This document shows, in pieces, positions 1-64,000 of a stretch of DNA of 64,000 bases. The stretch is from Bacillus sp. es.034. GTDB taxonomy: Bacteria; Bacillota; Bacilli; Bacillales; Bacillaceae_B. A model generated the notes under the pieces. That model saw only the letters and a list, made by a program, of their open reading frames with translations. It was not told the origin of the DNA and searched no databases. Made by a program: the position numbers and the translations under genes. The stretch covers positions 434,001 through 498,000 of the forward strand of contig NZ_PDIY01000001.1 in the NCBI RefSeq assembly GCF_002563655.1, in the 5' to 3' direction. Numbering within the stretch: position 1 is the stretch's first letter; every line of letters begins with the position of its first letter.

Positions 1-462
1 GATATCATCCAATCCAAGTCCACGGCCGATTTCTTCCACCTTGGCATCAATGATGTAGAAATCATTATTTGTCAGGGCATCCTGAAGGGTCCCGGTTTCC
101 TCGAGCAATCCTTCCAGTTCTTCAGGAGTGGCGTCCCCCATCTTGGCAAACAGCTCATTCATTTCTGTTTCCATATCAAAGAGGTATTGAAAGGCCGTCT
201 TCAACACGTCCCGGATCGTCATCCCCTGCTTCAGCTTCGCATGCTGATCCAGATACCCGATGCGGATCCTCTTCGCCCATTCGACTTTTCCTTCATCCGG
301 CTCAAGCTTTCCTGTAATGATATTCATAAATGTAGACTTTCCTTCCCCGTTGGCACCGATCAAGCCGATATGCTCACCCTTCAACAACCGGAAAGAGACG
401 TCATTAAAAATCGCACGGTCGCCGAAACCGTGAGTTAAATTTTTGACTGTTAATAAACTCAT
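1..462 (-). CDS. ABC-F family ATPase, N-terminal part (cut by window edge)
   Basis: The reading frame starts at an ATG at 462 behind an AAAGGTG ribosome site and runs off the left edge, giving 154 residues. Walker A is GANGEGKS at residues 36-43, followed by the linker region typical of ABC-F proteins. The family is soluble, has two ATPase domains and no membrane segments, and acts on the ribosome in translation-stall rescue or antibiotic protection. The opening residues resemble B. subtilis YfmM-type proteins, but the second ATPase domain and the diagnostic linker end lie outside the window, so the subfamily is not assigned. Confidence 0.85.
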   Translation of the reverse strand, partial: MSLLTVKNLTHGFGDRAIFNDVSFRLLKGEHIGLIGANGEGKSTFMNIITGKLEPDEGKVEWAKRIRIGYLDQHAKLKQGMTIRDVLKTAFQYLFDMETEMNELFAKMGDATPEELEGLLEETGTLQDALTNNDFYIIDAKVEEIGRGLGLDDI

Positions 463-567
463 GTCGTAAACACCTTTTCTTTCTATACTAAAATTCGCTC
501 TCTCTATTATAAGGGTCCTTTTGCTTAGAAGATAGGGGGAAATGAGCTGGTGTTTTTTTACTTCCCT

Positions 568-1683
568 TTACCCGATTGCCCCCGCAACGTCATAATCCGC
601 GGGATCGAGATCAGTCGATTCACCCATCACCAATTTGGCAAGCTCCGATCCAAGGTATGGACCAACCGTCAAACCCGATGCCCCAAGACCATTTGCCACC
701 CAGACATCATCAAGCCCCGGCATCGCTCCGAAAACCGGAAGGAATCCAGGAGTGAACGGTCGGAACCCCACTCTTGTCTCTACTACTGTTCCATCGCTGA
801 TTCCCGGTGCAACGTCCATTGCTTTATGAAGAATTTCATGCAGCCCTCCAGCGGTTACCCGTTGATCAAAACCAACATCATTTTCATGAGTGGCCCCTGC
901 CACGACTTTTCCCTCTGGGAAGGCAAGGAGGTATTGATCATTTGGGGGCATGACGACGGGCCATTCCCCCGTCTCTCCCCCTCCCATTTCCAGATGGAGG
1001 ATTTGTGCTTTCTGGGAGGTTACAAGAAAGTCTATTCCGAGAGGCTGAAAGAGTTCCTTCGCCCAGGCGCCGGCTGTAACGATCACCCCGTCCGCCTGAA
1101 GCATTTCATCCGCTATTTTGACGCCAGTGATCCGGTTTTTTTCGTGTAACAATCCGGCATCCCCTTGTCGGAATGATGCCCCATACTTTTTAGCCCCGTT
1201 CAAGAGTGCATCCCGCAGTGCCCTGCCATCTACCCGGGCAGCGCCACTTACGTGTACAGCCTGGAACTCTTCTGATAGCAACGGAAAGCGCTGACTTGTT
1301 TCTTCTGAAGTCAGAAGCGTCAGCTCACCGATTTCCGGAGCTTCCTCCCTGCGTTTCTCCGCTCTTTCCATCATTTTATGGAGTTTATGCACCTCCGTGT
1401 GGAGACTGATAGCCCCCACACGTTTATAACCTGTTTCAGTCTCGCCGTCTGCTTCAAGCTGTTCGATGATGCTCGGATAATAATTCGCCCCACCCTTTGC
1501 CAAGCGATACCACACTTTATTCCTGCGCTGTGACAGCCATGGACAGACGATTCCTGCCGCTGCATCCGTTGCCTGTCCAGCGTCCTTCCGGTCAATAATC
1601 GTGACATCCGCTCCTGCCTTCGCCAGATGATACGCCGTGGAAGCCCCGAGAATACCTGCCCCAATGATCATATATGATTTCAT
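568..1683 (-). CDS. FAD-dependent oxidoreductase, glycine oxidase/DadA-like
   Basis: This 371-residue protein begins at the ATG at 1683, which has a good AAAAGGTG ribosome site; an upstream in-frame extension to 1752 lacks one. The N-terminus MIIGAGILGAS carries the GxGxxG dinucleotide-binding fold (residues 8-13) that holds the FAD adenine. The C-terminus has the DAO-family closing motif NGLGASGLTVGPYLG. The family oxidises amines or amino acids such as glycine, D-amino acids and sarcosine with FAD. There is no ThiO or thiamine neighbour, so the substrate is not fixed by context. It appears monocistronic, downstream of a divergent T-box-controlled transporter. Confidence 0.85.
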   Translation of the reverse strand: MKSYMIIGAGILGASTAYHLAKAGADVTIIDRKDAGQATDAAAGIVCPWLSQRRNKVWYRLAKGGANYYPSIIEQLEADGETETGYKRVGAISLHTEVHKLHKMMERAEKRREEAPEIGELTLLTSEETSQRFPLLSEEFQAVHVSGAARVDGRALRDALLNGAKKYGASFRQGDAGLLHEKNRITGVKIADEMLQADGVIVTAGAWAKELFQPLGIDFLVTSQKAQILHLEMGGGETGEWPVVMPPNDQYLLAFPEGKVVAGATHENDVGFDQRVTAGGLHEILHKAMDVAPGISDGTVVETRVGFRPFTPGFLPVFGAMPGLDDVWVANGLGASGLTVGPYLGSELAKLVMGESTDLDPADYDVAGAIG

Positions 1684-1774
1684 GCAAAACACCTTTTCAG
1701 TCCATTTTTTCTTTATTTTACTTGAGAAGAAGGGCGAACTCAATGGCTGCACGTTTTAGTGGGCGGGAATCCGC

Positions 1775-1814
1775 TTGTACCTGGTACAAGTTGCCCTTTT
1801 TGTACCAGGTACAC
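1775..1814. repeat. Palindromic inverted repeat with TACCTGGTAC core
   Basis: Two copies of TTGTACCWGGTACA (1776-1789 and 1800-1813) form a perfect 14-bp inverted repeat with a 10-nt loop. Each arm is itself nearly palindromic. It lies between divergent genes, about 75 bp upstream of the T-box promoter. It could be a dispersed Bacillus palindrome or an operator; nothing in the sequence decides. Confidence 0.6.
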
Positions 1815-1889
1815 AATCATCACCACACCGTACCAAACCAAAAACCACCATCAATTCCAGACAATTCTCACTACTTTTCCCGAAATAGA

Positions 1890-1917
1890 TTGACAAGTCG
1901 TTTTGATTCATGATAAA
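1890..1917 (+). promoter_or_regulatory. Sigma-A promoter of the T-box leader
   Basis: A perfect -35 TTGACA (1890-1895), a 16-bp spacer and a GATAAA -10 (1912-1917) place the start site near 1924, just before stem I of the T-box. Confidence 0.6.
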
Positions 1918-1940
1918 AATTGTATAACCTAATATTGAAT

Positions 1941-2168
1941 AAGCTTTGAAGGAAACCAGTAGCGAACATTTCCCTGTTTAAGAGAGCCGGTGGTTGGTGT
2001 GAACCGGTACAAAGATGAAGCGAATTTCGATTCCGGAGCTTCTTTTGACGAGATCAAAAGACGGGTAAGACCGTTATGTGTGAAGAGTGATGAGAAACAT
2101 TTTCTCATAACTAGGGTGGTACCGCGATATCCAAATCGTCCCTACGATATGTAGGGGCGATTTTTTTA
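1941..2168 (+). promoter_or_regulatory. T-box riboswitch, probable phenylalanine specifier
   Basis: The invariant T-box sequence AGGGTGGTACCGCG lies at 2113-2126. An 8-bp base of stem I (AAGCTTTG from 1941, pairing with CGGAGCTT) encloses the AGTA/GAA specifier-loop motif. Right after GAA the descending strand reads TTTCG, so either adjacent frame gives a phenylalanine codon (UUU, or more likely UUC followed by a purine). Uncharged tRNA-Phe should therefore favour antitermination and expression of the downstream transporter. The specifier is read by eye. Confidence 0.9.
2136..2168 (+). terminator. T-box attenuator terminator
   Basis: TCGTCCCTAC (2136-2145) pairs with GTAGGGGCGA (2151-2160), followed by seven T. 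The 5' arm follows the T-box sequence, so the antiterminator and this hairpin exclude one another. Confidence 0.9.
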
Positions 2169-2221
2169 TTTGGTCTAAAAAATGCCCTCACACGTCAATA
2201 AATACCGAAAGGAGAATGAGA

Positions 2222-3565
2222 ATGAGTCAGCGTGAACAATGGTCATCGAAAATCGGCTTTATTTTAGCGGCAGCCGGGTCTGCCATCGGATTGGGGGCCA
2301 TCTGGAAATTCCCTTACATTGCCGGTGAAAATGGAGGCGGAGCATTCTTCCTGATCTTTATTTTATTTACTTTATTACTCGGCCTTCCATTATTACTGGC
2401 TGAATTCTCAATCGGACGTACAGCCGGAAGCAATGCTGTGGATTCGTACCGCAAGATCGCTCCCGGGACCAAATGGCACTGGGTCGGGATCCTCGGGATG
2501 ATCACATCCTTCATCCTGCTTTCCTTCTACAGTGTCATCGGGGGATGGATCGTCGTTTATTTATTCAAAGCTGTTACAGGACAATTAAACGGCCTTTCTT
2601 CAGATCAATACGCAGAAGTGTTCGGGGCAACGATTTCAAATCCCGGGATAAGTGTATTCGTCCAGCTCCTCTTCATCTTGATGACCATCATCGTGGTAGC
2701 CAAGGGGATTGAAAAAGGGATTGAACTCGCAAGTAAAATCATGATGCCGGCATTATTTATTCTTTTCATTCTGTTAGTGATCCGTGCCGTGACCCTTGAT
2801 GGGGCAGTGGAAGGAGTTACATTCCTGCTTAAGCCAGATTTTTCCAAAGTAACGTCACAGACGATTTTAGAAGCGATGGGTCAATCCTTCTTTACGTTAA
2901 GTGTCGGGGTGTCGGTGATGGTGACATACAGCTCATACCTTCCGAAAACACAGAGTCTGCCCCGTTCGGCGATTTCGATCGTGGCGATGAATATCTTCAT
3001 CGTATTACTGGCAGGACTTGCGATTTTCCCGGCAGTCTTTGCTTTTGATCTGGAGCCAGGTGCGGGTCCGGTACTGCTATTCAACGTACTGCCTACTGTG
3101 TTCAGTCAGCTTCCTTTCGGCATGTTATTCTTCATTGCATTCCTTGTGCTGTTCTTATTCGCAGCATTGACTTCAGCGTTCTCGATGCTTGAGATCATCG
3201 TATCCGTCATTTCGAAGGGGGACCCCGGAAAGCGTACGAAATGGTCGTGGATCATCGGTCTTGCCATCTTCGTTTGCGGCATCCCATCGGCTTTATCTTT
3301 CGGGGTACTTGGAGATGTCACACTGTTTGGCAAAACCATTTTCGACCTGGCTGATTTTGCAGTAAGTAATGTACTGCTTCCAATCGGATCATTGCTTATC
3401 GCCCTGTTCGTTCCTCTCAAAATGAAGAAAACGGCTCTATATGAAGAGTTGAAACAAGGAAGCGGATTGAAGCGGGGGTTATTTGAAACATGGTTCTTCC
3501 TGATCCGCTTTGTGGCACCGGTGTTGATACTTTTCGTGATGCTTGATGTGTTGGGAGTATTTTAA
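2222..3565 (+). CDS. SNF/NSS-family sodium:amino-acid symporter
   Basis: This 447-residue protein has about 11-12 membrane helices. TM1 contains [16 protein letters not shown] followed by GENGGGAF, the signature of LeuT/MhsT-type Na+ symporters, including the unwound segment that binds Na+ and substrate. The ATG at 2222 is preferred over the one at 2216 because AAAGGAG ends 7 nt upstream of it but only 1 nt upstream of the other. The Phe-type T-box in front implies induction on phenylalanine shortage, which fits aromatic or hydrophobic amino-acid uptake as in MhsT. That substrate is inferred from the leader, not from binding-site residues. Confidence 0.92.
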
Positions 3566-3577
3566 ACCCCGCCACAC

Positions 3578-3613
3578 AAAAGGGTTGACCCGCAGTTTAG
3601 GGTCAACCCTTTT
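3578..3613. terminator. Bidirectional terminator (transporter / SOD)
   Basis: AAAAGGGTTGACCC pairs with GGGTCAACCCTTTT, giving U-tracts on both strands between convergent genes. Confidence 0.9.
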
Positions 3614-3615
3614 CT

Positions 3616-4137
3616 TTATGATGCTCCATACCCCATGATCAATCCACACGCCAATCGTTTCCCTGCATCTCCTGAAGGCTGTGACCTGAAGTCATCCGGA
3701 TTTTGATGAATGATGACACCCTTCCCTATCACATCTTTTACGTTGAATTTATTCGTAAAAAAGGACATCTTTGCGTAGCCGTCATTTGAAAACAGGACAG
3801 GAAAATCCCCTGCATGATTCCCATGCGGCTGATTGGTCGGATTCCAATGCCCTCCTGCAGACGTGAAAGGTTCATTGGGATCCCCTATTTCACATACCCC
3901 TTTTTCATGGAGGTGAAATCCGTGGGGACCGATCGGCTTTTGATCACCCTTTCCTTCCTTATAGGGAGGTAAACCTGTCACCTCGGCAAATACTTCTACA
4001 CCATTCTGCACTTCACGGAAAAAGACATATCCTTTGAGCCCTGGAGCGAGTGGACCTCCCTGAATGTGAGCGTAGGCCATATTAGGCGCATTTCGATAAT
4101 AGGAATAAGCAGGATAGCCATATTGATAATAATTCAT
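3616..4137 (-). CDS. Cu/Zn superoxide dismutase family protein with Tyr-rich N-terminus
   Basis: This 173-residue protein dismutates superoxide if active. All metal and active-site positions of the family can be seen: H75 and H77 (GFHLHEKG), H97 (GGHWNP), H105, H108 and D111 (HGNHAGD), H144 (IIHQNP), R161 (GKRLACG), and the disulfide pair C82/C164. By contrast, B. subtilis YojM is known to lack two copper ligands. The N-terminus has no signal peptide or lipobox. It is a tyrosine-rich stretch (MNYYQYGYPAYSYY), a composition common in spore coat proteins. A coat or cytosolic location is an inference. It shares a terminator with the convergent transporter gene. Confidence 0.93.
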   Translation of the reverse strand: MNYYQYGYPAYSYYRNAPNMAYAHIQGGPLAPGLKGYVFFREVQNGVEVFAEVTGLPPYKEGKGDQKPIGPHGFHLHEKGVCEIGDPNEPFTSAGGHWNPTNQPHGNHAGDFPVLFSNDGYAKMSFFTNKFNVKDVIGKGVIIHQNPDDFRSQPSGDAGKRLACGLIMGYGAS

Positions 4138-4265
4138 CCGTCATCCCCCTTCCTTCAAAACATTTTATGTTGAAAGCAGAGGTGACATGATGAAAACCGT
4201 GTGAATCGCTTTTACCCAGAACTTGTTTTTAACCACAGGGATCCTTTCCCATAAGAGGTAAGACC

Positions 4266-4340
4266 ACTAACCAAACGTTTGTTTAACTACCCAACCCCCT
4301 TTCCTATCAGGGTTTATCCCACTAATCAAACGTTTGTTTA
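4266..4340. promoter_or_regulatory. Two copies of an ACTAAYCAAACGTTTG operator-like palindrome
   Basis: Copies at 4266-4285 and 4321-4340 share 19 of 20 bases and are centred on the perfect palindrome CAAACGTTTG, 55 bp apart. A third copy is at 31352-31373. The size and symmetry resemble TetR-family operators. They lie between divergent sod and ispA, about 130-200 bp from the sod start and 230-300 bp from the ispA start. The rest of this roughly 430-bp gap shows only the ispA promoter. Confidence 0.55.
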
Positions 4341-4485
4341 AATTTTTTACCTCACAGATTGGACCGATGATCGATCTCCGGGTGGGAACTTCTTTTTTCT
4401 ATAGGGGCATCCCCTGCCGCCTGCTTTCTATATGCAAGGGAAGGCGCTAAGATGTTTGGTTTTATTTTCCTATTACCATTATCCC

Positions 4486-4514
4486 TTTTCATCTTGTCCA
4501 AAAAATGTTATATT
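4486..4514 (+). promoter_or_regulatory. Candidate sigma-A promoter for ispA
   Basis: TTTTCA (4486-4491), a 17-bp spacer and TATATT (4509-4514), about 57 bp upstream of the start codon. The -35 match is weak. Confidence 0.4.
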
Positions 4515-4570
4515 TTCAGAAACTTCAGATTTCTATTCTGCTTTGCAACACTATTTTAGGAGGGATTAGT

Positions 4571-5533
4571 ATGCAAGATGACATTAGGCTTATTCCATAT
4601 TTCATGGACGAAATGATTGTTGATGCAAATGAAATTCCTAAAGGCGTTGATGTAATCCAAGCTCCTAGTATGTGGAAAAACGGATATAAAGGAAAAGGCA
4701 TCACCATCGCCATCCTTGATACAGGATGCGACATGAACCACCCGGATCTTACCGGAAAGGTGAAGGGCTTCCGTAATTTCACCGACGATGATGACGGTGC
4801 GGAAGATAATGTGACGGATTACAGCGGTCACGGGACCCATGTAGCAGGCACGATTGCCGCAAGTGAAAATGGGGATGGTGTGATCGGCGTGGCTCCACTG
4901 GCTGAACTGCTTGTGATTAAAGTTCTTGCCGGCAGCCGTGGAAGCGGGAAGTACGATTGGATCGTGAACGGAATCAAGTATGCCATTGAACAAAAGGTCG
5001 ATATCATCTCCATGTCCCTCGGAGGACCTACAGATTATGAGCCACTCCATGAAGCGATTCAAAAAGCGGTGGATGCCAATATCCTGGTGGTCTGCGCTGC
5101 TGGGAATGAGGGGGACTCCAATAGCAGCACCGATGAATTTTCTTATCCCGCCTGTTACAACGAAGTCATCTCTGTAGGAGCCATCGATCTTCAACGAAAG
5201 TCTTCCTACTTTACGAATTCCAACAATGAAGTGGACTTGGTGGCCCCGGGTGAACAAATCCTATCGACCATTCCCGGAGAAAAGTACGCCAAGCTCAGCG
5301 GAACCTCCATGTCGGCTCCCCATATTTCTGGAGCATTAGCCTTGATCAAAGAATTTGAACAGGCTTCTTTCGACCGGAAACTTTCTGAATGTGAGGTATA
5401 TGCACAGCTCATTAAGAGGACAGTACCACTTGGCTTCCCGAAAACATTGGAAGGGAATGGCCTGATCTTTTTAACCGCTCCCGATCTTCTGCGCGAGCAC
5501 TTGAGAAACCAGCCCCTCGCTCAGATCGGATGA
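4571..5533 (+). CDS. ispA: Intracellular subtilisin-type serine protease
   Basis: This 320-residue cytosolic protease degrades intracellular protein as growth ends. The start at 4571 follows TAGGAGGGA. There is no signal peptide; instead a short N-terminal extension carries LIPY (residues 7-10), the known autoinhibitory motif of intracellular subtilisins. The catalytic triad is D50 (ILDTGCD), H87 (GHGTHVAG) and S246 (GTSMSAPH), with oxyanion N179. Length and sequence closely follow B. subtilis IspA. It is monocistronic, ending in a strong shared terminator. Confidence 0.96.
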   Translation: MQDDIRLIPYFMDEMIVDANEIPKGVDVIQAPSMWKNGYKGKGITIAILDTGCDMNHPDLTGKVKGFRNFTDDDDGAEDNVTDYSGHGTHVAGTIAASENGDGVIGVAPLAELLVIKVLAGSRGSGKYDWIVNGIKYAIEQKVDIISMSLGGPTDYEPLHEAIQKAVDANILVVCAAGNEGDSNSSTDEFSYPACYNEVISVGAIDLQRKSSYFTNSNNEVDLVAPGEQILSTIPGEKYAKLSGTSMSAPHISGALALIKEFEQASFDRKLSECEVYAQLIKRTVPLGFPKTLEGNGLIFLTAPDLLREHLRNQPLAQIG

Positions 5534-5553
5534 TTTGAATCTGAAAGTCGGGC

Positions 5554-5595
5554 AACACAAAAAGAACAGCCATCCATGGCTGTTCTTTTTGTGTT
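5554..5595. terminator. Bidirectional terminator (ispA / ykuS-like)
   Basis: CACAAAAAGAACAGCCAT pairs with ATGGCTGTTCTTTTTGTG around a tiny loop, with A/T tracts on both sides. Confidence 0.92.
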
Positions 5596-5599
5596 GGGG

Positions 5600-5839
5600 T
5601 TATTGCAGTCTGCTTTCGACTTCTTGGCAGATTTGATCGGCACTCAGTCCGCTTGCTTCGATGACAGGGCCTTGAGTCGCTACATTTTGAATACCCATTA
5701 CGTCTGTATCCATTCCAGTCACGACACAGCAGTCACACCCATTTGCATCTGACTCCTGCTTAAGCTCCACTACTTCATGCCCCTGTGCCCGTAAGGCTTC
5801 TACAACGTTAGTTAAGGATTGTTCAACACCAATTCTCAT
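5600..5839 (-). CDS. ykuS: UPF0180 family protein, YkuS-like
   Basis: A 79-residue soluble protein that matches B. subtilis YkuS along its length, including [17 protein letters not shown] and the C-terminal ICQEVESRL. The conserved CDCC cysteines suggest metal or redox chemistry, but the function of the family is unknown. The start follows an AGGAGGTG ribosome site. It ends at the terminator shared with ispA. Confidence 0.9.
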
Positions 5840-5900
5840 GCCTTTACACCTCCTGGTTCTACATATAGGATTTTCTTTCGATGAAAAAGATATTCGTCCA

Positions 5901-6056
5901 TTATTTTTTATTTACTTGTCTGCCGCTTTTTTTCTGACTTTGTCCTTCTGTATTTCCCATCTGGGTATCAGATGCAAATTCCACATCGTTTTTGGCCTTT
6001 TGTTTCGCCAGCTGTTGAGAAGTTTGATCCATACTCTTCCTGCCCTGCTTTGACAT
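5901..6056 (-). CDS. Small acid-soluble spore protein, gamma-type
   Basis: A 51-residue hydrophilic protein rich in Gln, Lys and Ser. It has a single [10 protein letters not shown] segment, which matches the EFAS germination-protease cleavage motif of gamma-type SASPs. Classical SspE has repeated copies; here there is one. The ATG at 6056 is chosen because GGAGGG sits 7 nt upstream; an in-frame ATG at 6062 would abut the ribosome site. Such proteins store amino acids in the spore and are degraded on germination. Assignment rests on this motif and composition. Confidence 0.72.
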
Positions 6057-6140
6057 GCTCATCCCTCCTCTGACTTTTATAGAATTAGAATCCCCATTTT
6101 CAGGCAAAATATTTGAGGGGCATACGATTCCCACCGGAAT

Positions 6141-6166
6141 GTTTATTTTTACATCAGCCCGGGTAA
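6141..6166 (+). promoter_or_regulatory. SigB-type general stress promoter
   Basis: GTTTAT (6141-6146), a 14-bp spacer and GGGTAA (6161-6166) match the SigB consensus, 39 bp upstream of the ferritin-like start. Confidence 0.7.
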
Positions 6167-6204
6167 ATAGTCTCTATAACAACAATGAAAAGGGTGGTAT
6201 TTAC

Positions 6205-6642
6205 ATGGATGAAGCAAAATTACATGAATTGATTGATGGATTAAACGAAGATTTAGCCAATGAATATGCGGCAGTCATTCTTTACACCAACTACGCTGCT
6301 GTAGTCAGCGGCTTGTATCGTCAAATCTTAAAACCTTTCTTTGAAGAAGAAATTCCTGATGAGCAGGGTCACGCTTTATACCTTGCCGAAAAGATTAAAA
6401 CATTGGGTGGTCAGCCGACAACGACGCCTGCAGCCGTTAAACAAACGGATGATGTAAAGGAAATGCTTGAAGAGGGCCGTAAAGCTGAAGCAGATACCAT
6501 TGAGCGCTATAAGAAGCGTAAAGAACAAGCCGAGGAATTGGGACTTGTGGAACTCAGCATCAAGCTTGATGATATGATCGCAGATGAAACTCATCATCTT
6601 GAAGAATTTGACCGTCTGTTAAAGGATCCTTCTTTCAACTAA
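6205..6642 (+). CDS. Ferritin-like domain protein (bacterioferritin/Dps-like)
   Basis: A 145-residue, almost fully helical protein. Paired acidic/His motifs of a diiron four-helix bundle are visible: NEYAAVILY, EEIPDEQGHA and DETHHLEEF. Such proteins bind or oxidise iron, or protect against peroxide stress. The start at 6205 follows AGGGTGG, and the upstream SigB-like promoter fits a general stress role. It could be a storage shell or a simple diiron oxidase. Confidence 0.88.
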   Translation: MDEAKLHELIDGLNEDLANEYAAVILYTNYAAVVSGLYRQILKPFFEEEIPDEQGHALYLAEKIKTLGGQPTTTPAAVKQTDDVKEMLEEGRKAEADTIERYKKRKEQAEELGLVELSIKLDDMIADETHHLEEFDRLLKDPSFN

Positions 6643-6646
6643 TGAT

Positions 6647-6676
6647 AAAAGACCGCTGTTTTCAGCGGTCTTTTTT
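6647..6676. terminator. Bidirectional terminator
   Basis: AAAAGACCGCTG pairs with CAGCGGTCTTTT around a TTTT loop; it serves the ferritin-like gene and the convergent helicase gene. Confidence 0.93.
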
Positions 6677-8945
6677 ACGTTATAATGCGGTACTCTTTCC
6701 ATTCATCCAGCAATAAATCCTGGTATTTTGGGGTTAAATACCGATCATCGATCAGCCTCAGGACCCCTCTGTCCTCTTCCGAGCGGATAAGTCTTCCTCC
6801 TGATTGAAATACTTTATTCAACCCGGGATATACATAGGCATAATCATACCCATTCATTCCCATGCCATTAAAATAATCCTTGATGATTTCCTGTTCCACA
6901 GAAGGCCGGGGCAGCCCCACCCCTACCACGATTACACCCTTTAACCTGTCTCCTTTTAAATCGATCCCTTCTGAGAAGATCCCTCCCAGTACCGCAAGAC
7001 CGATAACAGGGTGTTCTCTATCAATCCGGAACTCACCGAGGAATTCTTCTCTTTCTCTCTCGCTCATATTAGGCTCCTGAATAAGGACCACAGCGTCCAA
7101 TGATTCTATATTCATTCTGTCATACGCTTCCTGCATATAAGAGTAAGAAGAAAAGAAGACGAGGTAATTCCCTTTGTATCCTTTGAACGTTTCCTCTATG
7201 GAACGCGTAATGATGGGAAGGGTCCGTTCCCTGTCCCTGAACCGGGTGGAAATGGGGTGGATTCCTACCTGCCACTGGTTGTACTGGAACGGGGAAGGAA
7301 TCAGGAATCGATAATCTTCTTCATTCCCCCCGAGCTGCTGAAAATAGTACGAAAACGGATGCAGTGTAGCAGAGAAAAATACCGATGATTGATAAGGACG
7401 TGTAACCTGTTTAATAAGCTTCGATGGATCGATGCAATAAAGTTTCGCTTCTAAATCTTGGGAGCTACGATCAATGACAAAGCGATGTTCTTCGGAGTAA
7501 AGGTTTGAAATCCTCACAAAACTGATGCTGTCGAAATACAGCTGCATAAATCCCTCCGACCACTCCCTGCCCGTTTCCCCCAGACACTGTTCAGCTATTT
7601 CAATGAAGCTTACAACCGACTCAACGAGTTGATCATCCAATTTGGCCCTGATGTCAGCACCCTCTTCTTTTTTCAATCGCAGAAACTGCTTATTAACTGC
7701 ATTAATTCCCTGCCTCAATCCATCATGATCAGGGTATTGCTTTTTGATTTGTAAGAAAGCAGACTTTTTCAGGGAGGCAGAATACATTTCCCTTCCCCTG
7801 CCTACGAGATTATGGGCCTCGTCTATGAGCAGATTCGTCCTTTTTTTACTTTCATCGCTCATTCTTTTCAAGGAAACCCTGGGGTCGAAGATATAGTTAT
7901 AATCGCAAATGACTCCGTCCACCAAGTAGGAAAGATCGATGGAATATTCAAAAGGACACACCTTATGCTTTTTCGCGTAGGATTCGAGGATCGGACGCGT
8001 GAGGATGGTTTCTCTGGTCAAAATATCAATCAGCGCTTCGTTTATGCGATCATAATAACCGTTTGCAAATTCACAATACTCCTTCTGACAAATCGTTTCT
8101 TCTTTAAAGCAGATTTTATCTTTTGCCGTGATCGTAACCGTCCTGTGGGCCAAACCCTCTTTTTCCAAAAGAAGAAGAGCTTCTTCTGCCACTGTACGGG
8201 TGATCGTTTTTGCCGTCACATAAAACCACTTGCTATTCCCTTCTGCCATTGCTTTTATGGTAGGAAACAGGGTCGAAATGGTTTTCCCTGTTCCCGTCGG
8301 AGCATTGGCATAAAGGGATTTCGATTCTGATACTGTTTTATATACGGCACCTGCGAGTTTTTTCTGTCCTTTACGATAGGAAGGATACGGAAATATCAGG
8401 TCCGTGACACTTTTCATTTTGTTTTCTTCATTTGTCAGGATCACAGTGGCAAACGGTGTGTAAGCAACCAGGGTTCCATTCACGATGCGTTCAAGCTCTT
8501 CAGTGGAATACATTTGCTTGAATGACTTCGTTCTTTCTGATTCCACCTCGATATAGGTTAATTGAACACCCACATTGGTCAGCTGCCTTTCCTTTGCCAG
8601 CAGGTATGCATAGCATTCTCCCTGAGCCCAGTGGACGCGGCTTCCTTCTTCAATCAAGTCCAGTTTTTTTGCCGTCGATTTGATTTCCTCCACGGTCACC
8701 TCTCCGTCATCATAGTGAATGCCATCACAACGACCTTCGAGTTGATAGACCAGACCACCCGCTTCTTTCTCCCCTTTCAGGAAGACTTCCTTTTCATCGC
8801 CTTCTTTATATTGTTTCTGCAGTTTCTGATGGAGTCTTGTGCCGGTGACCATAGAGGAACGAGCCTGAAATCTCAGATCGATGCTTCCTTCCTTATACAC
8901 AAACTCCACTAACTCCCTGATGGATACCTTCATGGTTTTCTTCAA
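6675..8945 (-). CDS. XPD/DinG-type Fe-S helicase with N-terminal PD-(D/E)XK-like domain
   Basis: A large superfamily 2 helicase of about 756 residues. An N-terminal region with GRCDGIHYDDG followed by EEIKST looks like a PD-(D/E)XK nuclease or Cas4-like fold. Then come Walker A APTGTGKT (near residue 218), four cysteines in the XPD Fe-S position (CF..ETICQKEYC, later KVCPFE), the DEAH box LIDEAH and motif VI SGGRLIRSEEDRG. It probably unwinds DNA 5'-3' in repair. The start is uncertain: a GTG at 8957 abuts the GGAGG site, a TTG at 8945 is well spaced and chosen, and the first ATG is at 8933. Confidence 0.9.
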   Translation of the reverse strand: MKKTMKVSIRELVEFVYKEGSIDLRFQARSSMVTGTRLHQKLQKQYKEGDEKEVFLKGEKEAGGLVYQLEGRCDGIHYDDGEVTVEEIKSTAKKLDLIEEGSRVHWAQGECYAYLLAKERQLTNVGVQLTYIEVESERTKSFKQMYSTEELERIVNGTLVAYTPFATVILTNEENKMKSVTDLIFPYPSYRKGQKKLAGAVYKTVSESKSLYANAPTGTGKTISTLFPTIKAMAEGNSKWFYVTAKTITRTVAEEALLLLEKEGLAHRTVTITAKDKICFKEETICQKEYCEFANGYYDRINEALIDILTRETILTRPILESYAKKHKVCPFEYSIDLSYLVDGVICDYNYIFDPRVSLKRMSDESKKRTNLLIDEAHNLVGRGREMYSASLKKSAFLQIKKQYPDHDGLRQGINAVNKQFLRLKKEEGADIRAKLDDQLVESVVSFIEIAEQCLGETGREWSEGFMQLYFDSISFVRISNLYSEEHRFVIDRSSQDLEAKLYCIDPSKLIKQVTRPYQSSVFFSATLHPFSYYFQQLGGNEEDYRFLIPSPFQYNQWQVGIHPISTRFRDRERTLPIITRSIEETFKGYKGNYLVFFSSYSYMQEAYDRMNIESLDAVVLIQEPNMSEREREEFLGEFRIDREHPVIGLAVLGGIFSEGIDLKGDRLKGVIVVGVGLPRPSVEQEIIKDYFNGMGMNGYDYAYVYPGLNKVFQSGGRLIRSEEDRGVLRLIDDRYLTPKYQDLLLDEWKEYRIIT

Positions 8946-9046
8946 CGGACGTTTCACCTCCAGTTTTCAAAGGAATTGATGATTCTAACTGTTTTCAGTT
9001 GTACATATACATTAGACAAGCTGTTCGGAACGGAGGATTCGGGAGA

Positions 9047-9646
9047 ATGAAGGCAAGATTCATCTTTTATTGCATTGGATTACTATCTCTATCATTAGGG
9101 GTGTCACTTATTATCAAAGGGGATTTGGGAGCAGCTCCCTGGGATGCACTCGCCGTCGGGGAATCCACCCTGCTTCACCTTTCGGTCGGTACATGCATTT
9201 TCATGAATGGATGCATTCTCATCCTCATAAACGCATTTTTATTAAAAGAAGGTATCCAATGGTTAGCCGCCCTCTCCATCTTTGTGATTGGAATGATGGT
9301 TGATTACTGGATCACGTCCGGACTTAGAACAATGGAACCCATTGGATTTGTTCAACAATTATCTTTTGTCTTGATCGGCATCCTGCTTCTCGGGATTGGA
9401 ATCTCCATCTATCTTCAAGCCAAGCTCCCTTCAAGCCCCATGGATACCTTCATGGTGGCGATCCATCACCGTTTCGGGTTAAACTTGCGCAATTCCCGCT
9501 TGTTAAATGAAGCGATTGCCATCACCCTCGCCATGGTCTTCCACGGGGCAGTAGGCATCGGAACGGTCATTGTCGCCTGCACCTTAGGATTTATCATTCA
9601 TATCTTCTATCCTATCATGGAACGTATGTACGGGAAATGGAGCTGA
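9047..9646 (+). CDS. YczE/YyaS/YitT-family membrane protein
   Basis: A 199-residue integral membrane protein with about five hydrophobic helices. The N-terminal LGVSLIIKGDLGAAPWDAL and the later LPSSPMDTFM motif are typical of the YczE/YyaS family. B. subtilis YczE affects antibiotic production; the biochemical role of the family is unclear. The ATG at 9047 has GGAGG 10 nt upstream. It stands alone between divergent helicase and convergent kinase genes. Confidence 0.82.
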   Translation: MKARFIFYCIGLLSLSLGVSLIIKGDLGAAPWDALAVGESTLLHLSVGTCIFMNGCILILINAFLLKEGIQWLAALSIFVIGMMVDYWITSGLRTMEPIGFVQQLSFVLIGILLLGIGISIYLQAKLPSSPMDTFMVAIHHRFGLNLRNSRLLNEAIAITLAMVFHGAVGIGTVIVACTLGFIIHIFYPIMERMYGKWS

Positions 9647-9663
9647 GGGATTTTTTAATTCAA

Positions 9664-9697
9664 CAAAAAAACACTTAGTCCTTTCCCTAAGCGTTTT
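9664..9697. terminator. Bidirectional terminator
   Basis: AAACACTTAG pairs with CTAAGCGTTT, flanked by an A tract on the left. It overlaps the stop of the convergent kinase gene. Confidence 0.8.
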
Positions 9698-10991
9698 GAT
9701 CATTCATATAAGCATTGGCAAGATTCGATTCAAATGTAGCAGGCTGATGTAACGGCAGGCTTATCGTTGCCACCGTTCCTTTATTCACAATGCTTGAATA
9801 ATGGACATGCCCACCCATGGCAGCGATGATCCGCATGGACACGGATGTACCGAGACCGGTCCCCTGTTCCTTAGTGGTGAAGAAGAGTGTTCCGATTCGT
9901 GCGATCTGTTCTTTCGTCATGCCTTTGCCTGTATCCGTTACGGTGATGATCACCTGTGTATGGGTGACTTCCAGATGTATGGTGACACTGCCTTGGGGAG
10001 GGGTTGCCTCAATGGCGTTCTTGATGATATTGATGAATGCTTGTTTCAATTTATTCCGATCTGTCAATAAGTACCCGTCTTCCTTCAAGTCCGCCTCAAG
10101 ATAAACCCCTTCCTTCAATGCGTAGGCATTAAGAAGAACGGTGACATCTGAAAGAACTTCTTTGACATTGATCTTCTCGACCTTTTCAAGCTCCGGCTTG
10201 GCAAAGTTCAAATAATCATTGATGATGTCCTCTGCCCTCCCCAATTCACTCAGTACGATCTTCAGATATTCTTCATGATCACCTTTAACCTGCTTTTTCA
10301 TTAATTGAAGGAACCCTTTCACAACGGTCAGGGGATTGCGCACTTCATGAGCAATGGAGGCGGCGAGTTCACCAAGAGTATTGAGTTTCTCCGACTTCAT
10401 GATTTCTTCCCGCATAATCTTCTTTTCAATCATCCATTCATTCAGTTGAGCTGCTAGTCCCACTCCGAGCACCTGAATCCCGCCGAAAATAAGGACATAG
10501 ATCCCCATCTCCTGGTTACCCGATACCGGGACACCGGATATGAAGGAAAAGGAAAGCAGAATGCCGAGCATGACCAGAGCCGGCCAAAAACCCAGCAACA
10601 CAGCAAATGTCACTCGTTTTCGTGGAGGGAATGACCAGAAACGATTGGAAATCAAGAATGGCAGGATCCCCGCCAGGAAAGCACTGATGAATCCGAAGAC
10701 AATCGCATCACCTCCGTGGATGATACGTGCAGCCAGGATAAACATGAAGACGATGACCCCGGATCGCCTTCCCCCGTACAGCATGGATAGAACCAATGGA
10801 ATATACCTGAAATCCCAGTACAACCCAAAACTTTCATAAGCGAAAATCAAACACATAAATGCGGCGATCCCATGTAATACACCAATGAAAACAGGGGATT
10901 TCCCCAGCCTGTGATTTTCCAGGAGAGAGGTTTGAATGAGAACAGGAGCCAATATAATCAGTACATGTAATAATAATTTCTCAATCAGCAT
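9687..10991 (-). CDS. Membrane sensor histidine kinase, KinB-like
   Basis: This 434-residue kinase has six N-terminal membrane helices and no large extracellular domain, then a HisKA domain with phospho-acceptor His at about 215 (IAHEVRNPLTVVKGF), an N-box NIIKNAIEA, DTGKGM and the G2 loop GTGLG. The layout matches the sporulation kinase KinB, which feeds the Spo0A phosphorelay. No response regulator is adjacent, as expected for an orphan phosphorelay kinase. The ATG at 10991 follows GGGAGA; an upstream TTG at 11009 is less likely. Whether it truly acts on Spo0F is inferred. Confidence 0.88.
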   Translation of the reverse strand: MLIEKLLLHVLIILAPVLIQTSLLENHRLGKSPVFIGVLHGIAAFMCLIFAYESFGLYWDFRYIPLVLSMLYGGRRSGVIVFMFILAARIIHGGDAIVFGFISAFLAGILPFLISNRFWSFPPRKRVTFAVLLGFWPALVMLGILLSFSFISGVPVSGNQEMGIYVLIFGGIQVLGVGLAAQLNEWMIEKKIMREEIMKSEKLNTLGELAASIAHEVRNPLTVVKGFLQLMKKQVKGDHEEYLKIVLSELGRAEDIINDYLNFAKPELEKVEKINVKEVLSDVTVLLNAYALKEGVYLEADLKEDGYLLTDRNKLKQAFINIIKNAIEATPPQGSVTIHLEVTHTQVIITVTDTGKGMTKEQIARIGTLFFTTKEQGTGLGTSVSMRIIAAMGGHVHYSSIVNKGTVATISLPLHQPATFESNLANAYMNDQNA

Positions 10992-11085
10992 CGAAATGTC
11001 TCCCAGCAAAAAGTATTACTTTACACATACGACAAAATTTAGATAAATCCTTTCTCAATAGACATAAAATAACGAAAAAAGTCAT

Positions 11086-11124
11086 AGGGACAGACCTCGG
11101 CACTTCTGCCAGAGGTCCGTCCCT
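11086..11124. repeat. REP-like hairpin, GGGACNGACCT family
   Basis: AGGGACAGACCTCGG and CCAGAGGTCCGTCCCT form an imperfect inverted repeat with an 8-nt loop. It lies just past the 3' end of the HTH/F1-beta-like gene and is followed on the minus strand by a T-run, so it may also terminate that gene. Related copies are at 25960-25991, 54055-54070, 58343-58506 and 62838-62879. Confidence 0.65.
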
Positions 11125-11134
11125 CTATTGATGG

Positions 11135-12184
11135 TTAATTCAATCGCCCTTTATAGGTGAGGTCTTTGGGATCGAGGTGGTTGTAGTTGCCCTGGAGTAT
11201 GTTCTCTATGTCCCCGATGGTTTGCTTTATCTGAACACTTTGTCCTTTCACCTTGGTGAATTCCTCCGCTACATAGAAAGGCTGGCTCAAGTATGCTTCG
11301 AGTCTCTCCCCTATTTCGAACAGCTTAAGGTCTGTGTCGGGGATTTTATCCTTGCCGATCGTATTCATCAAAACGCGGATTTCTTTATATCTCCTTAACA
11401 CTTTCTTTGCCTTCTTGTGGGTCGCGGCATGGCTTGCATCCAACGCTTCGTCTTCGAGCAGGACGGACGTTGATTGAACGGGGTGAATGGCCGGGTACAG
11501 CCCACGGGTAGCGAGATCTATGTCGAAATAACACAGGGTATCAAGTGGACCAAACGGGTCATCTTCATCGACTGCTTCTCCGCTTGGATCAAACAGGATG
11601 GTGGTGATGTCCGGATAGCCCTCTGCTTCGAGCCTCTCTCTCAATTCATACAGCTTCCCTGAGACGATAAACGAACGATCAACATACAAGAGAATGCTTT
11701 CCTTGTCATCCACCAATGAAACCTCCGCAAAGGCATCATCGATCGTGTGGCATTTCGCATCGACGAATCCTTCAAGGTCACTTAATCCGGGATAGGTTTG
11801 ATCCGGAGTTAATAAAATGGCATGATAACCCTTCTCTTTCAACACTTGTGTCATTTCAGCCAAAACGACAAATTGGCCGATTTGGGATCTCGCAACGAAT
11901 CCGTTGGTCCCTCCCTGAACAATGGGTGCAAATAAATCAAGCGGTTTAATCCCCGTTTCAATCATACTTACTTTCCCTCCTTGAATAATTAATTCATCGA
12001 GCGTACAATTCGCCAGGTTTGCAAGAGTCACGATTGTTTTCACCTCGGCGCGTCCCACCGATATTTTCCCTGTACACAGATTTGACACAGTGGCCGGCCT
12101 TAATCCCACCGTTTTGGCCGCAGATGTGAGATTCGGTACACGCTTACGCAGCAATGAAACATTTAACCTTAAATGATCTTTCAT
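11135..12184 (-). CDS. HTH protein fused to an F1-ATPase beta-like pseudo-ATPase domain
   Basis: Residues 1-67 form an XRE-like helix-turn-helix (HTH about 19-40, ending LANLANCTLDELI). Residues 76-349 follow the F1-ATPase beta nucleotide-binding and C-terminal domains in order: ETGIKPLDLFAP (76-87), Walker B-like ILLYVD (164-169), GLYPAIHPVQSTS (228-240), RYKE (265-268), LSQPFYVAEEFT (299-310) and the ILQGNYNHL end. The P-loop is lost: where beta has GGAGVGKT this has VARSQIGQ (97-104), and the catalytic-Glu segment is gone. It is therefore probably a ligand-sensing or oligomerising regulator, not a motor. Four phased palindromes precede it, suggesting autoregulation. No ATP synthase genes are nearby. 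Confidence 0.88.
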   Translation of the reverse strand: MKDHLRLNVSLLRKRVPNLTSAAKTVGLRPATVSNLCTGKISVGRAEVKTIVTLANLANCTLDELIIQGGKVSMIETGIKPLDLFAPIVQGGTNGFVARSQIGQFVVLAEMTQVLKEKGYHAILLTPDQTYPGLSDLEGFVDAKCHTIDDAFAEVSLVDDKESILLYVDRSFIVSGKLYELRERLEAEGYPDITTILFDPSGEAVDEDDPFGPLDTLCYFDIDLATRGLYPAIHPVQSTSVLLEDEALDASHAATHKKAKKVLRRYKEIRVLMNTIGKDKIPDTDLKLFEIGERLEAYLSQPFYVAEEFTKVKGQSVQIKQTIGDIENILQGNYNHLDPKDLTYKGRLN

Positions 12185-12200
12185 GGTAAATATCCCCTCC

Positions 12201-12281
12201 TTACTTTATAAGGTAATCTATTTTACTTTAAAAAGCAATACTTTTTATTTTAAAACGTAATTTTTTTACTTTTAAAAGTAA
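12201..12281. promoter_or_regulatory. Phased array of four TTACTTTTAAAAGTAA-type palindromes
   Basis: 16-bp sites at 12201-12216, 12223-12238, 12245-12260 (degenerate) and 12266-12281 (perfect palindrome) have centres 22, 22 and 21 bp apart, that is, two helical turns. The first touches the ribosome site of the HTH/F1-beta-like gene, and a TTGACC -35-like hexamer for that gene lies at 12287-12292. The array also sits about 130-200 bp upstream of the divergent phosphodiesterase. This looks like a cooperative operator on one DNA face. Confidence 0.75.
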
Positions 12282-12407
12282 TATTTGGTCAATTACCTTT
12301 ATTCTTCTTTTATATTAATCTAATTTTCTCTTATATTATTGTCCTAAATAAACAAGGTCGTACTTATAATAAAAAATAAGATCTTTTAACTAAAAGGATG
12401 AACGCAG

Positions 12408-13340
12408 ATGAAAAATACGAAGCTACCCGAAACGTCTAAAAAACAGCGCATCGTCATCGAGATGATGGTCGCTTTCTTTGTCCTGTTCACAATCATCGTG
12501 TACTGGCTGCCAGTTGAAAAGGCCACACCACCGCCTTTCTTGCAAAAGGAAAACGAGCGTCCCCTTGTCATTGCCCATCAGGGAGGAAAATATCTTGCAC
12601 CCGGGAATACCATTAAAGCGTTCCAAAATGCCGTGGATCTTGGAGCCGACGTCATCGAAACAGATATACATATTACCAAAGACGGCCATTTGGTAACGAT
12701 TCATGATCCCACAGTTGATGCGACAACGGACGGACGTGGATATGTAAAAGATTACACATTGAAAGAGCTCCAACGGCTTGATGCGGCGTACTATTTCCAA
12801 GATCTGAAGGGGGAGTACTCCTTTCGGGGAAAACATATATATGTCCCCACCCTTGAAGAAGTATTTCAGCGGTTTCCCGATATGAGGATCAATATTGAAG
12901 TGAAAGACGACAACCCTGAAGAACGGACAGAGGAAATTGTACAGAAGTTAATGAAACTGATTGAAGAATACAATATGGAGGATAAAGTCCTCATCGCCTC
13001 ATTCGATCAGGACATCATTAATTTGGTTGAATCTTCTTCTCAAGGAAGGATTGCCACACAAGGAGGCAGACAGGAAGCAAAGAAGTTCGTCATCCTGCAC
13101 AAATTGTTCCTGAGAAACCTTTATAAAACGAATGTCGACGCCTTTCAACTTCCCCTTCAAGAAGGAAACCTTGACCTGACACAATCGATTCTGATCTCAG
13201 GAGCCCATCGCATCGGCCTTCAGGTACATTATTGGACCGTCAACGACAGGGAAACCATGGAAAGACTTATAAACCTTGGTGCAGACGGCATCATTACGGA
13301 TCGACCTGATTTATTATTGAACATACTGGGGAAAAGATAA
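12408..13340 (+). CDS. Membrane-anchored glycerophosphodiester phosphodiesterase
   Basis: A 310-residue protein with one N-terminal membrane helix (about 17-34) and an extracytoplasmic GDPD barrel. Visible metal and active-site elements are H57 (IAHQGG), the E84/D86 pair in DVIETDIH, and H99 (IHDPTVD), with EVKDD later. The usual HRG is HQG and ENT is GNT, a variant found in some GDPDs. It should release glycerol-3-phosphate from phospholipid head-group diesters or teichoic-acid material outside the membrane. It is divergent from the HTH/F1-beta-like regulator, which may control it. Confidence 0.9.
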   Translation: MKNTKLPETSKKQRIVIEMMVAFFVLFTIIVYWLPVEKATPPPFLQKENERPLVIAHQGGKYLAPGNTIKAFQNAVDLGADVIETDIHITKDGHLVTIHDPTVDATTDGRGYVKDYTLKELQRLDAAYYFQDLKGEYSFRGKHIYVPTLEEVFQRFPDMRINIEVKDDNPEERTEEIVQKLMKLIEEYNMEDKVLIASFDQDIINLVESSSQGRIATQGGRQEAKKFVILHKLFLRNLYKTNVDAFQLPLQEGNLDLTQSILISGAHRIGLQVHYWTVNDRETMERLINLGADGIITDRPDLLLNILGKR

Positions 13341-13501
13341 TATTTTCTTCTCTGTGAAAAGTGAATGTTATAAAGATTCCTCACCAAAAACCTACAAAAA
13401 AATTACAAATATAATGGTAATGTCAGTACTATTGACCTATATAAGTGTTTGTCACTCTCTGTTAGGCTTAAATTAAGTCAAATGACGAAAGAAGAATAAA
13501 T

Positions 13502-13828
13502 ATGACAGTAAATGTGTTTTTAGACGATTACCGACACTGTCCCCAAGGGTACATTCTTGCGAAAGACATCGATGAATGTATTGACCTGCTTCTTAATTTT
13601 TCTATCGCTCATCTTTCACTGGATCACGACTTAGAGAGTAAGACACGTAATGGTTTAATGCTCGTCCACTATATGGTGGAAAAACAGCTATTTGCAGAAA
13701 GAATCACGATTCATTCCGCAAACTCTGGTGCGGGCAAAAGAATGTTCAAGTATTTAAAAGAGGCACAGAACGACCGGAAGATGCCTCAGTCCATCCAAAT
13801 CCTATTACGGCCATTGCCTCTAAGATGA
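13502..13828 (+). CDS. Cyclic-phosphate-processing receiver-like (cREC) protein
   Basis: This 108-residue single-domain protein has VFLDDYRHCP at the N-terminus, a central HLSLDHDL and a later TIHSANSGAGKRM. That pattern fits the receiver-like family predicted, mainly from genome context, to process cyclic phosphates. It lacks a kinase partner or output domain. The ribosome site is weak (AAGAAG), suggesting low expression. It is monocistronic, with its own terminator. The biochemical function is unproven. Confidence 0.78.
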   Translation: MTVNVFLDDYRHCPQGYILAKDIDECIDLLLNFSIAHLSLDHDLESKTRNGLMLVHYMVEKQLFAERITIHSANSGAGKRMFKYLKEAQNDRKMPQSIQILLRPLPLR

Positions 13829-13842
13829 GTTATCATATATAG

Positions 13843-13871
13843 AGAACTGTTCCCTGAACAGTTCTTTTTTT
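13843..13871 (+). terminator. Intrinsic terminator
   Basis: AGAACTGTTC pairs with GAACAGTTCT around CCT, followed by a run of T. Confidence 0.92.
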
Positions 13872-13943
13872 GTCAATTTATTTAATTTGGTTTTTTCTTA
13901 CTCTATAATAGGTAATAGCGATTTTATTAAAGAGGGGCTTCTT

Positions 13944-15017
13944 ATGGGTTTTTTGAAAAGATTTCAATTTGTCGGGGGAAGGATTGCTAAAACGGGACTT
14001 GCCGTTTTCCTTACTGCTCTCGTATGTGAACTATTAAACTGGCCGGCGACCTTTGCCGTCATAACCGCCATCGTCACCATCGAACCGACGGCTGCAAATT
14101 CAATCAAGAAAGCCTATGTCCGCTTTCCGGCATCGGCTATCGGTGCATTATTTGCCGTGATCATCACTCATACGTTAGGGGACCATGCCCTTACCTATGC
14201 TCTGGTCGCGCTTCTGACGATCATCACCTGTCATAAGCTTCATCTGGGTGCGGGAATCCTGGTCGCTACACTAACGGGAATCGCCATGATTCCCACGATC
14301 CATGATCACTACGTGGCGACGTTTTTCATCCGCCTTGGAACGACTACCATCGGACTGATTGTATCGACTTTGGTCAATCTGTGGATCCTTCCACCTAAGT
14401 ATAGCAGCACGATTTCAACCAATATTCATAATCTCTATTTCAAAACAGGGAATCTGTTGGAAAGAAGGGGCTCTGAAGTACTCCAGAACCATTCTCTGCA
14501 CAGAGAGACGAAATTGATATTCAATGATATTTTAAGAGAGATTGATTTGACGGATACCCTTTGCGAATATCAGAAAGAAGAATGGAAGCTCCACCGCTCC
14601 AACCGTCAGGAAATGCGCTGTTTCCATTATGAATATAAGAAGCTGAACATCTTGAGACAAATCCTTTTTCATATCGGAAACATCATCTATCTCCCCGTTC
14701 ACTATTCTTTCAGTGAAGAGGAGAAAGATCGAATCATGGATGCAACATTAAGCTTAAAAGGAATCATGCACCATCCTTCATTTGAAATTCCAGATCAGCA
14801 TTTCACCCTTATGAAGAATTTATTGGAGGAATTCTGGGAGGACCAGGAGGGGCTTCATATGAAACCATTTCAATCCATGAAGCATCACTTCTCCTGTGAA
14901 ACCATCATGCTTTATGAACTGTTATCCATTCATGATCTTGTTGAAGAGTTGCGTGAGATCCACGTCCTTGAGGAACAGCATCGTAACGTATTGGAAAAAG
15001 CACTGTACCCGGAATGA
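13944..15017 (+). CDS. Aromatic acid exporter (ArAE/FUSC-like) family protein
   Basis: A 357-residue protein with an N-terminal membrane half of about five to six helices (KTGLAVFLTALVCELL onward, with ITAIVTIEPTAANSIKKA) and a charged helical cytosolic half. This is the UPF0421/YgaE-type ArAE layout. The TAANSIKKA motif after TM2 is characteristic. The family is thought to export aromatic acids or similar anions; the substrate here is unknown. The ATG at 13944 is 6 nt after AGAGGGG. Confidence 0.85.
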   Translation: MGFLKRFQFVGGRIAKTGLAVFLTALVCELLNWPATFAVITAIVTIEPTAANSIKKAYVRFPASAIGALFAVIITHTLGDHALTYALVALLTIITCHKLHLGAGILVATLTGIAMIPTIHDHYVATFFIRLGTTTIGLIVSTLVNLWILPPKYSSTISTNIHNLYFKTGNLLERRGSEVLQNHSLHRETKLIFNDILREIDLTDTLCEYQKEEWKLHRSNRQEMRCFHYEYKKLNILRQILFHIGNIIYLPVHYSFSEEEKDRIMDATLSLKGIMHHPSFEIPDQHFTLMKNLLEEFWEDQEGLHMKPFQSMKHHFSCETIMLYELLSIHDLVEELREIHVLEEQHRNVLEKALYPE

Positions 15018-15043
15018 TGATTAAATCCAATTACAAAAAGAAA

Positions 15044-15102
15044 AAATCCGAACGAATTCGATATTCAATAATGGATGTCGAAAGATCGTTCGGATTTCTT
15101 TT
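15044..15102. terminator. Long bidirectional terminator
   Basis: AAATCCGAACGA (15044-15055) pairs with TCGTTCGGATTT (15086-15097), with a smaller inner stem and A/T tracts outside. It separates convergent genes. Confidence 0.8.
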
Positions 15103-15128
15103 GTCTGAAAAGCATTTGTCTAAAAGCC

Positions 15129-16289
15129 TTATTTCAGGGCATTATTCGCTAACATTGCAATGACCATATCATCCATTGGAGGATTATGGAGCCCTGCCCT
15201 TACATCACGATAATAGCGCTGCATGGGATTGGTCCGAAAGAGGCTCCTCGCTCCCACGATCCTCATGGCAGTATCTACGATATGAAAGGCGCTGTTTGTT
15301 ACAATATGCTTGACAGAAGAGAGTTCTGCAGCCATCTCCCCCCGCTTCGCAGGCTCCCTTACCCACTTATCTGCCACGGAATACAGAATCTGCCTGGCTT
15401 TAAACAACTCTAATTCAATTTCACCAATTTTCCGCTGGACCTCAGGAACATCCTTGATCGGGCCGGGCAGACTGTTCGGGGAGTAGTCTTTGGCAAACTG
15501 GATGGCATAGTTACGTGCTGCCATCGCTACCCCTATATAACAGGCAGGGATATGAAGCAGCCATGCTTTAGGAAGACCACTCTTCCCTTGGCCGCTGTCC
15601 CGCTCCACGAGTGAAGAAGGCGGTAACTGGACGTCTTCAAGGACCAGGTCATCACTCCCTGTCCCCTTCATGGAAATTGTGTCCCACGTCTCTTCAATGC
15701 TCACGCCTTCCAAGTCATGATCCACAAGGAAGAATCCTTTCTCTTCCGTATCACCGATCACAGCCGATACTAAGGAATAGTCCAGTACTCTCGCCATTGA
15801 AGTAAAGGATTTCCGGCCTGTTATTCTCCAGCCCTTTTCGGTTTTGATCGCCTTGGTCTGAGGCAGTCCCCCTCGTGTCGGGCTGCCCGTTGCCGGTTCT
15901 GTGGCCGCACGGTTCACGAGAGCATTGTTTGCCACAATCTTCTCACACAGATCCTTGAAAACCTCTTCCTCCCAGTCACGGGTTTCTGTAAGCTCCATCA
16001 ATCCCCCCAAATGCCAGCCAATGGACAATGCCGTTGCAGCATCCCCTGTTGCCAGTCTCTCCTGGATCATGACAAGCTCATATAAATTGATCTCTTCTCC
16101 CCCATATTCTTTCGGCAGGGACAGAGAACCGTATCCACTTTTTTTAAAGTCGTCGAAATTCTCATAAGGGAATGCATCCTCTCTATCGTACTTCTCCCCT
16201 CGTTCAGAAAAAGCATCGGCGAGCCTCCCGGCTAAATCAACCAATTTCCTTTGGCGTTCATTTTGTATAAACGATTGATATACATCCAA
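15129..16289 (-). CDS. Acyl-CoA-dehydrogenase-fold flavoprotein, possibly a flavin monooxygenase
   Basis: A 386-residue protein with the full three-part acyl-CoA dehydrogenase fold: the helical start, the central barrel (RAATEPATGSPTRGG, GWRITGRKSFTS, SMKGTGSDDLVL) and the C-terminal helices ending YYRDVRAGLHNPP. The EGT-type segment that supplies the catalytic Glu in many dehydrogenases is replaced by HNPPMDDMV, as in DszC/SfnB-like reduced-flavin monooxygenases. The TTG at 16289, 10 nt after GGAGG, is the best-supported start. The substrate is unknown, and no electron-transfer partner is adjacent. Confidence 0.82.
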   Translation of the reverse strand: MDVYQSFIQNERQRKLVDLAGRLADAFSERGEKYDREDAFPYENFDDFKKSGYGSLSLPKEYGGEEINLYELVMIQERLATGDAATALSIGWHLGGLMELTETRDWEEEVFKDLCEKIVANNALVNRAATEPATGSPTRGGLPQTKAIKTEKGWRITGRKSFTSMARVLDYSLVSAVIGDTEEKGFFLVDHDLEGVSIEETWDTISMKGTGSDDLVLEDVQLPPSSLVERDSGQGKSGLPKAWLLHIPACYIGVAMAARNYAIQFAKDYSPNSLPGPIKDVPEVQRKIGEIELELFKARQILYSVADKWVREPAKRGEMAAELSSVKHIVTNSAFHIVDTAMRIVGARSLFRTNPMQRYYRDVRAGLHNPPMDDMVIAMLANNALK

Positions 16290-16473
16290 TGAAACAGCAC
16301 CTCCCAATGATTAAATGACGTTTCTCTTCTCCGTTTATCATAATCAATTTCGCAGCCCGACTCAAAGATAAAGCTTATTAATCTGATCGGTTTACATTTT
16401 CACCTTAAACCGAATAATAGCTTTTACAATGAACACTCTATAAATAACATCCCACACTAAGGAGGAAATCACC

Positions 16474-16959
16474 TTGAGCCACAAACGCAATAAACGGTAC
16501 ATATTGATTCTGATGCTCATATCGTGGGTATTTCTCTTGTTGGCAGGAAAAGAAACTTTAAAAAGATATTTACCCGCCTCTTTGTTCATGTCACTACTTG
16601 TGTACTATGAAAATGTGTTGGCAGAGAGAATCAATTGGTGGACCATCTCAACAAGGCTTTTCCCGAAAGTAAACGGCGTCATGCCATTTGTCATCGGTGT
16701 TTTCCTGACAGGGTCGGTGTGGATCCTGAAATTCACTTATCAAAACATATACCTTTATGTATTCGTCAATATTCTGGTTGATACATTTTTCACATACCCC
16801 TTTTACTCCCTTTTCAAAAAACTGGGTGTGTGGAAATTGACTCATTTAAAGCAATACAAGCTATCCGCGCTATTTTTCATGAAATCACTGCTCATGTATG
16901 CTTTTCAAAAATATATCGGGGAAAGGCTTTATTCTAAAATCAAAGCCCCTCTTCAGTAA
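16474..16959 (+). CDS. Uncharacterised four-helix membrane protein
   Basis: A 161-residue protein beginning at a TTG 8 nt after AAGGAGG. It has about four hydrophobic helices (11-25, 33-47, 72-88, 93-112) and a basic C-terminal tail. NILVDTFFTYPFY resembles small Bacillus membrane proteins of unknown function. I do not recognise a named family. The good ribosome site and dedicated terminator support a real gene. Confidence 0.75.
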   Translation: MSHKRNKRYILILMLISWVFLLLAGKETLKRYLPASLFMSLLVYYENVLAERINWWTISTRLFPKVNGVMPFVIGVFLTGSVWILKFTYQNIYLYVFVNILVDTFFTYPFYSLFKKLGVWKLTHLKQYKLSALFFMKSLLMYAFQKYIGERLYSKIKAPLQ

Positions 16960-16960
16960 A

Positions 16961-16997
16961 GAAACCTGCTGCCACAGTGGCAACAGGTTTCTTTTTT
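16961..16997. terminator. Bidirectional terminator
   Basis: GAAACCTGCTGCCAC pairs with GTGGCAACAGGTTTC, followed by T on the plus strand and A-rich DNA on the other side. Confidence 0.88.
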
Positions 16998-17002
16998 GTA
17001 GA

Positions 17003-18460
17003 TTATGATGCATTTTCCTTATCTTCGACTTTATACTCCTGCTCCCAAAACTCTGCATTTTTGATACCGAGTTTTTTCGAGTTGAAGACCGGATCAAGCC
17101 CCTGCTTCTTCTGCTCTTCGTAATCCTTCAGCGCTTTAAGTGCCGGTTTGGCAAGGATGAGGATCGCGATCAGGTTCAGCCATACCATAAGTCCAAGTCC
17201 GATATCACCCAACGCCCATGCAAGAGCCGCTTCTCTTACCGCTCCGTAGAAAGTGGCTCCAAGAAGGACTACCTTCAGGACCACCATGGCCGCCTTTGAA
17301 TTCTTGCCTCTCAACAAGTAAGCCACATTCGTCTCAGCCATGTAATAGTAGGCCATGATTGTCGTAAAGGCAAAGAAGAATAAAGCGATCGCGACGAATG
17401 ATGCCCCGAATCCCGGAATCACTGATTCAATGGCAGCCTGTGTATAGCCAGGTCCTGCTTCAATACCATCCAGATTGTTTGCAAGCATCGTCCCGTTAGG
17501 ACCTTCCGTATTGAATGAACCCGTAAACAGGATCATGAATGCTGTTGCCGTACAAACAAGAAGGGTATCAATATAAACCGAAAATGCTTGAACCAATCCT
17601 TGTTTGGCCGGGTGGGAAACCTCTGCCGCAGCAGCAGCATGAGGTCCTGTTCCTTGACCTGCTTCGTTGGAATAGATTCCGCGTTTGACTCCCCACGATA
17701 CCGCCATACCGATGATTCCACCGAATACGGAATCGGCACCGAATGCACTTCTGAAAATAAGGCCAAAGACAGCCGGGATCTCCGCAATATTCATTCCGAC
17801 GATGATAAGGGAAAGAAGAATATACGCAATGGCCATGAACGGCACGACGTATGAAGCCACTCCCGCAATACGTTTGACACCCCCAAAGATGATGACCCCG
17901 ATCAACACCACAAGTCCGATACCTGTGACCGTCGTGTTAAGACCGAAAGCATTTTCCAATCCTAATGCAATGGAGTTTGACTGGATCCCCGGCATCAGGA
18001 TACTCATAGCAAGTAATGTCGCAAATGAGAATAGTACGGCATACCACTTCCAGCCAATCCCCTTTTCAATATAATAGGCCGGTCCCCCACGGTATTCCCC
18101 GTCCTGCTTTACTTTATAAATTTGAGCTAATGTCGACTCAATAAAGGCACTGCTTGCACCAATGAATGCAATCGTCCACATCCAGAAGACGGCTCCCGGA
18201 CCACCGAAGGCGATGGCAGTAGCCGTACCGGCGATGTTCCCCGTTCCTACACGTCCGGATAATGAAAGAGCCAAAGCCTGGAATGAAGACACCCCTGCAC
18301 TTGAGCTTCCACCCTTAAACATTTGAACCACCATATCTTTAATCAACCGGACCTGCAAAAACTTCGTTAAAATAGAAAATAGTAAGCCTACACCCAAACA
18401 AAAATAAATCATGACCGGGGACCAAAGGATCCCTACGAGCTTGCCAACGAATTCTTCCAC
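17003..18460 (-). CDS. alsT: Sodium:alanine symporter, AGCS family
   Basis: A 485-residue transporter of about 11 helices. Family signatures are SLSGRVGTGNIAGTATAIAFGGPGAVFWMW near the N-terminus and GIYSNEAGQGTGPHAAAAA in the middle, the latter being the AGCS substrate/Na+ region. It should import alanine, glycine or glutamine with Na+. The GTG at 18460 is 7-8 nt downstream of AAAGGGGG; an upstream ATG at 18484 precedes that site and is rejected. It is monocistronic, with a terminator shared with the convergent membrane protein. Confidence 0.93.
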   Translation of the reverse strand: MEEFVGKLVGILWSPVMIYFCLGVGLLFSILTKFLQVRLIKDMVVQMFKGGSSSAGVSSFQALALSLSGRVGTGNIAGTATAIAFGGPGAVFWMWTIAFIGASSAFIESTLAQIYKVKQDGEYRGGPAYYIEKGIGWKWYAVLFSFATLLAMSILMPGIQSNSIALGLENAFGLNTTVTGIGLVVLIGVIIFGGVKRIAGVASYVVPFMAIAYILLSLIIVGMNIAEIPAVFGLIFRSAFGADSVFGGIIGMAVSWGVKRGIYSNEAGQGTGPHAAAAAEVSHPAKQGLVQAFSVYIDTLLVCTATAFMILFTGSFNTEGPNGTMLANNLDGIEAGPGYTQAAIESVIPGFGASFVAIALFFFAFTTIMAYYYMAETNVAYLLRGKNSKAAMVVLKVVLLGATFYGAVREAALAWALGDIGLGLMVWLNLIAILILAKPALKALKDYEEQKKQGLDPVFNSKKLGIKNAEFWEQEYKVEDKENAS

Positions 18461-18639
18461 GGCATTTCCCCCTTTTATTTTCATAAAATTTTCTAACTAT
18501 TAAGAATTATATTTTATTTGACACAATATAGACAATCTTTTTTTATGACGAAAATTTTATAAACGTAGAAAAACCCTTACATGACATGACTTTATACTCG
18601 TAAAAAAAATTTGGGGCACTCTATAAAAGAGGTGATAAA

Positions 18640-18888
18640 ATGTCGAAAAGAAAACTTCTCGTCCCGGAATCGCGAGCCGCTATGGATGAGCTGAAAGCGA
18701 GAGTGTCGGGTACCCGGGATCCAAAGGAAGCCAAGTATGAAATCGCAAAAGAACAGGGAATCCCTCTTCAAAGGGGCTACAATGGGAAATTAACGTCTGA
18801 ACAGGCGGGGAAAGTCGGTGGATCGATCGGCGGTAATATGGTGAAGGAACTTGTCAGAATGGCTCAGGAGAATATGTCAAAAAAATGA
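18640..18888 (+). CDS. Small acid-soluble spore protein, alpha/beta-type, with insertion
   Basis: This 82-residue DNA-binding spore protein has the two conserved alpha/beta SASP blocks: LLVPESRAAMDELK then KYEIAKEQGI (containing the E-I germination-protease site), and GSIGGNMVKELVRMAQ at the C-terminus. About 13 residues (ARVSGTRDPKEAK) separate MDELK from YEIA, which are contiguous in most family members. The start follows AGAGGTGAT. Such proteins coat and protect spore DNA. It is expected to be SigG-dependent; I did not find a convincing SigG promoter. Confidence 0.9.
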   Translation: MSKRKLLVPESRAAMDELKARVSGTRDPKEAKYEIAKEQGIPLQRGYNGKLTSEQAGKVGGSIGGNMVKELVRMAQENMSKK

Positions 18889-18895
18889 TCAATAA

Positions 18896-18927
18896 AAAGC
18901 TGACATTCACTTGATGTCAGCTTTCTT
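18896..18927. terminator. Bidirectional terminator
   Basis: AAAGCTGACAT pairs with ATGTCAGCTTT. It overlaps the 3' end of the convergent UDG-like gene. Confidence 0.88.
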
Positions 18928-19560
18928 GTCGTGCAGTATCTTCTTTAAATGATCAAGATCTTTATAAATGTTTTCTTCAAGCGAACGATTATAAAAAATG
19001 GATGCGGGATGAAAGGTTGGGAATATGGAGTACGTTTCCTCGCTCCAGGTCCATTCGTTTGAATCAAGATCTTTCAACCGCCTGACCTTCGACTGGATCA
19101 GCTGACCGTGTACATCCGAAATCGTATATTTCCTCCCCAACAATCTTTGCAATCCTATATTACCCAATGTGACAAGCTGTTTCGGCTTTACATGTTGGAG
19201 CTCATAATCCAAAATCGGGGCATGTGCAAACTGTTCTTTACGAGTCGGGGCCCTGTTATATTTCTTTTCGATCACTTCATTATCCCGGTTTTTCTTATGT
19301 ATGATTTTGTAAGGTCTGCTCCTGACCGTGGAGGTAAAGTAAATATCCTCCCTTTCTACACCCAGATATCGAAAGAATTCATCGAGCACCTTACCCGCTC
19401 TCCCGCTGAAGGGCATGCCATTATGAATTTCGGTTTCCCCGGGTGCCTCCCCTACAATCATGATCGCAGGGTTCATTGGTCCCCTTCCATGGACAAAGCC
19501 TTCACAGTTATAAGCTTCCATCCGCTCTTTACACAGATTCACCAGTGTTTCCGGTATCAC
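18907..19560 (-). CDS. Uracil-DNA glycosylase superfamily protein without Fe-S cysteines
   Basis: A 217-residue protein of the family 4/5-like UDG superfamily. Motif A is GEAPGETE with MPFSGRAGKVLDEF following, and motif 3 is FHPASI. The family removes uracil from DNA for base excision repair. The four cysteines that hold a 4Fe-4S cluster in family 4 are not there; the usual KCRPP position reads RSRPY. The start is ambiguous: the GTG at 19560 sits 8 nt from AAGGG, whereas the ATG at 19566 and GTG at 19569 are too close. Confidence 0.83.
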   Translation of the reverse strand: MIPETLVNLCKERMEAYNCEGFVHGRGPMNPAIMIVGEAPGETEIHNGMPFSGRAGKVLDEFFRYLGVEREDIYFTSTVRSRPYKIIHKKNRDNEVIEKKYNRAPTRKEQFAHAPILDYELQHVKPKQLVTLGNIGLQRLLGRKYTISDVHGQLIQSKVRRLKDLDSNEWTWSEETYSIFPTFHPASIFYNRSLEENIYKDLDHLKKILHDKKADIK

Positions 19561-19627
19561 GCGCATCACCCTTCACTTCTTATTATTTTCGTTATTCCCG
19601 ATGTGGATGGAGTCTACACATTCACAT

Positions 19628-19654
19628 GTTTATTTCACCCTCAGAAAAGGAATA
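19628..19654 (+). promoter_or_regulatory. Candidate SigB promoter
   Basis: GTTTAT (19628-19633), a 15-bp spacer and GGAATA (19649-19654), 37 bp upstream of the stress flavoprotein gene. The -10 is imperfect. Confidence 0.45.
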
Positions 19655-19690
19655 GTATGGGTAAAAGAAAGATTAAAGGAGATGGATTGA

Positions 19691-20113
19691 TTGTCACAAG
19701 CCGAATTGAAACAACAAATCTTAAAGGTTCTTGACGAAAGCAAAGTAGGTACGCTGGCAACGGTTAAGAAGAATAAGCCTCATTCCCGCTATATGACGTT
19801 CTCACATGATGAACTCACTTTATATACGCCAACGAGCAGTGACACGCATAAAACCGATGAAATCGAAGATAATCCCCATGTCCACATCCTCCTTGGCTAT
19901 GAAGGGGAAGGATACGGAGATACATTCGTTGAAATCGAAGGGCGTGCTTCCGTCGAAGATTCTGCACACTACAAAGAAAAACTATGGAATGACCATATGA
20001 AGAGGTGGTTTGAAGGTCCGGACGATCCAAATTACATCGTCCTGAAAATCCAGCCGACCGCCATCCGCCTCATGAACGATGAAGAAGATTCGCCGCAGTC
20101 GCTTGAATTATAA
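19691..20113 (+). CDS. ydaG: General stress protein 26-like flavin-binding (PNPOx-fold) protein
   Basis: A 140-residue split-barrel protein with VGTLATVKKNKPHSRYMTF at the start and VEIEGRASVED centrally, the pattern of the YdaG/GSP26 pyridoxamine-phosphate-oxidase-like family. Such proteins bind FMN or F420-like flavins; the physiological reaction is unknown. The start is a TTG at 19691, 8 nt after AAGGAG. B. subtilis ydaG is SigB-dependent, in agreement with the candidate promoter. Confidence 0.88.
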   Translation: MSQAELKQQILKVLDESKVGTLATVKKNKPHSRYMTFSHDELTLYTPTSSDTHKTDEIEDNPHVHILLGYEGEGYGDTFVEIEGRASVEDSAHYKEKLWNDHMKRWFEGPDDPNYIVLKIQPTAIRLMNDEEDSPQSLEL

Positions 20114-20126
20114 TTAAAATGATTCC

Positions 20127-20155
20127 TTGACATGTTATAAGATAGATGATATATT
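20127..20155 (+). promoter_or_regulatory. Strong sigma-A promoter driving a gene-free transcript
   Basis: TTGACA (20127-20132), a 17-bp spacer and TATATT (20150-20155). The expected start is near 20162. No protein-coding frame follows before the terminator. Confidence 0.75.
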
Positions 20156-20161
20156 TAGTTA

Positions 20162-20507
20162 TTGTAATCTTGTAACATACATTGAAACGATAGAGAAGAT
20201 AATTCGTAATTCTATTCTGTTTTGATTTAACAACTTATTCACACTGGATCGGCTTCGGAGCCGTTAGGATGTAAGAGAGGTAGGGCTTACGTCGTTTAGG
20301 TATATCAAACGACTCAAGGAATTGCCCGCGGCTGTTTATTATCTGCAAACAACGTTCAAGATATAAATATATTACTTGTGATGTTGCAAGTTACAGAATT
20401 GCCTTTATCCGATTAAAGGCAGCACTAAAGGGATCGCTAACGGGATGATTAGCCCCTTTACTAAAAAAAAACACCTCAAAAGTGCTGACTTTTGAGGTGT
20501 TTTTTTA
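20162..20507 (+). ncRNA. Candidate structured non-coding RNA, about 345 nt
   Basis: Between a consensus promoter and a strong terminator there is no ORF with a ribosome site, but many compact hairpins: CGGCT/AGCCG (20250-20263), GTAAG/CTTAC (20271-20290), GTCGTTT/AAACGAC (20291-20313), TGCCTTTA/TAAAGGCA (20400-20421), and AAAGGG..GCTAA/TTAGC..CCCTTT (20427-20459). It does not match the conserved cores I know of tmRNA, RNase P RNA or SRP RNA. A 6S-like or raiA-like class is possible but I cannot show it. It does not lead a gene: the next gene is on the opposite strand. Confidence 0.6.
20465..20507 (+). terminator. Strong intrinsic terminator of the candidate RNA
   Basis: ACACCTCAAAAGT pairs with ACTTTTGAGGTGT around GCTG, followed by T's; A-rich on the other side. 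Confidence 0.93.
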
Positions 20508-20571
20508 TGTGCTCATTAAGCTTCCCCAGCAATGGCGGTTTATTTTTAAAGAGAAAAACCAGGCTACCTCC

Positions 20572-22353
20572 TCAACCGCTCTCTTTCAACTGGCTATGAT
20601 ACAGTCCATGATAAAAGCCCTTCACCTTAAGAAGTTCATCATGAGTGCCCTGTTCAATGATCTTCCCTCCATCAAGGACCAGGATTTGATCAGCCTGACG
20701 GATCGTGTTAAGTCGGTGAGCGACTACTACGCTCGTCCTGCCCTTCATCAACCGTTTGAGGGCATCCTGGATCTTCAGCTCCGTAATCGTGTCGATACTG
20801 CTTGTTGCTTCATCGAGGATCAGGATGGACGGATTGGACAGGATGGCCCTCGCAATGGACAATAGCTGTTTCTGCCCCTGGCTGATTCCGCTTCCATCCG
20901 CCCGCAACATTGTATCGTAGCCCTCGGGCATCTTTTCGATGAAGGTATGGGCATTGGCGAGCTTGGCTGCATCCTTGACCTCATCATCACTCGCATCGAG
21001 GCGGCCGTAACGGATATTGTCGGCAATCGTCCCCTGGAACAGAAAGCTATCCTGGAGAACGAAGCCCATCAGCTGACGTAAGCTTTTTCGTTTAATGGTC
21101 TGAATGTTGAGGCCGTCGATCTCTATCCTTCCTTCATTCAGTTCATAAAAGCGGGATAGGAGATTGGTGATCGTTGTCTTCCCCGCTCCTGTGGGTCCAA
21201 CCAGGGCAACGGTTTCACCGGGGCGTATGGAAAAGGATACATCCTTTAATGTCGGTTCCCCTTTTTCATAAGAGAATGAAACATGTTGAAACTCGACCTT
21301 CCCTTCAACGGACTCGATTTCTACGGCATCTCCTTCGTCCTTCGCCTCTTCTTCTTCATCCAGTATTTGAAATACACGCTCGGCACCTGCAATCGCTGAG
21401 AGGAGCGTATTATACTGATTCGCAAGCTCATTCAATGGCCGTGTGAACTGCCTTGCATACTCTGCGAATATGACAATGACACCGATCGTGATCATGCCGT
21501 TCAGGGCAAAGACCCCTCCCACCCCGGCTATGACGGCAAAGCTGAGGTTGTTCAGCACGTTCATCAGTTTCGGGATGAAACCTGAATACGTATCCGCCCA
21601 ATATGCCGCTGTCTTTAGCCGCTGATTCTTTTCACCGAATTCTTTGATGGCCGTTTCTTCCCTGGAAAACGTTTTGATGATGCTGTGACCGGAGATCGTT
21701 TCTTCGATATAGCCGTTCAATTCACCGATATTATGCTGATATTGTTTAAATAGGCGGCCTGTCCGTTTCGTGATCCACTTCATGCCAAATACCATGAGGG
21801 GAACAATGGTCAGAGTGATGAGAGTGAGGAGCGGACTGAGCCAGAGCATGATCGAGACGGTCCCGACCAATGTAAGGACACTCGATATGATTTGAATGAA
21901 CGAACTATTCAAGGTGGCGCTCACATTATCAATATCATTGGTCACCCTGCTCATCAGTTCGCCATGCTTCCGTTTATCAAAGAATGGGATGGAGAGCTGA
22001 TGCAACTGATGGAAGAGGTCCTTCCGTAACCTGTATACCGTATCCTGAGCGACACCGATCATCCAATAATTCTGGAACCATACGGACATAGAATGCAGGA
22101 TGTACACCGCAATCAGCCCTGTGATCAGTCCCACCAGACCAGATGTCTCCTTCGTGACGATATAGTCATCAATCGCTTTCCCAACAAGAAACGGCCCGAG
22201 AAGTGCCGCCGCCGAACTAAGGAACACCATTAAAATGACCAGATACAAAATGACCTTCATTTTGGAAAGGTAGCTCCACAGACGCCTGAGTGTGCCTCTT
22301 GCATCTTTCGCCTTGTCGTTCTCCCCCGGTTTCTTTCGTATATGCCTAGACAT
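20572..22353 (-). CDS. ABC exporter half-transporter, canonical subunit (YfiC-like)
   Basis: A 593-residue protein with six N-terminal membrane helices followed by an ATPase domain: Walker A GPTGAGKT, Walker B LILDEATSS and H-loop VAHRLNT are intact. The signature LSGGQ is altered to ISQGQ. It overlaps the upstream gene by 8 bp and must form the heterodimer with it. Length and pairing match B. subtilis YfiC with YfiB. It probably exports drugs or lipids. Confidence 0.9.
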   Translation of the reverse strand: MSRHIRKKPGENDKAKDARGTLRRLWSYLSKMKVILYLVILMVFLSSAAALLGPFLVGKAIDDYIVTKETSGLVGLITGLIAVYILHSMSVWFQNYWMIGVAQDTVYRLRKDLFHQLHQLSIPFFDKRKHGELMSRVTNDIDNVSATLNSSFIQIISSVLTLVGTVSIMLWLSPLLTLITLTIVPLMVFGMKWITKRTGRLFKQYQHNIGELNGYIEETISGHSIIKTFSREETAIKEFGEKNQRLKTAAYWADTYSGFIPKLMNVLNNLSFAVIAGVGGVFALNGMITIGVIVIFAEYARQFTRPLNELANQYNTLLSAIAGAERVFQILDEEEEAKDEGDAVEIESVEGKVEFQHVSFSYEKGEPTLKDVSFSIRPGETVALVGPTGAGKTTITNLLSRFYELNEGRIEIDGLNIQTIKRKSLRQLMGFVLQDSFLFQGTIADNIRYGRLDASDDEVKDAAKLANAHTFIEKMPEGYDTMLRADGSGISQGQKQLLSIARAILSNPSILILDEATSSIDTITELKIQDALKRLMKGRTSVVVAHRLNTIRQADQILVLDGGKIIEQGTHDELLKVKGFYHGLYHSQLKESG

Positions 22354-24073
22354 GATGAATTTCCCCCTCTCCGAATTGAGACTGGTAAATTTGTTGATAA
22401 AGGAGGGAATCCTCTACCAGTGACTCGTGGGACCCTTCTCCGATCAATACCCCATCTTCTAGAAGCAGGATACGATCGGATTCCATCGCCGTACTGACCT
22501 TTTGAGTGATGATCATCGTGGTACACTCATATTTCTTCAATGCTTGAAGGAGCTTCGACTCCGTTTTCAAGTCTAATGCACTCGTACTGTCATCCAGCAG
22601 GAGGATCTTCGGTTTCCGGATGAGTGCCCTGGCAATGGAAAGCCTTTGTTTCTGACCTCCTGAAAGGTTGACCCCTTTTTGCCCGAGGACCGTATCATAT
22701 CCATTGGAAAGATTCAGGATGGTTTCATGGATCTGTGCATCTTTTGCCGCCTGGATCATTTCCTCCCTTGTGGCATCTTCCTTCCCCCATAAAAGATTTT
22801 CTGAAACCGACCCGGAAAACAGGATGACTTCCTGAGGGACATATCCGATATTTTTTCTTATTTCATCCAATGGAATGGTCCGGATCTCCCGCCCGTCCAA
22901 ATGAACGGTTCCCTCTGTTGCATCATACAGACGGGGGATGAGCTGAAACAGGGAGCTTTTACCTGAACCCGTAGCCCCTAAAATGGATACGGTTTGTCCC
23001 GCTCCCACCTGAAAGGAAACATCCCGAAGCACCTTTCCCCTAGTGGATGGATATTGAAACGATACATCTTTAAACGAGATTTCTCCTCTTACCACTTTGT
23101 TGCGAGTGTCTGCCTCCCCTCCATCCTTCAAGTCGATCTCCGTTTCAAGTACTTCCTCGACCCTTTCAGCAGAAGCCCTTGCTCTAGAAAAACTGGTGAT
23201 GATAAAAGAGAATATAGAAAAAACAGATGAGATTCTCGTGACATACGTGACAATCGCCACTACTTCCCCAACCTTTGTGCCACCTGAGGCAACATCTATA
23301 CTTCCGAACCATAGAACGGAAAGAAGGGCAAGGTTCATGACAAGCATCAAGAGGGGCATAATGATCTCCATGAACCTGAGGGCACGTACCGTTCGATTCT
23401 TCAAATCTTCATTCGCTTCATGAAATCGGCTTTCTTCATGCCTGCTCCTCGTATACGCTTTGATCAACCTCATTCCTGAAAGGTTTTCCTTCATGACCTC
23501 ATTTACTTTATCCAGCCTGGATTGAACTTTTTCAAACAGACTCCACCCGCGTTTCAGCACCCAAAACAGGAACAGCCATAACACCGGAATCACAACGATT
23601 AGAATAAGCGCAAGCCGGGCATTGACGATCAGGGCCATGATGGTGGAGCCCACTACAAGTAATGGAGCCCTGAGCATGATCCTGAGGCTCATGAAGATCG
23701 TGTTCTGAAGCTGCCTGACATCATTCGTCATTCTCGTGATGAGAGAAGAGGCCGGAAGCTTATTAAAACTGGCAAACGAAAACGATTGAACTTTCTTATA
23801 CAGACTTTCCCGCACATCATACCCAAATCCCTGACTCGTATGGGCGGCAAAAAATGAATTCGTCACGCCTGAAAAGAAGGCAACAAGGGACATCCCGACC
23901 ATGATGAATCCCCATTTCAATACGGTGTCCAAGTTTTTATTCAGAATTCCTTCATCGATGATCCGCGCCATGAACAGCGGATTCAATAGTTCTACTGCAA
24001 GCTCTACCAGCATTAAACTCCAGGCAACGGCCATGGCAGCCCGGTAAGGCTTTAAGAAACGTATGACTTTCAA
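22346..24073 (-). CDS. ABC exporter half-transporter, degenerate-site subunit (YfiB-like)
   Basis: A 575-residue half-transporter starting at a TTG behind AGAGGGGTG. It has six membrane helices and an ATPase domain with Walker A GATGSGKS and a perfect LSGGQ signature. The Walker B catalytic Glu is Asp (LLLDDSTSALD), and the H-loop His is Gln (ITQKVST). Combined with the altered signature of its partner, this yields one active and one degenerate ATP site, as in BmrCD/TM287-288-type exporters. It is first in a two-gene operon. Confidence 0.9.
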   Translation of the reverse strand: MKVIRFLKPYRAAMAVAWSLMLVELAVELLNPLFMARIIDEGILNKNLDTVLKWGFIMVGMSLVAFFSGVTNSFFAAHTSQGFGYDVRESLYKKVQSFSFASFNKLPASSLITRMTNDVRQLQNTIFMSLRIMLRAPLLVVGSTIMALIVNARLALILIVVIPVLWLFLFWVLKRGWSLFEKVQSRLDKVNEVMKENLSGMRLIKAYTRSRHEESRFHEANEDLKNRTVRALRFMEIIMPLLMLVMNLALLSVLWFGSIDVASGGTKVGEVVAIVTYVTRISSVFSIFSFIITSFSRARASAERVEEVLETEIDLKDGGEADTRNKVVRGEISFKDVSFQYPSTRGKVLRDVSFQVGAGQTVSILGATGSGKSSLFQLIPRLYDATEGTVHLDGREIRTIPLDEIRKNIGYVPQEVILFSGSVSENLLWGKEDATREEMIQAAKDAQIHETILNLSNGYDTVLGQKGVNLSGGQKQRLSIARALIRKPKILLLDDSTSALDLKTESKLLQALKKYECTTMIITQKVSTAMESDRILLLEDGVLIGEGSHESLVEDSLLYQQIYQSQFGEGEIHHV

Positions 24074-24179
24074 ACGAACACCCCTCTAAACAAATATCTG
24101 CCATTATTTATATGTATCATCATATCGTTTTTTTATGCAGGGTGGTAGTTGGAAGTGTCCTGCTGCTCTCCTCACTAAA

Positions 24180-24222
24180 AAACCGCATACTCCCCCGGGA
24201 AGGGACCATGCGGTTTCTTTAC
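24180..24222. terminator. Terminator between the mechanosensitive-like gene and the ABC operon
   Basis: AAACCGCAT (24180-24188) pairs with ATGCGGTTT (24208-24216), followed on the minus strand by a short T tract. Confidence 0.7.
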
Positions 24223-24224
24223 TA

Positions 24225-25796
24225 TTATTGGTTAAATGGTGGCGGAGTATCTGTACCTCCACTATTTGGTCTGTTCTTTTCTTCTTCAATTTTCCGATCC
24301 AGTTTAGAAAGATACTTTTGTGCAAAGTCCTTTCCACCCAGACCAAAGGCTAAACCGAAAGCCAGAGCCAGTCCACCCAGAATCAACATGAACGCAATAT
24401 TAACGATGGAATCAGCCACTTTTAATTGATCCAGGGCCATAAAGAAGCTTAGAGCAATAATGGCGTATTTCGTGATGTTCGAAAGGACTTGGAAGTTATC
24501 ACTCAATACATTGGATAAGATGCTCTTAACCAAGTTACCCAGGTACAAGCCTGCACCAAGAATGACGATGGCTGCTAATACATGTGGCACATAAGCTAAT
24601 ACACCGGTTGCCAGGGCGACCAGGAATTCCAAGCGCACCATCTCAAGGGCTTCTACTACAAATAGGAAAACAATGATAACCTGAACAACTCTGCCTACAA
24701 GTCCAGATAGATTCATATAGGCTGAGCCCTTGGCTTCATATGGGTTCTTATTGACGTTCATACGTCCAATCCCCATATTTCGTAACAGAGAATTGAATCC
24801 TACCCTGTTCAATAAACGTGCAACCAATGCGCCAACCCATCTACCGACCCAGATTCCTGCCAGAATGAGTACAATCGCAACCGCAATATTCGGAAGCATC
24901 ACAAGGACCTGATTGAGCATGTGAATCGCTGGTTCTGAAATCCCTCGAATGTCCAGCTGATCCAGTGCAGAAATGGTGACCGGAATCATGATCAGAACGA
25001 ATACAATCGTCCCTATGACCGATGAAACCGTTGTTCCTTGAAAAAGTTTCCCGATACCGAATCGATCAGCGACTCTCTCTGTGCCAATCGCCTTCAGGAA
25101 GTTCGTCACGATATCCCGGACGATCTTGGCAACAAACCATCCAACAAGGAGAATGATAGCCGCTGCAAACAGCTTCGGTATAAACGCCAGGAAGCTTTGG
25201 AGCATTTCCGTGAAAGGTCCTGAAACCCCTGCAATGTTAAGAGCCGCCAACACTCCCGGTAAGAATACAAGAAGCACGAGATAGAAGACAATCCTCGCGG
25301 CCGTGTAGACATATCGATGTGCATCATTTTCATCTTTCGCCAGTTTAGACCTCACCATCGTGCTTTTAACTGCAGGTCTCATACCCAACTTCTCTATCAA
25401 TACCTTCAGGACAGAGGCAACAATCCATGCAAATAATAGAATAAGTGCCGCTTTTAAGACATTGGGGATCGCTGCCGCCATCGTACTCAACATACCGACT
25501 AAAGGTGAAGCAATAAAGTTCAAGTCAAGGATATTGAAGAAGGCGATAAACACAAACACCAGCAGAATGAAGTACACGATTTTACTAATGACTTTCTCCG
25601 ATGTCCATTTCCGTTCCCCGGTCCTGCTGCCAAAATATAGATTATCATCGATCTTTATTCTTTTTAAAATTCCGTAAACGGCTTTTTCAATAGCCTTTGC
25701 TATGATCCAGCCGATCAATAGCACCAATAAAGCTAATAACAGATCTGGAAGTTTTCCTAAATACCCATACCATTCCCGCGTGATCTCATTGTTCAT
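24225..25796 (-). CDS. Mechanosensitive-channel-like protein with repeated TM helices
   Basis: A 523-residue membrane protein with five repeats of a helix beginning with a proline (LPDLLLALLVLLIGW, IPNVLKAALILLFAW, IPKLFAAAIILLVGW, LPNIAVAIVLILAG, VPHVLAAIVILGAG). Each is followed by an amphipathic stretch with LLxRVG-like residues. This is the TM_helix repeat found in small-conductance mechanosensitive channel relatives; it probably gates ions or osmolytes. The C-terminus is charged. The start ATG is at 25796. It is monocistronic. Confidence 0.83.
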   Translation of the reverse strand: MNNEITREWYGYLGKLPDLLLALLVLLIGWIIAKAIEKAVYGILKRIKIDDNLYFGSRTGERKWTSEKVISKIVYFILLVFVFIAFFNILDLNFIASPLVGMLSTMAAAIPNVLKAALILLFAWIVASVLKVLIEKLGMRPAVKSTMVRSKLAKDENDAHRYVYTAARIVFYLVLLVFLPGVLAALNIAGVSGPFTEMLQSFLAFIPKLFAAAIILLVGWFVAKIVRDIVTNFLKAIGTERVADRFGIGKLFQGTTVSSVIGTIVFVLIMIPVTISALDQLDIRGISEPAIHMLNQVLVMLPNIAVAIVLILAGIWVGRWVGALVARLLNRVGFNSLLRNMGIGRMNVNKNPYEAKGSAYMNLSGLVGRVVQVIIVFLFVVEALEMVRLEFLVALATGVLAYVPHVLAAIVILGAGLYLGNLVKSILSNVLSDNFQVLSNITKYAIIALSFFMALDQLKVADSIVNIAFMLILGGLALAFGLAFGLGGKDFAQKYLSKLDRKIEEEKNRPNSGGTDTPPPFNQ

Positions 25797-25959
25797 TCGA
25801 TGTTCTCCCTTCCATATATGGAAAATGTATAATGCTAATACTTATCTACCCAAAGATTTTTTTTCAAAACCAGACTAAAAAAGATAGTCTATATGATTCA
25901 GAAAATAATCTTAGCAATAGAAAGGAGAATGGTGGAATCGAGAGCGCAGGCAAAAAAAA

Positions 25960-25991
25960 TAGACCTCACAGAAGTAAGGCCCGTCCCTCTA
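25960..25991. repeat. Degenerate copy of the GGGACNGACCT hairpin
   Basis: AGACCTCACAGAAGTAAGG then CCCGTCCCTCTAT aligns with the 3' portion of the 11086-11124 element. It touches the stop codon of the neighbouring exporter gene. Confidence 0.4.
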
Positions 25992-26444
25992 TCTCATCCG
26001 TCGGGCACTTGCGTTCAGGCGGGCATTTCGGATGACCTGGTTGATGACTTCCGAGAAGATGAGCCCGATGGCAATGGAACCGGAGATCATAAAGGCTTTG
26101 GCTGCCAGGTTGATGGCGGCATTGTAATCATTTTGAACGAAGTTTCTCATGGCATCGTACGCCAGTCCCCCGGGTACGAGGGGGATGATCCCGGCAACAG
26201 AAAAGATGATGACCGGTGTTTTATACATTTTCGCAAACACCTGACTGACCACAGCCACGACAAAGGAGGCAAGTAACGTGGCAAGAACGGTGTCGGCTTC
26301 ATTTAAACTCATAAGTACGTAAATGATCCAGCCCAGCATCCCGACAATTCCGCATTTGAAAAGGGACTGCTTTGGAGCATTGAAGATAATCCCGAATGCA
26401 GCGGCGGATATGAAGCTGGTCACTAATTGTTCGATGATGTGCAT
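25989..26444 (-). CDS. Threonine/serine exporter small subunit, YjjB/ThrE_2-like
   Basis: A 151-residue membrane protein of about four to five helices, including PLVPGGLAYDAMRNFV, the hallmark of the ThrE C-terminal half. It starts 22 bp after the companion gene stops, so the two form an operon. In related bacteria both halves are one ThrE protein, or the pair YjjP/YjjB, exporting threonine, serine or small dicarboxylates such as succinate. The substrate is not determined. Confidence 0.88.
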   Translation of the reverse strand: MHIIEQLVTSFISAAAFGIIFNAPKQSLFKCGIVGMLGWIIYVLMSLNEADTVLATLLASFVVAVVSQVFAKMYKTPVIIFSVAGIIPLVPGGLAYDAMRNFVQNDYNAAINLAAKAFMISGSIAIGLIFSEVINQVIRNARLNASARRMR

Positions 26445-26466
26445 TCCCTTTTCACCCCTATCTCAC

Positions 26467-27228
26467 TTACGTCAATGTAAACACGACAGCAATGCCCGTA
26501 CCAATGGCAAATGCCGTTAAAAAAGCTTCTGCGCCCTTTGAGAGACCCGAAACGAGATGACCCGCCATCAAGTCCCGGACTGCATTGGTGATCAGGAGAC
26601 CGGGAACAAGGGGCATCACGGATCCGATGATGATCTTATCCAATTCCTGTCCGATACCAAGCTGGACAAATCCGTATGACACCATGCCGATGATGAAGGA
26701 AGCAAGAAACTCCGCGAAGAACTTTATCGGAACAAGGCGGTGTAAATAAATCAGGCTTGTAAACCCGACGCCTCCCGTGATGAGAGCAGGAATGAAGTCC
26801 TTCCACATCCCCTGGAACATGATGAGAAAGCAACCACTTGCAATTGAAGCCGCGGCCACTTGAATCAGGAAGGAATAAGATAAATCGGACTGATCCAGCT
26901 TTTCAAGGGCGTTATATGCTTCTTCAAGGGTCAGATGCCCTTTACTGATCTGCCTTGAGATACTGTTCACGAGGGTCACTTTCTCAAGATCCGTAGACCT
27001 CTCATTAATTCGGATCAGCTTCGTTTTGGTCGGTTCTGAGGTTTCAATCGAGAAGATGATCCCGGTGGGGGTCACATAGCTATGCGACTCCGATATCCCA
27101 TAAGAAGCGGCGATGCGCATCATCGTGTCCTCGACGCGATACGTCTCCGCCCCACTTTGCAGCATGATCTTCCCCGCCAGCAGGCTGACCTCCATAATGT
27201 CATATCTTCTTATCATTTTTGCTTCCAT
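26467..27228 (-). CDS. Threonine/serine exporter large subunit, YjjP/ThrE-like
   Basis: A 253-residue protein. The soluble N-terminus contains GAETYRVEDTMMRIA and PTGIIFSIE, typical of DUF1212/ThrE; about five membrane helices follow with PLVPGLLITNAVRDL. The ATG at 27228 is 5-6 nt after GGAGAG, and an upstream GTG at 27243 lacks a site. With the downstream small subunit it makes a complete split exporter. Confidence 0.88.
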   Translation of the reverse strand: MEAKMIRRYDIMEVSLLAGKIMLQSGAETYRVEDTMMRIAASYGISESHSYVTPTGIIFSIETSEPTKTKLIRINERSTDLEKVTLVNSISRQISKGHLTLEEAYNALEKLDQSDLSYSFLIQVAAASIASGCFLIMFQGMWKDFIPALITGGVGFTSLIYLHRLVPIKFFAEFLASFIIGMVSYGFVQLGIGQELDKIIIGSVMPLVPGLLITNAVRDLMAGHLVSGLSKGAEAFLTAFAIGTGIAVVFTLT

Positions 27229-27360
27229 ACGATCTCTCCACACGTACTTTTTTGAATAGGTTTAGTTTATAGGAAAGCAGTGGTGTAAGCAATGAGGAAG
27301 GGCAGGACTTTACGTAGATTTAATCTTGAGGGATGGAAAGAAGGCAGGTTCAAGCATTAT

Positions 27361-27987
27361 TTACTTTCCTCTCTCTTGAAAAGCTTTTCGTTCCGATGGG
27401 TTATTTGACCCCCTTTTTAACTTTCTCTTATAAATCATGTACGCACCCGTCACCACCACAAATCCCATGAGGACCACCATTTGATAGTTTTCGATCACTT
27501 CAAGGATCACTTCTTTCTCCCCGTCATATATCTTCCCAATGGTCAAAAACAGAAAAGTGGATGGTGCAATACCGAGCATAGTAAGGAGGGAATACGCCTT
27601 CACATCCATTCTTGCCATACCTGCAAGGAACGGGATGACATTCCCTAAGTGAAGCGGACTTGCAATCGCTACGCTCCAAACACCGTATCGATTGAATTTA
27701 CCTTGGGCCTCCCGAAGCTTCTCCAGCTTTTTCGGCTTGAGCTTCCCTTCCATTTCCTCCCCCAGTTTGAAACTGATATAGTATGGTATATAGCTTCCAA
27801 CAGTATATAAAAAGCTTCCCGCTATCGAAGTGACCACCATTTCCATCCACGTTAAGTCAAGGATAAATCCCATGGTTACGATAAAGAACGTTCCAATAAA
27901 AGGGAAAGCACTCCCTTCAATTAATAGAGAAAACAGTACACCCCATATCCCCCACTCTTCTGCTATATTTATTATCCATTCCGTCAT
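27361..27987 (-). CDS. DedA/VTT-family membrane protein
   Basis: A 208-residue integral membrane protein of the DedA superfamily: FPFIGTFFIVTMGF near the start, then a G-x-Y-I-P-Y-Y region and FNRYGVWSVAIASPLHLGNVIPFLAGMARM, the conserved re-entrant loop. Such proteins flip phospholipids or undecaprenyl phosphate across the membrane. The usual conserved Arg in the R-P/G loop reads SPLHLG, so it belongs to a divergent branch. The ATG at 27987 follows AGGAG by 8 nt. Confidence 0.83.
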   Translation of the reverse strand: MTEWIINIAEEWGIWGVLFSLLIEGSAFPFIGTFFIVTMGFILDLTWMEMVVTSIAGSFLYTVGSYIPYYISFKLGEEMEGKLKPKKLEKLREAQGKFNRYGVWSVAIASPLHLGNVIPFLAGMARMDVKAYSLLTMLGIAPSTFLFLTIGKIYDGEKEVILEVIENYQMVVLMGFVVVTGAYMIYKRKLKRGSNNPSERKAFQERGK

Positions 27988-28091
27988 GTGAATCACTCCT
28001 GTACGCTTGTATCTTCAGTATAGAAGAGACCTTCTGACACCAACAGAATCCGCAGGGGTAATTTACGCTACGTCTTGAGATGTATTGACAG

Positions 28092-28129
28092 AACGAAAGA
28101 CCGGCCCTGAGACAGGCCGGTCTTTCGTT
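28092..28129. terminator. Terminator of thiT
   Basis: AACGAAAGACCGGCC pairs with GGCCGGTCTTTCGTT, immediately after the thiT stop on the minus strand. Confidence 0.9.
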
Positions 28130-28725
28130 TATGATGCCTTTCGGCTGATTTCCTGTTGATGCGACTGAACTTTGATCAATCTTGGTGCGATATTAACGAT
28201 GATCACCATCACAACGGAGCATAAAACGGCCGATCCCAACATGGTGATCCCATTTACTATAAGAGAAAATAGCAGTGGGGACATCTCATCCGGCGCATAC
28301 TCGGCAAAGAACACGAATCCGGCAATGAAATGCCAGAAATAACGGGCAAGGCTTCCTGCGATTGTTGCCATCACTACCCAGAAGAACGCTTTGGATCGTC
28401 GGCCGCTTCCCAGTGCGCCCTGAATTTTCCCGGCAAAGATCCCGGCAAAACCGATAAAAGCAAAAGCGATGAAGTACTCAATCACCATTTGGACCGGGGT
28501 CGCAATCCAGGCATCCCCGAGGGCAATCTGCAGGATCCCCCATAAAAATCCTCCTATCAATCCAGCTCTCCAGCCTCTTCGATAGGATAATAGAAAGATA
28601 GGAACCATGGCAATCGAAATCGAGATACTCGGTGATAGCTTAATAGAAGGCAACAAATCGAGGATGACCGCAAAAGCCGCCATCAATGATGCTTCAAGCA
28701 ATACGACAAGTCGAGTGTTTTTCAT
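28129..28725 (-). CDS. thiT: Thiamine transporter ThiT (ECF S-component)
   Basis: A 198-residue protein with six membrane helices that binds thiamine for ECF-type uptake. The family signature GLIGGFLWGILQIALGDAW and the later ARYFWHFIAGFVFFAEYAP supply the thiamine-binding aromatic residues. A TPP riboswitch precedes it. The start at 28725 uses AAGGAGG, which lies inside the switching hairpin. The ECF energising module would be encoded elsewhere. Confidence 0.95.
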   Translation of the reverse strand: MKNTRLVVLLEASLMAAFAVILDLLPSIKLSPSISISIAMVPIFLLSYRRGWRAGLIGGFLWGILQIALGDAWIATPVQMVIEYFIAFAFIGFAGIFAGKIQGALGSGRRSKAFFWVVMATIAGSLARYFWHFIAGFVFFAEYAPDEMSPLLFSLIVNGITMLGSAVLCSVVMVIIVNIAPRLIKVQSHQQEISRKAS

Positions 28726-28767
28726 AAAAAAATCCTCCTTATGAACTGAAACGAAACCATAAGGAGG
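28726..28767 (-). promoter_or_regulatory. TPP riboswitch expression platform: terminator that also hides the ribosome site
   Basis: On the minus strand CCTCCTTATG (28758-28767) pairs with CATAAGGAGG (28734-28743), followed by seven U (28726-28732) and then the start codon. The 3' arm contains the ribosome binding site. The hairpin can therefore terminate transcription and block translation. Confidence 0.75.
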
Positions 28768-28810
28768 GAGAATGAAACAATCGAAATAAGCACTATGCTG
28801 CCTATTTTCC

Positions 28811-28892
28811 ACATCCCTACGCTAGTCCTAACTAACAGGTTCAGAGGGTCAGAACAGATTGTTCACTCTCAGCTTTCGCTCCCCTTGTGGTA
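28811..28892 (-). promoter_or_regulatory. TPP riboswitch (THI element)
   Basis: Reading the minus strand, the conserved parts are GGGGAGC, GCTGAGAGTGA, ACCCTCTGAACCTG and the 3' TAGCGTAGGGA. TPP binding should shut off thiT. Confidence 0.95.
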
Positions 28893-28963
28893 CCGTTTAT
28901 AAAGTTGTTAAGGTTTATTATACATGAAGAATGATAGTTTAAAAGCAAAACAGGAACTTTTTC

Positions 28964-29263
28964 TTAAGGTGTCTCACTCAGAGGATCATGAAGGATGATG
29001 ACGGGCATTGATTTAGGGGTGACCATGAATCCATATACTTTTCCATCTTTGTCCTTATACGCTACAGAATAATCTCCGAACTGGGGTGAAAATTCGACGT
29101 TTTGGTATTCAAGGTCAAGTTCCTGGTACTTCAGGCTCACATACAGGTTGGTGGCGATTCTTGCCGTCAGATGCTGTACCGTGGAAATCCGGTTGGCTAC
29201 TATTATGAGGATGATTCCGAAACAGAGTAACATGACTTTCTTTGTCCTGGACAATCTGATCAT
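28964..29263 (-). CDS. Small uncharacterised membrane-anchored protein
   Basis: A 99-residue protein with a basic N-terminus and one hydrophobic helix (about 9-24), then a soluble extracytoplasmic part rich in Tyr and Asp, with YKDKDGKVYGFMV. The start follows AAGGGGGC. I do not recognise the family with confidence; the size and layout resemble DUF3139-type Bacillus proteins. It stands alone between thiT and the sigma operon. Confidence 0.7.
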   Translation of the reverse strand: MIRLSRTKKVMLLCFGIILIIVANRISTVQHLTARIATNLYVSLKYQELDLEYQNVEFSPQFGDYSVAYKDKDGKVYGFMVTPKSMPVIILHDPLSETP

Positions 29264-29341
29264 TCATCAAGCCCCCTTTTATTTCTCATAACTACTATAC
29301 TCTTATACTTTCTATTATATACCTATTCACTGAACCATGAC

Positions 29342-29396
29342 AAAAGAGCTACTTTAATGAGGTGTGTCAAAATACCCATTTTTAGCAGCTCTTTTT
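29342..29396 (-). terminator. Terminator of the sigma/anti-sigma operon
   Basis: AAAAGAGCT (29342-29350) pairs with AGCTCTTTTT (29387-29396), with a long AT-rich loop. Confidence 0.6.
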
Positions 29397-29465
29397 ATCT
29401 TTATTTATTCTTGTTCCTGTTTCATAAGCGGATGTGGGTTGATTTCCTCTCCGGATGAACGGGGT

Positions 29466-30632
29466 TTACTGAGTAGGCATAAAGCCTACACTCCAATAGC
29501 CGTCTTCATCTTTTACCATCTGAAAGCCCATGGTGCCTTCACCGCCGTTATCATACTTGATATAGCCATCGATATCGCTAGTTTGAATAAATTCACCATT
29601 TTCGATCCCTTTGAAGGTATTAAGGATACTTTCTTTTGTGCCCCTGTCCGTTTTGGGTATTTCCTCGTCTTCTTCTTTTGTCCATCGTATATAATCCGTT
29701 CTGTCCGTGTACAATTCATAAACAAGGTCGTATCGTTCGTCCAGTGATGCCTGGACATATATTTTGGCTATGCTGATGGGTGACAGTCCTTTCATATGGA
29801 CTTCTGTTGGATCTTTGGAAAACTCCTGATAGGCGTCCTTTTCTTCCTTTGCAAGCGTGAATTGGGAGCCACTGCCCGTTTCCACCTTTTCTATTTTTCT
29901 AAAAGAGAACGGCATCACCACACTAAACTTCCATCCATCATCATAAAGCAACCTGAAAGTTTGAACACTTGCTTTCTCGTAACCTTCTGAAACCGGTATT
30001 TCGTATGTCACATCACTCATCGTGTCTGAAGTCCTCACTTTGATTGCCGTAGTGGCCGTCCATAACTGACCAGGTTCATATGATACATCAGGCTGCGCCA
30101 ATTTTCCTTTGAAAACAATGAATGGATGATCCCCGATGAGCTTCCCCGCAGCATCAGGCGTAAAACTTTCTGATAGATAACGGATCACTTTTTCTTTTGA
30201 ATCCAATTCTCCACTCATATACCGGTAAGGTTTTCCTTCAAATATAAAGGTTTCGCCGGTCCCTTCATCGTTAAGGATATGATCATATCGAGAGAACGCT
30301 TCTCCGATCAGTTTGTCGGCCGTGGATTCATCCAGCTCAGTCGGTTCCTGTGAGGTTGGCTCTACCTGCTCTATGCTGTCTTGCTCCTGAGAAGCATTTT
30401 GACCGTCCCTTCCGATCCCTACCAGTTCAAAGGTCAAAAACACCCCCGCCAATATAAAAGCTGCTGCCAGTATATTCGGAACCAAACTTCTCATTTTCAC
30501 CCTGTTCTTTTCGGTGTCATTTATTTCATTAAATAGTTTGGTTTTCAACTCTTGCTTAAACTCTTTTCGCGGAGAAAGGTCTGGTCGTTTTTTCAAAGAT
30601 TGCAGGAAGTCATCATTGAATTTTTCGTTCAT
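29466..30632 (-). CDS. Anti-sigma factor-like membrane protein, partner of the upstream ECF sigma
   Basis: A 388-residue single-pass protein: a short cytosolic N-terminus (about 1-47, acidic and basic helices), one membrane helix (about 48-66) and a large extracytoplasmic part with acidic linker (EQDSIEQVEPTSQEP) and two similar alpha+beta segments. It starts inside the end of the sigma gene (20-bp overlap), the classic arrangement for a membrane anti-sigma factor. No zinc-binding HxxxCxxC ZAS motif is visible, so it is not a ZAS-type anti-sigma. The signal is unknown. Confidence 0.8.
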   Translation of the reverse strand: MNEKFNDDFLQSLKKRPDLSPRKEFKQELKTKLFNEINDTEKNRVKMRSLVPNILAAAFILAGVFLTFELVGIGRDGQNASQEQDSIEQVEPTSQEPTELDESTADKLIGEAFSRYDHILNDEGTGETFIFEGKPYRYMSGELDSKEKVIRYLSESFTPDAAGKLIGDHPFIVFKGKLAQPDVSYEPGQLWTATTAIKVRTSDTMSDVTYEIPVSEGYEKASVQTFRLLYDDGWKFSVVMPFSFRKIEKVETGSGSQFTLAKEEKDAYQEFSKDPTEVHMKGLSPISIAKIYVQASLDERYDLVYELYTDRTDYIRWTKEEDEEIPKTDRGTKESILNTFKGIENGEFIQTSDIDGYIKYDNGGEGTMGFQMVKDEDGYWSVGFMPTQ

Positions 30633-31161
30633 ATACCTGCACCGCCTTTTCACTGGAATTTCCTAATGATTTTTTTAACAGATTCAGTGCCCTGTGATAA
30701 TCCACCTTAACCTTGGAAGGCTTCCAATCGAGGATCTCCGCCGTTTCTTTGACGGAGTATTCCCTTAATCCCCTTAAAATGACAACATTGCGATAATCAG
30801 GTTTCAGCTTTGAAAGGGCAGCTTGAACCATTTCCCACTCTTCATTCTTCTCCATCTCCTCTTCCGGCAGGCCATCCTCACTTTTCCGTATACTTATAAG
30901 GAATTCCGGGAGAATGGAGATTAGCTTTCTCTTTCTGTAGTGATCGATGGCAGTACGTTTGGCAATGGATATGATCCATGTTTTCTGAGAGGAATGATTT
31001 TTGAAGCTTTGATAACTCTTGAACACTCTGATAAATGTATCCTGCGTTAAATCCTCTGCTTCGGATGAATTATTTGTAAAATACAATAAGTACTGATAGA
31101 CGTCATGAAAGAACTTTTCATAAAGCTCTTCTAATTGGTGTTGACCCTCATTCAAAGTCAT
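30613..31161 (-). CDS. ECF RNA polymerase sigma factor, SigX/SigW-like
   Basis: A 182-residue protein with region 2 (VYQYLLYFTNNSSEAEDLTQDTFIRVF, then KTWIISIAKRTAIDHYRKRK) and region 4 (LSKLKPDYRNVVILRGLREYSVKETAEILDWKPSKVKVDYHRAL). It directs polymerase to a stress regulon, held off by the downstream membrane protein. The ATG at 31161 directly abuts AAAGGGGGG; a TTG 6 nt further on (31155) is also plausible. An ACTAATCAAACG palindrome lies 190 bp upstream. Confidence 0.9.
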   Translation of the reverse strand: MTLNEGQHQLEELYEKFFHDVYQYLLYFTNNSSEAEDLTQDTFIRVFKSYQSFKNHSSQKTWIISIAKRTAIDHYRKRKLISILPEFLISIRKSEDGLPEEEMEKNEEWEMVQAALSKLKPDYRNVVILRGLREYSVKETAEILDWKPSKVKVDYHRALNLLKKSLGNSSEKAVQVYERKIQ

Positions 31162-31351
31162 CCCCCCTTTACTGTATCTATTAGTCGTTACCGTATCCGG
31201 TTTGGTTTCAAATCTTCATGGAAAATTTTCATTTAAACTAAAAAAGAGCCATTATGATAACAGCTCTTCCAGTTGGTCGCTATTTGTTTCATTTCTTCGC
31301 CTTAAACAACTGTTTAACCCATCCAGGCCAGACCAACCAACGTTTTCACGT

Positions 31352-31373
31352 ACTAATCAAACGTTTGTTTAGT
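31352..31373. promoter_or_regulatory. Third copy of the ACTAAWCAAACGTTTG palindrome
   Basis: A 22-bp near-perfect palindrome (arms match at 10 of 11 positions) overlapping the stop of the thioredoxin gene and upstream of the sigma gene. It is almost identical to the copies at 4266-4340. Confidence 0.55.
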
Positions 31374-31695
31374 TGTCTAACATCTCCGTAAGACGGGAGA
31401 TTTGGCTATGGAGTTCGTCGATTGGAACGAAGCGTGCTTTTCTGAACATCTCCTTACCGTCTACAAATACAATGACGACGGGCACGGTGAAGATTGAAAA
31501 TTCCCCTGCTATTTCCGGGATTTCTTCTGCATCGGCATGGATGGATTTCACAGATTTGAAATCCTTCAACATCTCTTCCACCTGAGGCAGGAGTGCGTGA
31601 CATACAGAACAACCTGGCCTTGATATGTATAGTAGTACCAGCTTCTCAGCTTCGAGCTTTTCATAAAGTGCTTTTAGTGAATGGACTTCTTCCAT
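31369..31695 (-). CDS. Thioredoxin-family protein
   Basis: A 108-residue cytosolic thioredoxin fold with redox motif CSVC (SRPGCSVCHALL) and the cis-proline loop IFTVPVVIVF. The active site differs from the CGPC of TrxA. It probably reduces a specific protein partner or acts in stress redox control. The last codon lies inside a palindromic operator-like site. Confidence 0.88.
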   Translation of the reverse strand: MEEVHSLKALYEKLEAEKLVLLYISRPGCSVCHALLPQVEEMLKDFKSVKSIHADAEEIPEIAGEFSIFTVPVVIVFVDGKEMFRKARFVPIDELHSQISRLTEMLDN

Positions 31696-31740
31696 TTTAC
31701 GGACTCCCTTCTCCTATTAGTGTATTGCTCTGGTAAATGA

Positions 31741-32283
31741 TTACCCTGTCCCGCCTTGATAAACATACACCTTTCCGTTGGACGGTCTCCTAAACGACGG
31801 TCCGGTAAATCCCCGCTTTCGTAATTCTTTCCTCATAAATATCATGATTCCGCCATGACCTACGATGAGCACATCCTTCCCTTCACGGACGACCCGATCG
31901 ACCACCACACGGATCCTCTCTTCAATTTCCCGCTTGCTTTCAGGCTGGGAACAATGATTGAACCACCAGGCGAGCCTGATAGATGCCATATGAAGAAAGA
32001 GCGGCATCTTCCTGTCAGACCGGAAGATGGGAGATAATCTGATTTCCCTCAGTTCCTTTAGAAAGATGATTTCTCCTTCATAAACCGCTTCAGCCGTTAT
32101 TTGTGCCCTAGATAAGTCACTGGAGTAGCAGCCTTCCCAATCAATATCTTTAAGATCAACTTCATTGCCCTCTACGTCCGAGGCGTCATACTCTTCCACC
32201 CACTTCATCAGCTCATCACTCGTTACAAATGAAGCCGGGTAACCCCTTGTTACTTTAAAGTGCCTTATGAGACCAATCTTCAT
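31741..32283 (-). CDS. Histidine phosphatase (phosphoglycerate mutase-like) family protein
   Basis: A 180-residue protein with the phospho-His motif LIRHFKV at the N-terminus (RHF in place of the usual RHG) and the second catalytic His in VLIVGHGGIM, with SSDLSRAQITAE between. The family hydrolyses small phosphates or phosphoproteins. The ATG at 32283, 6 nt after GGAGGGG, is preferred over the one at 32289. Substrate unknown. Confidence 0.87.
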   Translation of the reverse strand: MKIGLIRHFKVTRGYPASFVTSDELMKWVEEYDASDVEGNEVDLKDIDWEGCYSSDLSRAQITAEAVYEGEIIFLKELREIRLSPIFRSDRKMPLFLHMASIRLAWWFNHCSQPESKREIEERIRVVVDRVVREGKDVLIVGHGGIMIFMRKELRKRGFTGPSFRRPSNGKVYVYQGGTG

Positions 32284-32429
32284 ACACATCCCCTCCCCCT
32301 TCCATTATACTAGTTTATGGAAGGGGGAGGGGATGCTCTTTGGACTAACGGGTTCGGCTAACGAGCACAAAAACCTGATTCGCCCGTAAATTAGCAGTCT
32401 AATTCGTAACTGAATTGGCGGCAGGTTTA

Positions 32430-32614
32430 TAAGCGGAGAAATTCCGTCTAAGGCAGCTGGAGGAGAGTTAAAACGCTGAAATAAGCGGAGAAGTTCCGCT
32501 TAACTGCTCAATATGGAACAATATTCAACAAATATTTTTCTATAAGCGGAAAAACTCCGGCTAATAAACGTGAAATAGCCGCATTTTCCGATTTAAACGG
32601 ATTTCTTCCGCTTA
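32430..32614. repeat. Array of four AAGCGGA-type short palindromes
   Basis: Hairpin units related to TAAGCGGAGAANTTCCGCTTA lie at 32430-32451, 32482-32502, 32543-32564 and 32594-32614 (the last inverted), 51-61 bp apart. The roughly 560-bp gene-free gap 32284-32845 is otherwise low in features except for a terminator at 32683-32716. Confidence 0.6.
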
Positions 32615-32682
32615 TTTTCAACCCCCAGGGATCGACTCTCCTTATTCAACATAAGAGTGCTGATCTTCAATAAAGAATTCAT

Positions 32683-32716
32683 AAAAAAGCTCGCAGCATA
32701 ATGGCTCCGAGCTTTT
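32683..32716 (-). terminator. Terminator downstream of the ZIP gene
   Basis: AAAAGCTCG (32685-32693) pairs with CGAGCTTTT (32708-32716); minus-strand T tract. Confidence 0.7.
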
Positions 32717-32845
32717 GCACGTGTTCATTTCACTGCTAAAGTGTCTACTGATTCTACTGAAAATTACTGTACGAAAAGCACTGCTAATTCAAATTTTGCA
32801 CTTTGAAACCGAACCCGTTAACTTTGGACGCATGCCTCCTTTCGA

Positions 32846-33661
32846 TCAGCCCAGGGAAACGTCCAGAATCATCATCACGACGAAACCGAGCATCAGTCCC
32901 AATGTAGCCAAGTCCGTACTTCCTGAGGATTGTGACTCAGGAATCAGTTCTTCTACGACGACGAATATCATCGCTCCCGCCGCGAAAGCAAGGGCATAAG
33001 GCAGCAGCGGCTGCACCATCAGGACGGCAGCGGCCCCGATCACGGCTGCAATCGGCTCTACGATGGCTGATAGCTGACCGTAATGGAAGGATTTCAAACG
33101 GGACATCCCATCTCCCCTCAGCGGAATGGAAAGAGCTGCCCCTTCAGGCATATTCTGAATACCGATTCCGATGGCAAGGCCGATGGCTCCCACTAACGTT
33201 GCGTCCCCGAGGCCAAGTGACGCAGCACCGAAGGCAACACCGATGGCAAGACCTTCCGGAATATTATGGAGGGTGATCGCCAGGAATAATAAGGTCGATT
33301 TTTTGAATTTGGTTGGAGGTCCTTCGGCTTTTTCCGATTCGTTCCCCAAGTGTAAATGCGGTACGACAAAGTCTAAAAGTCTAATAAATATGCCGCCAAG
33401 TAAAAAGCCAATGGCAGGGGCAAGCCATGGTATCTGACCGTTTTGCTCACTGAACTCTATTGAAGGCGCAAGCAGTGACCAGAACGATGCTGCTATCATG
33501 ACTCCAGCGGCAAACCCGAGCATCATATTCAACGTATGCTTTTCTATTTTCGTAAAGAAAAACACCGTGGCTGCTCCAAGGGCCGTCAACCCCCATGTCA
33601 CCAGACCGCCGAACAGCGCCTGCATCGTAGGATTGAATCCACTTAACCAGTCTATGAACAT
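32846..33661 (-). CDS. ZIP-family divalent metal transporter
   Basis: A 271-residue protein with about eight membrane helices. The metal-binding helices contain HNIPEGLAIGVAFG (TM4) and QNMPEGAALSIPLRG (TM5), the defining ZIP motifs, and an intervening VPHLHLG loop may also bind metal. It should import zinc or similar divalent cations (ZupT/GufA branch). The ATG at 33661 has GGAGGAG upstream; a longer in-frame extension to 33742 lacks membrane or ribosome-site support. Confidence 0.92.
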   Translation of the reverse strand: MFIDWLSGFNPTMQALFGGLVTWGLTALGAATVFFFTKIEKHTLNMMLGFAAGVMIAASFWSLLAPSIEFSEQNGQIPWLAPAIGFLLGGIFIRLLDFVVPHLHLGNESEKAEGPPTKFKKSTLLFLAITLHNIPEGLAIGVAFGAASLGLGDATLVGAIGLAIGIGIQNMPEGAALSIPLRGDGMSRLKSFHYGQLSAIVEPIAAVIGAAAVLMVQPLLPYALAFAAGAMIFVVVEELIPESQSSGSTDLATLGLMLGFVVMMILDVSLG

Positions 33662-33844
33662 ACGAACCACTCTCCTCCGATCAACATTTTGAATACTACC
33701 ATCTTGCATCAAGGAAACTTTCTTTGTCAAAGGAAACGGCATACTACCTATTTACCAGAGCCCATTATTTTTCTATATATATGTCATTCGCTTGAAATGG
33801 TGTATGTATCGTTTATACTTTCCATCCTTACATACGGGTTATAC

Positions 33845-33878
33845 AAAAAAACGCCCCTGCCTTCAAGGCAGGAACGTA
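33845..33878 (-). terminator. Terminator of the ABC permease operon
   Basis: ACGCCCCTGCC pairs with GGCAGGAACGT around TTCAA; on the minus strand it is followed by seven T. Confidence 0.85.
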
Positions 33879-33882
33879 CTTC

Positions 33883-35505
33883 CTATTCATCCCTTATGGC
33901 TGTTTTCCATAAAATCATGTTCAGGACGAACAGAAGGATGAGATAACCAGGAATACCGAATGGAATCTGCAGGGCCAGGTAGTGAAGGCCGAAGAATATC
34001 CCTACGATGAGGTAGAAGGGCAGCACCTTCCAGCTGTCACTTTGCTGGATACCTTCGAAACTTTCTGTAAATGGCAGTGTTCCCCTCATTAAGCTCAGAC
34101 AGATGACGGTGAATATACAGGCACTGATAAAGACGATGATGATTTCAGGTATCACACGATACCCAAACAGGATGATGAAAACAATGCTTATAATCGCATA
34201 CAACGGAAGGAACAGTTTCATAAGAAAAGCCTTCAATGTCCCTTTGTAGATAGCCGCCCTGCCTGAGACAGGCGCTACTTTGTATATCCAGGATCCTTTG
34301 TATTTCCCTGAATAACTGAGCATCATCACGACTGTCGGTATGACGATGAAGCTTGAATAGATCGATAGGTACATGCTTGAAGTCAGGAGATCTTCCCTTG
34401 TCCCATCCATCAATCCATTGAAAATAAAAATGAACGGCATAATGATGGCAAAGCCAAGCGCGGGATACACCTTCAACTTAAATTCCCTTTCATTTTTCAT
34501 CATATAATGGGCGAACCGGTAAAATGCCCGCTCTTCGTTCGACTTGGACAATACCTTCATGATACCATCCCCGAACCGGAAACGGGCTTTCTTCTTCTTA
34601 CCGCCATGGGAAGATAATTTCTGGAGGTTCTTCTCAAAGGTCGGCAAAGCTTTCACATAAACGATAAGTGCAAGGAATGGAATCAGTACCGCGGTACATG
34701 AAAGAATTAGGATCATGGTCTCGTGATTACTGTTTAGGAACCATTCAAACGGAGCCCCGAACCAGATGGGAGGCAGAAAGATATTCCACCAATCCGGTGT
34801 AAAAGAGATCGTCAAATCCACAAATTCAAAGGAGCGTGCCACCACCTGATATCCTACGGCAAGTCCGATGGATAATCCGATCTGCACATAGTTGATGATA
34901 TCCTTCAGTTTTTCCCCATCAAAATATTGGAGGATAAAATAATAGAGCATAGCCGTAAATACAACGATGAAGATATTCATCAGGATGATCCCTGCCAGGA
35001 AAATGAAAAAGAAGGAAAGACCCTGATTGATCAACCCGACGACCAGTGGAATGGCGGTCAGGGAACCTGTCAGGAAAAACAGATAAATAAACACGTGAAG
35101 CGTTTTAGCAAGGCTGATGGTTTTCCTTTCGACAGGCTTGGTAAAGAGAATCGTATGATCCCGGATGTCCAGTATGACAACTGAGAAATCTGAAATCATT
35201 GACGTCATGACGATGAAAATTAGCACGGTAAAGGTGATGCTCATTTGAAAGATATATTGATCTCCCATCACAATGAAAGGTATGACGAATAATCCAAACA
35301 GCGCGTACACCCAGAGGGATTTAATAAAACGGTTTTCATCCTTCCCTTTCTTCCTTCCTTGCTGTTGGAAGATCGTAGGGACACGTCTTTGATCCATCGT
35401 CAGCTTGACTTGAAGGATTCTTCTCAACAACCGGTAATCGAATCCAAGTCTCGTAAACAATCCTTGAAACCAATCCAGAAACAATAGGGTACGAAATTCC
35501 TTCAT
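33883..35505 (-). CDS. ABC transporter permease, ABC-exporter type
   Basis: A 540-residue membrane protein of about 12 helices with a central basic cytosolic stretch (residues ~260-330). It follows its ATPase gene by 2 bp and must be its membrane partner. The sequence resembles the putative ABC exporter permeases of Firmicutes that accompany single Ecs/Nat-like ATPases. The substrate is unknown; export of peptides, ions or lipids is possible. Confidence 0.82.
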   Translation of the reverse strand: MKEFRTLLFLDWFQGLFTRLGFDYRLLRRILQVKLTMDQRRVPTIFQQQGRKKGKDENRFIKSLWVYALFGLFVIPFIVMGDQYIFQMSITFTVLIFIVMTSMISDFSVVILDIRDHTILFTKPVERKTISLAKTLHVFIYLFFLTGSLTAIPLVVGLINQGLSFFFIFLAGIILMNIFIVVFTAMLYYFILQYFDGEKLKDIINYVQIGLSIGLAVGYQVVARSFEFVDLTISFTPDWWNIFLPPIWFGAPFEWFLNSNHETMILILSCTAVLIPFLALIVYVKALPTFEKNLQKLSSHGGKKKKARFRFGDGIMKVLSKSNEERAFYRFAHYMMKNEREFKLKVYPALGFAIIMPFIFIFNGLMDGTREDLLTSSMYLSIYSSFIVIPTVVMMLSYSGKYKGSWIYKVAPVSGRAAIYKGTLKAFLMKLFLPLYAIISIVFIILFGYRVIPEIIIVFISACIFTVICLSLMRGTLPFTESFEGIQQSDSWKVLPFYLIVGIFFGLHYLALQIPFGIPGYLILLFVLNMILWKTAIRDE

Positions 35506-35507
35506 CC

Positions 35508-36293
35508 TTACACCCCTTGCACAACAGAAACAATTTCCGCTGCCGTTTCTTTATGCTCATTGAATCCGGTTAATTGGTTGAAGATTTGCTCCAGGGACCC
35601 TTCCATATTCTGATTCTTCAAATCTTCAAAACTGCCATCCGCCACGATCGTTCCGTTATGCAAAAGGACAATCCGGTTGCTGATCTTTTCCACCACATCC
35701 ATGATGTGAGAGGAGTAGAAGATGGTTTTCCCCTCAGCGGCAAGCTGGGCGAGAAGTTCTTTAAAAATCATGACAGAGTTGGCATCGAGTCCATTGATGG
35801 GCTCATCCAAAAATAAAACATCGGGATTATGTAATAAACTCGAGATGATCAGAATCTTCTGCTTCATCCCTTTTGAATAAGAGGCGATCCTTGATTCATA
35901 CACTTCTGAAAGCCCAAACAATCCGGTTAGCTTCTCCGCTTTCTCCTGCGCCTTTTTTTGTTCCATTCCGTATAGTTCCCCCATGAATGTGAGGTACTCT
36001 TCTGCAGTGAGGTTATCATAAAGATCCGCCATCTCAGGTACATAGCCTATCCGTTTCTTATATTCTACGGAACTACCGGATATATCTTCACCGAATAGCG
36101 TCACCTGCCCCGAATACCCTTCTTCAAGGCCGAGGATGATCTTGACCGTCGTACTTTTCCCGGCACCATTCGGACCAATATAACCGATGATCTGCCCTTT
36201 ATACACATCCAGCTGAACTCCCTTTAACACTTCCTTACTACCAAATTTCTTCTTCAAATCCCTGATCGACAAAATCGGTTCACGTCCGTCCAT
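35508..36293 (-). CDS. ABC transporter ATPase (exporter type)
   Basis: A 261-residue ATPase: Walker A GPNGAGKS, signature YSKGMKQK, Walker B VLFLDEP, H-loop SSHIMD. The LSGGQ is the exporter-class SKGM form of NatA/CcmA-like proteins. It is first in a two-gene operon whose start is 187 bp from the divergent GntR operon; the shared region could hold joint regulatory sites. Confidence 0.9.
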   Translation of the reverse strand: MDGREPILSIRDLKKKFGSKEVLKGVQLDVYKGQIIGYIGPNGAGKSTTVKIILGLEEGYSGQVTLFGEDISGSSVEYKKRIGYVPEMADLYDNLTAEEYLTFMGELYGMEQKKAQEKAEKLTGLFGLSEVYESRIASYSKGMKQKILIISSLLHNPDVLFLDEPINGLDANSVMIFKELLAQLAAEGKTIFYSSHIMDVVEKISNRIVLLHNGTIVADGSFEDLKNQNMEGSLEQIFNQLTGFNEHKETAAEIVSVVQGV

Positions 36294-36480
36294 AACAATC
36301 CCCTTTTTTCTTTAGATATGCCTATATGCTAACATAAATTCCATTTTATGGTCAGCTACATACGAACCTGGTCCTTTAAAAAATATTTTCACTTCTCCCC
36401 TTCCCAAACTGGCAGAACTTGTTATATACTTTAACTGTATTAAGACACATAGTACACTACACACAGTCGGGAGGGTGGAT

Positions 36481-36876
36481 ATGTTTGAGCTTGATTTAAG
36501 AAGTCGTAAACCCATCTATGAGCAATTAGTCGAAAAGCTAAAAGAATTAATCATCAATGAAGTGCTGAAGCCGGATGAACAATTGCCTTCGGTTCGTACC
36601 CTGGCACAGCAGCTGACCATAAATCCAAACACAATCCAAAAAGCCTACAGGGAACTCGAATCTCAAAGATTCATTTATTCTGTGAAAGGACGGGGTAGCT
36701 TTGTTAATCCTTCAAGTCACATTCAAAACGCGGAGAAAATCATGAAAGTAAAAGAAGAGTTGTCTAAACTTTTGTCTGAGGCCCTTTATTTGGGGATCAC
36801 AACGGAAGACTTAAAGCAGATGATTGCAGAAATTGAGGCAACAGTTGGGGGTAATCAAACTGATGATCGAGATTAA
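36481..36876 (+). CDS. GntR-family regulator, YtrA-like
   Basis: A 131-residue protein with a GntR winged helix (KPIYEQLVEKLKELII..LPSVRTLAQQLTINPNTIQKAYRELE) and a short C-terminal dimerisation helix, the YtrA subfamily layout that lacks a ligand domain. YtrA-type regulators usually repress their own ABC operon until cell-envelope antibiotics appear. The start is the ATG at 36481, 6 nt after GGGAGG. It overlaps the next gene by 14 bp. Confidence 0.92.
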   Translation: MFELDLRSRKPIYEQLVEKLKELIINEVLKPDEQLPSVRTLAQQLTINPNTIQKAYRELESQRFIYSVKGRGSFVNPSSHIQNAEKIMKVKEELSKLLSEALYLGITTEDLKQMIAEIEATVGGNQTDDRD

Positions 36877-37765
36877 ATCCATATACAAAGCCTTTGAAGG
36901 TACAAAAATCTTACATGATATCTCGTTTTCTGTTCAAAAGGGTTCGATCTATGGCCTGCTCGGATCGAATGGTGCAGGAAAGACCACTTTGTTGAAGACC
37001 ATCGCAGGAGTGTTGAAGCCTGAAAGCGGAGAGGTGTCCGTTAACACCCAGCCGGTCTATGAAAATATCCCGACGAAAGAGACGTTGTTCTTCATCCCTG
37101 ATCAACCGTTTTTCTTTGCTCATTACTCATTGACTCAAATGGCCCGTTTTTATCAGAACACTTACAGCCGATGGAATGAGGATCGCTTTCAATACTTGAG
37201 CATTTTATTCGGAGTTGACCCCAATAAAAACCTTCATAAATTTTCTAAAGGGGTTCAACGGCAAGCGGCATTTATCCTGGCCCTGTCCACTCAACCGGAC
37301 GTCCTGATCCTGGATGAACCGATGGACGGCCTTGATCCCGTTGTCAGGAAAAAAGCCAAAAGTGTACTGATTTCAGAAGTCGCCAACCGGGACATGACCA
37401 TTATCATCTCTTCTCACAATCTCCGGGAAGTGGAAGATATTTGTGATCATATCGGGATTTTGCATGAAGGGGAATTTTTGTTGGAGAAGGAACTCGATGA
37501 TTTAAAGTCCGGCATTCACAAAGTACAGCTGGCATTCAAGGGGGAGGTTCCCGGACAGCTCTTTAGTGATCTTGAAATCCTGCATAAAGAAACGAGGGGA
37601 AGCGTGTCCCTCTGTATCGTCCGTGGCGACGAGCAACGGGTGAGGACCTTGATTCAGCCCTATCATCCGGTCATTTTCGACTTATTGCCCCTGACACTTG
37701 AAGAAATTTTTGTTTATGAAATGGAGGACGTCGGATATGCCATCCAAAACATCATGGATCAATAA
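36863..37765 (+). CDS. ABC transporter ATPase, YtrB-like
   Basis: A 300-residue ATPase with Walker A GSNGAGKT, signature FSKGVQRQ, Walker B VLILDEP and H-loop SSHNL, and a C-terminal extension of about 80 residues. It is translationally coupled to the GntR gene on one side (14 bp overlap) and to the permease on the other (29 bp overlap). It powers export through that permease. Confidence 0.9.
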   Translation: MIEIKSIYKAFEGTKILHDISFSVQKGSIYGLLGSNGAGKTTLLKTIAGVLKPESGEVSVNTQPVYENIPTKETLFFIPDQPFFFAHYSLTQMARFYQNTYSRWNEDRFQYLSILFGVDPNKNLHKFSKGVQRQAAFILALSTQPDVLILDEPMDGLDPVVRKKAKSVLISEVANRDMTIIISSHNLREVEDICDHIGILHEGEFLLEKELDDLKSGIHKVQLAFKGEVPGQLFSDLEILHKETRGSVSLCIVRGDEQRVRTLIQPYHPVIFDLLPLTLEEIFVYEMEDVGYAIQNIMDQ

Positions 37766-39701
37766 GGAAATTATCGTTCAAAGCCTGCGGAATGTTGGAT
37801 GGGTCGGCATTGTCTACTTTATCGGACTTCTCTTTTCTCTACCTGTCGACATCATCGGACAATTATCCAGGGATCCTCAATCGTACCCGATTGCGATTTA
37901 TGAAAATCTGTTTAAAATGCAATACCCGATTCAAATAGGATTGCTGCTGATCATTCCGGTCATTCTATCCTTGTTCCTATTTCGATATCTGCATGTGAAA
38001 CAGGCCGGGGACTTCATGCACAGCCTCCCCATCACCCGGAGAAAATTATTTTTCCATTTTACCGGGACAGGATTTGGGATGCTCGTCATTCCGGTTCTAT
38101 TGAATACCGTGATATTACTTTCCCTTTATTCATTCACGGACCTTCAGCAATATATCGGGGTTCAGGATATCTTTGTATGGTGCGGCATTACGGTACTCAT
38201 AAGCGTGCTCCTGTTCACAGCCTCTACATTCGTTGCCATGATAACGGGTCTGACAGCCGTGCAGGGCGCTCTGACTTATATCCTGCTTCTATTGCCTGCA
38301 GGAATGTTTATGCTCGTATGTTATAGTTTGAAAAATCTGTTATTCGGATTTCCTGAGGACTATTTCTTCAATGTTCAAATCGAGAAATACTCTCCTCTCA
38401 TCAAAACGGCGTACCTCGAGAACGGTCTCCTGTCCGGTACAGATATCTTGTTATTCATCTTGATCACTCTCGTATTCTATGGTTTCTCATACGTGTTATA
38501 CAAAATGAGAAAAGTGGAGGCTGCCTCCCAGGCGATTGTGTACCCTTTCTTGAGACCTTTATTTAAATATGGTATCTCCTTCTGCTTCATGCTGATAGGC
38601 GGAATGTACTTCAATGGAATTTATCAGTCCCAAAGCTGGACCATATTCGGATATTTCTTTGGTTCCCTCATTGGTTACTACATCGGTGAGATGATTTTAC
38701 AGAAACATTGGAGAGTATTCCGTCAATGGAAGGGTTATGCAGGGTTTGCAATCGTCATTATCCTTCTCGGGTTCATCATTCAGTTCGATCTGTTTCACTA
38801 TGAACAGAAAGTGCCCGAATTGGCAGATGTAGAGAAAGTTCATGTCAGTCAGAGCTATTATTCCCTGACGGACAACCCTGACAATCTGATAAAAGATCCA
38901 TTTATGACAGATCCGAAAGCGATTGAAGCCGTCCTGAATCTTCACGAAGCAATTGTGGATCATCACGATCATAAGAATAGAGCGGATGAGAAAAACGAGC
39001 AGATCTTTCTCTATTACAAGATGAAAGACGGCAGCACAATCGTCCGGAATTACCTGATCGATATGGAAGACGTGAGATCTCAATATGCTTCTTTATATGA
39101 AAGCAAGAATTTTAAAGAGAAAACCGAACAAATCTATGGTGTTGACTCAGATAAAGTCGACAAACTCACCATTTACAACGAAAGGGGCAATAAACCTGCC
39201 ATCACCATAGCAGACCCCGCAGATATTAAGGAAGCCATCTCTATCCTACAAGAAGAAACATACGATGATTCCTTTGAGAACCGTGACAAAATCAATCTTT
39301 ATAATGTTGAGTTCCTCATGTCGAAGGACACTTGGGCTAACATCGGTGTTAAAAAGAACGATAAAAAGTTTATTGCCTGGCTTCGGGATAAAGACTACTT
39401 AAAAGAGCTTAAGATGACGGCATCTGATATCGAATGGATGTATGTGACGCAGCCAGTTGATTACAACGATCCTTTCTCTCAACCGGTGGAAGAGACGATC
39501 CTTGAATTAAAGAAAGAAAACAAGGGAGTCGAAGTGAAGGATGCAAAACAGATCGAATCCATTATGGATGAGCTCGTATACGATCACATGACCAGTGCCT
39601 ACACCGTCACCATCAAGTTCAAAAAACATGGATCCATCCAAACTCTGGGGTTACAGAAGGAAGATGCCCCTTCCTTTATCAAAAGAGAACTGAACGATTG
39701 A
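37737..39701 (+). CDS. ABC transporter permease with large soluble C-terminal domain
   Basis: A 654-residue protein. The first ~350 residues hold six or more membrane helices, with CYSLKNLLFGFPEDYFF before the last ones; the last ~270 residues are hydrophilic, rich in Asp, Lys and Glu (KDGSTIVRNYLIDMEDV, YNERGNKPAIT) and probably extracytoplasmic. This resembles YtrC/YtrD-type subunits. The start at 37737 has GGAGG upstream and lies within the ATPase gene. Confidence 0.85.
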   Translation: MPSKTSWINKEIIVQSLRNVGWVGIVYFIGLLFSLPVDIIGQLSRDPQSYPIAIYENLFKMQYPIQIGLLLIIPVILSLFLFRYLHVKQAGDFMHSLPITRRKLFFHFTGTGFGMLVIPVLLNTVILLSLYSFTDLQQYIGVQDIFVWCGITVLISVLLFTASTFVAMITGLTAVQGALTYILLLLPAGMFMLVCYSLKNLLFGFPEDYFFNVQIEKYSPLIKTAYLENGLLSGTDILLFILITLVFYGFSYVLYKMRKVEAASQAIVYPFLRPLFKYGISFCFMLIGGMYFNGIYQSQSWTIFGYFFGSLIGYYIGEMILQKHWRVFRQWKGYAGFAIVIILLGFIIQFDLFHYEQKVPELADVEKVHVSQSYYSLTDNPDNLIKDPFMTDPKAIEAVLNLHEAIVDHHDHKNRADEKNEQIFLYYKMKDGSTIVRNYLIDMEDVRSQYASLYESKNFKEKTEQIYGVDSDKVDKLTIYNERGNKPAITIADPADIKEAISILQEETYDDSFENRDKINLYNVEFLMSKDTWANIGVKKNDKKFIAWLRDKDYLKELKMTASDIEWMYVTQPVDYNDPFSQPVEETILELKKENKGVEVKDAKQIESIMDELVYDHMTSAYTVTIKFKKHGSIQTLGLQKEDAPSFIKRELND

Positions 39702-39724
39702 ATATAGAAAGTCGAGGTGACCAT

Positions 39725-40258
39725 ATGGACACATTAAATACATCATCATCTCCTCTGAACTTCGAGGAGATGTATGAACAATTTCATAAGCTGATTTATC
39801 ACATCGCTTACAACATTACGAAGGACATTCAATTATCACAGGATGTCGTACAGGAAACGTTCCTGAAAGCTTATATCAAACTGGATACGCTTAAAGACCC
39901 GGCAAAAATGAAATCATGGCTCACCGTGATTGCAAAATGCACGGCCATCGACATCATCCGTCAGCGATCGAAGCGCAATGAAATCTGCATAGAAGAACGG
40001 GAAGAATTCCATTCCATAGAGGATCACCACTCCATTGAAGATGAAATCGATGCCCGTTTCCTCAAGAGCAGCATCCAGGATCATATCACACGTCTTCCAC
40101 TCACTCAGCAGGAAGTCATGGCACTGAAAGTCACGGAAGACCTGAGTGACAGTGAAATCGCCACAAAGCTGAACCTGCCCCCTTCCACCGTGAAAACCCG
40201 TTGTCACCGGGCCAGGAAGCAGTTGTATTACATTGTTCAAACGAAAGTGTCTGCATAA
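39725..40258 (+). CDS. ECF-type sigma factor encoded downstream of the ABC operon
   Basis: A 177-residue ECF sigma: region 2 IYHIAYNITKDIQLSQDVVQETFLKAYIKL and KMKSWLTVIAKCTAIDIIRQRS; region 4 LPLTQQEVMALKVTEDLSDSEIATKLNLPPSTVKTRCHRARKQL. It starts 23 bp after the permease stop, so it is probably co-transcribed with the GntR-ABC genes. No anti-sigma gene follows; a terminator comes directly. Control could come from the GntR protein or from the transporter. Confidence 0.9.
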   Translation: MDTLNTSSSPLNFEEMYEQFHKLIYHIAYNITKDIQLSQDVVQETFLKAYIKLDTLKDPAKMKSWLTVIAKCTAIDIIRQRSKRNEICIEEREEFHSIEDHHSIEDEIDARFLKSSIQDHITRLPLTQQEVMALKVTEDLSDSEIATKLNLPPSTVKTRCHRARKQLYYIVQTKVSA

Positions 40259-40290
40259 AAAAAGGAGCCTTGGTGAGAAGGCTCCTTTTT
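40257..40290 (+). terminator. Intrinsic terminator
   Basis: AAAAAGGAGCCTT pairs with AAGGCTCCTTTTT; overlaps the sigma stop codon. Confidence 0.92.
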
Positions 40291-40416
40291 GGGTTGATCC
40301 AAGAGATTATAAGATGTATATAATGTATTGGTTTTTGGGAATTTCAGCCCAAATCATTGACAGGCCTTCCAATAGGTTTCAAAATAGAAGAATAAGTCAT
40401 TCTCAAAGGGGAATTT

Positions 40417-41283
40417 ATGGATACTCATTCGTCTCATTTATATGAATATTTAACTGACCACGCCTTGGATTTCACAGAAGACTGGCTGAAATTCCAGAAT
40501 ATTAAAACTGGATCGCACTACTCTCTTGATTCTCCACCTGAGGTTCTGAACAAAGTCAAAGAACAAAACTCCCATTATGTTAAGGTCATTGCGAAATGCC
40601 TCCTACTTTCAAATGAGGAATCAAAAGAGTTGATTTCTAACTGGACGAAGGAAATGGCAGCCGATCGAAGCAAATCAAGCACCACCCTTGATGAAGTGGT
40701 GCGAAATTCAGGTGTTTTCAGAAGGGTGTATTGGACGTATGTCGAAAGATTCGTCGAAGAACATTCTGAATTAAATATCCAATTAAAAGAGGTATTTGAG
40801 TGGGAGCGCAAGATCAACTTCGCCTTGGATTATGTGCTGGAAACGTTCACTTCGACATTTCTTTCAATCCTAATGAATAGGCTGCAGGCTCAATCCACAT
40901 TGATCCAGGAATTAAGTACACCCGTTATTTCTTTAACCTCGGAAGTCGGGCTGCTTCCGATCATTGGGGATATTGATACAACTCGTGCACGGATGATCAT
41001 GGACGCAACCCTTCAGCAAAGTGCAGATGCCCATCTGTCCATGCTGATCATCGACTTGTCCGGGGTCGTATTGATGGACACCATGGTGGCCCAGCAAATC
41101 TTCCGCGTCATCGATGCCTTGAATCTGCTGGGAGTAAAATCAGTCCTCACGGGGATCCGACCTGAAGTCGCCCAGACAGCGATCCACCTCGGACTCGACT
41201 TCTCCACCATCCATACTGAAAACTCCCTGGAACGGATCATTGCCGATGTCATCCAGGAAAACAGCAGCTTTTTGCATATGTAA
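40417..41283 (+). CDS. RsbR-type stressosome protein
   Basis: A 288-residue protein with an N-terminal non-heme-globin-like domain (about 1-155) and a C-terminal STAS domain (about 165-280) containing PIIGDIDTTRA and IIDLSGVVLMDTMVAQQIF. The threonines in IDTTRA and MDTMVA correspond to the two RsbT phosphorylation sites of RsbR paralogs. The protein would sit in the stressosome controlling SigB. It is monogenic here; rsbS and rsbT are elsewhere. Confidence 0.93.
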   Translation: MDTHSSHLYEYLTDHALDFTEDWLKFQNIKTGSHYSLDSPPEVLNKVKEQNSHYVKVIAKCLLLSNEESKELISNWTKEMAADRSKSSTTLDEVVRNSGVFRRVYWTYVERFVEEHSELNIQLKEVFEWERKINFALDYVLETFTSTFLSILMNRLQAQSTLIQELSTPVISLTSEVGLLPIIGDIDTTRARMIMDATLQQSADAHLSMLIIDLSGVVLMDTMVAQQIFRVIDALNLLGVKSVLTGIRPEVAQTAIHLGLDFSTIHTENSLERIIADVIQENSSFLHM

Positions 41284-41301
41284 GTTTTGAACAAAAGAAA
41301 A

Positions 41302-41350
41302 AGACTGACTCACTCTGGGGGTGGCACCCTTGGAATGAATCAGTCTATTT
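41302..41350. terminator. Bidirectional terminator with inner GGGTGGCACCC hairpin
   Basis: AGACTGACTCA (41302-41312) pairs with TGAATCAGTCT (41336-41346), with T-rich DNA following. It separates convergent genes. Confidence 0.75.
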
Positions 41351-41353
41351 ATT

Positions 41354-44098
41354 TTATGAAAAATGATGTGAAGCCTTGTAACTGGCCTTCACCATGTATT
41401 CATGCTGAAGAAGTTTCACCTCAAACAGGGTGATCGGATCGAAATATCGTTCCGGATTTGCTTTCATCTTCTTCAATGAATCCTGATCGGATGCGATCTC
41501 CGCTTCCGTATCCTTGATTGTTACCTCCAGCTGTTTGAACGGCTCCGCGAAGAATGAATGAACATCCTGCTGCAGGGATTTTTCAAATAGATCAAACTGA
41601 AGGAAGAACTTCTGGACAACGGATTCCGTTATATCCTGATAGTCTTCGTTCTCCAAATAACGCTTGTACTGATTGTATAATAATGACTTATTCTGCGGCA
41701 GTACCCCAAGAAGCTTTCCTGCGCTTTTCAGAAGGAACTGAGCCGGTTTAAACCGTAAAAGGATATTCTCCTTGTCGATCTGTGCCCTCGTTCCCATTCT
41801 GCTGACGTCTCTGCGCCAATCATCCACCACTTGGAAATCGCACTGTAGAACGACTTTATCTTTCCCGAATAGTCCGTTGAACGTTTCACTCATTTCATTC
41901 AAGTAGTCCTGGCTGTCCTGCAGCTCCTGTTTTGAAAAGGCAAGCCATTCCTCAAGAGACGTGACGTAACGAGGCATGAGGTCATCCTGGATGTACTCCT
42001 GAATCCTTGTGTTCATCGCATCATTTAATTCCGTATGGATTTGTTTGAAATCACTTTCTTCGCTGATCAATTCCGAGCAGCCGCTGAGGATGGCAGGGAT
42101 TTTCTCAGAGATTTCTTTCTTCATGGATTCCTTCTTCTGATGGAAGGAATCCTTGATGATGGAAACTTTATCGCTCTGCATGTCTCCCAAGTAGTTCTCA
42201 AATCCATTTAGACGTGTGTGTATGTCCTCATTTTTCTCAATACTCTCTTTCAACTCTTTTTCATGATTCTTCCGTTTGGAGTATAGATCCCCCAACGTTT
42301 TTCTCACTAAATAAAATAATTTGCTTCCACGCTCTCCCTTAAGGGCACCGGTCTTCACCTGATAATGATCCCGGAGGAACGTCTCCACATCTTTGCGCTG
42401 AAGATGAACGGCTTCGAGGGACGAATAAGGCAGCACCTCTGCATCCGGGAACCATTCACGTGCTTTGTTACGTGCAGACTCAATGATTTCTTCCGTTCTC
42501 TCTGTGTGGGATACTTTATCCATCTTATTTAATAAGAAATGTACGTTCACAGGCTGTCCGATTTCCGCTAATTTCCGTAAGGTCTGACGGTCTTCTGCAT
42601 TGAACGGGGCATCGGCATTCAGGACATACAATAACCCGTCGGCTGCAGGATAAAAGGCAGTCAGATCGTCAAGCTTCCTCTTACCCGTCTGAACATCGAT
42701 GAGGGCCGTTCCATTTTTCTTCAAGAACTCTGATGGAAGCTTATACTCCACAAAGGCTTCCCGCTGCATCAACTCTTCGAAGTCTGCGATGCTTTCCACA
42801 TGGTGGACCCCTTGGTCGTGAATCTCCTTCACTTCCACCTGCTGATCATGATAGCTGTAGATGATTGTTGAATCTTCCGCTTCTCCCACACTTTCACCCA
42901 GGACGGATTGGACGAAGGAAGACTTTCCACTTGATGCACTGCCTGCAATCAATAGATGATGTTCACTCAGATCCATCAACTGTTCTGCGATCCATTGGGT
43001 TTTATACCCGACAGGTGCGTCATTCCGTTCCGCCCACTGAATGATTTTATTCAAGAACAGGATGATGTCATCAAACCTGGCCTGATAGGAATTCTCCTCT
43101 AACAGGATCATTTCCGCTTCTTCCGTCACCATTGGTTCGATGCTGTAGGAGAAGACATCATTCCAGGCCAAAACAGCTGCTGCCGGAAATAGCGGCGCAT
43201 GATCCCTGCTCACCTTCAACCAATTCGTCAGCATACTCGGCATGAAGCCTTCAAGGTCTTTCACAAGGTAGTCACCTTCTAGGAAGCCGATATATGCCTC
43301 TTTAAAGTGGGAAAGGATTTCCTGCCAGGATTCGTTCGGAAGGATCTCCACATATTCAAAGATCGTGTTCACCGTCAGCATCCATTCGATATGGGCAGCC
43401 GAGTGGCTTCTGTAACTTGCCCAGAGAGCAGATACGAGATCCTTGAATGGTTTACGGTCTTTTTCGTACACTGCGATCAACAGATCATAGAAATAATCCG
43501 GAGCAAATGACCTTGTGTACCCTTGATCACCATACTCTCTCAAAGTCATGAACCATGCAGGTTCCCTCGTTCTGATCGATTCTTTCACCGCCAGTTCCAC
43601 CGCTTTATTCCAGTCACCCTGCTCCTCATAAAAAGACCTTGCAAGTTCCGTGACATTTGGATAATCCGGTTCGATCGATAGAGCTTTCTCGATCGTGTGA
43701 TAAGCGGATTGGATCTTGTTCCTCTCGATGTAAAGGGAGAATAACTGCAGGGACACTTCCATGGTTAAAATCATACTATCGGTTTGGATGGCTGTGTATA
43801 CATCCTCAGCCGATGACAGCATCCCAAGCTCATAGTAAGAATCCGCAATGTTCTTCTTAGCCCATGGTTCCATTTCGTTCAGGATACTTTCCCATTTGAA
43901 GATAGCCGCTTCATAGTCCCTGCTATGAAAATAAACCTCCCCTTGGGCATAGCGGATGTATGTTAAATCATACGGTTCATTTTGCTGTTCTTCGACAAAT
44001 GCTCCTCCAAGTACTTCTATTGGATGACGGTTCGTGTCCTGATCTACTAAAAAAGTTCGATAAAATGACTTCTCCATCAGTAATTTTTCTTCTGTCAT
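41354..44098 (-). CDS. TPR-dynamin-like large GTPase
   Basis: A 914-residue protein. An N-terminal helical part (about 45-220) contains TPR-like repeats (YAQGEVYFHSRDYEAAIFKWE, ADSYYELGMLSSAEDVY). The GTPase core has P-loop GSASSGKS (386-393), switch-2 DVQTG (468-472) and NKMD (524-527), followed by long coiled coils (~600-720) and a C-terminal helical stalk. This is a bacterial dynamin-like arrangement with an unusual TPR front. It probably acts at membranes. The start has GGAGG 6 nt upstream. Confidence 0.85.
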   Translation of the reverse strand: MTEEKLLMEKSFYRTFLVDQDTNRHPIEVLGGAFVEEQQNEPYDLTYIRYAQGEVYFHSRDYEAAIFKWESILNEMEPWAKKNIADSYYELGMLSSAEDVYTAIQTDSMILTMEVSLQLFSLYIERNKIQSAYHTIEKALSIEPDYPNVTELARSFYEEQGDWNKAVELAVKESIRTREPAWFMTLREYGDQGYTRSFAPDYFYDLLIAVYEKDRKPFKDLVSALWASYRSHSAAHIEWMLTVNTIFEYVEILPNESWQEILSHFKEAYIGFLEGDYLVKDLEGFMPSMLTNWLKVSRDHAPLFPAAAVLAWNDVFSYSIEPMVTEEAEMILLEENSYQARFDDIILFLNKIIQWAERNDAPVGYKTQWIAEQLMDLSEHHLLIAGSASSGKSSFVQSVLGESVGEAEDSTIIYSYHDQQVEVKEIHDQGVHHVESIADFEELMQREAFVEYKLPSEFLKKNGTALIDVQTGKRKLDDLTAFYPAADGLLYVLNADAPFNAEDRQTLRKLAEIGQPVNVHFLLNKMDKVSHTERTEEIIESARNKAREWFPDAEVLPYSSLEAVHLQRKDVETFLRDHYQVKTGALKGERGSKLFYLVRKTLGDLYSKRKNHEKELKESIEKNEDIHTRLNGFENYLGDMQSDKVSIIKDSFHQKKESMKKEISEKIPAILSGCSELISEESDFKQIHTELNDAMNTRIQEYIQDDLMPRYVTSLEEWLAFSKQELQDSQDYLNEMSETFNGLFGKDKVVLQCDFQVVDDWRRDVSRMGTRAQIDKENILLRFKPAQFLLKSAGKLLGVLPQNKSLLYNQYKRYLENEDYQDITESVVQKFFLQFDLFEKSLQQDVHSFFAEPFKQLEVTIKDTEAEIASDQDSLKKMKANPERYFDPITLFEVKLLQHEYMVKASYKASHHFS

Positions 44099-44259
44099 AA
44101 TGTCCTCCGTTATATGTGGGCCCCCTAGCCGGAAACCTCACAGACTTGTCTATTTCTCTCATTCTAACAGAATTTCCTTGGGATAAAATTTCATTTCCTT
44201 TTCATTTTTCGATTGATACTTTCTGCCGTGATTCAATGGAATCACTTCCATTACAGAAG

Positions 44260-44314
44260 AAAGGACTATCCGATACGAAAGGCTTTGATGCCCTTTCAAA
44301 ACAGATAGTCCTTT
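44260..44314. terminator. Terminator of the MFS gene (long stem-loop)
   Basis: AAAGGACTATC (44260-44270) pairs with GATAGTCCTTT (44304-44314); an inner GAAAGGC/GCCCTTTC-like stem is also visible. Confidence 0.75.
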
Positions 44315-44343
44315 ATACTTACCACTATTATTCTCCCATCAAA

Positions 44344-45534
44344 CTATGCGGAAGTCTGATGGACAAGCTTTTTTTGTTTTCTTCCTTCAAGAATCGCCAC
44401 TACGAGGGCAATGAGTAAGAACAGGCTGGAAATCTGGAATAGTACACCCGTCTCGACATACTGAGCCAGCACGCCGAATACCAGGCCGCTCAACCCGATA
44501 CCAAGATCGATGGAAGAGAAGAACATACCGTTCGCCACTCCACGCCTATGATCCGGCGTCATGGACAATGTCCAGGATTGAAGGGTTGGAATGAGTGAGC
44601 CGAATCCAATTCCGAAAAGAAGACCGGCTACGACGATCAGTAAATCGGAATGAGCGAAAGACAGTGCCCACATGCCGATAAACGTCACAACGATACAGAA
44701 TAGCACAAGTCCCTTTGGTCCCCGTTCATCAAACCACTTTCCTGCAATCGGTCTTGAAAGGGACGCCATGATCGCATTACATAAGTAGAACAGGAAGATA
44801 TGCTGTATTCCACGTTCTTCCCCGAAGATGACGATGAATGTTACGATCGATCCATATCCAAATGTGACCATGATTGTAATGAAAGCAGGGAACCAGCTGG
44901 ATTTTTCGACTAAAGAACCAAGGTAGGAAAACTTCAAGTCTTCTTTCTTCGTTTCGATGACCACATTAGGCGTTTGATAATGAACGATCCCCAATAGGAA
45001 GATCGCGATGACACCCAGTACACTTGATGTGATGATCAGATTCGTGAAGGTCGTCACCTGGAATAAATAGATTCCGAGACTCGGAGCGATGATCATTCCG
45101 ATCGTAATCGACAAACCGTAGTACCCCATCCCTTCTCCTAAACGGGATTTAGGCACTACATCGACGGCTGCCGTCCCATTAACCGTCGTCGACCAGCCCC
45201 ATGCGAGTCCGTGTACAAAACGGAATAAAAGGAAGATGAACACCACACTCGACAATGGATAAATCACCGTAATTGCGAGTAACGAAATCACCCCTATCAA
45301 GACAAGGGGCTTCCTGTCCCTGTATTCCAACATAAATCCAATGAACGGCCGGCTTAACACAGCCCCGATTGAAAACAGCGTCGTCACCAGTCCAATCTCA
45401 AGCCCCGAAGCCCCAATCGACTTAATATAAGGAGGGAGCGTCGGAATCAACATCTGAAACGACATAAACACAAACAAATTCCCCACCATCAACATAATAA
45501 AAGACCTCGTCCATAAAGGATCCTTCACCTTCAT
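44344..45534 (-). CDS. Major facilitator superfamily transporter
   Basis: A 396-residue, 12-helix transporter. Motif A-like sequences are FIGFMLEYRDRKPLVLIG in the first half and ISRPIAGKWFDERGPK-like residues in the second. It resembles drug/H+ antiporter-like MFS members; the substrate is unknown. The start at 45534 is 7 nt after GGGAGG; the longer frame to 45642 adds an implausible leader. Confidence 0.9.
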   Translation of the reverse strand: MKVKDPLWTRSFIMLMVGNLFVFMSFQMLIPTLPPYIKSIGASGLEIGLVTTLFSIGAVLSRPFIGFMLEYRDRKPLVLIGVISLLAITVIYPLSSVVFIFLLFRFVHGLAWGWSTTVNGTAAVDVVPKSRLGEGMGYYGLSITIGMIIAPSLGIYLFQVTTFTNLIITSSVLGVIAIFLLGIVHYQTPNVVIETKKEDLKFSYLGSLVEKSSWFPAFITIMVTFGYGSIVTFIVIFGEERGIQHIFLFYLCNAIMASLSRPIAGKWFDERGPKGLVLFCIVVTFIGMWALSFAHSDLLIVVAGLLFGIGFGSLIPTLQSWTLSMTPDHRRGVANGMFFSSIDLGIGLSGLVFGVLAQYVETGVLFQISSLFLLIALVVAILEGRKQKKLVHQTSA

Positions 45535-45726
45535 AAAAAAACCTCCCTTCCCATCTATCAAACCCCACCAGCAGATGGGGATATTATTTCGGATTACTAA
45601 ATAATAGCACATAAACCACAATTGCGATACGAAATAAAACAACGGAAATGTGTAAGTTTTTAACAGAATGCAAATAGTAACAACGAGACTACATTCATTA
45701 TTATAGAGAAAATAATTCTTAACTGG

Positions 45727-45866
45727 TTTTTGGCTTATTCCGGGGATAGAGGGACAACCGACAGGAGAAAATTCATTTTATCCTGTCGGTTGTCCCTCTA
45801 TCCCCGGCCTTTCAGCGTAAGCTGAAAGGCGAGTGAAACGAACGTTTCACTCGAATAAGCCAAAAA
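45727..45866. repeat. Seamless 140-nt DNA cloverleaf (four perfect helices)
   Basis: An outer 14-bp stem (45727-45740 with 45853-45866) encloses three hairpins laid end to end: 45741-45806 (26-bp stem, 14-nt loop), 45807-45830 (10-bp stem, GTAA loop) and 45831-45852 (10-bp stem, 2-nt loop). Every base outside the loops is paired, with no unpaired base at the four-way junction and no mismatch. The long hairpin contains GAGGGAC/GTCCCTC, as in the dispersed hairpins elsewhere. It lies in the gap between the divergent MFS and pxpB genes. Confidence 0.85.
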
Positions 45867-46066
45867 ACTCCTTCACTATCATTAGGTGCAAAGTCTTAAT
45901 CTTTCTTATTCACACAGCTATTTCCCATACTTTTATTGAAAACACAAAGAATTATACTATAATAACAACATGGCCAAACTTTCTGAATAATCTTATTTAC
46001 TCGGCCACTCATACATATTTACTTTTTAATCCCTATAAAAATACAATCATGAATGGAGGTCATTCT

Positions 46067-46786
46067 TTGAATTATACGTTACGCCCATTAGGCGACCACG
46101 CCATCGTCATCCAATTAGGCAGCTCGATTCAGCAAGAAACCCACGATCTGGTGAAAGCGGTAACAAACATAATCGAAACCCACTCATTCGACTGGCTGGT
46201 AGAATATATCCCTGCCTTCACAACCGTCACACTCTATTACGATCCAATCAAAATCACCGAATCTCACAAACCCTTTCAAAACACGCTTCCATATAAGGTC
46301 GTCTGTTCTGAAATCGAACACATGCTTTCAACCCTGAAAACCGAAGAGAAAGAAGAAGCAAGAATCATCGACATCCCCGTATGCTACGGTGGAGAATTCG
46401 GGCCTGATCTTGAAGAAGTAGCCAACCATCATCAACTATCCACTGAAGAAGTCATCACGAAACATAGTAACGGTGACTATCTCGTATACATGATTGGCTT
46501 CGCACCCGGATTCCCTTACATCGGCGGCATGTCCCCGGATATCGCGACGCCTAGAAGAAAATCCCCACGCCTGAAAATACCGGCAGGCTCAGTTGGAATA
46601 GCAGGGGAACAAACAGGGGTATACCCCATCGAAACACCCGGTGGATGGCAGCTGATCGGCCGAACACCCATAAAACTGTTTCAACCTGATAATGCCGATT
46701 CACCAAGCTTACTGAAAGCCGGGGACCGAATCCGCTTCACACCGATTTCACTTGAAGAATATAAAGCATTGGAGGAGGAACAATGA
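46067..46786 (+). CDS. pxpB: 5-oxoprolinase subunit B (KipI-like)
   Basis: A 239-residue protein containing the GFAPGFPYIGGM core, PRRKSPRLKIPAGSVGIAG and IYP-type IETPGGWQLIGRTP motifs of PxpB/KipI. With PxpA and PxpC it hydrolyses 5-oxoproline to glutamate using ATP; KipI can also inhibit sporulation kinase A. The start is a TTG at 46067, 6 nt after GGAGGT. The gene overlaps pxpC by 4 bp. Confidence 0.92.
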   Translation: MNYTLRPLGDHAIVIQLGSSIQQETHDLVKAVTNIIETHSFDWLVEYIPAFTTVTLYYDPIKITESHKPFQNTLPYKVVCSEIEHMLSTLKTEEKEEARIIDIPVCYGGEFGPDLEEVANHHQLSTEEVITKHSNGDYLVYMIGFAPGFPYIGGMSPDIATPRRKSPRLKIPAGSVGIAGEQTGVYPIETPGGWQLIGRTPIKLFQPDNADSPSLLKAGDRIRFTPISLEEYKALEEEQ

Positions 46787-47787
46787 TTAATGTCATCAAA
46801 CCCGGCCTCCTGACAACCATCCAGGATTTAGGAAGGTACGGATATCAAAAGTACGGTGTCCTCGTGAGCGGGAGCATGGATCCCCTCGCCCACAAAATCG
46901 CAAACCTTCTCGTCGGCAACGAAGTGGACGAGGCAACCCTTGAAATCACCCTCATGGGACCCGTCCTTGAATTTAAGGAAACCTCCCTTATCTCGATATG
47001 CGGGGGAGACCTTTCTCCGACCATTGACGGGAAGCCCGTTCCTTTAAGGAGATCCCTATTGATCAAAGCCGGGAGCATCCTGAAGTTTGGGGCATGTACG
47101 AATGGCTGCCGCAGTTACCTTGCGATTGCAGGAGGTTGTCATGTCGAGAAAGTAATGAACAGCAGGTCCACATATGTAAGAGCTGGAATTGGAGGGTTCA
47201 ATGGTCGTCCCCTTCAAGCTGGAGATTCGTTGGAATCAGGGCCGATCAACAAAGAATCAGCCAATATGATCGACTATCTACTTCCCTATGTGGAGAAGAG
47301 TGACTTCACGGAAATCGACTGGTCGATTTCATCCGAATTCATTTCATCCTATCATCAGAAGAAAGTCATTCGGGTGATTCCTGGAACGGAGTACGATTTA
47401 TTTTCCGAAGAGAGCCGCGAGCAGTTTTTCAAGCAGCCATTTAAAGTATCGTCCCAATCAGACCGGATGGGCTACCGCCTTGAAGGTCCGTCCCTCCATC
47501 TTGATGAGGAGTTCGATATGATTTCAGAAGCGGTGGTGTTTGGAACGATTCAGGTTCCGTCGAATGGTCAGCCGATCATTCTGTTGGCCGACCGGCAAAC
47601 GACGGGGGGTTATCCTAGAATCGGGTACATTGCATCCGTGGATCTTCCCCTCATTGCTCAAACAAAGCCTGGAGAAAACATTACATTCACCATGATCTCC
47701 CATGAAAAGGCTCAGGAGCTATACATAGATCGCGAGCGACAATTAAACCATTTAAAGCAAGGAATCGCCTTGAAATTTAACTCTTAG
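46783..47787 (+). CDS. pxpC: 5-oxoprolinase subunit C (KipA-like)
   Basis: A 334-residue protein. Characteristic stretches are PGLLTTIQDLGRYGYQKYGVLVSGSMDPLA at the start and RVIPGTEYDLF and ILLADRQTTGGYPRIG later, typical of PxpC/KipA. It partners with PxpB. No pxpA (LamB/YcsF family) is present within this window, unlike the B. subtilis arrangement. Confidence 0.93.
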   Translation: MINVIKPGLLTTIQDLGRYGYQKYGVLVSGSMDPLAHKIANLLVGNEVDEATLEITLMGPVLEFKETSLISICGGDLSPTIDGKPVPLRRSLLIKAGSILKFGACTNGCRSYLAIAGGCHVEKVMNSRSTYVRAGIGGFNGRPLQAGDSLESGPINKESANMIDYLLPYVEKSDFTEIDWSISSEFISSYHQKKVIRVIPGTEYDLFSEESREQFFKQPFKVSSQSDRMGYRLEGPSLHLDEEFDMISEAVVFGTIQVPSNGQPIILLADRQTTGGYPRIGYIASVDLPLIAQTKPGENITFTMISHEKAQELYIDRERQLNHLKQGIALKFNS

Positions 47788-47810
47788 TTCACAACAAAGG
47801 AGAGAACCCC

Positions 47811-49001
47811 TTGAAGAAAAAATCGAATTTCAGCCTATTACTGGGAGCAGCGTTCCTGATGGCGACCTCCGCCATCGGGCCGGGCTTCCTGACTCAAACA
47901 ACCGTCTTTACGGAAAAGCTTGCCGCAAGCTTTGGTTTCGTCATTTTAATTTCCATCCTGATCGATATTGGCGCCCAGCTGAATATTTGGCGCATCATCG
48001 CCATTTCCGAAAAAAGGGCTCAGGATATCGCAAATGATGTCCTTCCCGGATTAGGGTATTTCCTCGCCATCCTCATCGTGGCAGGGGGCCTTGCCTTTAA
48101 CATCGGAAATATCGCCGGAGCGGGGCTCGGTACGAATGTCCTCTTTGGCATCTCCCCAGAAATGGGAGCTTTATTCAGCGGAATTGTCGCTGTCGGGATC
48201 TTCCTGGTAAAGGAAGCCGGCAGATTAATGGACAAATTCGCTCAAATCCTGGGATTATTAATGATCATCCTTACGGTATATGTCATGTTCACAGCGAATC
48301 CACCTGTCGGCGAAGCCGTAACGAAAACATTCGCTCCCGACACCATCGATTTTCTCGCCATCATCACCCTGGTCGGCGGGACCGTCGGTGGATACATCAC
48401 CTTCGCCGGGGGGCATCGATTATTGGAGGCTGGGATAACAGGGAAAAAAGCCCTTCCTGAAATCACCAAAAGCTCCGTATCAGCCATCGGGATCGCGTCC
48501 ATCATGCGGATCTTTCTATTCCTTGCCGCGTTAGGGATTGTCGCTCAAGGCTTTACTTTAGACCCTAAGAATCCACCTGCGTCTGTATTCCAGCTGGCTG
48601 CCGGTGATATCGGGTACAAGATGTTTGGAATCGTCATGTGGTCTGCCGCTGTTTCATCCGTTGTCGGGGCAGCCTATACATCGGTATCCTTCATCCGTAC
48701 ATTCAGCCCGCTCCTTGAGAAATATCATAAGTGGCTGATCGTCGGTTTCATTACAATCTCAACCCTTGTTTTCGTGATTGTCGGTAAACCCGTTGCCATC
48801 TTGATCCTGGTCGGGTCCCTCAATGGATTGATCCTGCCGATCGCACTCGGTGTCATGCTGATTGCCGCACATAAAGCAAAAATCGTCGGTGACTACAAGC
48901 ACCCGATCTGGATGACCGTATTCGGCGTGCTGATCGTCGTGGCCATGTCTTATATGGGTGTATACTCGTTGATTCAGGGCATCCCTCAATTGTTTAGTTA
49001 A
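47811..49001 (+). CDS. NRAMP-fold transporter, YcsG-like, without the metal motif
   Basis: A 396-residue, 11-helix protein of the NRAMP/LeuT fold beginning at a TTG after AAAGGAG. In true metal transporters TM1 carries DPGN; here it reads AIGPGFLTQ, with the Asp ligand and the Asn missing. The gene follows pxpC by 23 bp, and in B. subtilis the equivalent ycsG also sits by kipIA. A role in uptake of 5-oxoproline or a related small molecule fits the context, but this is inference. Confidence 0.88.
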   Translation: MKKKSNFSLLLGAAFLMATSAIGPGFLTQTTVFTEKLAASFGFVILISILIDIGAQLNIWRIIAISEKRAQDIANDVLPGLGYFLAILIVAGGLAFNIGNIAGAGLGTNVLFGISPEMGALFSGIVAVGIFLVKEAGRLMDKFAQILGLLMIILTVYVMFTANPPVGEAVTKTFAPDTIDFLAIITLVGGTVGGYITFAGGHRLLEAGITGKKALPEITKSSVSAIGIASIMRIFLFLAALGIVAQGFTLDPKNPPASVFQLAAGDIGYKMFGIVMWSAAVSSVVGAAYTSVSFIRTFSPLLEKYHKWLIVGFITISTLVFVIVGKPVAILILVGSLNGLILPIALGVMLIAAHKAKIVGDYKHPIWMTVFGVLIVVAMSYMGVYSLIQGIPQLFS

Positions 49002-49011
49002 GGGAAAAAGG

Positions 49012-49052
49012 AAAGACCTCAGATCCCTTTCTTGGGACCTGAGGTCTTTTTG
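49012..49052. terminator. Bidirectional terminator
   Basis: AAAGACCTCAG pairs with CTGAGGTCTTT with a long loop and a T tract. Confidence 0.88.
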
Positions 49053-49063
49053 TGTGTGCTGAT

Positions 49064-49261
49064 TTATTTCTGAATGATATTCTTCACCCGGCCGACCTGC
49101 CCATCTGCTAATCGGACTTTGATGCCGTGTGGGTGATTCGGGGAATTCGTTAAAATATCTTTCACCATCCCCCGAGTCAGTTTATCTGTGCGCTGGTCTT
49201 TTTTCAGGACGATGTCCACTTCAAGACCCGGTTTGATATTGGAACGCTGTTGTCCGTTCAT
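49064..49261 (-). CDS. ywbE: YwbE-family protein
   Basis: A 65-residue protein with MNGQQRSNIKPGLEVDIVLKKDQRT, LTRGMVKDILTNSP and PHGIKVRLADGQVGRVKNI, a near match to B. subtilis YwbE along its length. The SH3-like fold is of unknown function. The ATG at 49261 has GGAGA upstream, and conserved family starts agree; the longer frame to 49273 is rejected. Confidence 0.92.
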   Translation of the reverse strand: MNGQQRSNIKPGLEVDIVLKKDQRTDKLTRGMVKDILTNSPNHPHGIKVRLADGQVGRVKNIIQK

Positions 49262-49304
49262 TGTATTCTCCATTTCTTAAGAAAATTTCTGGACTCGTCC
49301 AGGG

Positions 49305-49535
49305 CTAGTCTTCATCCTTCACATCGACATCCTCAGGAATCGGTTCACTTAAATATTCAGCAAGCTGCCGCTTCATTTTTTCCATTTGCTCGAGATGCTG
49401 ATTGAATTGATCCCGGTATAGTAAATACTGTTCTCCATCGTGGACTGCCCGAATCTTCCTCTGTTGAACAAGGCTTTCAATATACGATTCGGGGAGGGAC
49501 AGATATTCGGCTGTTTCTTTAATGGTGAGATACAT
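49305..49535 (-). CDS. Excisionase-type HTH (MerR-like) small protein
   Basis: A 76-residue protein with YLTIKETAEYLSLPESYIESLVQQRKIRAVHDGEQYLLYRDQF, a winged helix of the excisionase family, and an acidic C-terminal tail (EPIPEDVDVKDED). It starts at 49535 with GAGGAAG upstream. The domain is common in chromosomal regulators and alone does not mark a prophage. Target unknown. Confidence 0.85.
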   Translation of the reverse strand: MYLTIKETAEYLSLPESYIESLVQQRKIRAVHDGEQYLLYRDQFNQHLEQMEKMKRQLAEYLSEPIPEDVDVKDED

Positions 49536-49630
49536 AAACTTCTTCCTCACTTTTCTTGGCTTATACCAGTTCGAATGACTATTTTCTATCATACTTTACC
49601 TTAAAACTTTTTTCAAAACTTGCCACCATC

Positions 49631-49670
49631 ATTCTTCCATACCAATATACCATTTTTGGTATGGAAGAAT
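49631..49670. repeat. Perfect 15-bp inverted repeat
   Basis: ATTCTTCCATACCAA (49631-49645) is mirrored by TTGGTATGGAAGAAT (49656-49670), with a 10-nt loop. It follows the spermidine-synthase-like gene on its strand but has no U-tract, so it may be a processing or binding site rather than a terminator. Confidence 0.55.
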
Positions 49671-49677
49671 CATGCTA

Positions 49678-50652
49678 TCAGCCATTTTCTTCATTGAAAA
49701 TAGCGTGGAGGTGCAGCTTTCTTTCAGAATTGATGACCGCACGCTTCTTATAGTGCCAGTAATCAGGTTGAAATTGAAATAATCGTTCTATATTATCAGG
49801 CAATGTTCGGTGGTAACCGCTCCTATTTGTAAAATGCCGGGACAACCGCTTTTTAGAAGCAAGGGTAAACCCCCAATCCCCGAATGAAGGTATAATCGTG
49901 TGATACTGCTCTGTATAAAATCCCGCCCTCTCAAATGTCAACCCAATGCTCCAAAATACTGTGGGTGCTGCGTCCAGCGCATTGGATTGGCATACGATCA
50001 GCCCATCATCACTTAATGCATTGTATAGCTTCTCAAACAATTCGACAGTATATAACCCGGCAAGCAGCTCATTTGATGGGTCGGGAAAATCAATCACGAT
50101 CAAATCATACACTTTCCGATTGCTCTTCACGAATATCTTAGCGTCTTTTATAAAGGTGTTCACCCTCTCATCATAAAAGGACCGGTCATTTAAAGCCATT
50201 AGGTCTTGATTATGTTTAGCAAGCTCCACCACCTTGGAGTCAATGTCTACAAGATCCACAGACTTGACCTCCTGATATTTGAGGATTTCCCTTAAAGCAA
50301 GCCCATCTCCCCCTCCTAACACCAATACCTTTTGGATACTTCCCTTTAAAGAGAAGGGAACATGGATGAATGCCTCATGATAAATGCGCTCATCCACTGA
50401 ACTGAATTGCAATTGTCCATTTAAATACAACCTAACATCCTCTTTAGATACCATGTGAATATCCTGAAATTCACTTTGCCCTTGATAAAGATTGGTATGT
50501 TCACCTGCCAGGATCTCCTTTAAACCAACCCGGTCCCATTCATCACCGGAGGAACCCGATTCAGGATCATGATCTCGTTTAATTTTCTCCCCACACCTGA
50601 TGGGGTTGATTTGACCAGCAAGCCAAGGCTCATCTTTTCTTTTCCTCACCAT
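49678..50652 (-). CDS. Spermidine synthase-like aminopropyltransferase
   Basis: A 324-residue protein with a short hydrophilic N-terminal extension (1-45), then the synthase fold: FQDIHMV, VLVLGGGDGLALREIL (decarboxylated-SAM site), VDLVDIDSKVVELAK, a catalytic-Asp region IVIDFPDPSNELLAGLYT and FYTEQYHTIIPSFGDWGFTLA. The enzyme transfers aminopropyl groups to a polyamine acceptor. It is divergent from a speD gene, so both likely work together. The usual DPxGPA end of the gate loop reads DPSNELL, hinting at a different acceptor. Confidence 0.85.
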   Translation of the reverse strand: MVRKRKDEPWLAGQINPIRCGEKIKRDHDPESGSSGDEWDRVGLKEILAGEHTNLYQGQSEFQDIHMVSKEDVRLYLNGQLQFSSVDERIYHEAFIHVPFSLKGSIQKVLVLGGGDGLALREILKYQEVKSVDLVDIDSKVVELAKHNQDLMALNDRSFYDERVNTFIKDAKIFVKSNRKVYDLIVIDFPDPSNELLAGLYTVELFEKLYNALSDDGLIVCQSNALDAAPTVFWSIGLTFERAGFYTEQYHTIIPSFGDWGFTLASKKRLSRHFTNRSGYHRTLPDNIERLFQFQPDYWHYKKRAVINSERKLHLHAIFNEENG

Positions 50653-50924
50653 AGTTTCCTCCCTACCCAGAAAAATTCTCTGTCAAAATAGTCTATTACC
50701 CTTTCACTCTATACGTTCAATTAAACGCAAATCTGTGAATAATTAAGGAATTCACCCAGTTGCCTACTCGACACTCTCCAGTACATGACACCTGCCCTGT
50801 TGGGAAAACATCACCTTAGTGATACGGTGGATTTTTGAACACGAATGATAGATAGCCGGTCCAACTGGATGAGAGTGAACATAGTCTGATAGCAGATACA
50901 TTTTTTGAGGAAGGAGGAGTAGTA

Positions 50925-51302
50925 ATGGAGTATAGTTCATCTGGCACACATATCATCGCCGATCTATGGGGAGTGGAATTTACAAAATTAAATGATCCCG
51001 TCTTTTTAGAAGAACATTTGGTGCTGGCTGCTAAGAATATTGGAGCGACCATTCTTTCTTGTGACAAAAAATCCTTCGAACCCTACGGAGCCACCGTCTT
51101 CATCGTTTTATCCGAAAGTCACCTTTCCATACACACCTATCCCGAAAAAGGTTTCGCCGCCATAGATGGATATACATGCGGAGAATCCATTGATCCAATG
51201 GATGCGATCCTTTATTTAATTTCCGTTTTACATCCTCATAAACAGGAACTTGTCAAACTGACTAGAGGAAAAGGGAAATTAGAGGTAACGAAGATTCCAT
51301 AA
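50925..51302 (+). CDS. speD: S-adenosylmethionine decarboxylase proenzyme
   Basis: A 125-residue class 1 SpeD. SESHLSIHTYPE includes the serine that becomes the pyruvoyl group after self-cleavage (E-S in ESH); the catalytic Cys is in DGYTCGES. It makes decarboxylated SAM for the divergent aminopropyltransferase. The ATG at 50925 follows AAGGAGG. The next gene begins 16 bp downstream. The roughly 270-bp divergent gap upstream has no element I recognise. Confidence 0.93.
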   Translation: MEYSSSGTHIIADLWGVEFTKLNDPVFLEEHLVLAAKNIGATILSCDKKSFEPYGATVFIVLSESHLSIHTYPEKGFAAIDGYTCGESIDPMDAILYLISVLHPHKQELVKLTRGKGKLEVTKIP

Positions 51303-51318
51303 GGAAGGAGGAAAAAAT

Positions 51319-52578
51319 GTGACAAATGCCAATACCGTTGTAACGCTTCTCGGGAGTGCAGGTGGTGTCGGAAAATCCATCCTATCCATTCTTAATAAAT
51401 CCGCTAAGGATAAGAACGATCCCCTCCACTATATCATCCGAGAGGCCGTGATATATTTAATTGATTACAACCAAAAGGAAGAAGACTATTACTCTTCTCT
51501 ATTCCCCAATCTATACGATCAATTCCGTATACTAAGCTTTGATCTACACGACATCCCCCTCTTCCGGAGTCATTTAAAGAATACCAAAACCACAATAGTA
51601 CTGGATGTTTCATGGGCCGACACAGTAGAGATGCTTAATTGTTGCAATGAATTTGGTGTTCAATATGTGAACACCGCCTTAGAAAATAAAATGGTAGACG
51701 ATCACGAGGAAGATTATGAAGGATTCCCGTTGATGGAACGTCTCCGCATTTTTGAAAAGAACAAGCCTGCCTATACTAACATGAAAGGGATTGTATGCTC
51801 TGGGATGAATCCCGGAGTTGTACAATGGATGGCCATTGAAAGGATGAAAGACTCAGAAGATCTTCCCCTTGCATGCTACATTGTGGAGCATGATACCTCT
51901 TTCTTTAAAGACCCGTCCTTTGCAAAAGATCAATGTGTCTATACCACTTGGTCCCCTGAATGCTTCCTGGATGAAGCCATCCTGAGCTATCCGATGATGA
52001 TGAAAGAGAAGACACCTCTCTTTCTTTATGAGAATGTATATGATTTGGAATTCAAAGTGACCCTTGGCGAAGTAACATTTAACGGGTGCCTGATGCCTCA
52101 TGAAGAAGTGTACACATTATGCAGAATGTTCAATATGGAAGGAGGTTTTCTATACAAGGTAAACGAACATACCACTTCGCTCATCCGTGATAATTTGGAC
52201 GATGTCGACAAAATTTGGGAGTACCCTATGGAGACTCTCGATCCGAACGAACATGCTTTAACAGGAAAGGATTTAGTGGGAGTACTTCTCGTTTACAAGG
52301 ACAAGGAACTATTTATGTATAATGAATTGAGCAATGACGAAATTTACGAAAACTATCAAACGAACGCTACCTATTTCCAAGTTGCATGCGGAATCTATGC
52401 GGCCTTTGCTTCCCTCCTCCTCGACCCCCTTCCAAACGGAGTGAAATATGTGGATGAGCTTTTGATAGAAACAAACAGCCGATACGGGGAGTATGTCCGT
52501 TACTATATGAAAGAATTCATCGTGGGGAAGAATCATACCACAGATGGATTATTATTAAATCGCATGAAAAAAATGTAG
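51319..52578 (+). CDS. Homospermidine synthase-like saccharopine dehydrogenase-family enzyme
   Basis: A 419-residue protein beginning with a GTG after AAGGAGG. LLGSAGGVGKSIL is the NAD(P) Rossmann loop. VQYVNTALE, IVCSGMNPGVVQWM and VYTTWSPECFLDEA correspond to elements of homospermidine synthase (YIDTVVE, CCGANPGMVSW, NTWSVEGF). That enzyme joins two putrescine or putrescine and spermidine units through NAD-dependent imine chemistry. With SpeD and an aminopropyltransferase beside it, a route to an unusual polyamine is likely. Exact reaction inferred. Confidence 0.8.
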   Translation: MTNANTVVTLLGSAGGVGKSILSILNKSAKDKNDPLHYIIREAVIYLIDYNQKEEDYYSSLFPNLYDQFRILSFDLHDIPLFRSHLKNTKTTIVLDVSWADTVEMLNCCNEFGVQYVNTALENKMVDDHEEDYEGFPLMERLRIFEKNKPAYTNMKGIVCSGMNPGVVQWMAIERMKDSEDLPLACYIVEHDTSFFKDPSFAKDQCVYTTWSPECFLDEAILSYPMMMKEKTPLFLYENVYDLEFKVTLGEVTFNGCLMPHEEVYTLCRMFNMEGGFLYKVNEHTTSLIRDNLDDVDKIWEYPMETLDPNEHALTGKDLVGVLLVYKDKELFMYNELSNDEIYENYQTNATYFQVACGIYAAFASLLLDPLPNGVKYVDELLIETNSRYGEYVRYYMKEFIVGKNHTTDGLLLNRMKKM

Positions 52579-52602
52579 AGGCTCCCGGCCTCTACATTTT
52601 TT
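52570..52602. terminator. Bidirectional terminator
   Basis: AATGTAGAGGC pairs with GCCTCTACATT around a short loop, followed by T; it separates the convergent polyamine operon and rlmCD. Confidence 0.9.
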
Positions 52603-53977
52603 ATTGTACCAACTCGATCTTCGCAACGGCTTCACAGTGCATCGTCTGTGGAAACATATCGACCGGCTGCACCTCGGTTGTTTTATACCCGCCGTCTTCC
52701 AATATCCTAAGGTCACGGGCAAGGGTTGCCGGGTTGCAGGATACATAGACGACGCGCTTCGGCTTCATGGCAAGGATTGTGTTCAGAAGTGCTTCATCAC
52801 AGCCCTTTCGCGGTGGATCGACGACAAGGACATCCGCTTTGATCCCTTCCTTATACCAATCGGGGATGACGACTTCCGCAGGTCCCGCTTTAAATTCCAC
52901 ATTCTCCATACCATTTAACCCGGCATTTTGCTTCGCATCTTCAATCGCCTGTGGAACGATTTCCACCCCATATACCTTCTTCGCCTTTTGAGCGAGGAAT
53001 AAAGAGATCGTCCCAATTCCGCAATACGCATCGATGACCGTTTCTTCTCCCTGCAAATCGGCATACTCCAACGCTTTATCATAAAGCACTTTCGTCTGCT
53101 CCGGGTTCACCTGATAGAAAGATCTTGCTGAGATCGCGAACTTCACATCACCGATATAATCGTGGATCACTTCTTCTCCCCAGAGGACGCGGGTTTTATC
53201 GCCCATGATCACGTTTGTTCGTTTAGGGTTCACGTTATGAACGACCGATTTCAAACCTTCTATATTTTCGATAAGTGCTTCGACTATCTCCTTCTTATGC
53301 GGAAGCTCAGGCGTCCGCGTGACCAGTACCACCATCACTTCACCCGTCGTATACGCCGTCCGGGTCATAATATGGCGGAGGGTTCCTTTATGATTCTTCT
53401 CATCATAGGGACGGACCTCCAACTTTTCACATATATCCTTCACATGCTGGATCACTTCATCATTTTTTTCATATTGAATGATGCATTTGTCCATGTCGAT
53501 GATTTCATGGCTGCGCTTCTGATAGAACCCCGCTACAAACCGTCCGTCTTTCTCCCCTACAGGAACCTGGGCTTTGTTGCGGTAGCGCCATGGTTCTTCC
53601 ATTCCGAGGACCGGGTGCACGCTTAGGTCATGAAGCTTTCCGATACGCTGCATGACGTCCCTTACGTTCTTCTCTTTTGCTTTCAGCTGTCCTTCATACG
53701 TCATATGCTGAATCTGGCAGCCTCCGCATTCCCTGTAAATCGGACATGGAGGTTCCTGACGAAAGGGACTTTCTTTCGTACGTTCTGCCATTCGGCCGAA
53801 CCCGTAGCCTTTACTTGTTTTCACGACTTTGACCCGGCCTTCTTCCCCGGGCAGGGCATTGGGGACGAATAAAGGGTATCCGTCGACCTTGGTGACTCCA
53901 TTTCCGTCATGTGTCAAATCTTCAAATACGGCTTCATCTATATAATCATTTTTTTGAACGGGTGCTTTTTTACTCAC
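52601..53977 (-). CDS. rlmCD: 23S rRNA (uracil-5-)-methyltransferase RlmCD
   Basis: A 458-residue RumA-family enzyme. An N-terminal TRAM domain (about 8-60) is followed by the 4Fe-4S cysteines [13 protein letters not shown], the SAM site [14 protein letters not shown], the catalytic motif [10 protein letters not shown] and [13 protein letters not shown]. In Bacillales a single RlmCD modifies U747 and U1939 of 23S rRNA. Position near dgkB and gatB matches the B. subtilis locus. Confidence 0.94.
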
Positions 53978-54054
53978 GTATATCTTCCTTTACGAATTCC
54001 TTTTTAAGACTCTACTGATTGTACCATAAATGGAGGATGAGAATGAAATGGATG

Positions 54055-54070
54055 GAGGTCCGTCCCTCTC
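54055..54070. repeat. Half copy of the AGGTCCGTCCCTC repeat
   Basis: GAGGTCCGTCCCTCTC, identical in its core to the arm of the hairpin at 62838-62879, standing alone upstream of rlmCD. Confidence 0.5.
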
Positions 54071-54077
54071 TATGAAA

Positions 54078-54106
54078 AAAAAGCATCGGCGGTCCGATGC
54101 TTTTTA
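54078..54106 (-). terminator. Intrinsic terminator
   Basis: AAAAAGCATCGG pairs with CCGATGCTTTTT around CGGT; flanking A and T tracts. Confidence 0.92.
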
Positions 54107-54109
54107 CGC

Positions 54110-54481
54110 TCAGGATGAGGCGGGTTCTTCCCCGTCGGCGGCATGGATGGACTCGATTGCCTGTTTCAGATAAAGCTTGAAGGCTTCACCCTTTTCGACA
54201 CGGGTCTCTTCGAGGGATTCTATCATGCACTTGAAATTATCGATGAGATGATCGGATTTCATGCCCCTGCTCACAAGCACCCTGTTCAGCCAGAAGGCAT
54301 AATCGGAAAACACCTTCGATTCGCCTACATCGGCAGCAGACTCAAGATAATTGAAATGATGAATATTATCTTCATAGCATTTCTTCCGGCCGGCTTCACC
54401 GTACTTTTCATCCAATTCCGGATATCGATCGTATAGTTTCACAACGGCTTCATCTATGACATGTTTATACTTATTTTCCAT
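54110..54481 (-). CDS. Small all-helical protein of unknown function
   Basis: A 123-residue, strongly charged helical protein with LYDRYPELDEKYGEAGRKKCYEDNIHHFNYLESAADVGESKVFSDYAFWLNRVL. The pattern resembles the helical module seen next to B12-binding or sensor domains in some Firmicutes, but I cannot name a family with confidence. Its start overlaps the stop of the upstream monooxygenase-like gene by one base (TGATG), so they are coupled. Confidence 0.75.
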   Translation of the reverse strand: MENKYKHVIDEAVVKLYDRYPELDEKYGEAGRKKCYEDNIHHFNYLESAADVGESKVFSDYAFWLNRVLVSRGMKSDHLIDNFKCMIESLEETRVEKGEAFKLYLKQAIESIHAADGEEPASS

Positions 54482-54786
54482 CAGTATGCCACCACTTTAT
54501 ACCGGTCAATGGACGGGATGATGGATGCCAATTCCTGATCCGGGTATTTCTTTTCCAGATCATGAATCCGCTTATAGTCTTCACTCTGTACCCATTTCAT
54601 GAAGTCGTCTTTCGTATCCCACTCCATATGGACGGTGATCTCTCCCGGCTTTTTCTCATTTTGCAGCAGGAGAAACCGTTGAAATCCTTTTGCTTCGTCT
54701 ACCAGACCTGAACGGGAATGATAGATTGAAATGACTTCCTCTGCCTTCTCATCAGGCACTACAAATGTTGAATGTACGATATACAT
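54481..54786 (-). CDS. Antibiotic-biosynthesis-monooxygenase/heme-degrading (IsdG-like) protein
   Basis: A 101-residue ABM-fold protein: a beta-alpha-beta ferredoxin-like pattern with VHSTFVVPDEKAEEVISIYHSR, GFQRFLLL, ITVHMEWDTKDDFMKWVQSEDYK. Related Bacillus proteins HmoA/HmoB degrade heme to release iron; others are quinone monooxygenases. The ATG at 54786 follows AAGGGTGA. The 1-nt overlap to the helical gene downstream suggests a joint task. Confidence 0.85.
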   Translation of the reverse strand: MYIVHSTFVVPDEKAEEVISIYHSRSGLVDEAKGFQRFLLLQNEKKPGEITVHMEWDTKDDFMKWVQSEDYKRIHDLEKKYPDQELASIIPSIDRYKVVAY

Positions 54787-55003
54787 ATAATTCACCCTTC
54801 TCAGTGGCACATGATCAGACATGCTTTTTATTCACTGTAACACAGTCAGGGAGTGCCGGGGTATACAAAATTTAACAGACTTTAAAAGAAGGAAACGCAA
54901 TGTACATTTTCTTGTTAGGATGTAAAAACTTACCGCGTTTTATCCGATCTCCAAAGGGTACAATGGTATGTGCAACAATTCTAGAAAGAGAAGGTAGATA
55001 AAT

Positions 55004-55354
55004 ATGAACCCAGACTTCTTAGTAAATCTTATCCTTGTAGGGAATGTTTTTCTTGGAGTGTTATTCGCTCTCAAGTCAAGAAGGTGGTGGCTACCCTATA
55101 TACTGATCGGACTCACCTTTTTAACCTTGACCTTTGGATTCGGGATATCCCTTTTGCTGAATAAAGAATCGATCCTTGCCTATTTATTTGTGTTCGTCGT
55201 CGGGCAATTGATATGGGTCTTTGCCTTTGTGATTGTCGCCCATCTATTGTCCTGGATCGTCCGGAAGGTTCCTTTCCGTCATAAACAGCAGATCGGATGG
55301 GGCTTTTTGATCGGATTCCCATTGACGTTTTCAGTTTTTTTGTTCGTTAACTAG
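55004..55354 (+). CDS. Small four-helix membrane protein of unknown function
   Basis: A 116-residue protein with four hydrophobic helices (about 4-22, 29-51, 59-83, 97-114) and a basic loop (SWIVRKVPFRHKQQ). I do not recognise the family. The ATG at 55004 follows GAGAAGG, and a terminator follows. Confidence 0.7.
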   Translation: MNPDFLVNLILVGNVFLGVLFALKSRRWWLPYILIGLTFLTLTFGFGISLLLNKESILAYLFVFVVGQLIWVFAFVIVAHLLSWIVRKVPFRHKQQIGWGFLIGFPLTFSVFLFVN

Positions 55355-55367
55355 ATAATCATCATAA

Positions 55368-55405
55368 AAAAAAGGAATGCCGTAACCCCAACGGCATTCC
55401 TTTTT
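55368..55405. terminator. Bidirectional terminator
   Basis: AAAAAGGAATGCCGT pairs with ACGGCATTCCTTTTT, with A and T tracts; between the membrane protein and convergent dgkB. Confidence 0.93.
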
Positions 55406-55406
55406 A

Positions 55407-56321
55407 TCATTCTGCTTTATCTTCCGGCCGGATCTTATCAAGTGGGACGAAGACTTGCAGATGACGGTACAGGTTCTCGAATTCGGCTGGAAGGACCCCT
55501 CCAAGCTCGCCGTCCACATTCAGCTGCACCTTTTCTTTCGCCTTGATCTTGATCCGATTCGCTTGTGTGTAAATGACGTTCGGATCGTTCACATGCTCTC
55601 CACGTACTGCCAGGGATGCAATGCGGATAAATTCTGCCAGATTCGTCTTCTTCAGAATCAGGAGTGAAAATAAACCGTCATTGATCGAAGCATCTGGAGC
55701 CAGTTTCTCAAAGCCGCCGACCGAATTGGTCAATCCGATGAGGAAAAGCATCGCTTGTCCCTCAAACAGCTTTCCATCATATTCGATCGATACATCCGTC
55801 GGTTTAATGGAAGGAAGCATTTCAATGCCCTTCAGATAATAAGCAAGCTGCCCCATCATGGTTTTAAGCTTACTCGGTACTTCATAGGTCAATTCCGTGA
55901 TTCTTCCCCCACCGGCGATATTGATGAAATAGCGGTCATTCATGCGTCCGATATCGACTGGGATCGTTTCACCCTTCGTAATCACATCAATGGCCGAGCT
56001 GATATCCTTTGGAATGTGCAGGGCGCGGGCGAAGTCATTCGTTGTCCCCATCGGAACAATCCCAAGTTTCGGCCGGTAGTCCTGTTCTGCTAATCCGTTG
56101 ACGACTTCATTTAACGTACCGTCTCCACCTGCAGCGACGACGATATCATATTTGCGTTCAACAGCGATTCGTGCCGCTTCGGTCGCATCCCCTTCACAAA
56201 TGGTGGCGTGAACAGATGTTTCATATCCGGCCTGCTCCAATTTGATTAATACTTCAGCGAGGTGTTTTTTAAAAAGCTCCCGCCCCGAAGTCGGATTGTA
56301 TATAATTCTTGCTCGTTTCAT
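55407..56321 (-). CDS. dgkB: Diacylglycerol kinase, soluble DgkB
   Basis: A 304-residue enzyme that recycles diacylglycerol left by lipoteichoic acid synthesis into phosphatidic acid. The catalytic motif is VVAAGGDGTLNEVVNGL, with RARIIYNPTSGRE at the start and VPMGTTNDFARAL following; all agree closely with B. subtilis DgkB. The ATG at 56321 starts the conserved MKRARIIYNP; a longer frame to 56393 is rejected. Confidence 0.95.
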   Translation of the reverse strand: MKRARIIYNPTSGRELFKKHLAEVLIKLEQAGYETSVHATICEGDATEAARIAVERKYDIVVAAGGDGTLNEVVNGLAEQDYRPKLGIVPMGTTNDFARALHIPKDISSAIDVITKGETIPVDIGRMNDRYFINIAGGGRITELTYEVPSKLKTMMGQLAYYLKGIEMLPSIKPTDVSIEYDGKLFEGQAMLFLIGLTNSVGGFEKLAPDASINDGLFSLLILKKTNLAEFIRIASLAVRGEHVNDPNVIYTQANRIKIKAKEKVQLNVDGELGGVLPAEFENLYRHLQVFVPLDKIRPEDKAE

Positions 56322-56581
56322 ACCCATCATCCTAATCTGTATTGATTCAAAAACTCGTCCATGTATATACCATCTTTTAACATCATATACCAATTTAATT
56401 TATTCATGCAAAATATGTTCAAAAGGCAGGATTTTTCAAATCGTCCACCGGTCAATATCATAACTCTTTTCATAGGAAAAATCTAATGAAATATGAAATT
56501 TCCCACGCCTGAAGGGGGCCGGTTCCATGATTGTCAGAAAGAATTCATAAATGGGGGACTCTCACTAGAAGTGAATCAATA

Positions 56582-56624
56582 AAAATAACCGTCCAGAATA
56601 TCACCCTGATATTCTGGACGGTTA
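56582..56624 (-). terminator. Strong terminator at the stop of the acetyltransferase gene
   Basis: CCGTCCAGAATATCA pairs with TGATATTCTGGACGG around a 3-nt loop; U-rich tail on the minus strand. Confidence 0.9.
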
Positions 56625-57428
56625 TGGGAATAGATGTATGTTCCGTTTTTGCAAAAATCGGATGGATTCTTCCAGGGACTTCATATCAAAATGATAGACT
56701 TCACCAATGATGTCTTTCCACTTACCCAGATCCTTCATTTGATACTCTCGGATATTTCGGTAGGTCATGACCTTCAACGTCCGGTTTCGGAGGAAATAGC
56801 ACTGATTCCCCTGGAAGCGGACGGCCGTGATTCTTCTCATGGTGATGTTGTCATCGGAATCCAGATAGGATGCCTGAATATCCGTCTCCAAATCTTCTTC
56901 TTCAAGCGGTATCCACTCGATGGTCTTTTTCACAAACGTCTTCCCGTTTGAACGCCGATCGACTTCGAACTCCCGGATGTCCTTCTGGGTAAAAATGATT
57001 TCTTCCCCAAAGCCGTGAAGAAGATGCTTCTGTCTCGCCTCAAGCTCGACAGGCTTCATGATGGGAGAACCATAACCGACATCAACATACAGCTTACGGT
57101 TATCAATCGAGATCATCAGTCCCAGGTGTCCCGGGTTCACTCTGACAAATTGACAATGGAAACCTAGTTTTTTTAACAGACTTCCGAAATTAATATTCAG
57201 CGTAAAGCATGTTCCTCCCCACCCTTTCAGATGGAGATTTTCTGCAAATGTCTCTAACGAAGGGACGAAGGATCCCCCCTGTGAGAAATAATAAAATTTA
57301 CTGAACGTCTCATAGGGAATCCGTATTAAATGCTGCTGGATCAAGCGCTGTAAGTAGTTCAACGTAGGAGGCTCTATATCCATATTTAAATAGTTCACAT
57401 ATTTTTTTACTGCTTCCAAACCGATCAC
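56622..57428 (-). CDS. Arylamine N-acetyltransferase family protein
   Basis: A 268-residue NAT-fold enzyme. The catalytic triad can be seen: Cys in GWGGTCFTLN, His in NPGHLGLMI and Asp in YVDVGYGSP. It would transfer acyl from acyl-CoA to amines or drugs. A GTG at 57428, 5 nt after the stop of the upstream methyltransferase, is the likely start, because the longer open frame lies inside the methyltransferase gene; the exact start is uncertain. Both genes are probably an operon. Confidence 0.87.
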   Translation of the reverse strand: MIGLEAVKKYVNYLNMDIEPPTLNYLQRLIQQHLIRIPYETFSKFYYFSQGGSFVPSLETFAENLHLKGWGGTCFTLNINFGSLLKKLGFHCQFVRVNPGHLGLMISIDNRKLYVDVGYGSPIMKPVELEARQKHLLHGFGEEIIFTQKDIREFEVDRRSNGKTFVKKTIEWIPLEEEDLETDIQASYLDSDDNITMRRITAVRFQGNQCYFLRNRTLKVMTYRNIREYQMKDLGKWKDIIGEVYHFDMKSLEESIRFLQKRNIHLFP

Positions 57429-57433
57429 TCTTT

Positions 57434-58210
57434 CTACTTTTTCATCAGGCAGACTGTAAACTGGTGCTGAAGAGTAAACTCTTGGAGGGAATCGTGACGT
57501 CTGGATAAGAAGGTATGTAATGATTGCAGTAATCCTTCTTTCTCCGTATCCTCTAAATGAGAGAGCAAGGAAAGGGATCCTACGCGCTCGCACCAGGACT
57601 GTATGGTGAAATCGACCATATAGTAAAATGTATAAAAATCTTTGATCGTAAAGTCTGCTTGCTGCCATTCTAACAACCATTCCACGGGAAATCCATTCAC
57701 TTGATTGCCCGCATCAGCTTTCTCTTCCGGGGTTTCACCGATATATTCATGTAAAAACGTCATCGTATCCTTCACGACTTCCTGATTCGGAAGGAAGCTT
57801 GAATCGCTGACAATGAACGTTCCTTTCTCCTTCAGTATCCGCTTCATTTCAAGTATCGCTTTCGGGCGATCGAATAAATGCCAGCTTCTATGACTCATTG
57901 TGATATCGTAATAGTGGTCTGGCAGATTCGTTGATTCTGCAGTGCCGGTCAGATAAGGGATCTCGAGGTATTGCCTGCTTTCCAATGCCTTGGCCGTTTT
58001 CCTCAGTTCAATGGAAGGTTCGACTCCGATCACTTCGGCTCCACGCTTATGAAGCTTTCTTGTCAAGGCTCCTGTACCTGAACCAATTTCAGCCACTTTC
58101 CTTCCTTCCCACACAATTCCCCTTACCTTCAACGTATCAAAAAATTGATGCGGAATATCATCACAAGACGCAGCATAACGGGAGGTCACATTACCAAAAT
58201 TCACTTCCAT
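57434..58210 (-). CDS. Class I SAM-dependent methyltransferase
   Basis: A 258-residue methyltransferase with VAEIGSGTGALTRKL (motif I), VIGVEPS, YYDITMSHRSWHLFDRPKAI and RILKEKGTFIVSDSSF. Small-molecule methylation is likely. The gene is followed with no real gap by the N-acetyltransferase gene, so both may modify one substrate. The start is at 58210. Confidence 0.87.
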   Translation of the reverse strand: MEVNFGNVTSRYAASCDDIPHQFFDTLKVRGIVWEGRKVAEIGSGTGALTRKLHKRGAEVIGVEPSIELRKTAKALESRQYLEIPYLTGTAESTNLPDHYYDITMSHRSWHLFDRPKAILEMKRILKEKGTFIVSDSSFLPNQEVVKDTMTFLHEYIGETPEEKADAGNQVNGFPVEWLLEWQQADFTIKDFYTFYYMVDFTIQSWCERVGSLSLLSHLEDTEKEGLLQSLHTFLSRRHDSLQEFTLQHQFTVCLMKK

Positions 58211-58342
58211 TCACTCTCTTCCCCTATCATAATTGATTTTCACTCTGCTGAACGTTACGATTTCATGTCAACTCCATCACAGCCGCCTGCACAAAGAGCC
58301 TCCTACATACTACATTCTGTATGCCAAGGGGAAACTCCTGCC

Positions 58343-58506
58343 GAGGGACGGACCTCGCTTACCTTTATATCGTCATAATTTGTAATCCTTTAATTGATCG
58401 GTTACTTTAAGAAATTATCCTATTTCTACTCGCGGTAAACCTTATCGTAAATTATATTTCTATCATTTCAGCGGGGAATTTCATAAAGGAATAGAGGTCC
58501 GTCCCT
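58343..58506. repeat. Spaced inverted pair of the GGGACGGACCT repeat
   Basis: GAGGGACGGACCTC (58343-58356) and GAGGTCCGTCCCT (58494-58506) face each other across about 137 bp of AT-rich DNA. The arms match the hairpin at 62838-62879, but with a large insert. Confidence 0.55.
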
Positions 58507-58537
58507 AAAAAAAAACGGTCATCAGAGATGACCGTTT
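58507..58537 (-). terminator. Terminator of the XRE gene
   Basis: AAACGGTCATC pairs with GATGACCGTTT; minus-strand T tract. Confidence 0.88.
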
Positions 58538-58552
58538 GCTGGGTGGTGTTCT

Positions 58553-58933
58553 TTAGTTGTTGGCTCCGGCTGCGATCCGCTTTACGTTTTGTTCGGCGGT
58601 TTTCGTGAGGTCCGGGGTGAATCCGTTTTTCATCCGCTTGTTTTCTTCGTTGAAGTAGTCTTGGACTTCCTGGTCGAATTCTATTTCAATTAGATCACGA
58701 ATGTCTGTAATTCTGAGGGCGATCATAATGGATACAAGGTGAGCCACTGTTAAGGATTTCTTCTTGAAATTCACTAGCTCATTGATCGTAGCCACTCTTA
58801 ATCCTGTTAAGCGGTGAAGATCGCCTTGAGTCAATCCTCGTTCGCGCAGGATTTCTCCCAATTTAATGTGAATTTTATGGGGAAATTTATTTAGCGCTTC
58901 TATAACAATTGTATTTGTCTTTTGGTGAATCAT
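58553..58933 (-). CDS. XRE-family transcriptional regulator
   Basis: A 126-residue protein with an HTH: LGEILRERGLTQGDLHRLTGLRVATINELVNFKKKSLTVAHLVSIMIALRITDIRDLIEI. The C-terminal tail is helical and charged (YFNEENKRMKNGFTPD). No ligand domain. It may regulate its own gene or genes in the 58-60 kb area. Confidence 0.88.
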   Translation of the reverse strand: MIHQKTNTIVIEALNKFPHKIHIKLGEILRERGLTQGDLHRLTGLRVATINELVNFKKKSLTVAHLVSIMIALRITDIRDLIEIEFDQEVQDYFNEENKRMKNGFTPDLTKTAEQNVKRIAAGANN

Positions 58934-59070
58934 GATGCTTCAACTCCTCATCCTATATCATATTAACGTGAATACCCCCATTCGTGAACCGGCAATAAAT
59001 ACCATCCCAACGGGTACTTATGACCATTTCATTTCGAGCATCTACGAAGCATCATAAACCAAATGAAAGA

Positions 59071-59098
59071 AGACTCCCGGGACGTATCCCGGGAGTCT
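59071..59098 (-). terminator. Terminator-like hairpin of the thioredoxin-like gene
   Basis: AGACTCCCGGGA pairs perfectly with TCCCGGGAGTCT around a 4-nt loop. The U-tract is short (TCTTTC). Confidence 0.75.
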
Positions 59099-59115
59099 CC
59101 CCCATCTTAATCGTG

Positions 59116-59682
59116 TTACATCAATACATTTTGAACGAGGCTCGTCTTCAAGCTTTCGTAGACTTCCTGCCAGACCCCTCTATCCTTGATGTATTGAGAG
59201 GTCAAGCGCTGGATCATCTCTTTCTGCTTTTCCGGGAACAGTTCATGATCCCTCGGGGGAAGCTTCGCCCGCTCATCATCGACAATTTTTTTCACCATGG
59301 GAGCTCTCGGCCCCCACACCAGCTTCTCCTTTCCTTCCTTATCAATAAAAATGAAGATCGGAATGGCCCTCGACGTTCCATTGGTCAGATATTGATCCAT
59401 CAGTTCAAGATTTTCGTCCCTCATAATCATGCGAACGTCCAGATTGGCCGCCTCCGCAACAGTAAGAAGGATCGGGATGTTCAGCATGGCGTCACCGCAC
59501 CAATCCTCCGTAATGGCAATCACCCGTAAAGATTGCTCTCCCAGTTGATTCAACACCTCTACGTCTTCTCTCGGAATCTTAAAGCCCTTTCGGACGGCTT
59601 CTGTATTTTCTTTATGAACACTCATATTTTCTATGTATTCTTCCGGTGTCATTCCTTTATCAAACCATTGTTCCAAGTTCAT
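59116..59682 (-). CDS. Thioredoxin-like protein with a single-cysteine WCGD motif
   Basis: A 188-residue thioredoxin-fold protein in which the redox site reads EDWCGDAMLN, so only the first Cys is kept and the second is Ala-Met. A cis-Pro is in SRAIPIFIFID. It belongs to a family often annotated as thioredoxin family protein in Bacillus. It probably acts via a mixed disulfide or binds a small ligand. The start follows an AGGAGG site. Confidence 0.85.
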   Translation of the reverse strand: MNLEQWFDKGMTPEEYIENMSVHKENTEAVRKGFKIPREDVEVLNQLGEQSLRVIAITEDWCGDAMLNIPILLTVAEAANLDVRMIMRDENLELMDQYLTNGTSRAIPIFIFIDKEGKEKLVWGPRAPMVKKIVDDERAKLPPRDHELFPEKQKEMIQRLTSQYIKDRGVWQEVYESLKTSLVQNVLM

Positions 59683-59812
59683 TCTTTTTCCTCCTCCAGT
59701 GGTTCACACCTGTGAATCACTGTGTTCTTTTCTTGGAAATTCTCTCTCTAGCATAGGCATGTTTCTCGTAATCTACAAGTGAAAATCATATAGAATTCAA
59801 TCAAAATTTCAA

Positions 59813-59841
59813 TTGTACGATTATGCCTGTAGGAATATAAT
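59813..59841 (+). promoter_or_regulatory. Consensus-quality sigma-A promoter in a gene-free gap
   Basis: TTGTAC (59813-59818), a 17-bp spacer and TATAAT (59836-59841). No ORF follows; the next ~250 nt fold into hairpins such as GGAAAGAGGC/GCCTCTTTCC (about 59967-59998). The gap 59683-60098 contains nothing else I recognise. Confidence 0.5.
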
Positions 59842-60008
59842 ATAAGAAAAGCAACTTCGTGAACAGGTTCGAATGAACTGCCCCTGACGAAACTCTTCCA
59901 TGAAAAAAGGAATAGCTGCGTTACGCTACTCCTAAACCTATATTCCAGAGGGAGGGGAAATAGGTAGGTATGGAAAGAGGCATCTCTTTCTCGCCTCTTT
60001 CCCTGACA

Positions 60009-60036
60009 GAAAAAAAAGCTGACTCAATTGTCAGTT
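60009..60036 (-). terminator. Terminator of the micro-protein/membrane-protein pair
   Basis: CTGAC (60019-60023) pairs with GTCAG (60030-60034), with eight T on the minus strand. Confidence 0.6.
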
Positions 60037-60098
60037 TCATCCTCTCATTTTTTGGTTACATTAAATGGATATAGGACGACGCTTTCCATTGAACCATC

Positions 60099-60263
60099 TT
60101 ATACATCCTGTGATTTCTCAATTATTTTTGTCACTTTATTGTAGTAGTAGTCCAGCTCGACTAGGCTATCTGCCTCCTTCAGCCTCTTTAAATAGTGGCT
60201 CGCTTTTTCATAATCTTCTGGTGGCAGTTCAACCTTGATTCTTTTTTTCTTCCACTTCGCCAA
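60099..60263 (-). CDS. 54-residue micro-protein paralogous to that at 60759
   Basis: This small gene begins at a TTG at 60263 with GAGGTG 7 nt upstream and ends at 60099: MAKWKKKRIKVELPPEDYEK then ASHYLKRLKEADSLVELDYYYNKV and a TKIIEKSQDV end. It overlaps the upstream membrane-protein gene by 35 bp in another frame. It is basic at the start and helical. It aligns with the 60759-60914 micro-protein (LKxAxSxVExDxYY...K.I.EK). Function unknown. Confidence 0.6.
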   Translation of the reverse strand: MAKWKKKRIKVELPPEDYEKASHYLKRLKEADSLVELDYYYNKVTKIIEKSQDV

Positions 60264-60666
60264 CAGGTTTCACCTCATTATGATTTGGAGATCCTCCCTT
60301 AGAGGTCGGTTCGAGCTGATAATGAGATAGCTCTTGAATATAGGATGCTTTGGTCGCTGCTAAATTTTGTTCGATTTTTCGTGTGATGACGGAACTTCCC
60401 CCGATTCCTGATAATAAACTGATATAGATCACATACCAGATCGGGACTGTATCAACCACCGGTAACACGGACAGATACCCTGCCAGAACGCCTATGATAA
60501 TATCCTTCGTTGAGCCAAAAAGATAATGTTTCTCACCCTGGTCATCAATAAATTTTCGCGGAAAAGTGAAATGACCGTTTTTGAAAACCAGAATATGTCC
60601 TAAGCCCCCAATACCACCCATCAACATTGGCAACAAGATCACTTCGAATAAGGACATTCTATCCAC
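60229..60666 (-). CDS. Membrane protein, possibly DUF4257-like
   Basis: A 145-residue protein with three to four membrane helices (about 6-24, 54-74, 77-97), a short soluble loop (RKFIDDQGEKHYLFGSTKD) and a hydrophilic tail with SKGGSPNHNEVKPVG. Layout and GxxGGxGH motif recall DUF4257 proteins of Bacillus. It is followed by an overlapping micro-protein gene. Confidence 0.7.
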   Translation of the reverse strand: MDRMSLFEVILLPMLMGGIGGLGHILVFKNGHFTFPRKFIDDQGEKHYLFGSTKDIIIGVLAGYLSVLPVVDTVPIWYVIYISLLSGIGGSSVITRKIEQNLAATKASYIQELSHYQLEPTSKGGSPNHNEVKPVGEVEEKKNQG

Positions 60667-60758
60667 CCTCTGGAATCATTTACTATTATTATATATTATT
60701 TACAGAAAATTCAGAATAGATAATTGGACGCAATTTTGTCCACTAAAGGAGCGCCATT

Positions 60759-60914
60759 ATGCGAAAAATTGTGATGAAAGTCTCGTCAATCGACAAACTT
60801 CGATTTCAAAACTATATGATGCAGCTAAAAAGGGCTGAATCGAAAGTAGAAGCCGATACGTATTACCGATTAGCCAAACAGATTCTGGAGAAGGCGAAAA
60901 GGAAGCAAATGTGA
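60759..60914 (+). CDS. 51-residue micro-protein, paralog of 60099-60263
   Basis: Begins with ATG at 60759 behind AAAGGAG: MRKIVMKVSSIDKLRFQNYM then MQLKRAESKVEADTYYRLAK and QILEKAKRKQM. It is highly basic and helical. It shares the LKRAxSxVExDxYYxxxxKxIxEK pattern with the micro-protein on the opposite strand. The two flank the membrane protein gene, so they may be a divergent set of related regulators or toxin-like peptides; this is speculative. Confidence 0.6.
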   Translation: MRKIVMKVSSIDKLRFQNYMMQLKRAESKVEADTYYRLAKQILEKAKRKQM

Positions 60915-60943
60915 TGATTCCTCACTGTACTTCCTTGTAAAAA

Positions 60944-60976
60944 TACAAAAAAAGAAGAGCCATGACAGCCCTTCTC
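60944..60976 (-). terminator. Terminator of the neutral protease gene
   Basis: AGAAGAGC (60953-60960) pairs with GCCCTTCT (60968-60975) with minus-strand T tract. Confidence 0.85.
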
Positions 60977-60990
60977 TCCTCGCTACCTGT

Positions 60991-62661
60991 TTAGTTGACG
61001 CCTACCGCACTATACGCAGCATTCACACTTGCCACTTCAGCACTTCCTGCACCATATAAATCCGTTGCTGACTGAACCGCCGCCGAACGCAGCTGGCTGT
61101 AGTTTGATGATGGTGTCAAGTATTGAGTCAGGGCACGATAATAGATCTTACCGGTCTTGGCCGTTCCGATTCCCGTCACCTTCACCCCATAGTGTGTACC
61201 ACCTTGACTTAACAAGTAAGCCGCCTTATTTCCGATTCCGCTGTTGATATGAACTCCGCCGTTATCCTGCGTTCCTGTGTATCTTACTGAATAATGGTCG
61301 GGATCACCGTATTTCGCCGGATCAGACATGGAACGAAGAGCATCCCCACTCTTATTTGGTGTGTAAATATCTTCTCCGATCTCCCAATCCGGATTGTTAT
61401 TTGCGTCATACTCTACCAATGTTCCAAAAATATCGGACATGGATTCATTGATGGCCCCTGATTCATTTTGATAGATGAGATCGGCTGTCGTATCCGTCAC
61501 GGCATGTGTCAGCTCATGGGCAATGACATCAAGTCCTCCGGATAATGATACAAACGTTGATCCATCTCCATCACCGTATACCATCTGCTGACCATTCCAA
61601 AATGCGTTATTATAGTTTCTACCGTAATGGACAGTCGATTTCAAGGCTGCTCCATTTCCGTCATAGCTATTTCGGTTATGAGTATTCTTGTAATAATCAT
61701 ACGTCGTTCCTGCATAATAATGTGCATCTACTGCAGCTGCGTCGTAACTTGCGTTGAATAGATTATCGCTGTCTGCCCACAGTGAGCCGGGAAGACGGGT
61801 ACGGTTTGATCCATCATAAGTGAAGATACCATTCCCTCTCGTGCGATCTTGTAAGTAATAAGTAGATGAAGAAAGGTACGTATTCAGTGATTTGGTATCA
61901 CCCAACACTCCTTTACCGGAGCCGACCGTGTCCGTTCCTCCGGTTGCACCTCCACCGCCGCCTGGCTTACCGGCTCCTTTACCTGCTTCATGAATTTCAT
62001 TCACCTTGGCAAGGATATCGCCTGTGACAGCATCCACGAAATAATTCCAGTTCCCAGGCTCTGGTGCCAGAAAATTATAGTTTACGAGATAGGCATAATG
62101 TGCTTCTCCATCTTTCACATAAATCACTGATTCGGATTTAGGGGCGTATTCGTAATCAGGCTGGCTGCCCACTGCCTTAACCAGATCCTTTTCAGCTGAT
62201 GAAACGGCTTCTTTTTTAGATAGTTTCTTCGTTTGTTTCAGGTTTTGTTTCTCATCCAGGTTCGCTGCAGGTATTCCCGATAACGCTGTGAGAACTCCTT
62301 CTTTATTTACGTGAGCAGTCAGAACAGATCCATAAACCGGAGTTCCCTTATACACCTGCTGGATGCGAAGGTATGTAAATCCTAAATCATCTTTCTGCTT
62401 TTCTACTACTTTGAATGATAATTTTGAATCACCTTTAAACTTGAACGTCTTTTGTTTGTCTGTTAAATAATCAAATACTACAGTTTCCGGAGCCTTTGAA
62501 GATGCCTTTGTTAATTGACCCGAAATAAATTGCGGAGTCCCCATCTGTGAATTGAAATTCACTTTCTCACTGACACTTGAAGCCCCAAACGCTTCTTGTG
62601 TCAATACCGGACTCATCATTAATCCTGCTGTTAATCCTAATGCAACGACTTTTTTCTTCAA
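60991..62661 (-). CDS. Secreted thermolysin-like neutral metalloprotease (M4)
   Basis: A 556-residue preproenzyme. A signal peptide ([27 protein letters not shown]) precedes an FTP/PepSY propeptide of about 200 residues and the catalytic domain with the zinc motif [12 protein letters not shown], the third zinc ligand in [12 protein letters not shown], and the active His near [16 protein letters not shown] glycine-rich [12 protein letters not shown] linker separates pro and mature parts. It degrades extracellular protein. The start is a TTG after AAAGGGGTG. Similar to NprE/bacillolysin. Confidence 0.95.
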
Positions 62662-62837
62662 TTACAACACCCCTTTGAAAGAATTTTCAAACTATTTAAA
62701 ACATTAGATATACTATAATACAAGCCTCCAACATGACGAACGAGCCAAAAGACCTAACATTCACATTTTCCAACCCCGGGTTAAATGGCCTATGCATAAC
62801 GGGCAAAAATCACTTAGATCAGGAAAATTTGAACAAA

Positions 62838-62879
62838 AAGAGGGACGGACCTTGAACTATTTCAAGGTCCGTCCCTCTT
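62838..62879. repeat. Perfect 19-bp hairpin, GGGACGGACCT family
   Basis: AAGAGGGACGGACCTTGAA (62838-62856) is mirrored exactly by TTCAAGGTCCGTCCCTCTT (62861-62879), with a CTAT loop. It lies between the neutral protease start and the end of gatB, with further copies elsewhere. Confidence 0.8.
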
Positions 62880-62896
62880 CTCCCTCTTCCCCATAG

Positions 62897-62934
62897 AAAA
62901 GCCCCCTGAAAACCAAATGTTTTCGGGGGGCTTC
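62897..62934. terminator. Terminator downstream of gatB
   Basis: AAGCCCCCTGAAAAC pairs with GTTTTCGGGGGGCTT, a GC-rich stem with T-rich minus flank. Confidence 0.93.
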
Positions 62935-62944
62935 ATGAAAAATA

Positions 62945-64000
62945 TTAACGTTTTTGAATTTCTTGAAGTAATAATTTGTTTACAAGCGGCGGGTTGGCCT
63001 GGCCTTTTGTCGCTTTCATGATTTGACCGACAAGGAAGCCGATGGCGCGGTCTTTCCCGTTCTTGTAATCTTCGATGGATTGCGGATTCGCATCCAGCGT
63101 TTCCGTGACGATCTTGAGTAGTGCACCTTCATCAGAAATTTGAACAAGGCCTTTGTCTTTGACGATCTGCTCAGGATCTCCACCGTTTTCCACTAATTCC
63201 TTGAACACTTTCTTCGCGATCTTAGAAGAAATCGTTCCTTTTTCAATCAACTCGATCATGCCTGCGAGTCCTTGAGGAGTCAGCTTAACATCTTCCAGTT
63301 CCTTCTGCTGGGCATTCAGGTACGCTGACACCTCACCCATCAGCCAGTTGGAAGCAAGCTTCGCATCTGCACCCGCTTCAACGGTATCTTGGAAGAAATC
63401 AGACATTTCCTTCGTCAATGTCAAAACCATGGCATCATACGCAGGTAAGCCCATCTCTTCTACATAGCGCTTTTTACGCTCATCCGGAAGCTCGGGGATC
63501 TCTGCACGGATGCGGTCCATCCACTCTTGATCGATGTGGAGGTTCAGTAAATCCGGTTCAGGGAAGTAACGGTAATCATCCGATCCTTCCTTCACGCGCA
63601 TAAGGATCGTTTTACCCGTCGATTCATCGAAACGGAGGGTTTCCTGCTGGATCATCCCACCTGATAATAGCACCTTTTCCTGACGGACGATTTCGTATTC
63701 CAATCCTTTTTTAACAAAGTTAAAAGAGTTCAGGTTTTTAAGCTCGGCTTTCGTTCCGAACTTCTCCTGACCGATTGGGCGGAGGGAAATATTGGCGTCA
63801 CAACGAAGGGATCCTTCTTCCATCTTACAGTCTGAAACCCCTGTATATTGAATGATCGATTTCAGCTTCTCAAGGTACGCATACGCTTCTTCAGGAGTAC
63901 GGATATCCGGCTCGGATACGATCTCGATCAGAGGTGTTCCTTGACGGTTATAGTCGACAAGGGAATAGCCGTCACCTGAGTGAGTCAGTTTCCCTGCATC
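62945..64000 (-). CDS. gatB: Aspartyl/glutamyl-tRNA amidotransferase subunit B (C-terminal part)
   Basis: The frame is open from the window edge (64000) to a stop at 62945, so the gene is cut at its N-terminus. Visible parts are [47 protein letters not shown] and the C-terminal helical domain with [19 protein letters not shown]. GatB binds mischarged Glu-tRNA-Gln or Asp-tRNA-Asn and phosphorylates it for amidation by GatA. Residues before about D59 of this fragment continue outside the window. Confidence 0.96.

Follow-up and report, generated by a model that had tools for sequence, protein, structure and literature searches.

A cloverleaf between two divergent genes

The window (the whole stretch of 64,000 nucleotides analysed here) lies in a Rossellomorea genome of 4.51 Mb assembled as one contig. 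Between a transporter gene and the divergently oriented pxpB it carries a cloverleaf with an outer stem and three hairpins, H1 to H3 (Table 1). The DNA fold of 45727-45866 reaches -68.1 kcal/mol, compared with -15.4 +/- 3.0 for shuffled sequences (z = -17.5; 0 of 200 shuffles as good), and the RNA fold with flanks (45700-45890) gives z = -16.0. Both folds bear out the four-way junction without any unpaired junction base that a preliminary description had drawn from the letters of this segment. The stem lengths proposed there, 14, 26, 10 and 10 bp, are impossible simultaneously because one base pair was entered twice; the junction slides by one pair, between 13/27/9/10 (DNA fold) and 14/26/10/9. 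Near the tip of H1 there is one G.A mismatch, with four further pairs above it.

Table 1. Features of the cloverleaf and its neighbours (window coordinates)
Feature	Position	Strand	Basis or remark
Outer stem, left arm TTTTTGGCTTATT (consensus GATTTTTGGCTCATT)	45727..45739	+	Fold; matches inner part of the terminal repeats of MITEs from other genera
H1, long hairpin, 27 bp plus 4	45740..45807	+	Sequence fast-changing, pairing kept; missing from some copies
H2, CCTTTCAGC-loop-GCTGAAAGG	45808..45829	+	Hairpin with strongest conservation
H3, CGAGTGAAAC-loop-GTTTCACTCG	45830..45853	+	Fold and ortholog comparison
Outer stem, right arm AATAAGCCAAAAA	45854..45866	+	Fold and ortholog comparison
pxpB (5-oxoprolinase subunit B), right neighbour	46067..46786	+	TIGR00370
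MFS transporter gene, divergent left neighbour	44344..45642 (ORF limits; true start probably inside)	-	PF07690
Sigma-70-type promoter match before pxpB, TTGAAA-16-TATAAT, 11/12	45936..45963	+	Scan; 70 bp beyond cloverleaf

The promoter region of pxpB is conserved among orthologs, and promoters seem to flank the cloverleaf on both sides, that of pxpB from the scan and that of the MFS gene by eye. ARAGORN found no tRNA at 45000-46600, and a terminator scan found none on the cloverleaf and one elsewhere, at 45563-45580. Rfam matches on the cloverleaf belong to hairpin families, mostly miRNA, and stay far under the gathering scores. The three window matches at gathering score lie off the element: a T-box leader (1937-2146), the BsrC small RNA (20219-20304) and a TPP riboswitch (28797-28895).

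Copies of the element in Bacillaceae

Further copies, which the preliminary description had proposed to look for, exist in the same genome and scattered through other Bacillaceae. BLAST with the cloverleaf returned two more partial matches in the window's genome, and a covariance model (A1; H2, H3 and the right arm, built from 18 sequences) found five copies there, at 479727 (the window copy), 2248201, 2863411 (without H1), 3056462 and 3588524. When this genome and 60 relatives were searched by BLAST, 24 of the 61 matched, 23 of them in Rossellomorea and one, G053, from a different family; when the class was sampled evenly, 6 of 398 genomes carried a match. A contig scan with the H2 pattern gave at least 120 stretches, and nearly all matches listed come from the Bacillus group, including Niallia, Alkalihalobacillus, Oceanobacillus, Gracilibacillus, Peribacillus, Cytobacillus, Rossellomorea and other genera; the Actinomadura and Sphingobacteriales records among the matches listed have chance-level scores of at most 24 bits. 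The viral contigs gave no match to the H2 pattern. A record titled Chryseobacterium sp. ISL-80 (JAGGQZ010000013.1) holds a good Bacillaceae-type cloverleaf at 54.7 bits, and this contig may be misnamed or contaminated. In another record (L037, about 6900-7031), two near-copies of H1 lie on either side of a masked stretch of N, which may reflect faulty assembly at the palindrome.

Firmicutes stem-loop repeat families such as Bcr1 (PMC2267715) are likewise dispersed, intergenic and foldable. The Bacillus families tabulated in that paper differ in name and size, and the word 'cloverleaf' is absent from its text. The open-licence literature, as far as it was surveyed, yielded no description of the present cloverleaf MITE family.

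The mobile form and its link to IS1595

Many copies in A. macyae, Niallia, Bacillus sp. NTK071 and Bacillus sp. CECT 9360 lie between GGCTATGTTAATGAACAGTGTTGATTTTTGGCTCATT, or a sequence close to it, and its inverse. In this mobile form, terminal repeats GGCTATGTTAA...GTTGATTTTTGG surround the three-hairpin cloverleaf (the terminal repeat, TIR, is also given as GGCTATGTTAA..GTTGATTTTTG). The target duplications suggested as a check are present in these relatives. A script applied to all fetched loci collected 85 two-ended elements, among them some MITEs that share the ends and differ in the interior. The 8-bp direct repeat is perfect in 31 and has at most one mismatch in 48, compared with 2.3% for shuffled partners, and the duplications of these 48 are 93% AT. 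The MITEs lack a transposase gene, their lengths peak at 195 and 198 bp, and shorter forms measure 142 bp (without H1) and 106 bp (with H3 only). With up to two mismatches allowed, the TIR pattern occurs at 58 places in the genome of A. macyae and at 58 in that of Niallia, where the control gives 0. Across the order, the TIR pattern is found in 157 of 397 genomes (control pattern at most one hit per genome). Plasmids gave no match for the cloverleaf, one weak 25-base match for the TIR and none for another MITE end, and phages gave no TIR match. The idea that H1 is a unique sequence captured by each copy was rejected, since the A. macyae and Niallia copies shown share one or a few H1 types. Two loci of a Niallia genome (L249, L250) hold other MITEs of 185-186 bp, whose ends are of the GGCTCTGTTAA type and whose interior is not that of the cloverleaf family.

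The transposase partner was sought through 30 TIR loci returned from the search of the 397 genomes. At L264 an intact IS1595-family transposase (NCBIfam IS1595, 6.2e-60; Pfam PF12762) stands beside one TIR, and the second end was not found. A 1146-bp TIR-flanked element (L304/L280) has aaaaaata on both sides, a perfect 8-bp repeat, and encloses a broken IS1595-family gene (NCBIfam 3.9e-17, below the model cut-off). A 2381-bp TIR-flanked element (L294) has aactataa on both sides, again a perfect 8-bp repeat, and a 352-aa open frame 58% identical to the L264 protein. With that protein as query against seven genomes, short pieces were found in all four MITE-bearing genomes searched (G061-G064), weakly in the Niallia genome G062 (4.8e-7); an earlier PF12762 search of five genomes had given sub-cutoff matches only, in G064. 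Fifteen more TIR places in G061 and G062 show either single ends or elements of the MITE type; their ORFs of at least 150 aa include no transposase, as judged by eye. The ends and the duplication thus link the family to IS1595, and we infer that the MITE was moved by an IS1595-family enzyme. The RAYT or IS605-like transposase that had been envisaged as the agent is the wrong class, the linked enzyme being of the IS1595 (DDE) family.

An ISL3 transposase was also considered and rejected. PF01610 is present in three of six genomes (G000, the window's genome, G064 and G065) and absent from G061-G063, and G061 and G062 each hold about 58 MITE-type ends; moreover, the ISL3 ends in the window's genome are GGTTC..TGTTGGGG with other spacing, and the ISL3 loci L196 and L198 lack such a TIR. 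Two ISL3 elements of the window's genome (431571-432293 and 595051-595773) are near-identical (99.9% over 1394 bases), and one of them lies about 1.7 kb before the window start, with CAAAAAAG on both sides.

The flanks of the window copy show neither a TIR nor a recognisable target duplication. A search for an empty site gave none that could be aligned, the outgroup flanks being too diverged; the insertion of the window copy is therefore deduced from homology. None of the Rossellomorea copies compared has the full terminal repeat, and the inner part GTTGATTTTTGG persists at several of them. The early label 'transposable repeat' accordingly suits the family, with its copies, TIRs and 8-bp duplications in relatives, but not the window copy itself, which appears to be an old remnant without ends, a descendant of an IS1595-type MITE family and not a working member. 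Like IS1595-family insertion sequences (ISXO2-like transposase, PF12762 / NF033547) and the MITEs derived from them, the family has the same type of terminal repeat, 8-bp duplications and a small non-coding form; unlike them, it has a cloverleaf of three hairpins, one of which is variable, and a window copy that lacks ends and duplication, in a genome without such a transposase gene.

Vertical inheritance and uneven constraint at the window site

A pxpB query matched 31 of the 36 genomes of the genus, and 30 loci were read, the 17 closest (L166-L182) being the in-clade orthologs. Twelve of the 17 carry an intact element, L181 has a partial H1 deletion, L176 and L177 lack H1 and keep H2 and H3, and L172 and L182 are decayed. 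In 13 of the 17, H2 is perfect; two of its positions are mispaired in L171, which was placed among the intact ones, and one in L176. The orientation relative to pxpB is identical in all 15 recognisable elements. Four more distant loci (L183-L186) have no element within the 470 bases examined, and at L187-L195 part of the upstream region was covered. The window cloverleaf has thus been inherited vertically between the MFS gene and pxpB. Since five of the 17 orthologs are decayed or lack all or part of H1, whatever role the element has is dispensable.

The L264 protein found no IS1595 transposase in the window's genome. Across the genus, 12 of 36 genomes have IS1595 matches, six of them over the cut-off. 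Among the 12 genomes with an intact ortholog, 10 are without a match (G009 has one full match and G014 a weak one), and retention there is therefore not due to transposition.

The 12 intact orthologs were aligned (A2). Of 747 cells, 97.2% are paired; 14 of 63 pairs changed on both sides, with 42 double-change cells compared with four one-sided ones and at most six cells in slid controls. For 'further pair types', 261 of 500 shuffles reach the observed value; for the other measures none does. One pair reads A-T, G-C and T-A among close relatives. The case named beforehand as refuting, a unique, non-conserved copy whose arms vary without compensatory changes, is not what these data show: copies exist, and their arms vary on both sides. 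Fitch counts of double/single changes, on a pxpB tree weakly resolved near its tips and with gaps scored as changes, are 21/22 for H1, 0/2 for H2, 2/1 for H3 and 1/4 for the outer stem, in which 8 of 13 pairs are invariant.

The sequence of the parts evolves at very different rates. Mean pairwise difference among the 12 orthologs, which were chosen as intact so that rates are biased downward, is 0.019 in the H2 stem, 0.055 in H3, 0.066 in the outer stem, 0.185 in H1 and 0.47 in the H2 loop; in the nearest 50-bp flanks it is 0.36 and 0.45. Farther out it falls to 0.157 (left, 51-150), 0.064 (the pxpB promoter stretch) and 0.18 (the start of pxpB), so some flank conservation exists, and the rate contrast leans on the near flanks and the loops. 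H2 changes about 10 times more slowly than the longer H1, a difference for which template switching does not account; purifying selection acting on H2, on H3 and on the outer stem would, and we infer that it holds these parts.

Pairing probably renewed at the DNA level

Selection on an RNA would favour G.U over A.C on the transcribed strand. Among 93 distinct intact copies, picked by an RNA fold that favours G.U and mutually non-independent, H1 has 40 G.T, 39 A.C and 47 other mismatches in 2497 aligned positions, and in addition 53 indels; no mismatch occurs in the 680 positions of H2, and H3 has 4 G.T, 5 A.C and 4 others in 813. Counted by unique sequence contexts, there are 24 G.T, 24 A.C and 40 others. 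These equal counts disfavour an RNA, one of the substrates first proposed for the fold, and suggest that pairing is kept at the DNA level, probably by template switching, which copies arm from arm and would thus keep H1 paired.

Inversions are consistent with such copying. Exact inversions among differing loops amount to 6.9% for H1 (1.7% when column-shuffled), 8.0% for H2 (3.2%) and 3.2% for H3 (0.8%), the pairs compared being non-independent. An asymmetric inner part of H1 is inverted in L061 relative to L144. At the DUF1232 site of L076 (7361, minus strand), the whole element is inverted while the orientation of both flanking genes is kept, unlike in L156, L037, L147, L024 and L064.

Related behaviour has been described for other inverted repeats. 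Passages of PMC8604942 describe arm homogenisation and spacer inversion and, citing earlier work, report proteobacterial non-coding inverted repeats that are more conserved than their surroundings. Passages of PMC8794818 propose template switching for paired changes; paired changes combined with loop inversion are rare there and not enriched, so the mechanism is not settled in that study either. As far as these passages go, the present element resembles these repeats in that its arms change together and its loops or spacers become inverted, and departs from them in being a dispersed DNA element of mobile origin whose neighbouring hairpins are far more constrained in sequence.

Putative role and alternative explanations

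The Rossellomorea copies occupy mixed contexts. According to a simple ORF caller, 26 entries, many of them mutually orthologous, comprise 12 divergent and 9 tandem cases, none that is convergent, and 5 left unassigned. At three other sites, next to genes for a DUF1232 protein, a nitronate monooxygenase and a subtilisin-type peptidase (the last identified by eye), the core is kept and the near flanks have diverged, as judged by eye. At the peptidase site the element lies at the gene end, and at L034 directly behind the stop codon of a gene. Together with the inverted copy of L076, these contexts weaken a pure promoter-insulator reading and do not fit a single orientation-dependent promoter role. 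A GTGCTATGATA-like promoter motif was seen by eye near the copies of L156, L060, L064, L147 and L157.

We put at about 0.6 the probability that the window cloverleaf is an old, end-less copy of an IS1595-linked Bacillaceae MITE, inherited vertically, with its pairing renewed by template switching, its H2, H3 and outer stem under selection, and a putative function as a cis-acting DNA structure. On this account, the ancestor would have been a mobile MITE with terminal repeats around the cloverleaf and 8-bp AT-rich target duplications, as still found in relatives. The ends have lost their outer part in Rossellomorea, and the cloverleaf has been passed on between the two divergent genes where the orthologs now have it. 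During replication, one hairpin arm, above all in H1, may be copied from the other by template switching, with the result that arms change together, loops flip and, once, a whole element was inverted, as the signatures suggest. The rates suggest that the sequence of H2, H3 and the outer stem would be kept by purifying selection. The near-constancy of its folded core beside drifting adjacent DNA suggests, short of proof, that the window copy has come to be of use to its host. The likeliest role, judged from sequence comparison, would be that of a cis-acting DNA hairpin or cruciform recognised by a host protein and/or buffering supercoils between promoters; since promoters seem to flank the cloverleaf, it more probably acts as DNA than as RNA. 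A more specific form of this idea is tentative: the MITE interior may have turned into a conserved chromosomal site, an extruding three-hairpin cloverleaf read by a putative structure- and sequence-specific Bacillaceae protein, with H2 and H3 as recognition hairpins and H1 as a free, self-repairing spacer arm, kept through many speciations since transposition ceased. Neither the family nor its decay is unusual for transposons; the retained, unevenly constrained cloverleaf is the interesting part. One element would here separate two forces on hairpins that are usually confounded, as H1 drifts yet pairs, presumably by arm copying, and its neighbours hold their sequence, presumably by selection. 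The cloverleaf may therefore serve as a natural test bed for bacterial template switching, and it is a candidate domesticated MITE acting as a DNA structure.

The same inversions and coupled arm changes, together with the repeated loss of H1, could also come from a neutral MITE relic, in which arm homogenisation by template switching would by itself keep pairing and slow down change. Arm homogenisation, spacer inversion and conserved inverted repeats in the cited passages of PMC8604942, and template switching in those of PMC8794818, lend this some weight. However, H1 is the longest inverted repeat and would then be expected to be the most conserved, whereas H2 is about 10 times slower and its own loop differs by 0.47; unbiased copying between arms preserves pairing, not sequence; and the rarity of paired changes with loop inversion in PMC8794818 does not help this explanation. 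We consider it unlikely. Selection for the fold of a structured RNA, such as a leader, a small RNA or an RNase III substrate, would account for the very stable RNA fold and the covariation in the stems. Against it stand the equality of G.T and A.C (40:39; 24:24), reached despite a choice of copies that favours G.U, a best promoter match (before pxpB) downstream of the element, and Rfam matches far under gathering scores, which together make it improbable.

A terminator, possibly bidirectional, would agree with the GC-rich hairpins and with the L034 element just behind a stop codon, but the window site lies between divergent genes, both strands of the element end in an A run rather than a T run, and the scan found none on it, so that such a function is very improbable. 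Nothing was found in favour of an integration or resolution site, another of the early proposals. Hardly credible is a RAYT/REP (BIME-like) or IS605-type hairpin substrate, although the window's genome has two matches to RAYT-type (Y1-transposase) genes and H1 carries a GAGGGAC in common with other repeats. The repeats around one of these genes are GAGGGACGGACC hairpins, different from those of the cloverleaf, the H2 motif occurs at neither locus, and TIRs together with 8-bp duplications mark the mobile form. Orthologs read GGGGGAC, GTGGGAC or GAAGGAC where the window copy has GAGGGAC, and the link from GAGGGAC to RAYT is a chance one. REP/BIME systems with RAYT likewise consist of several copies of intergenic palindromes; motif, ends and transposase class are all different here.

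Elsewhere in the window, a perfect 19-bp hairpin at 62838-62879 (AAGAGGGACGGACC..) is probably a RAYT-linked REP, because it has the GAGGGACGGACC motif common to the repeats around the RAYT-type gene at 1057839 of the contig. A perfect 21-bp inverted repeat with AAAAAGAACAGCC lies at 5553-5596; it is perhaps a bidirectional terminator, and a similar one is found near the L034 copy.
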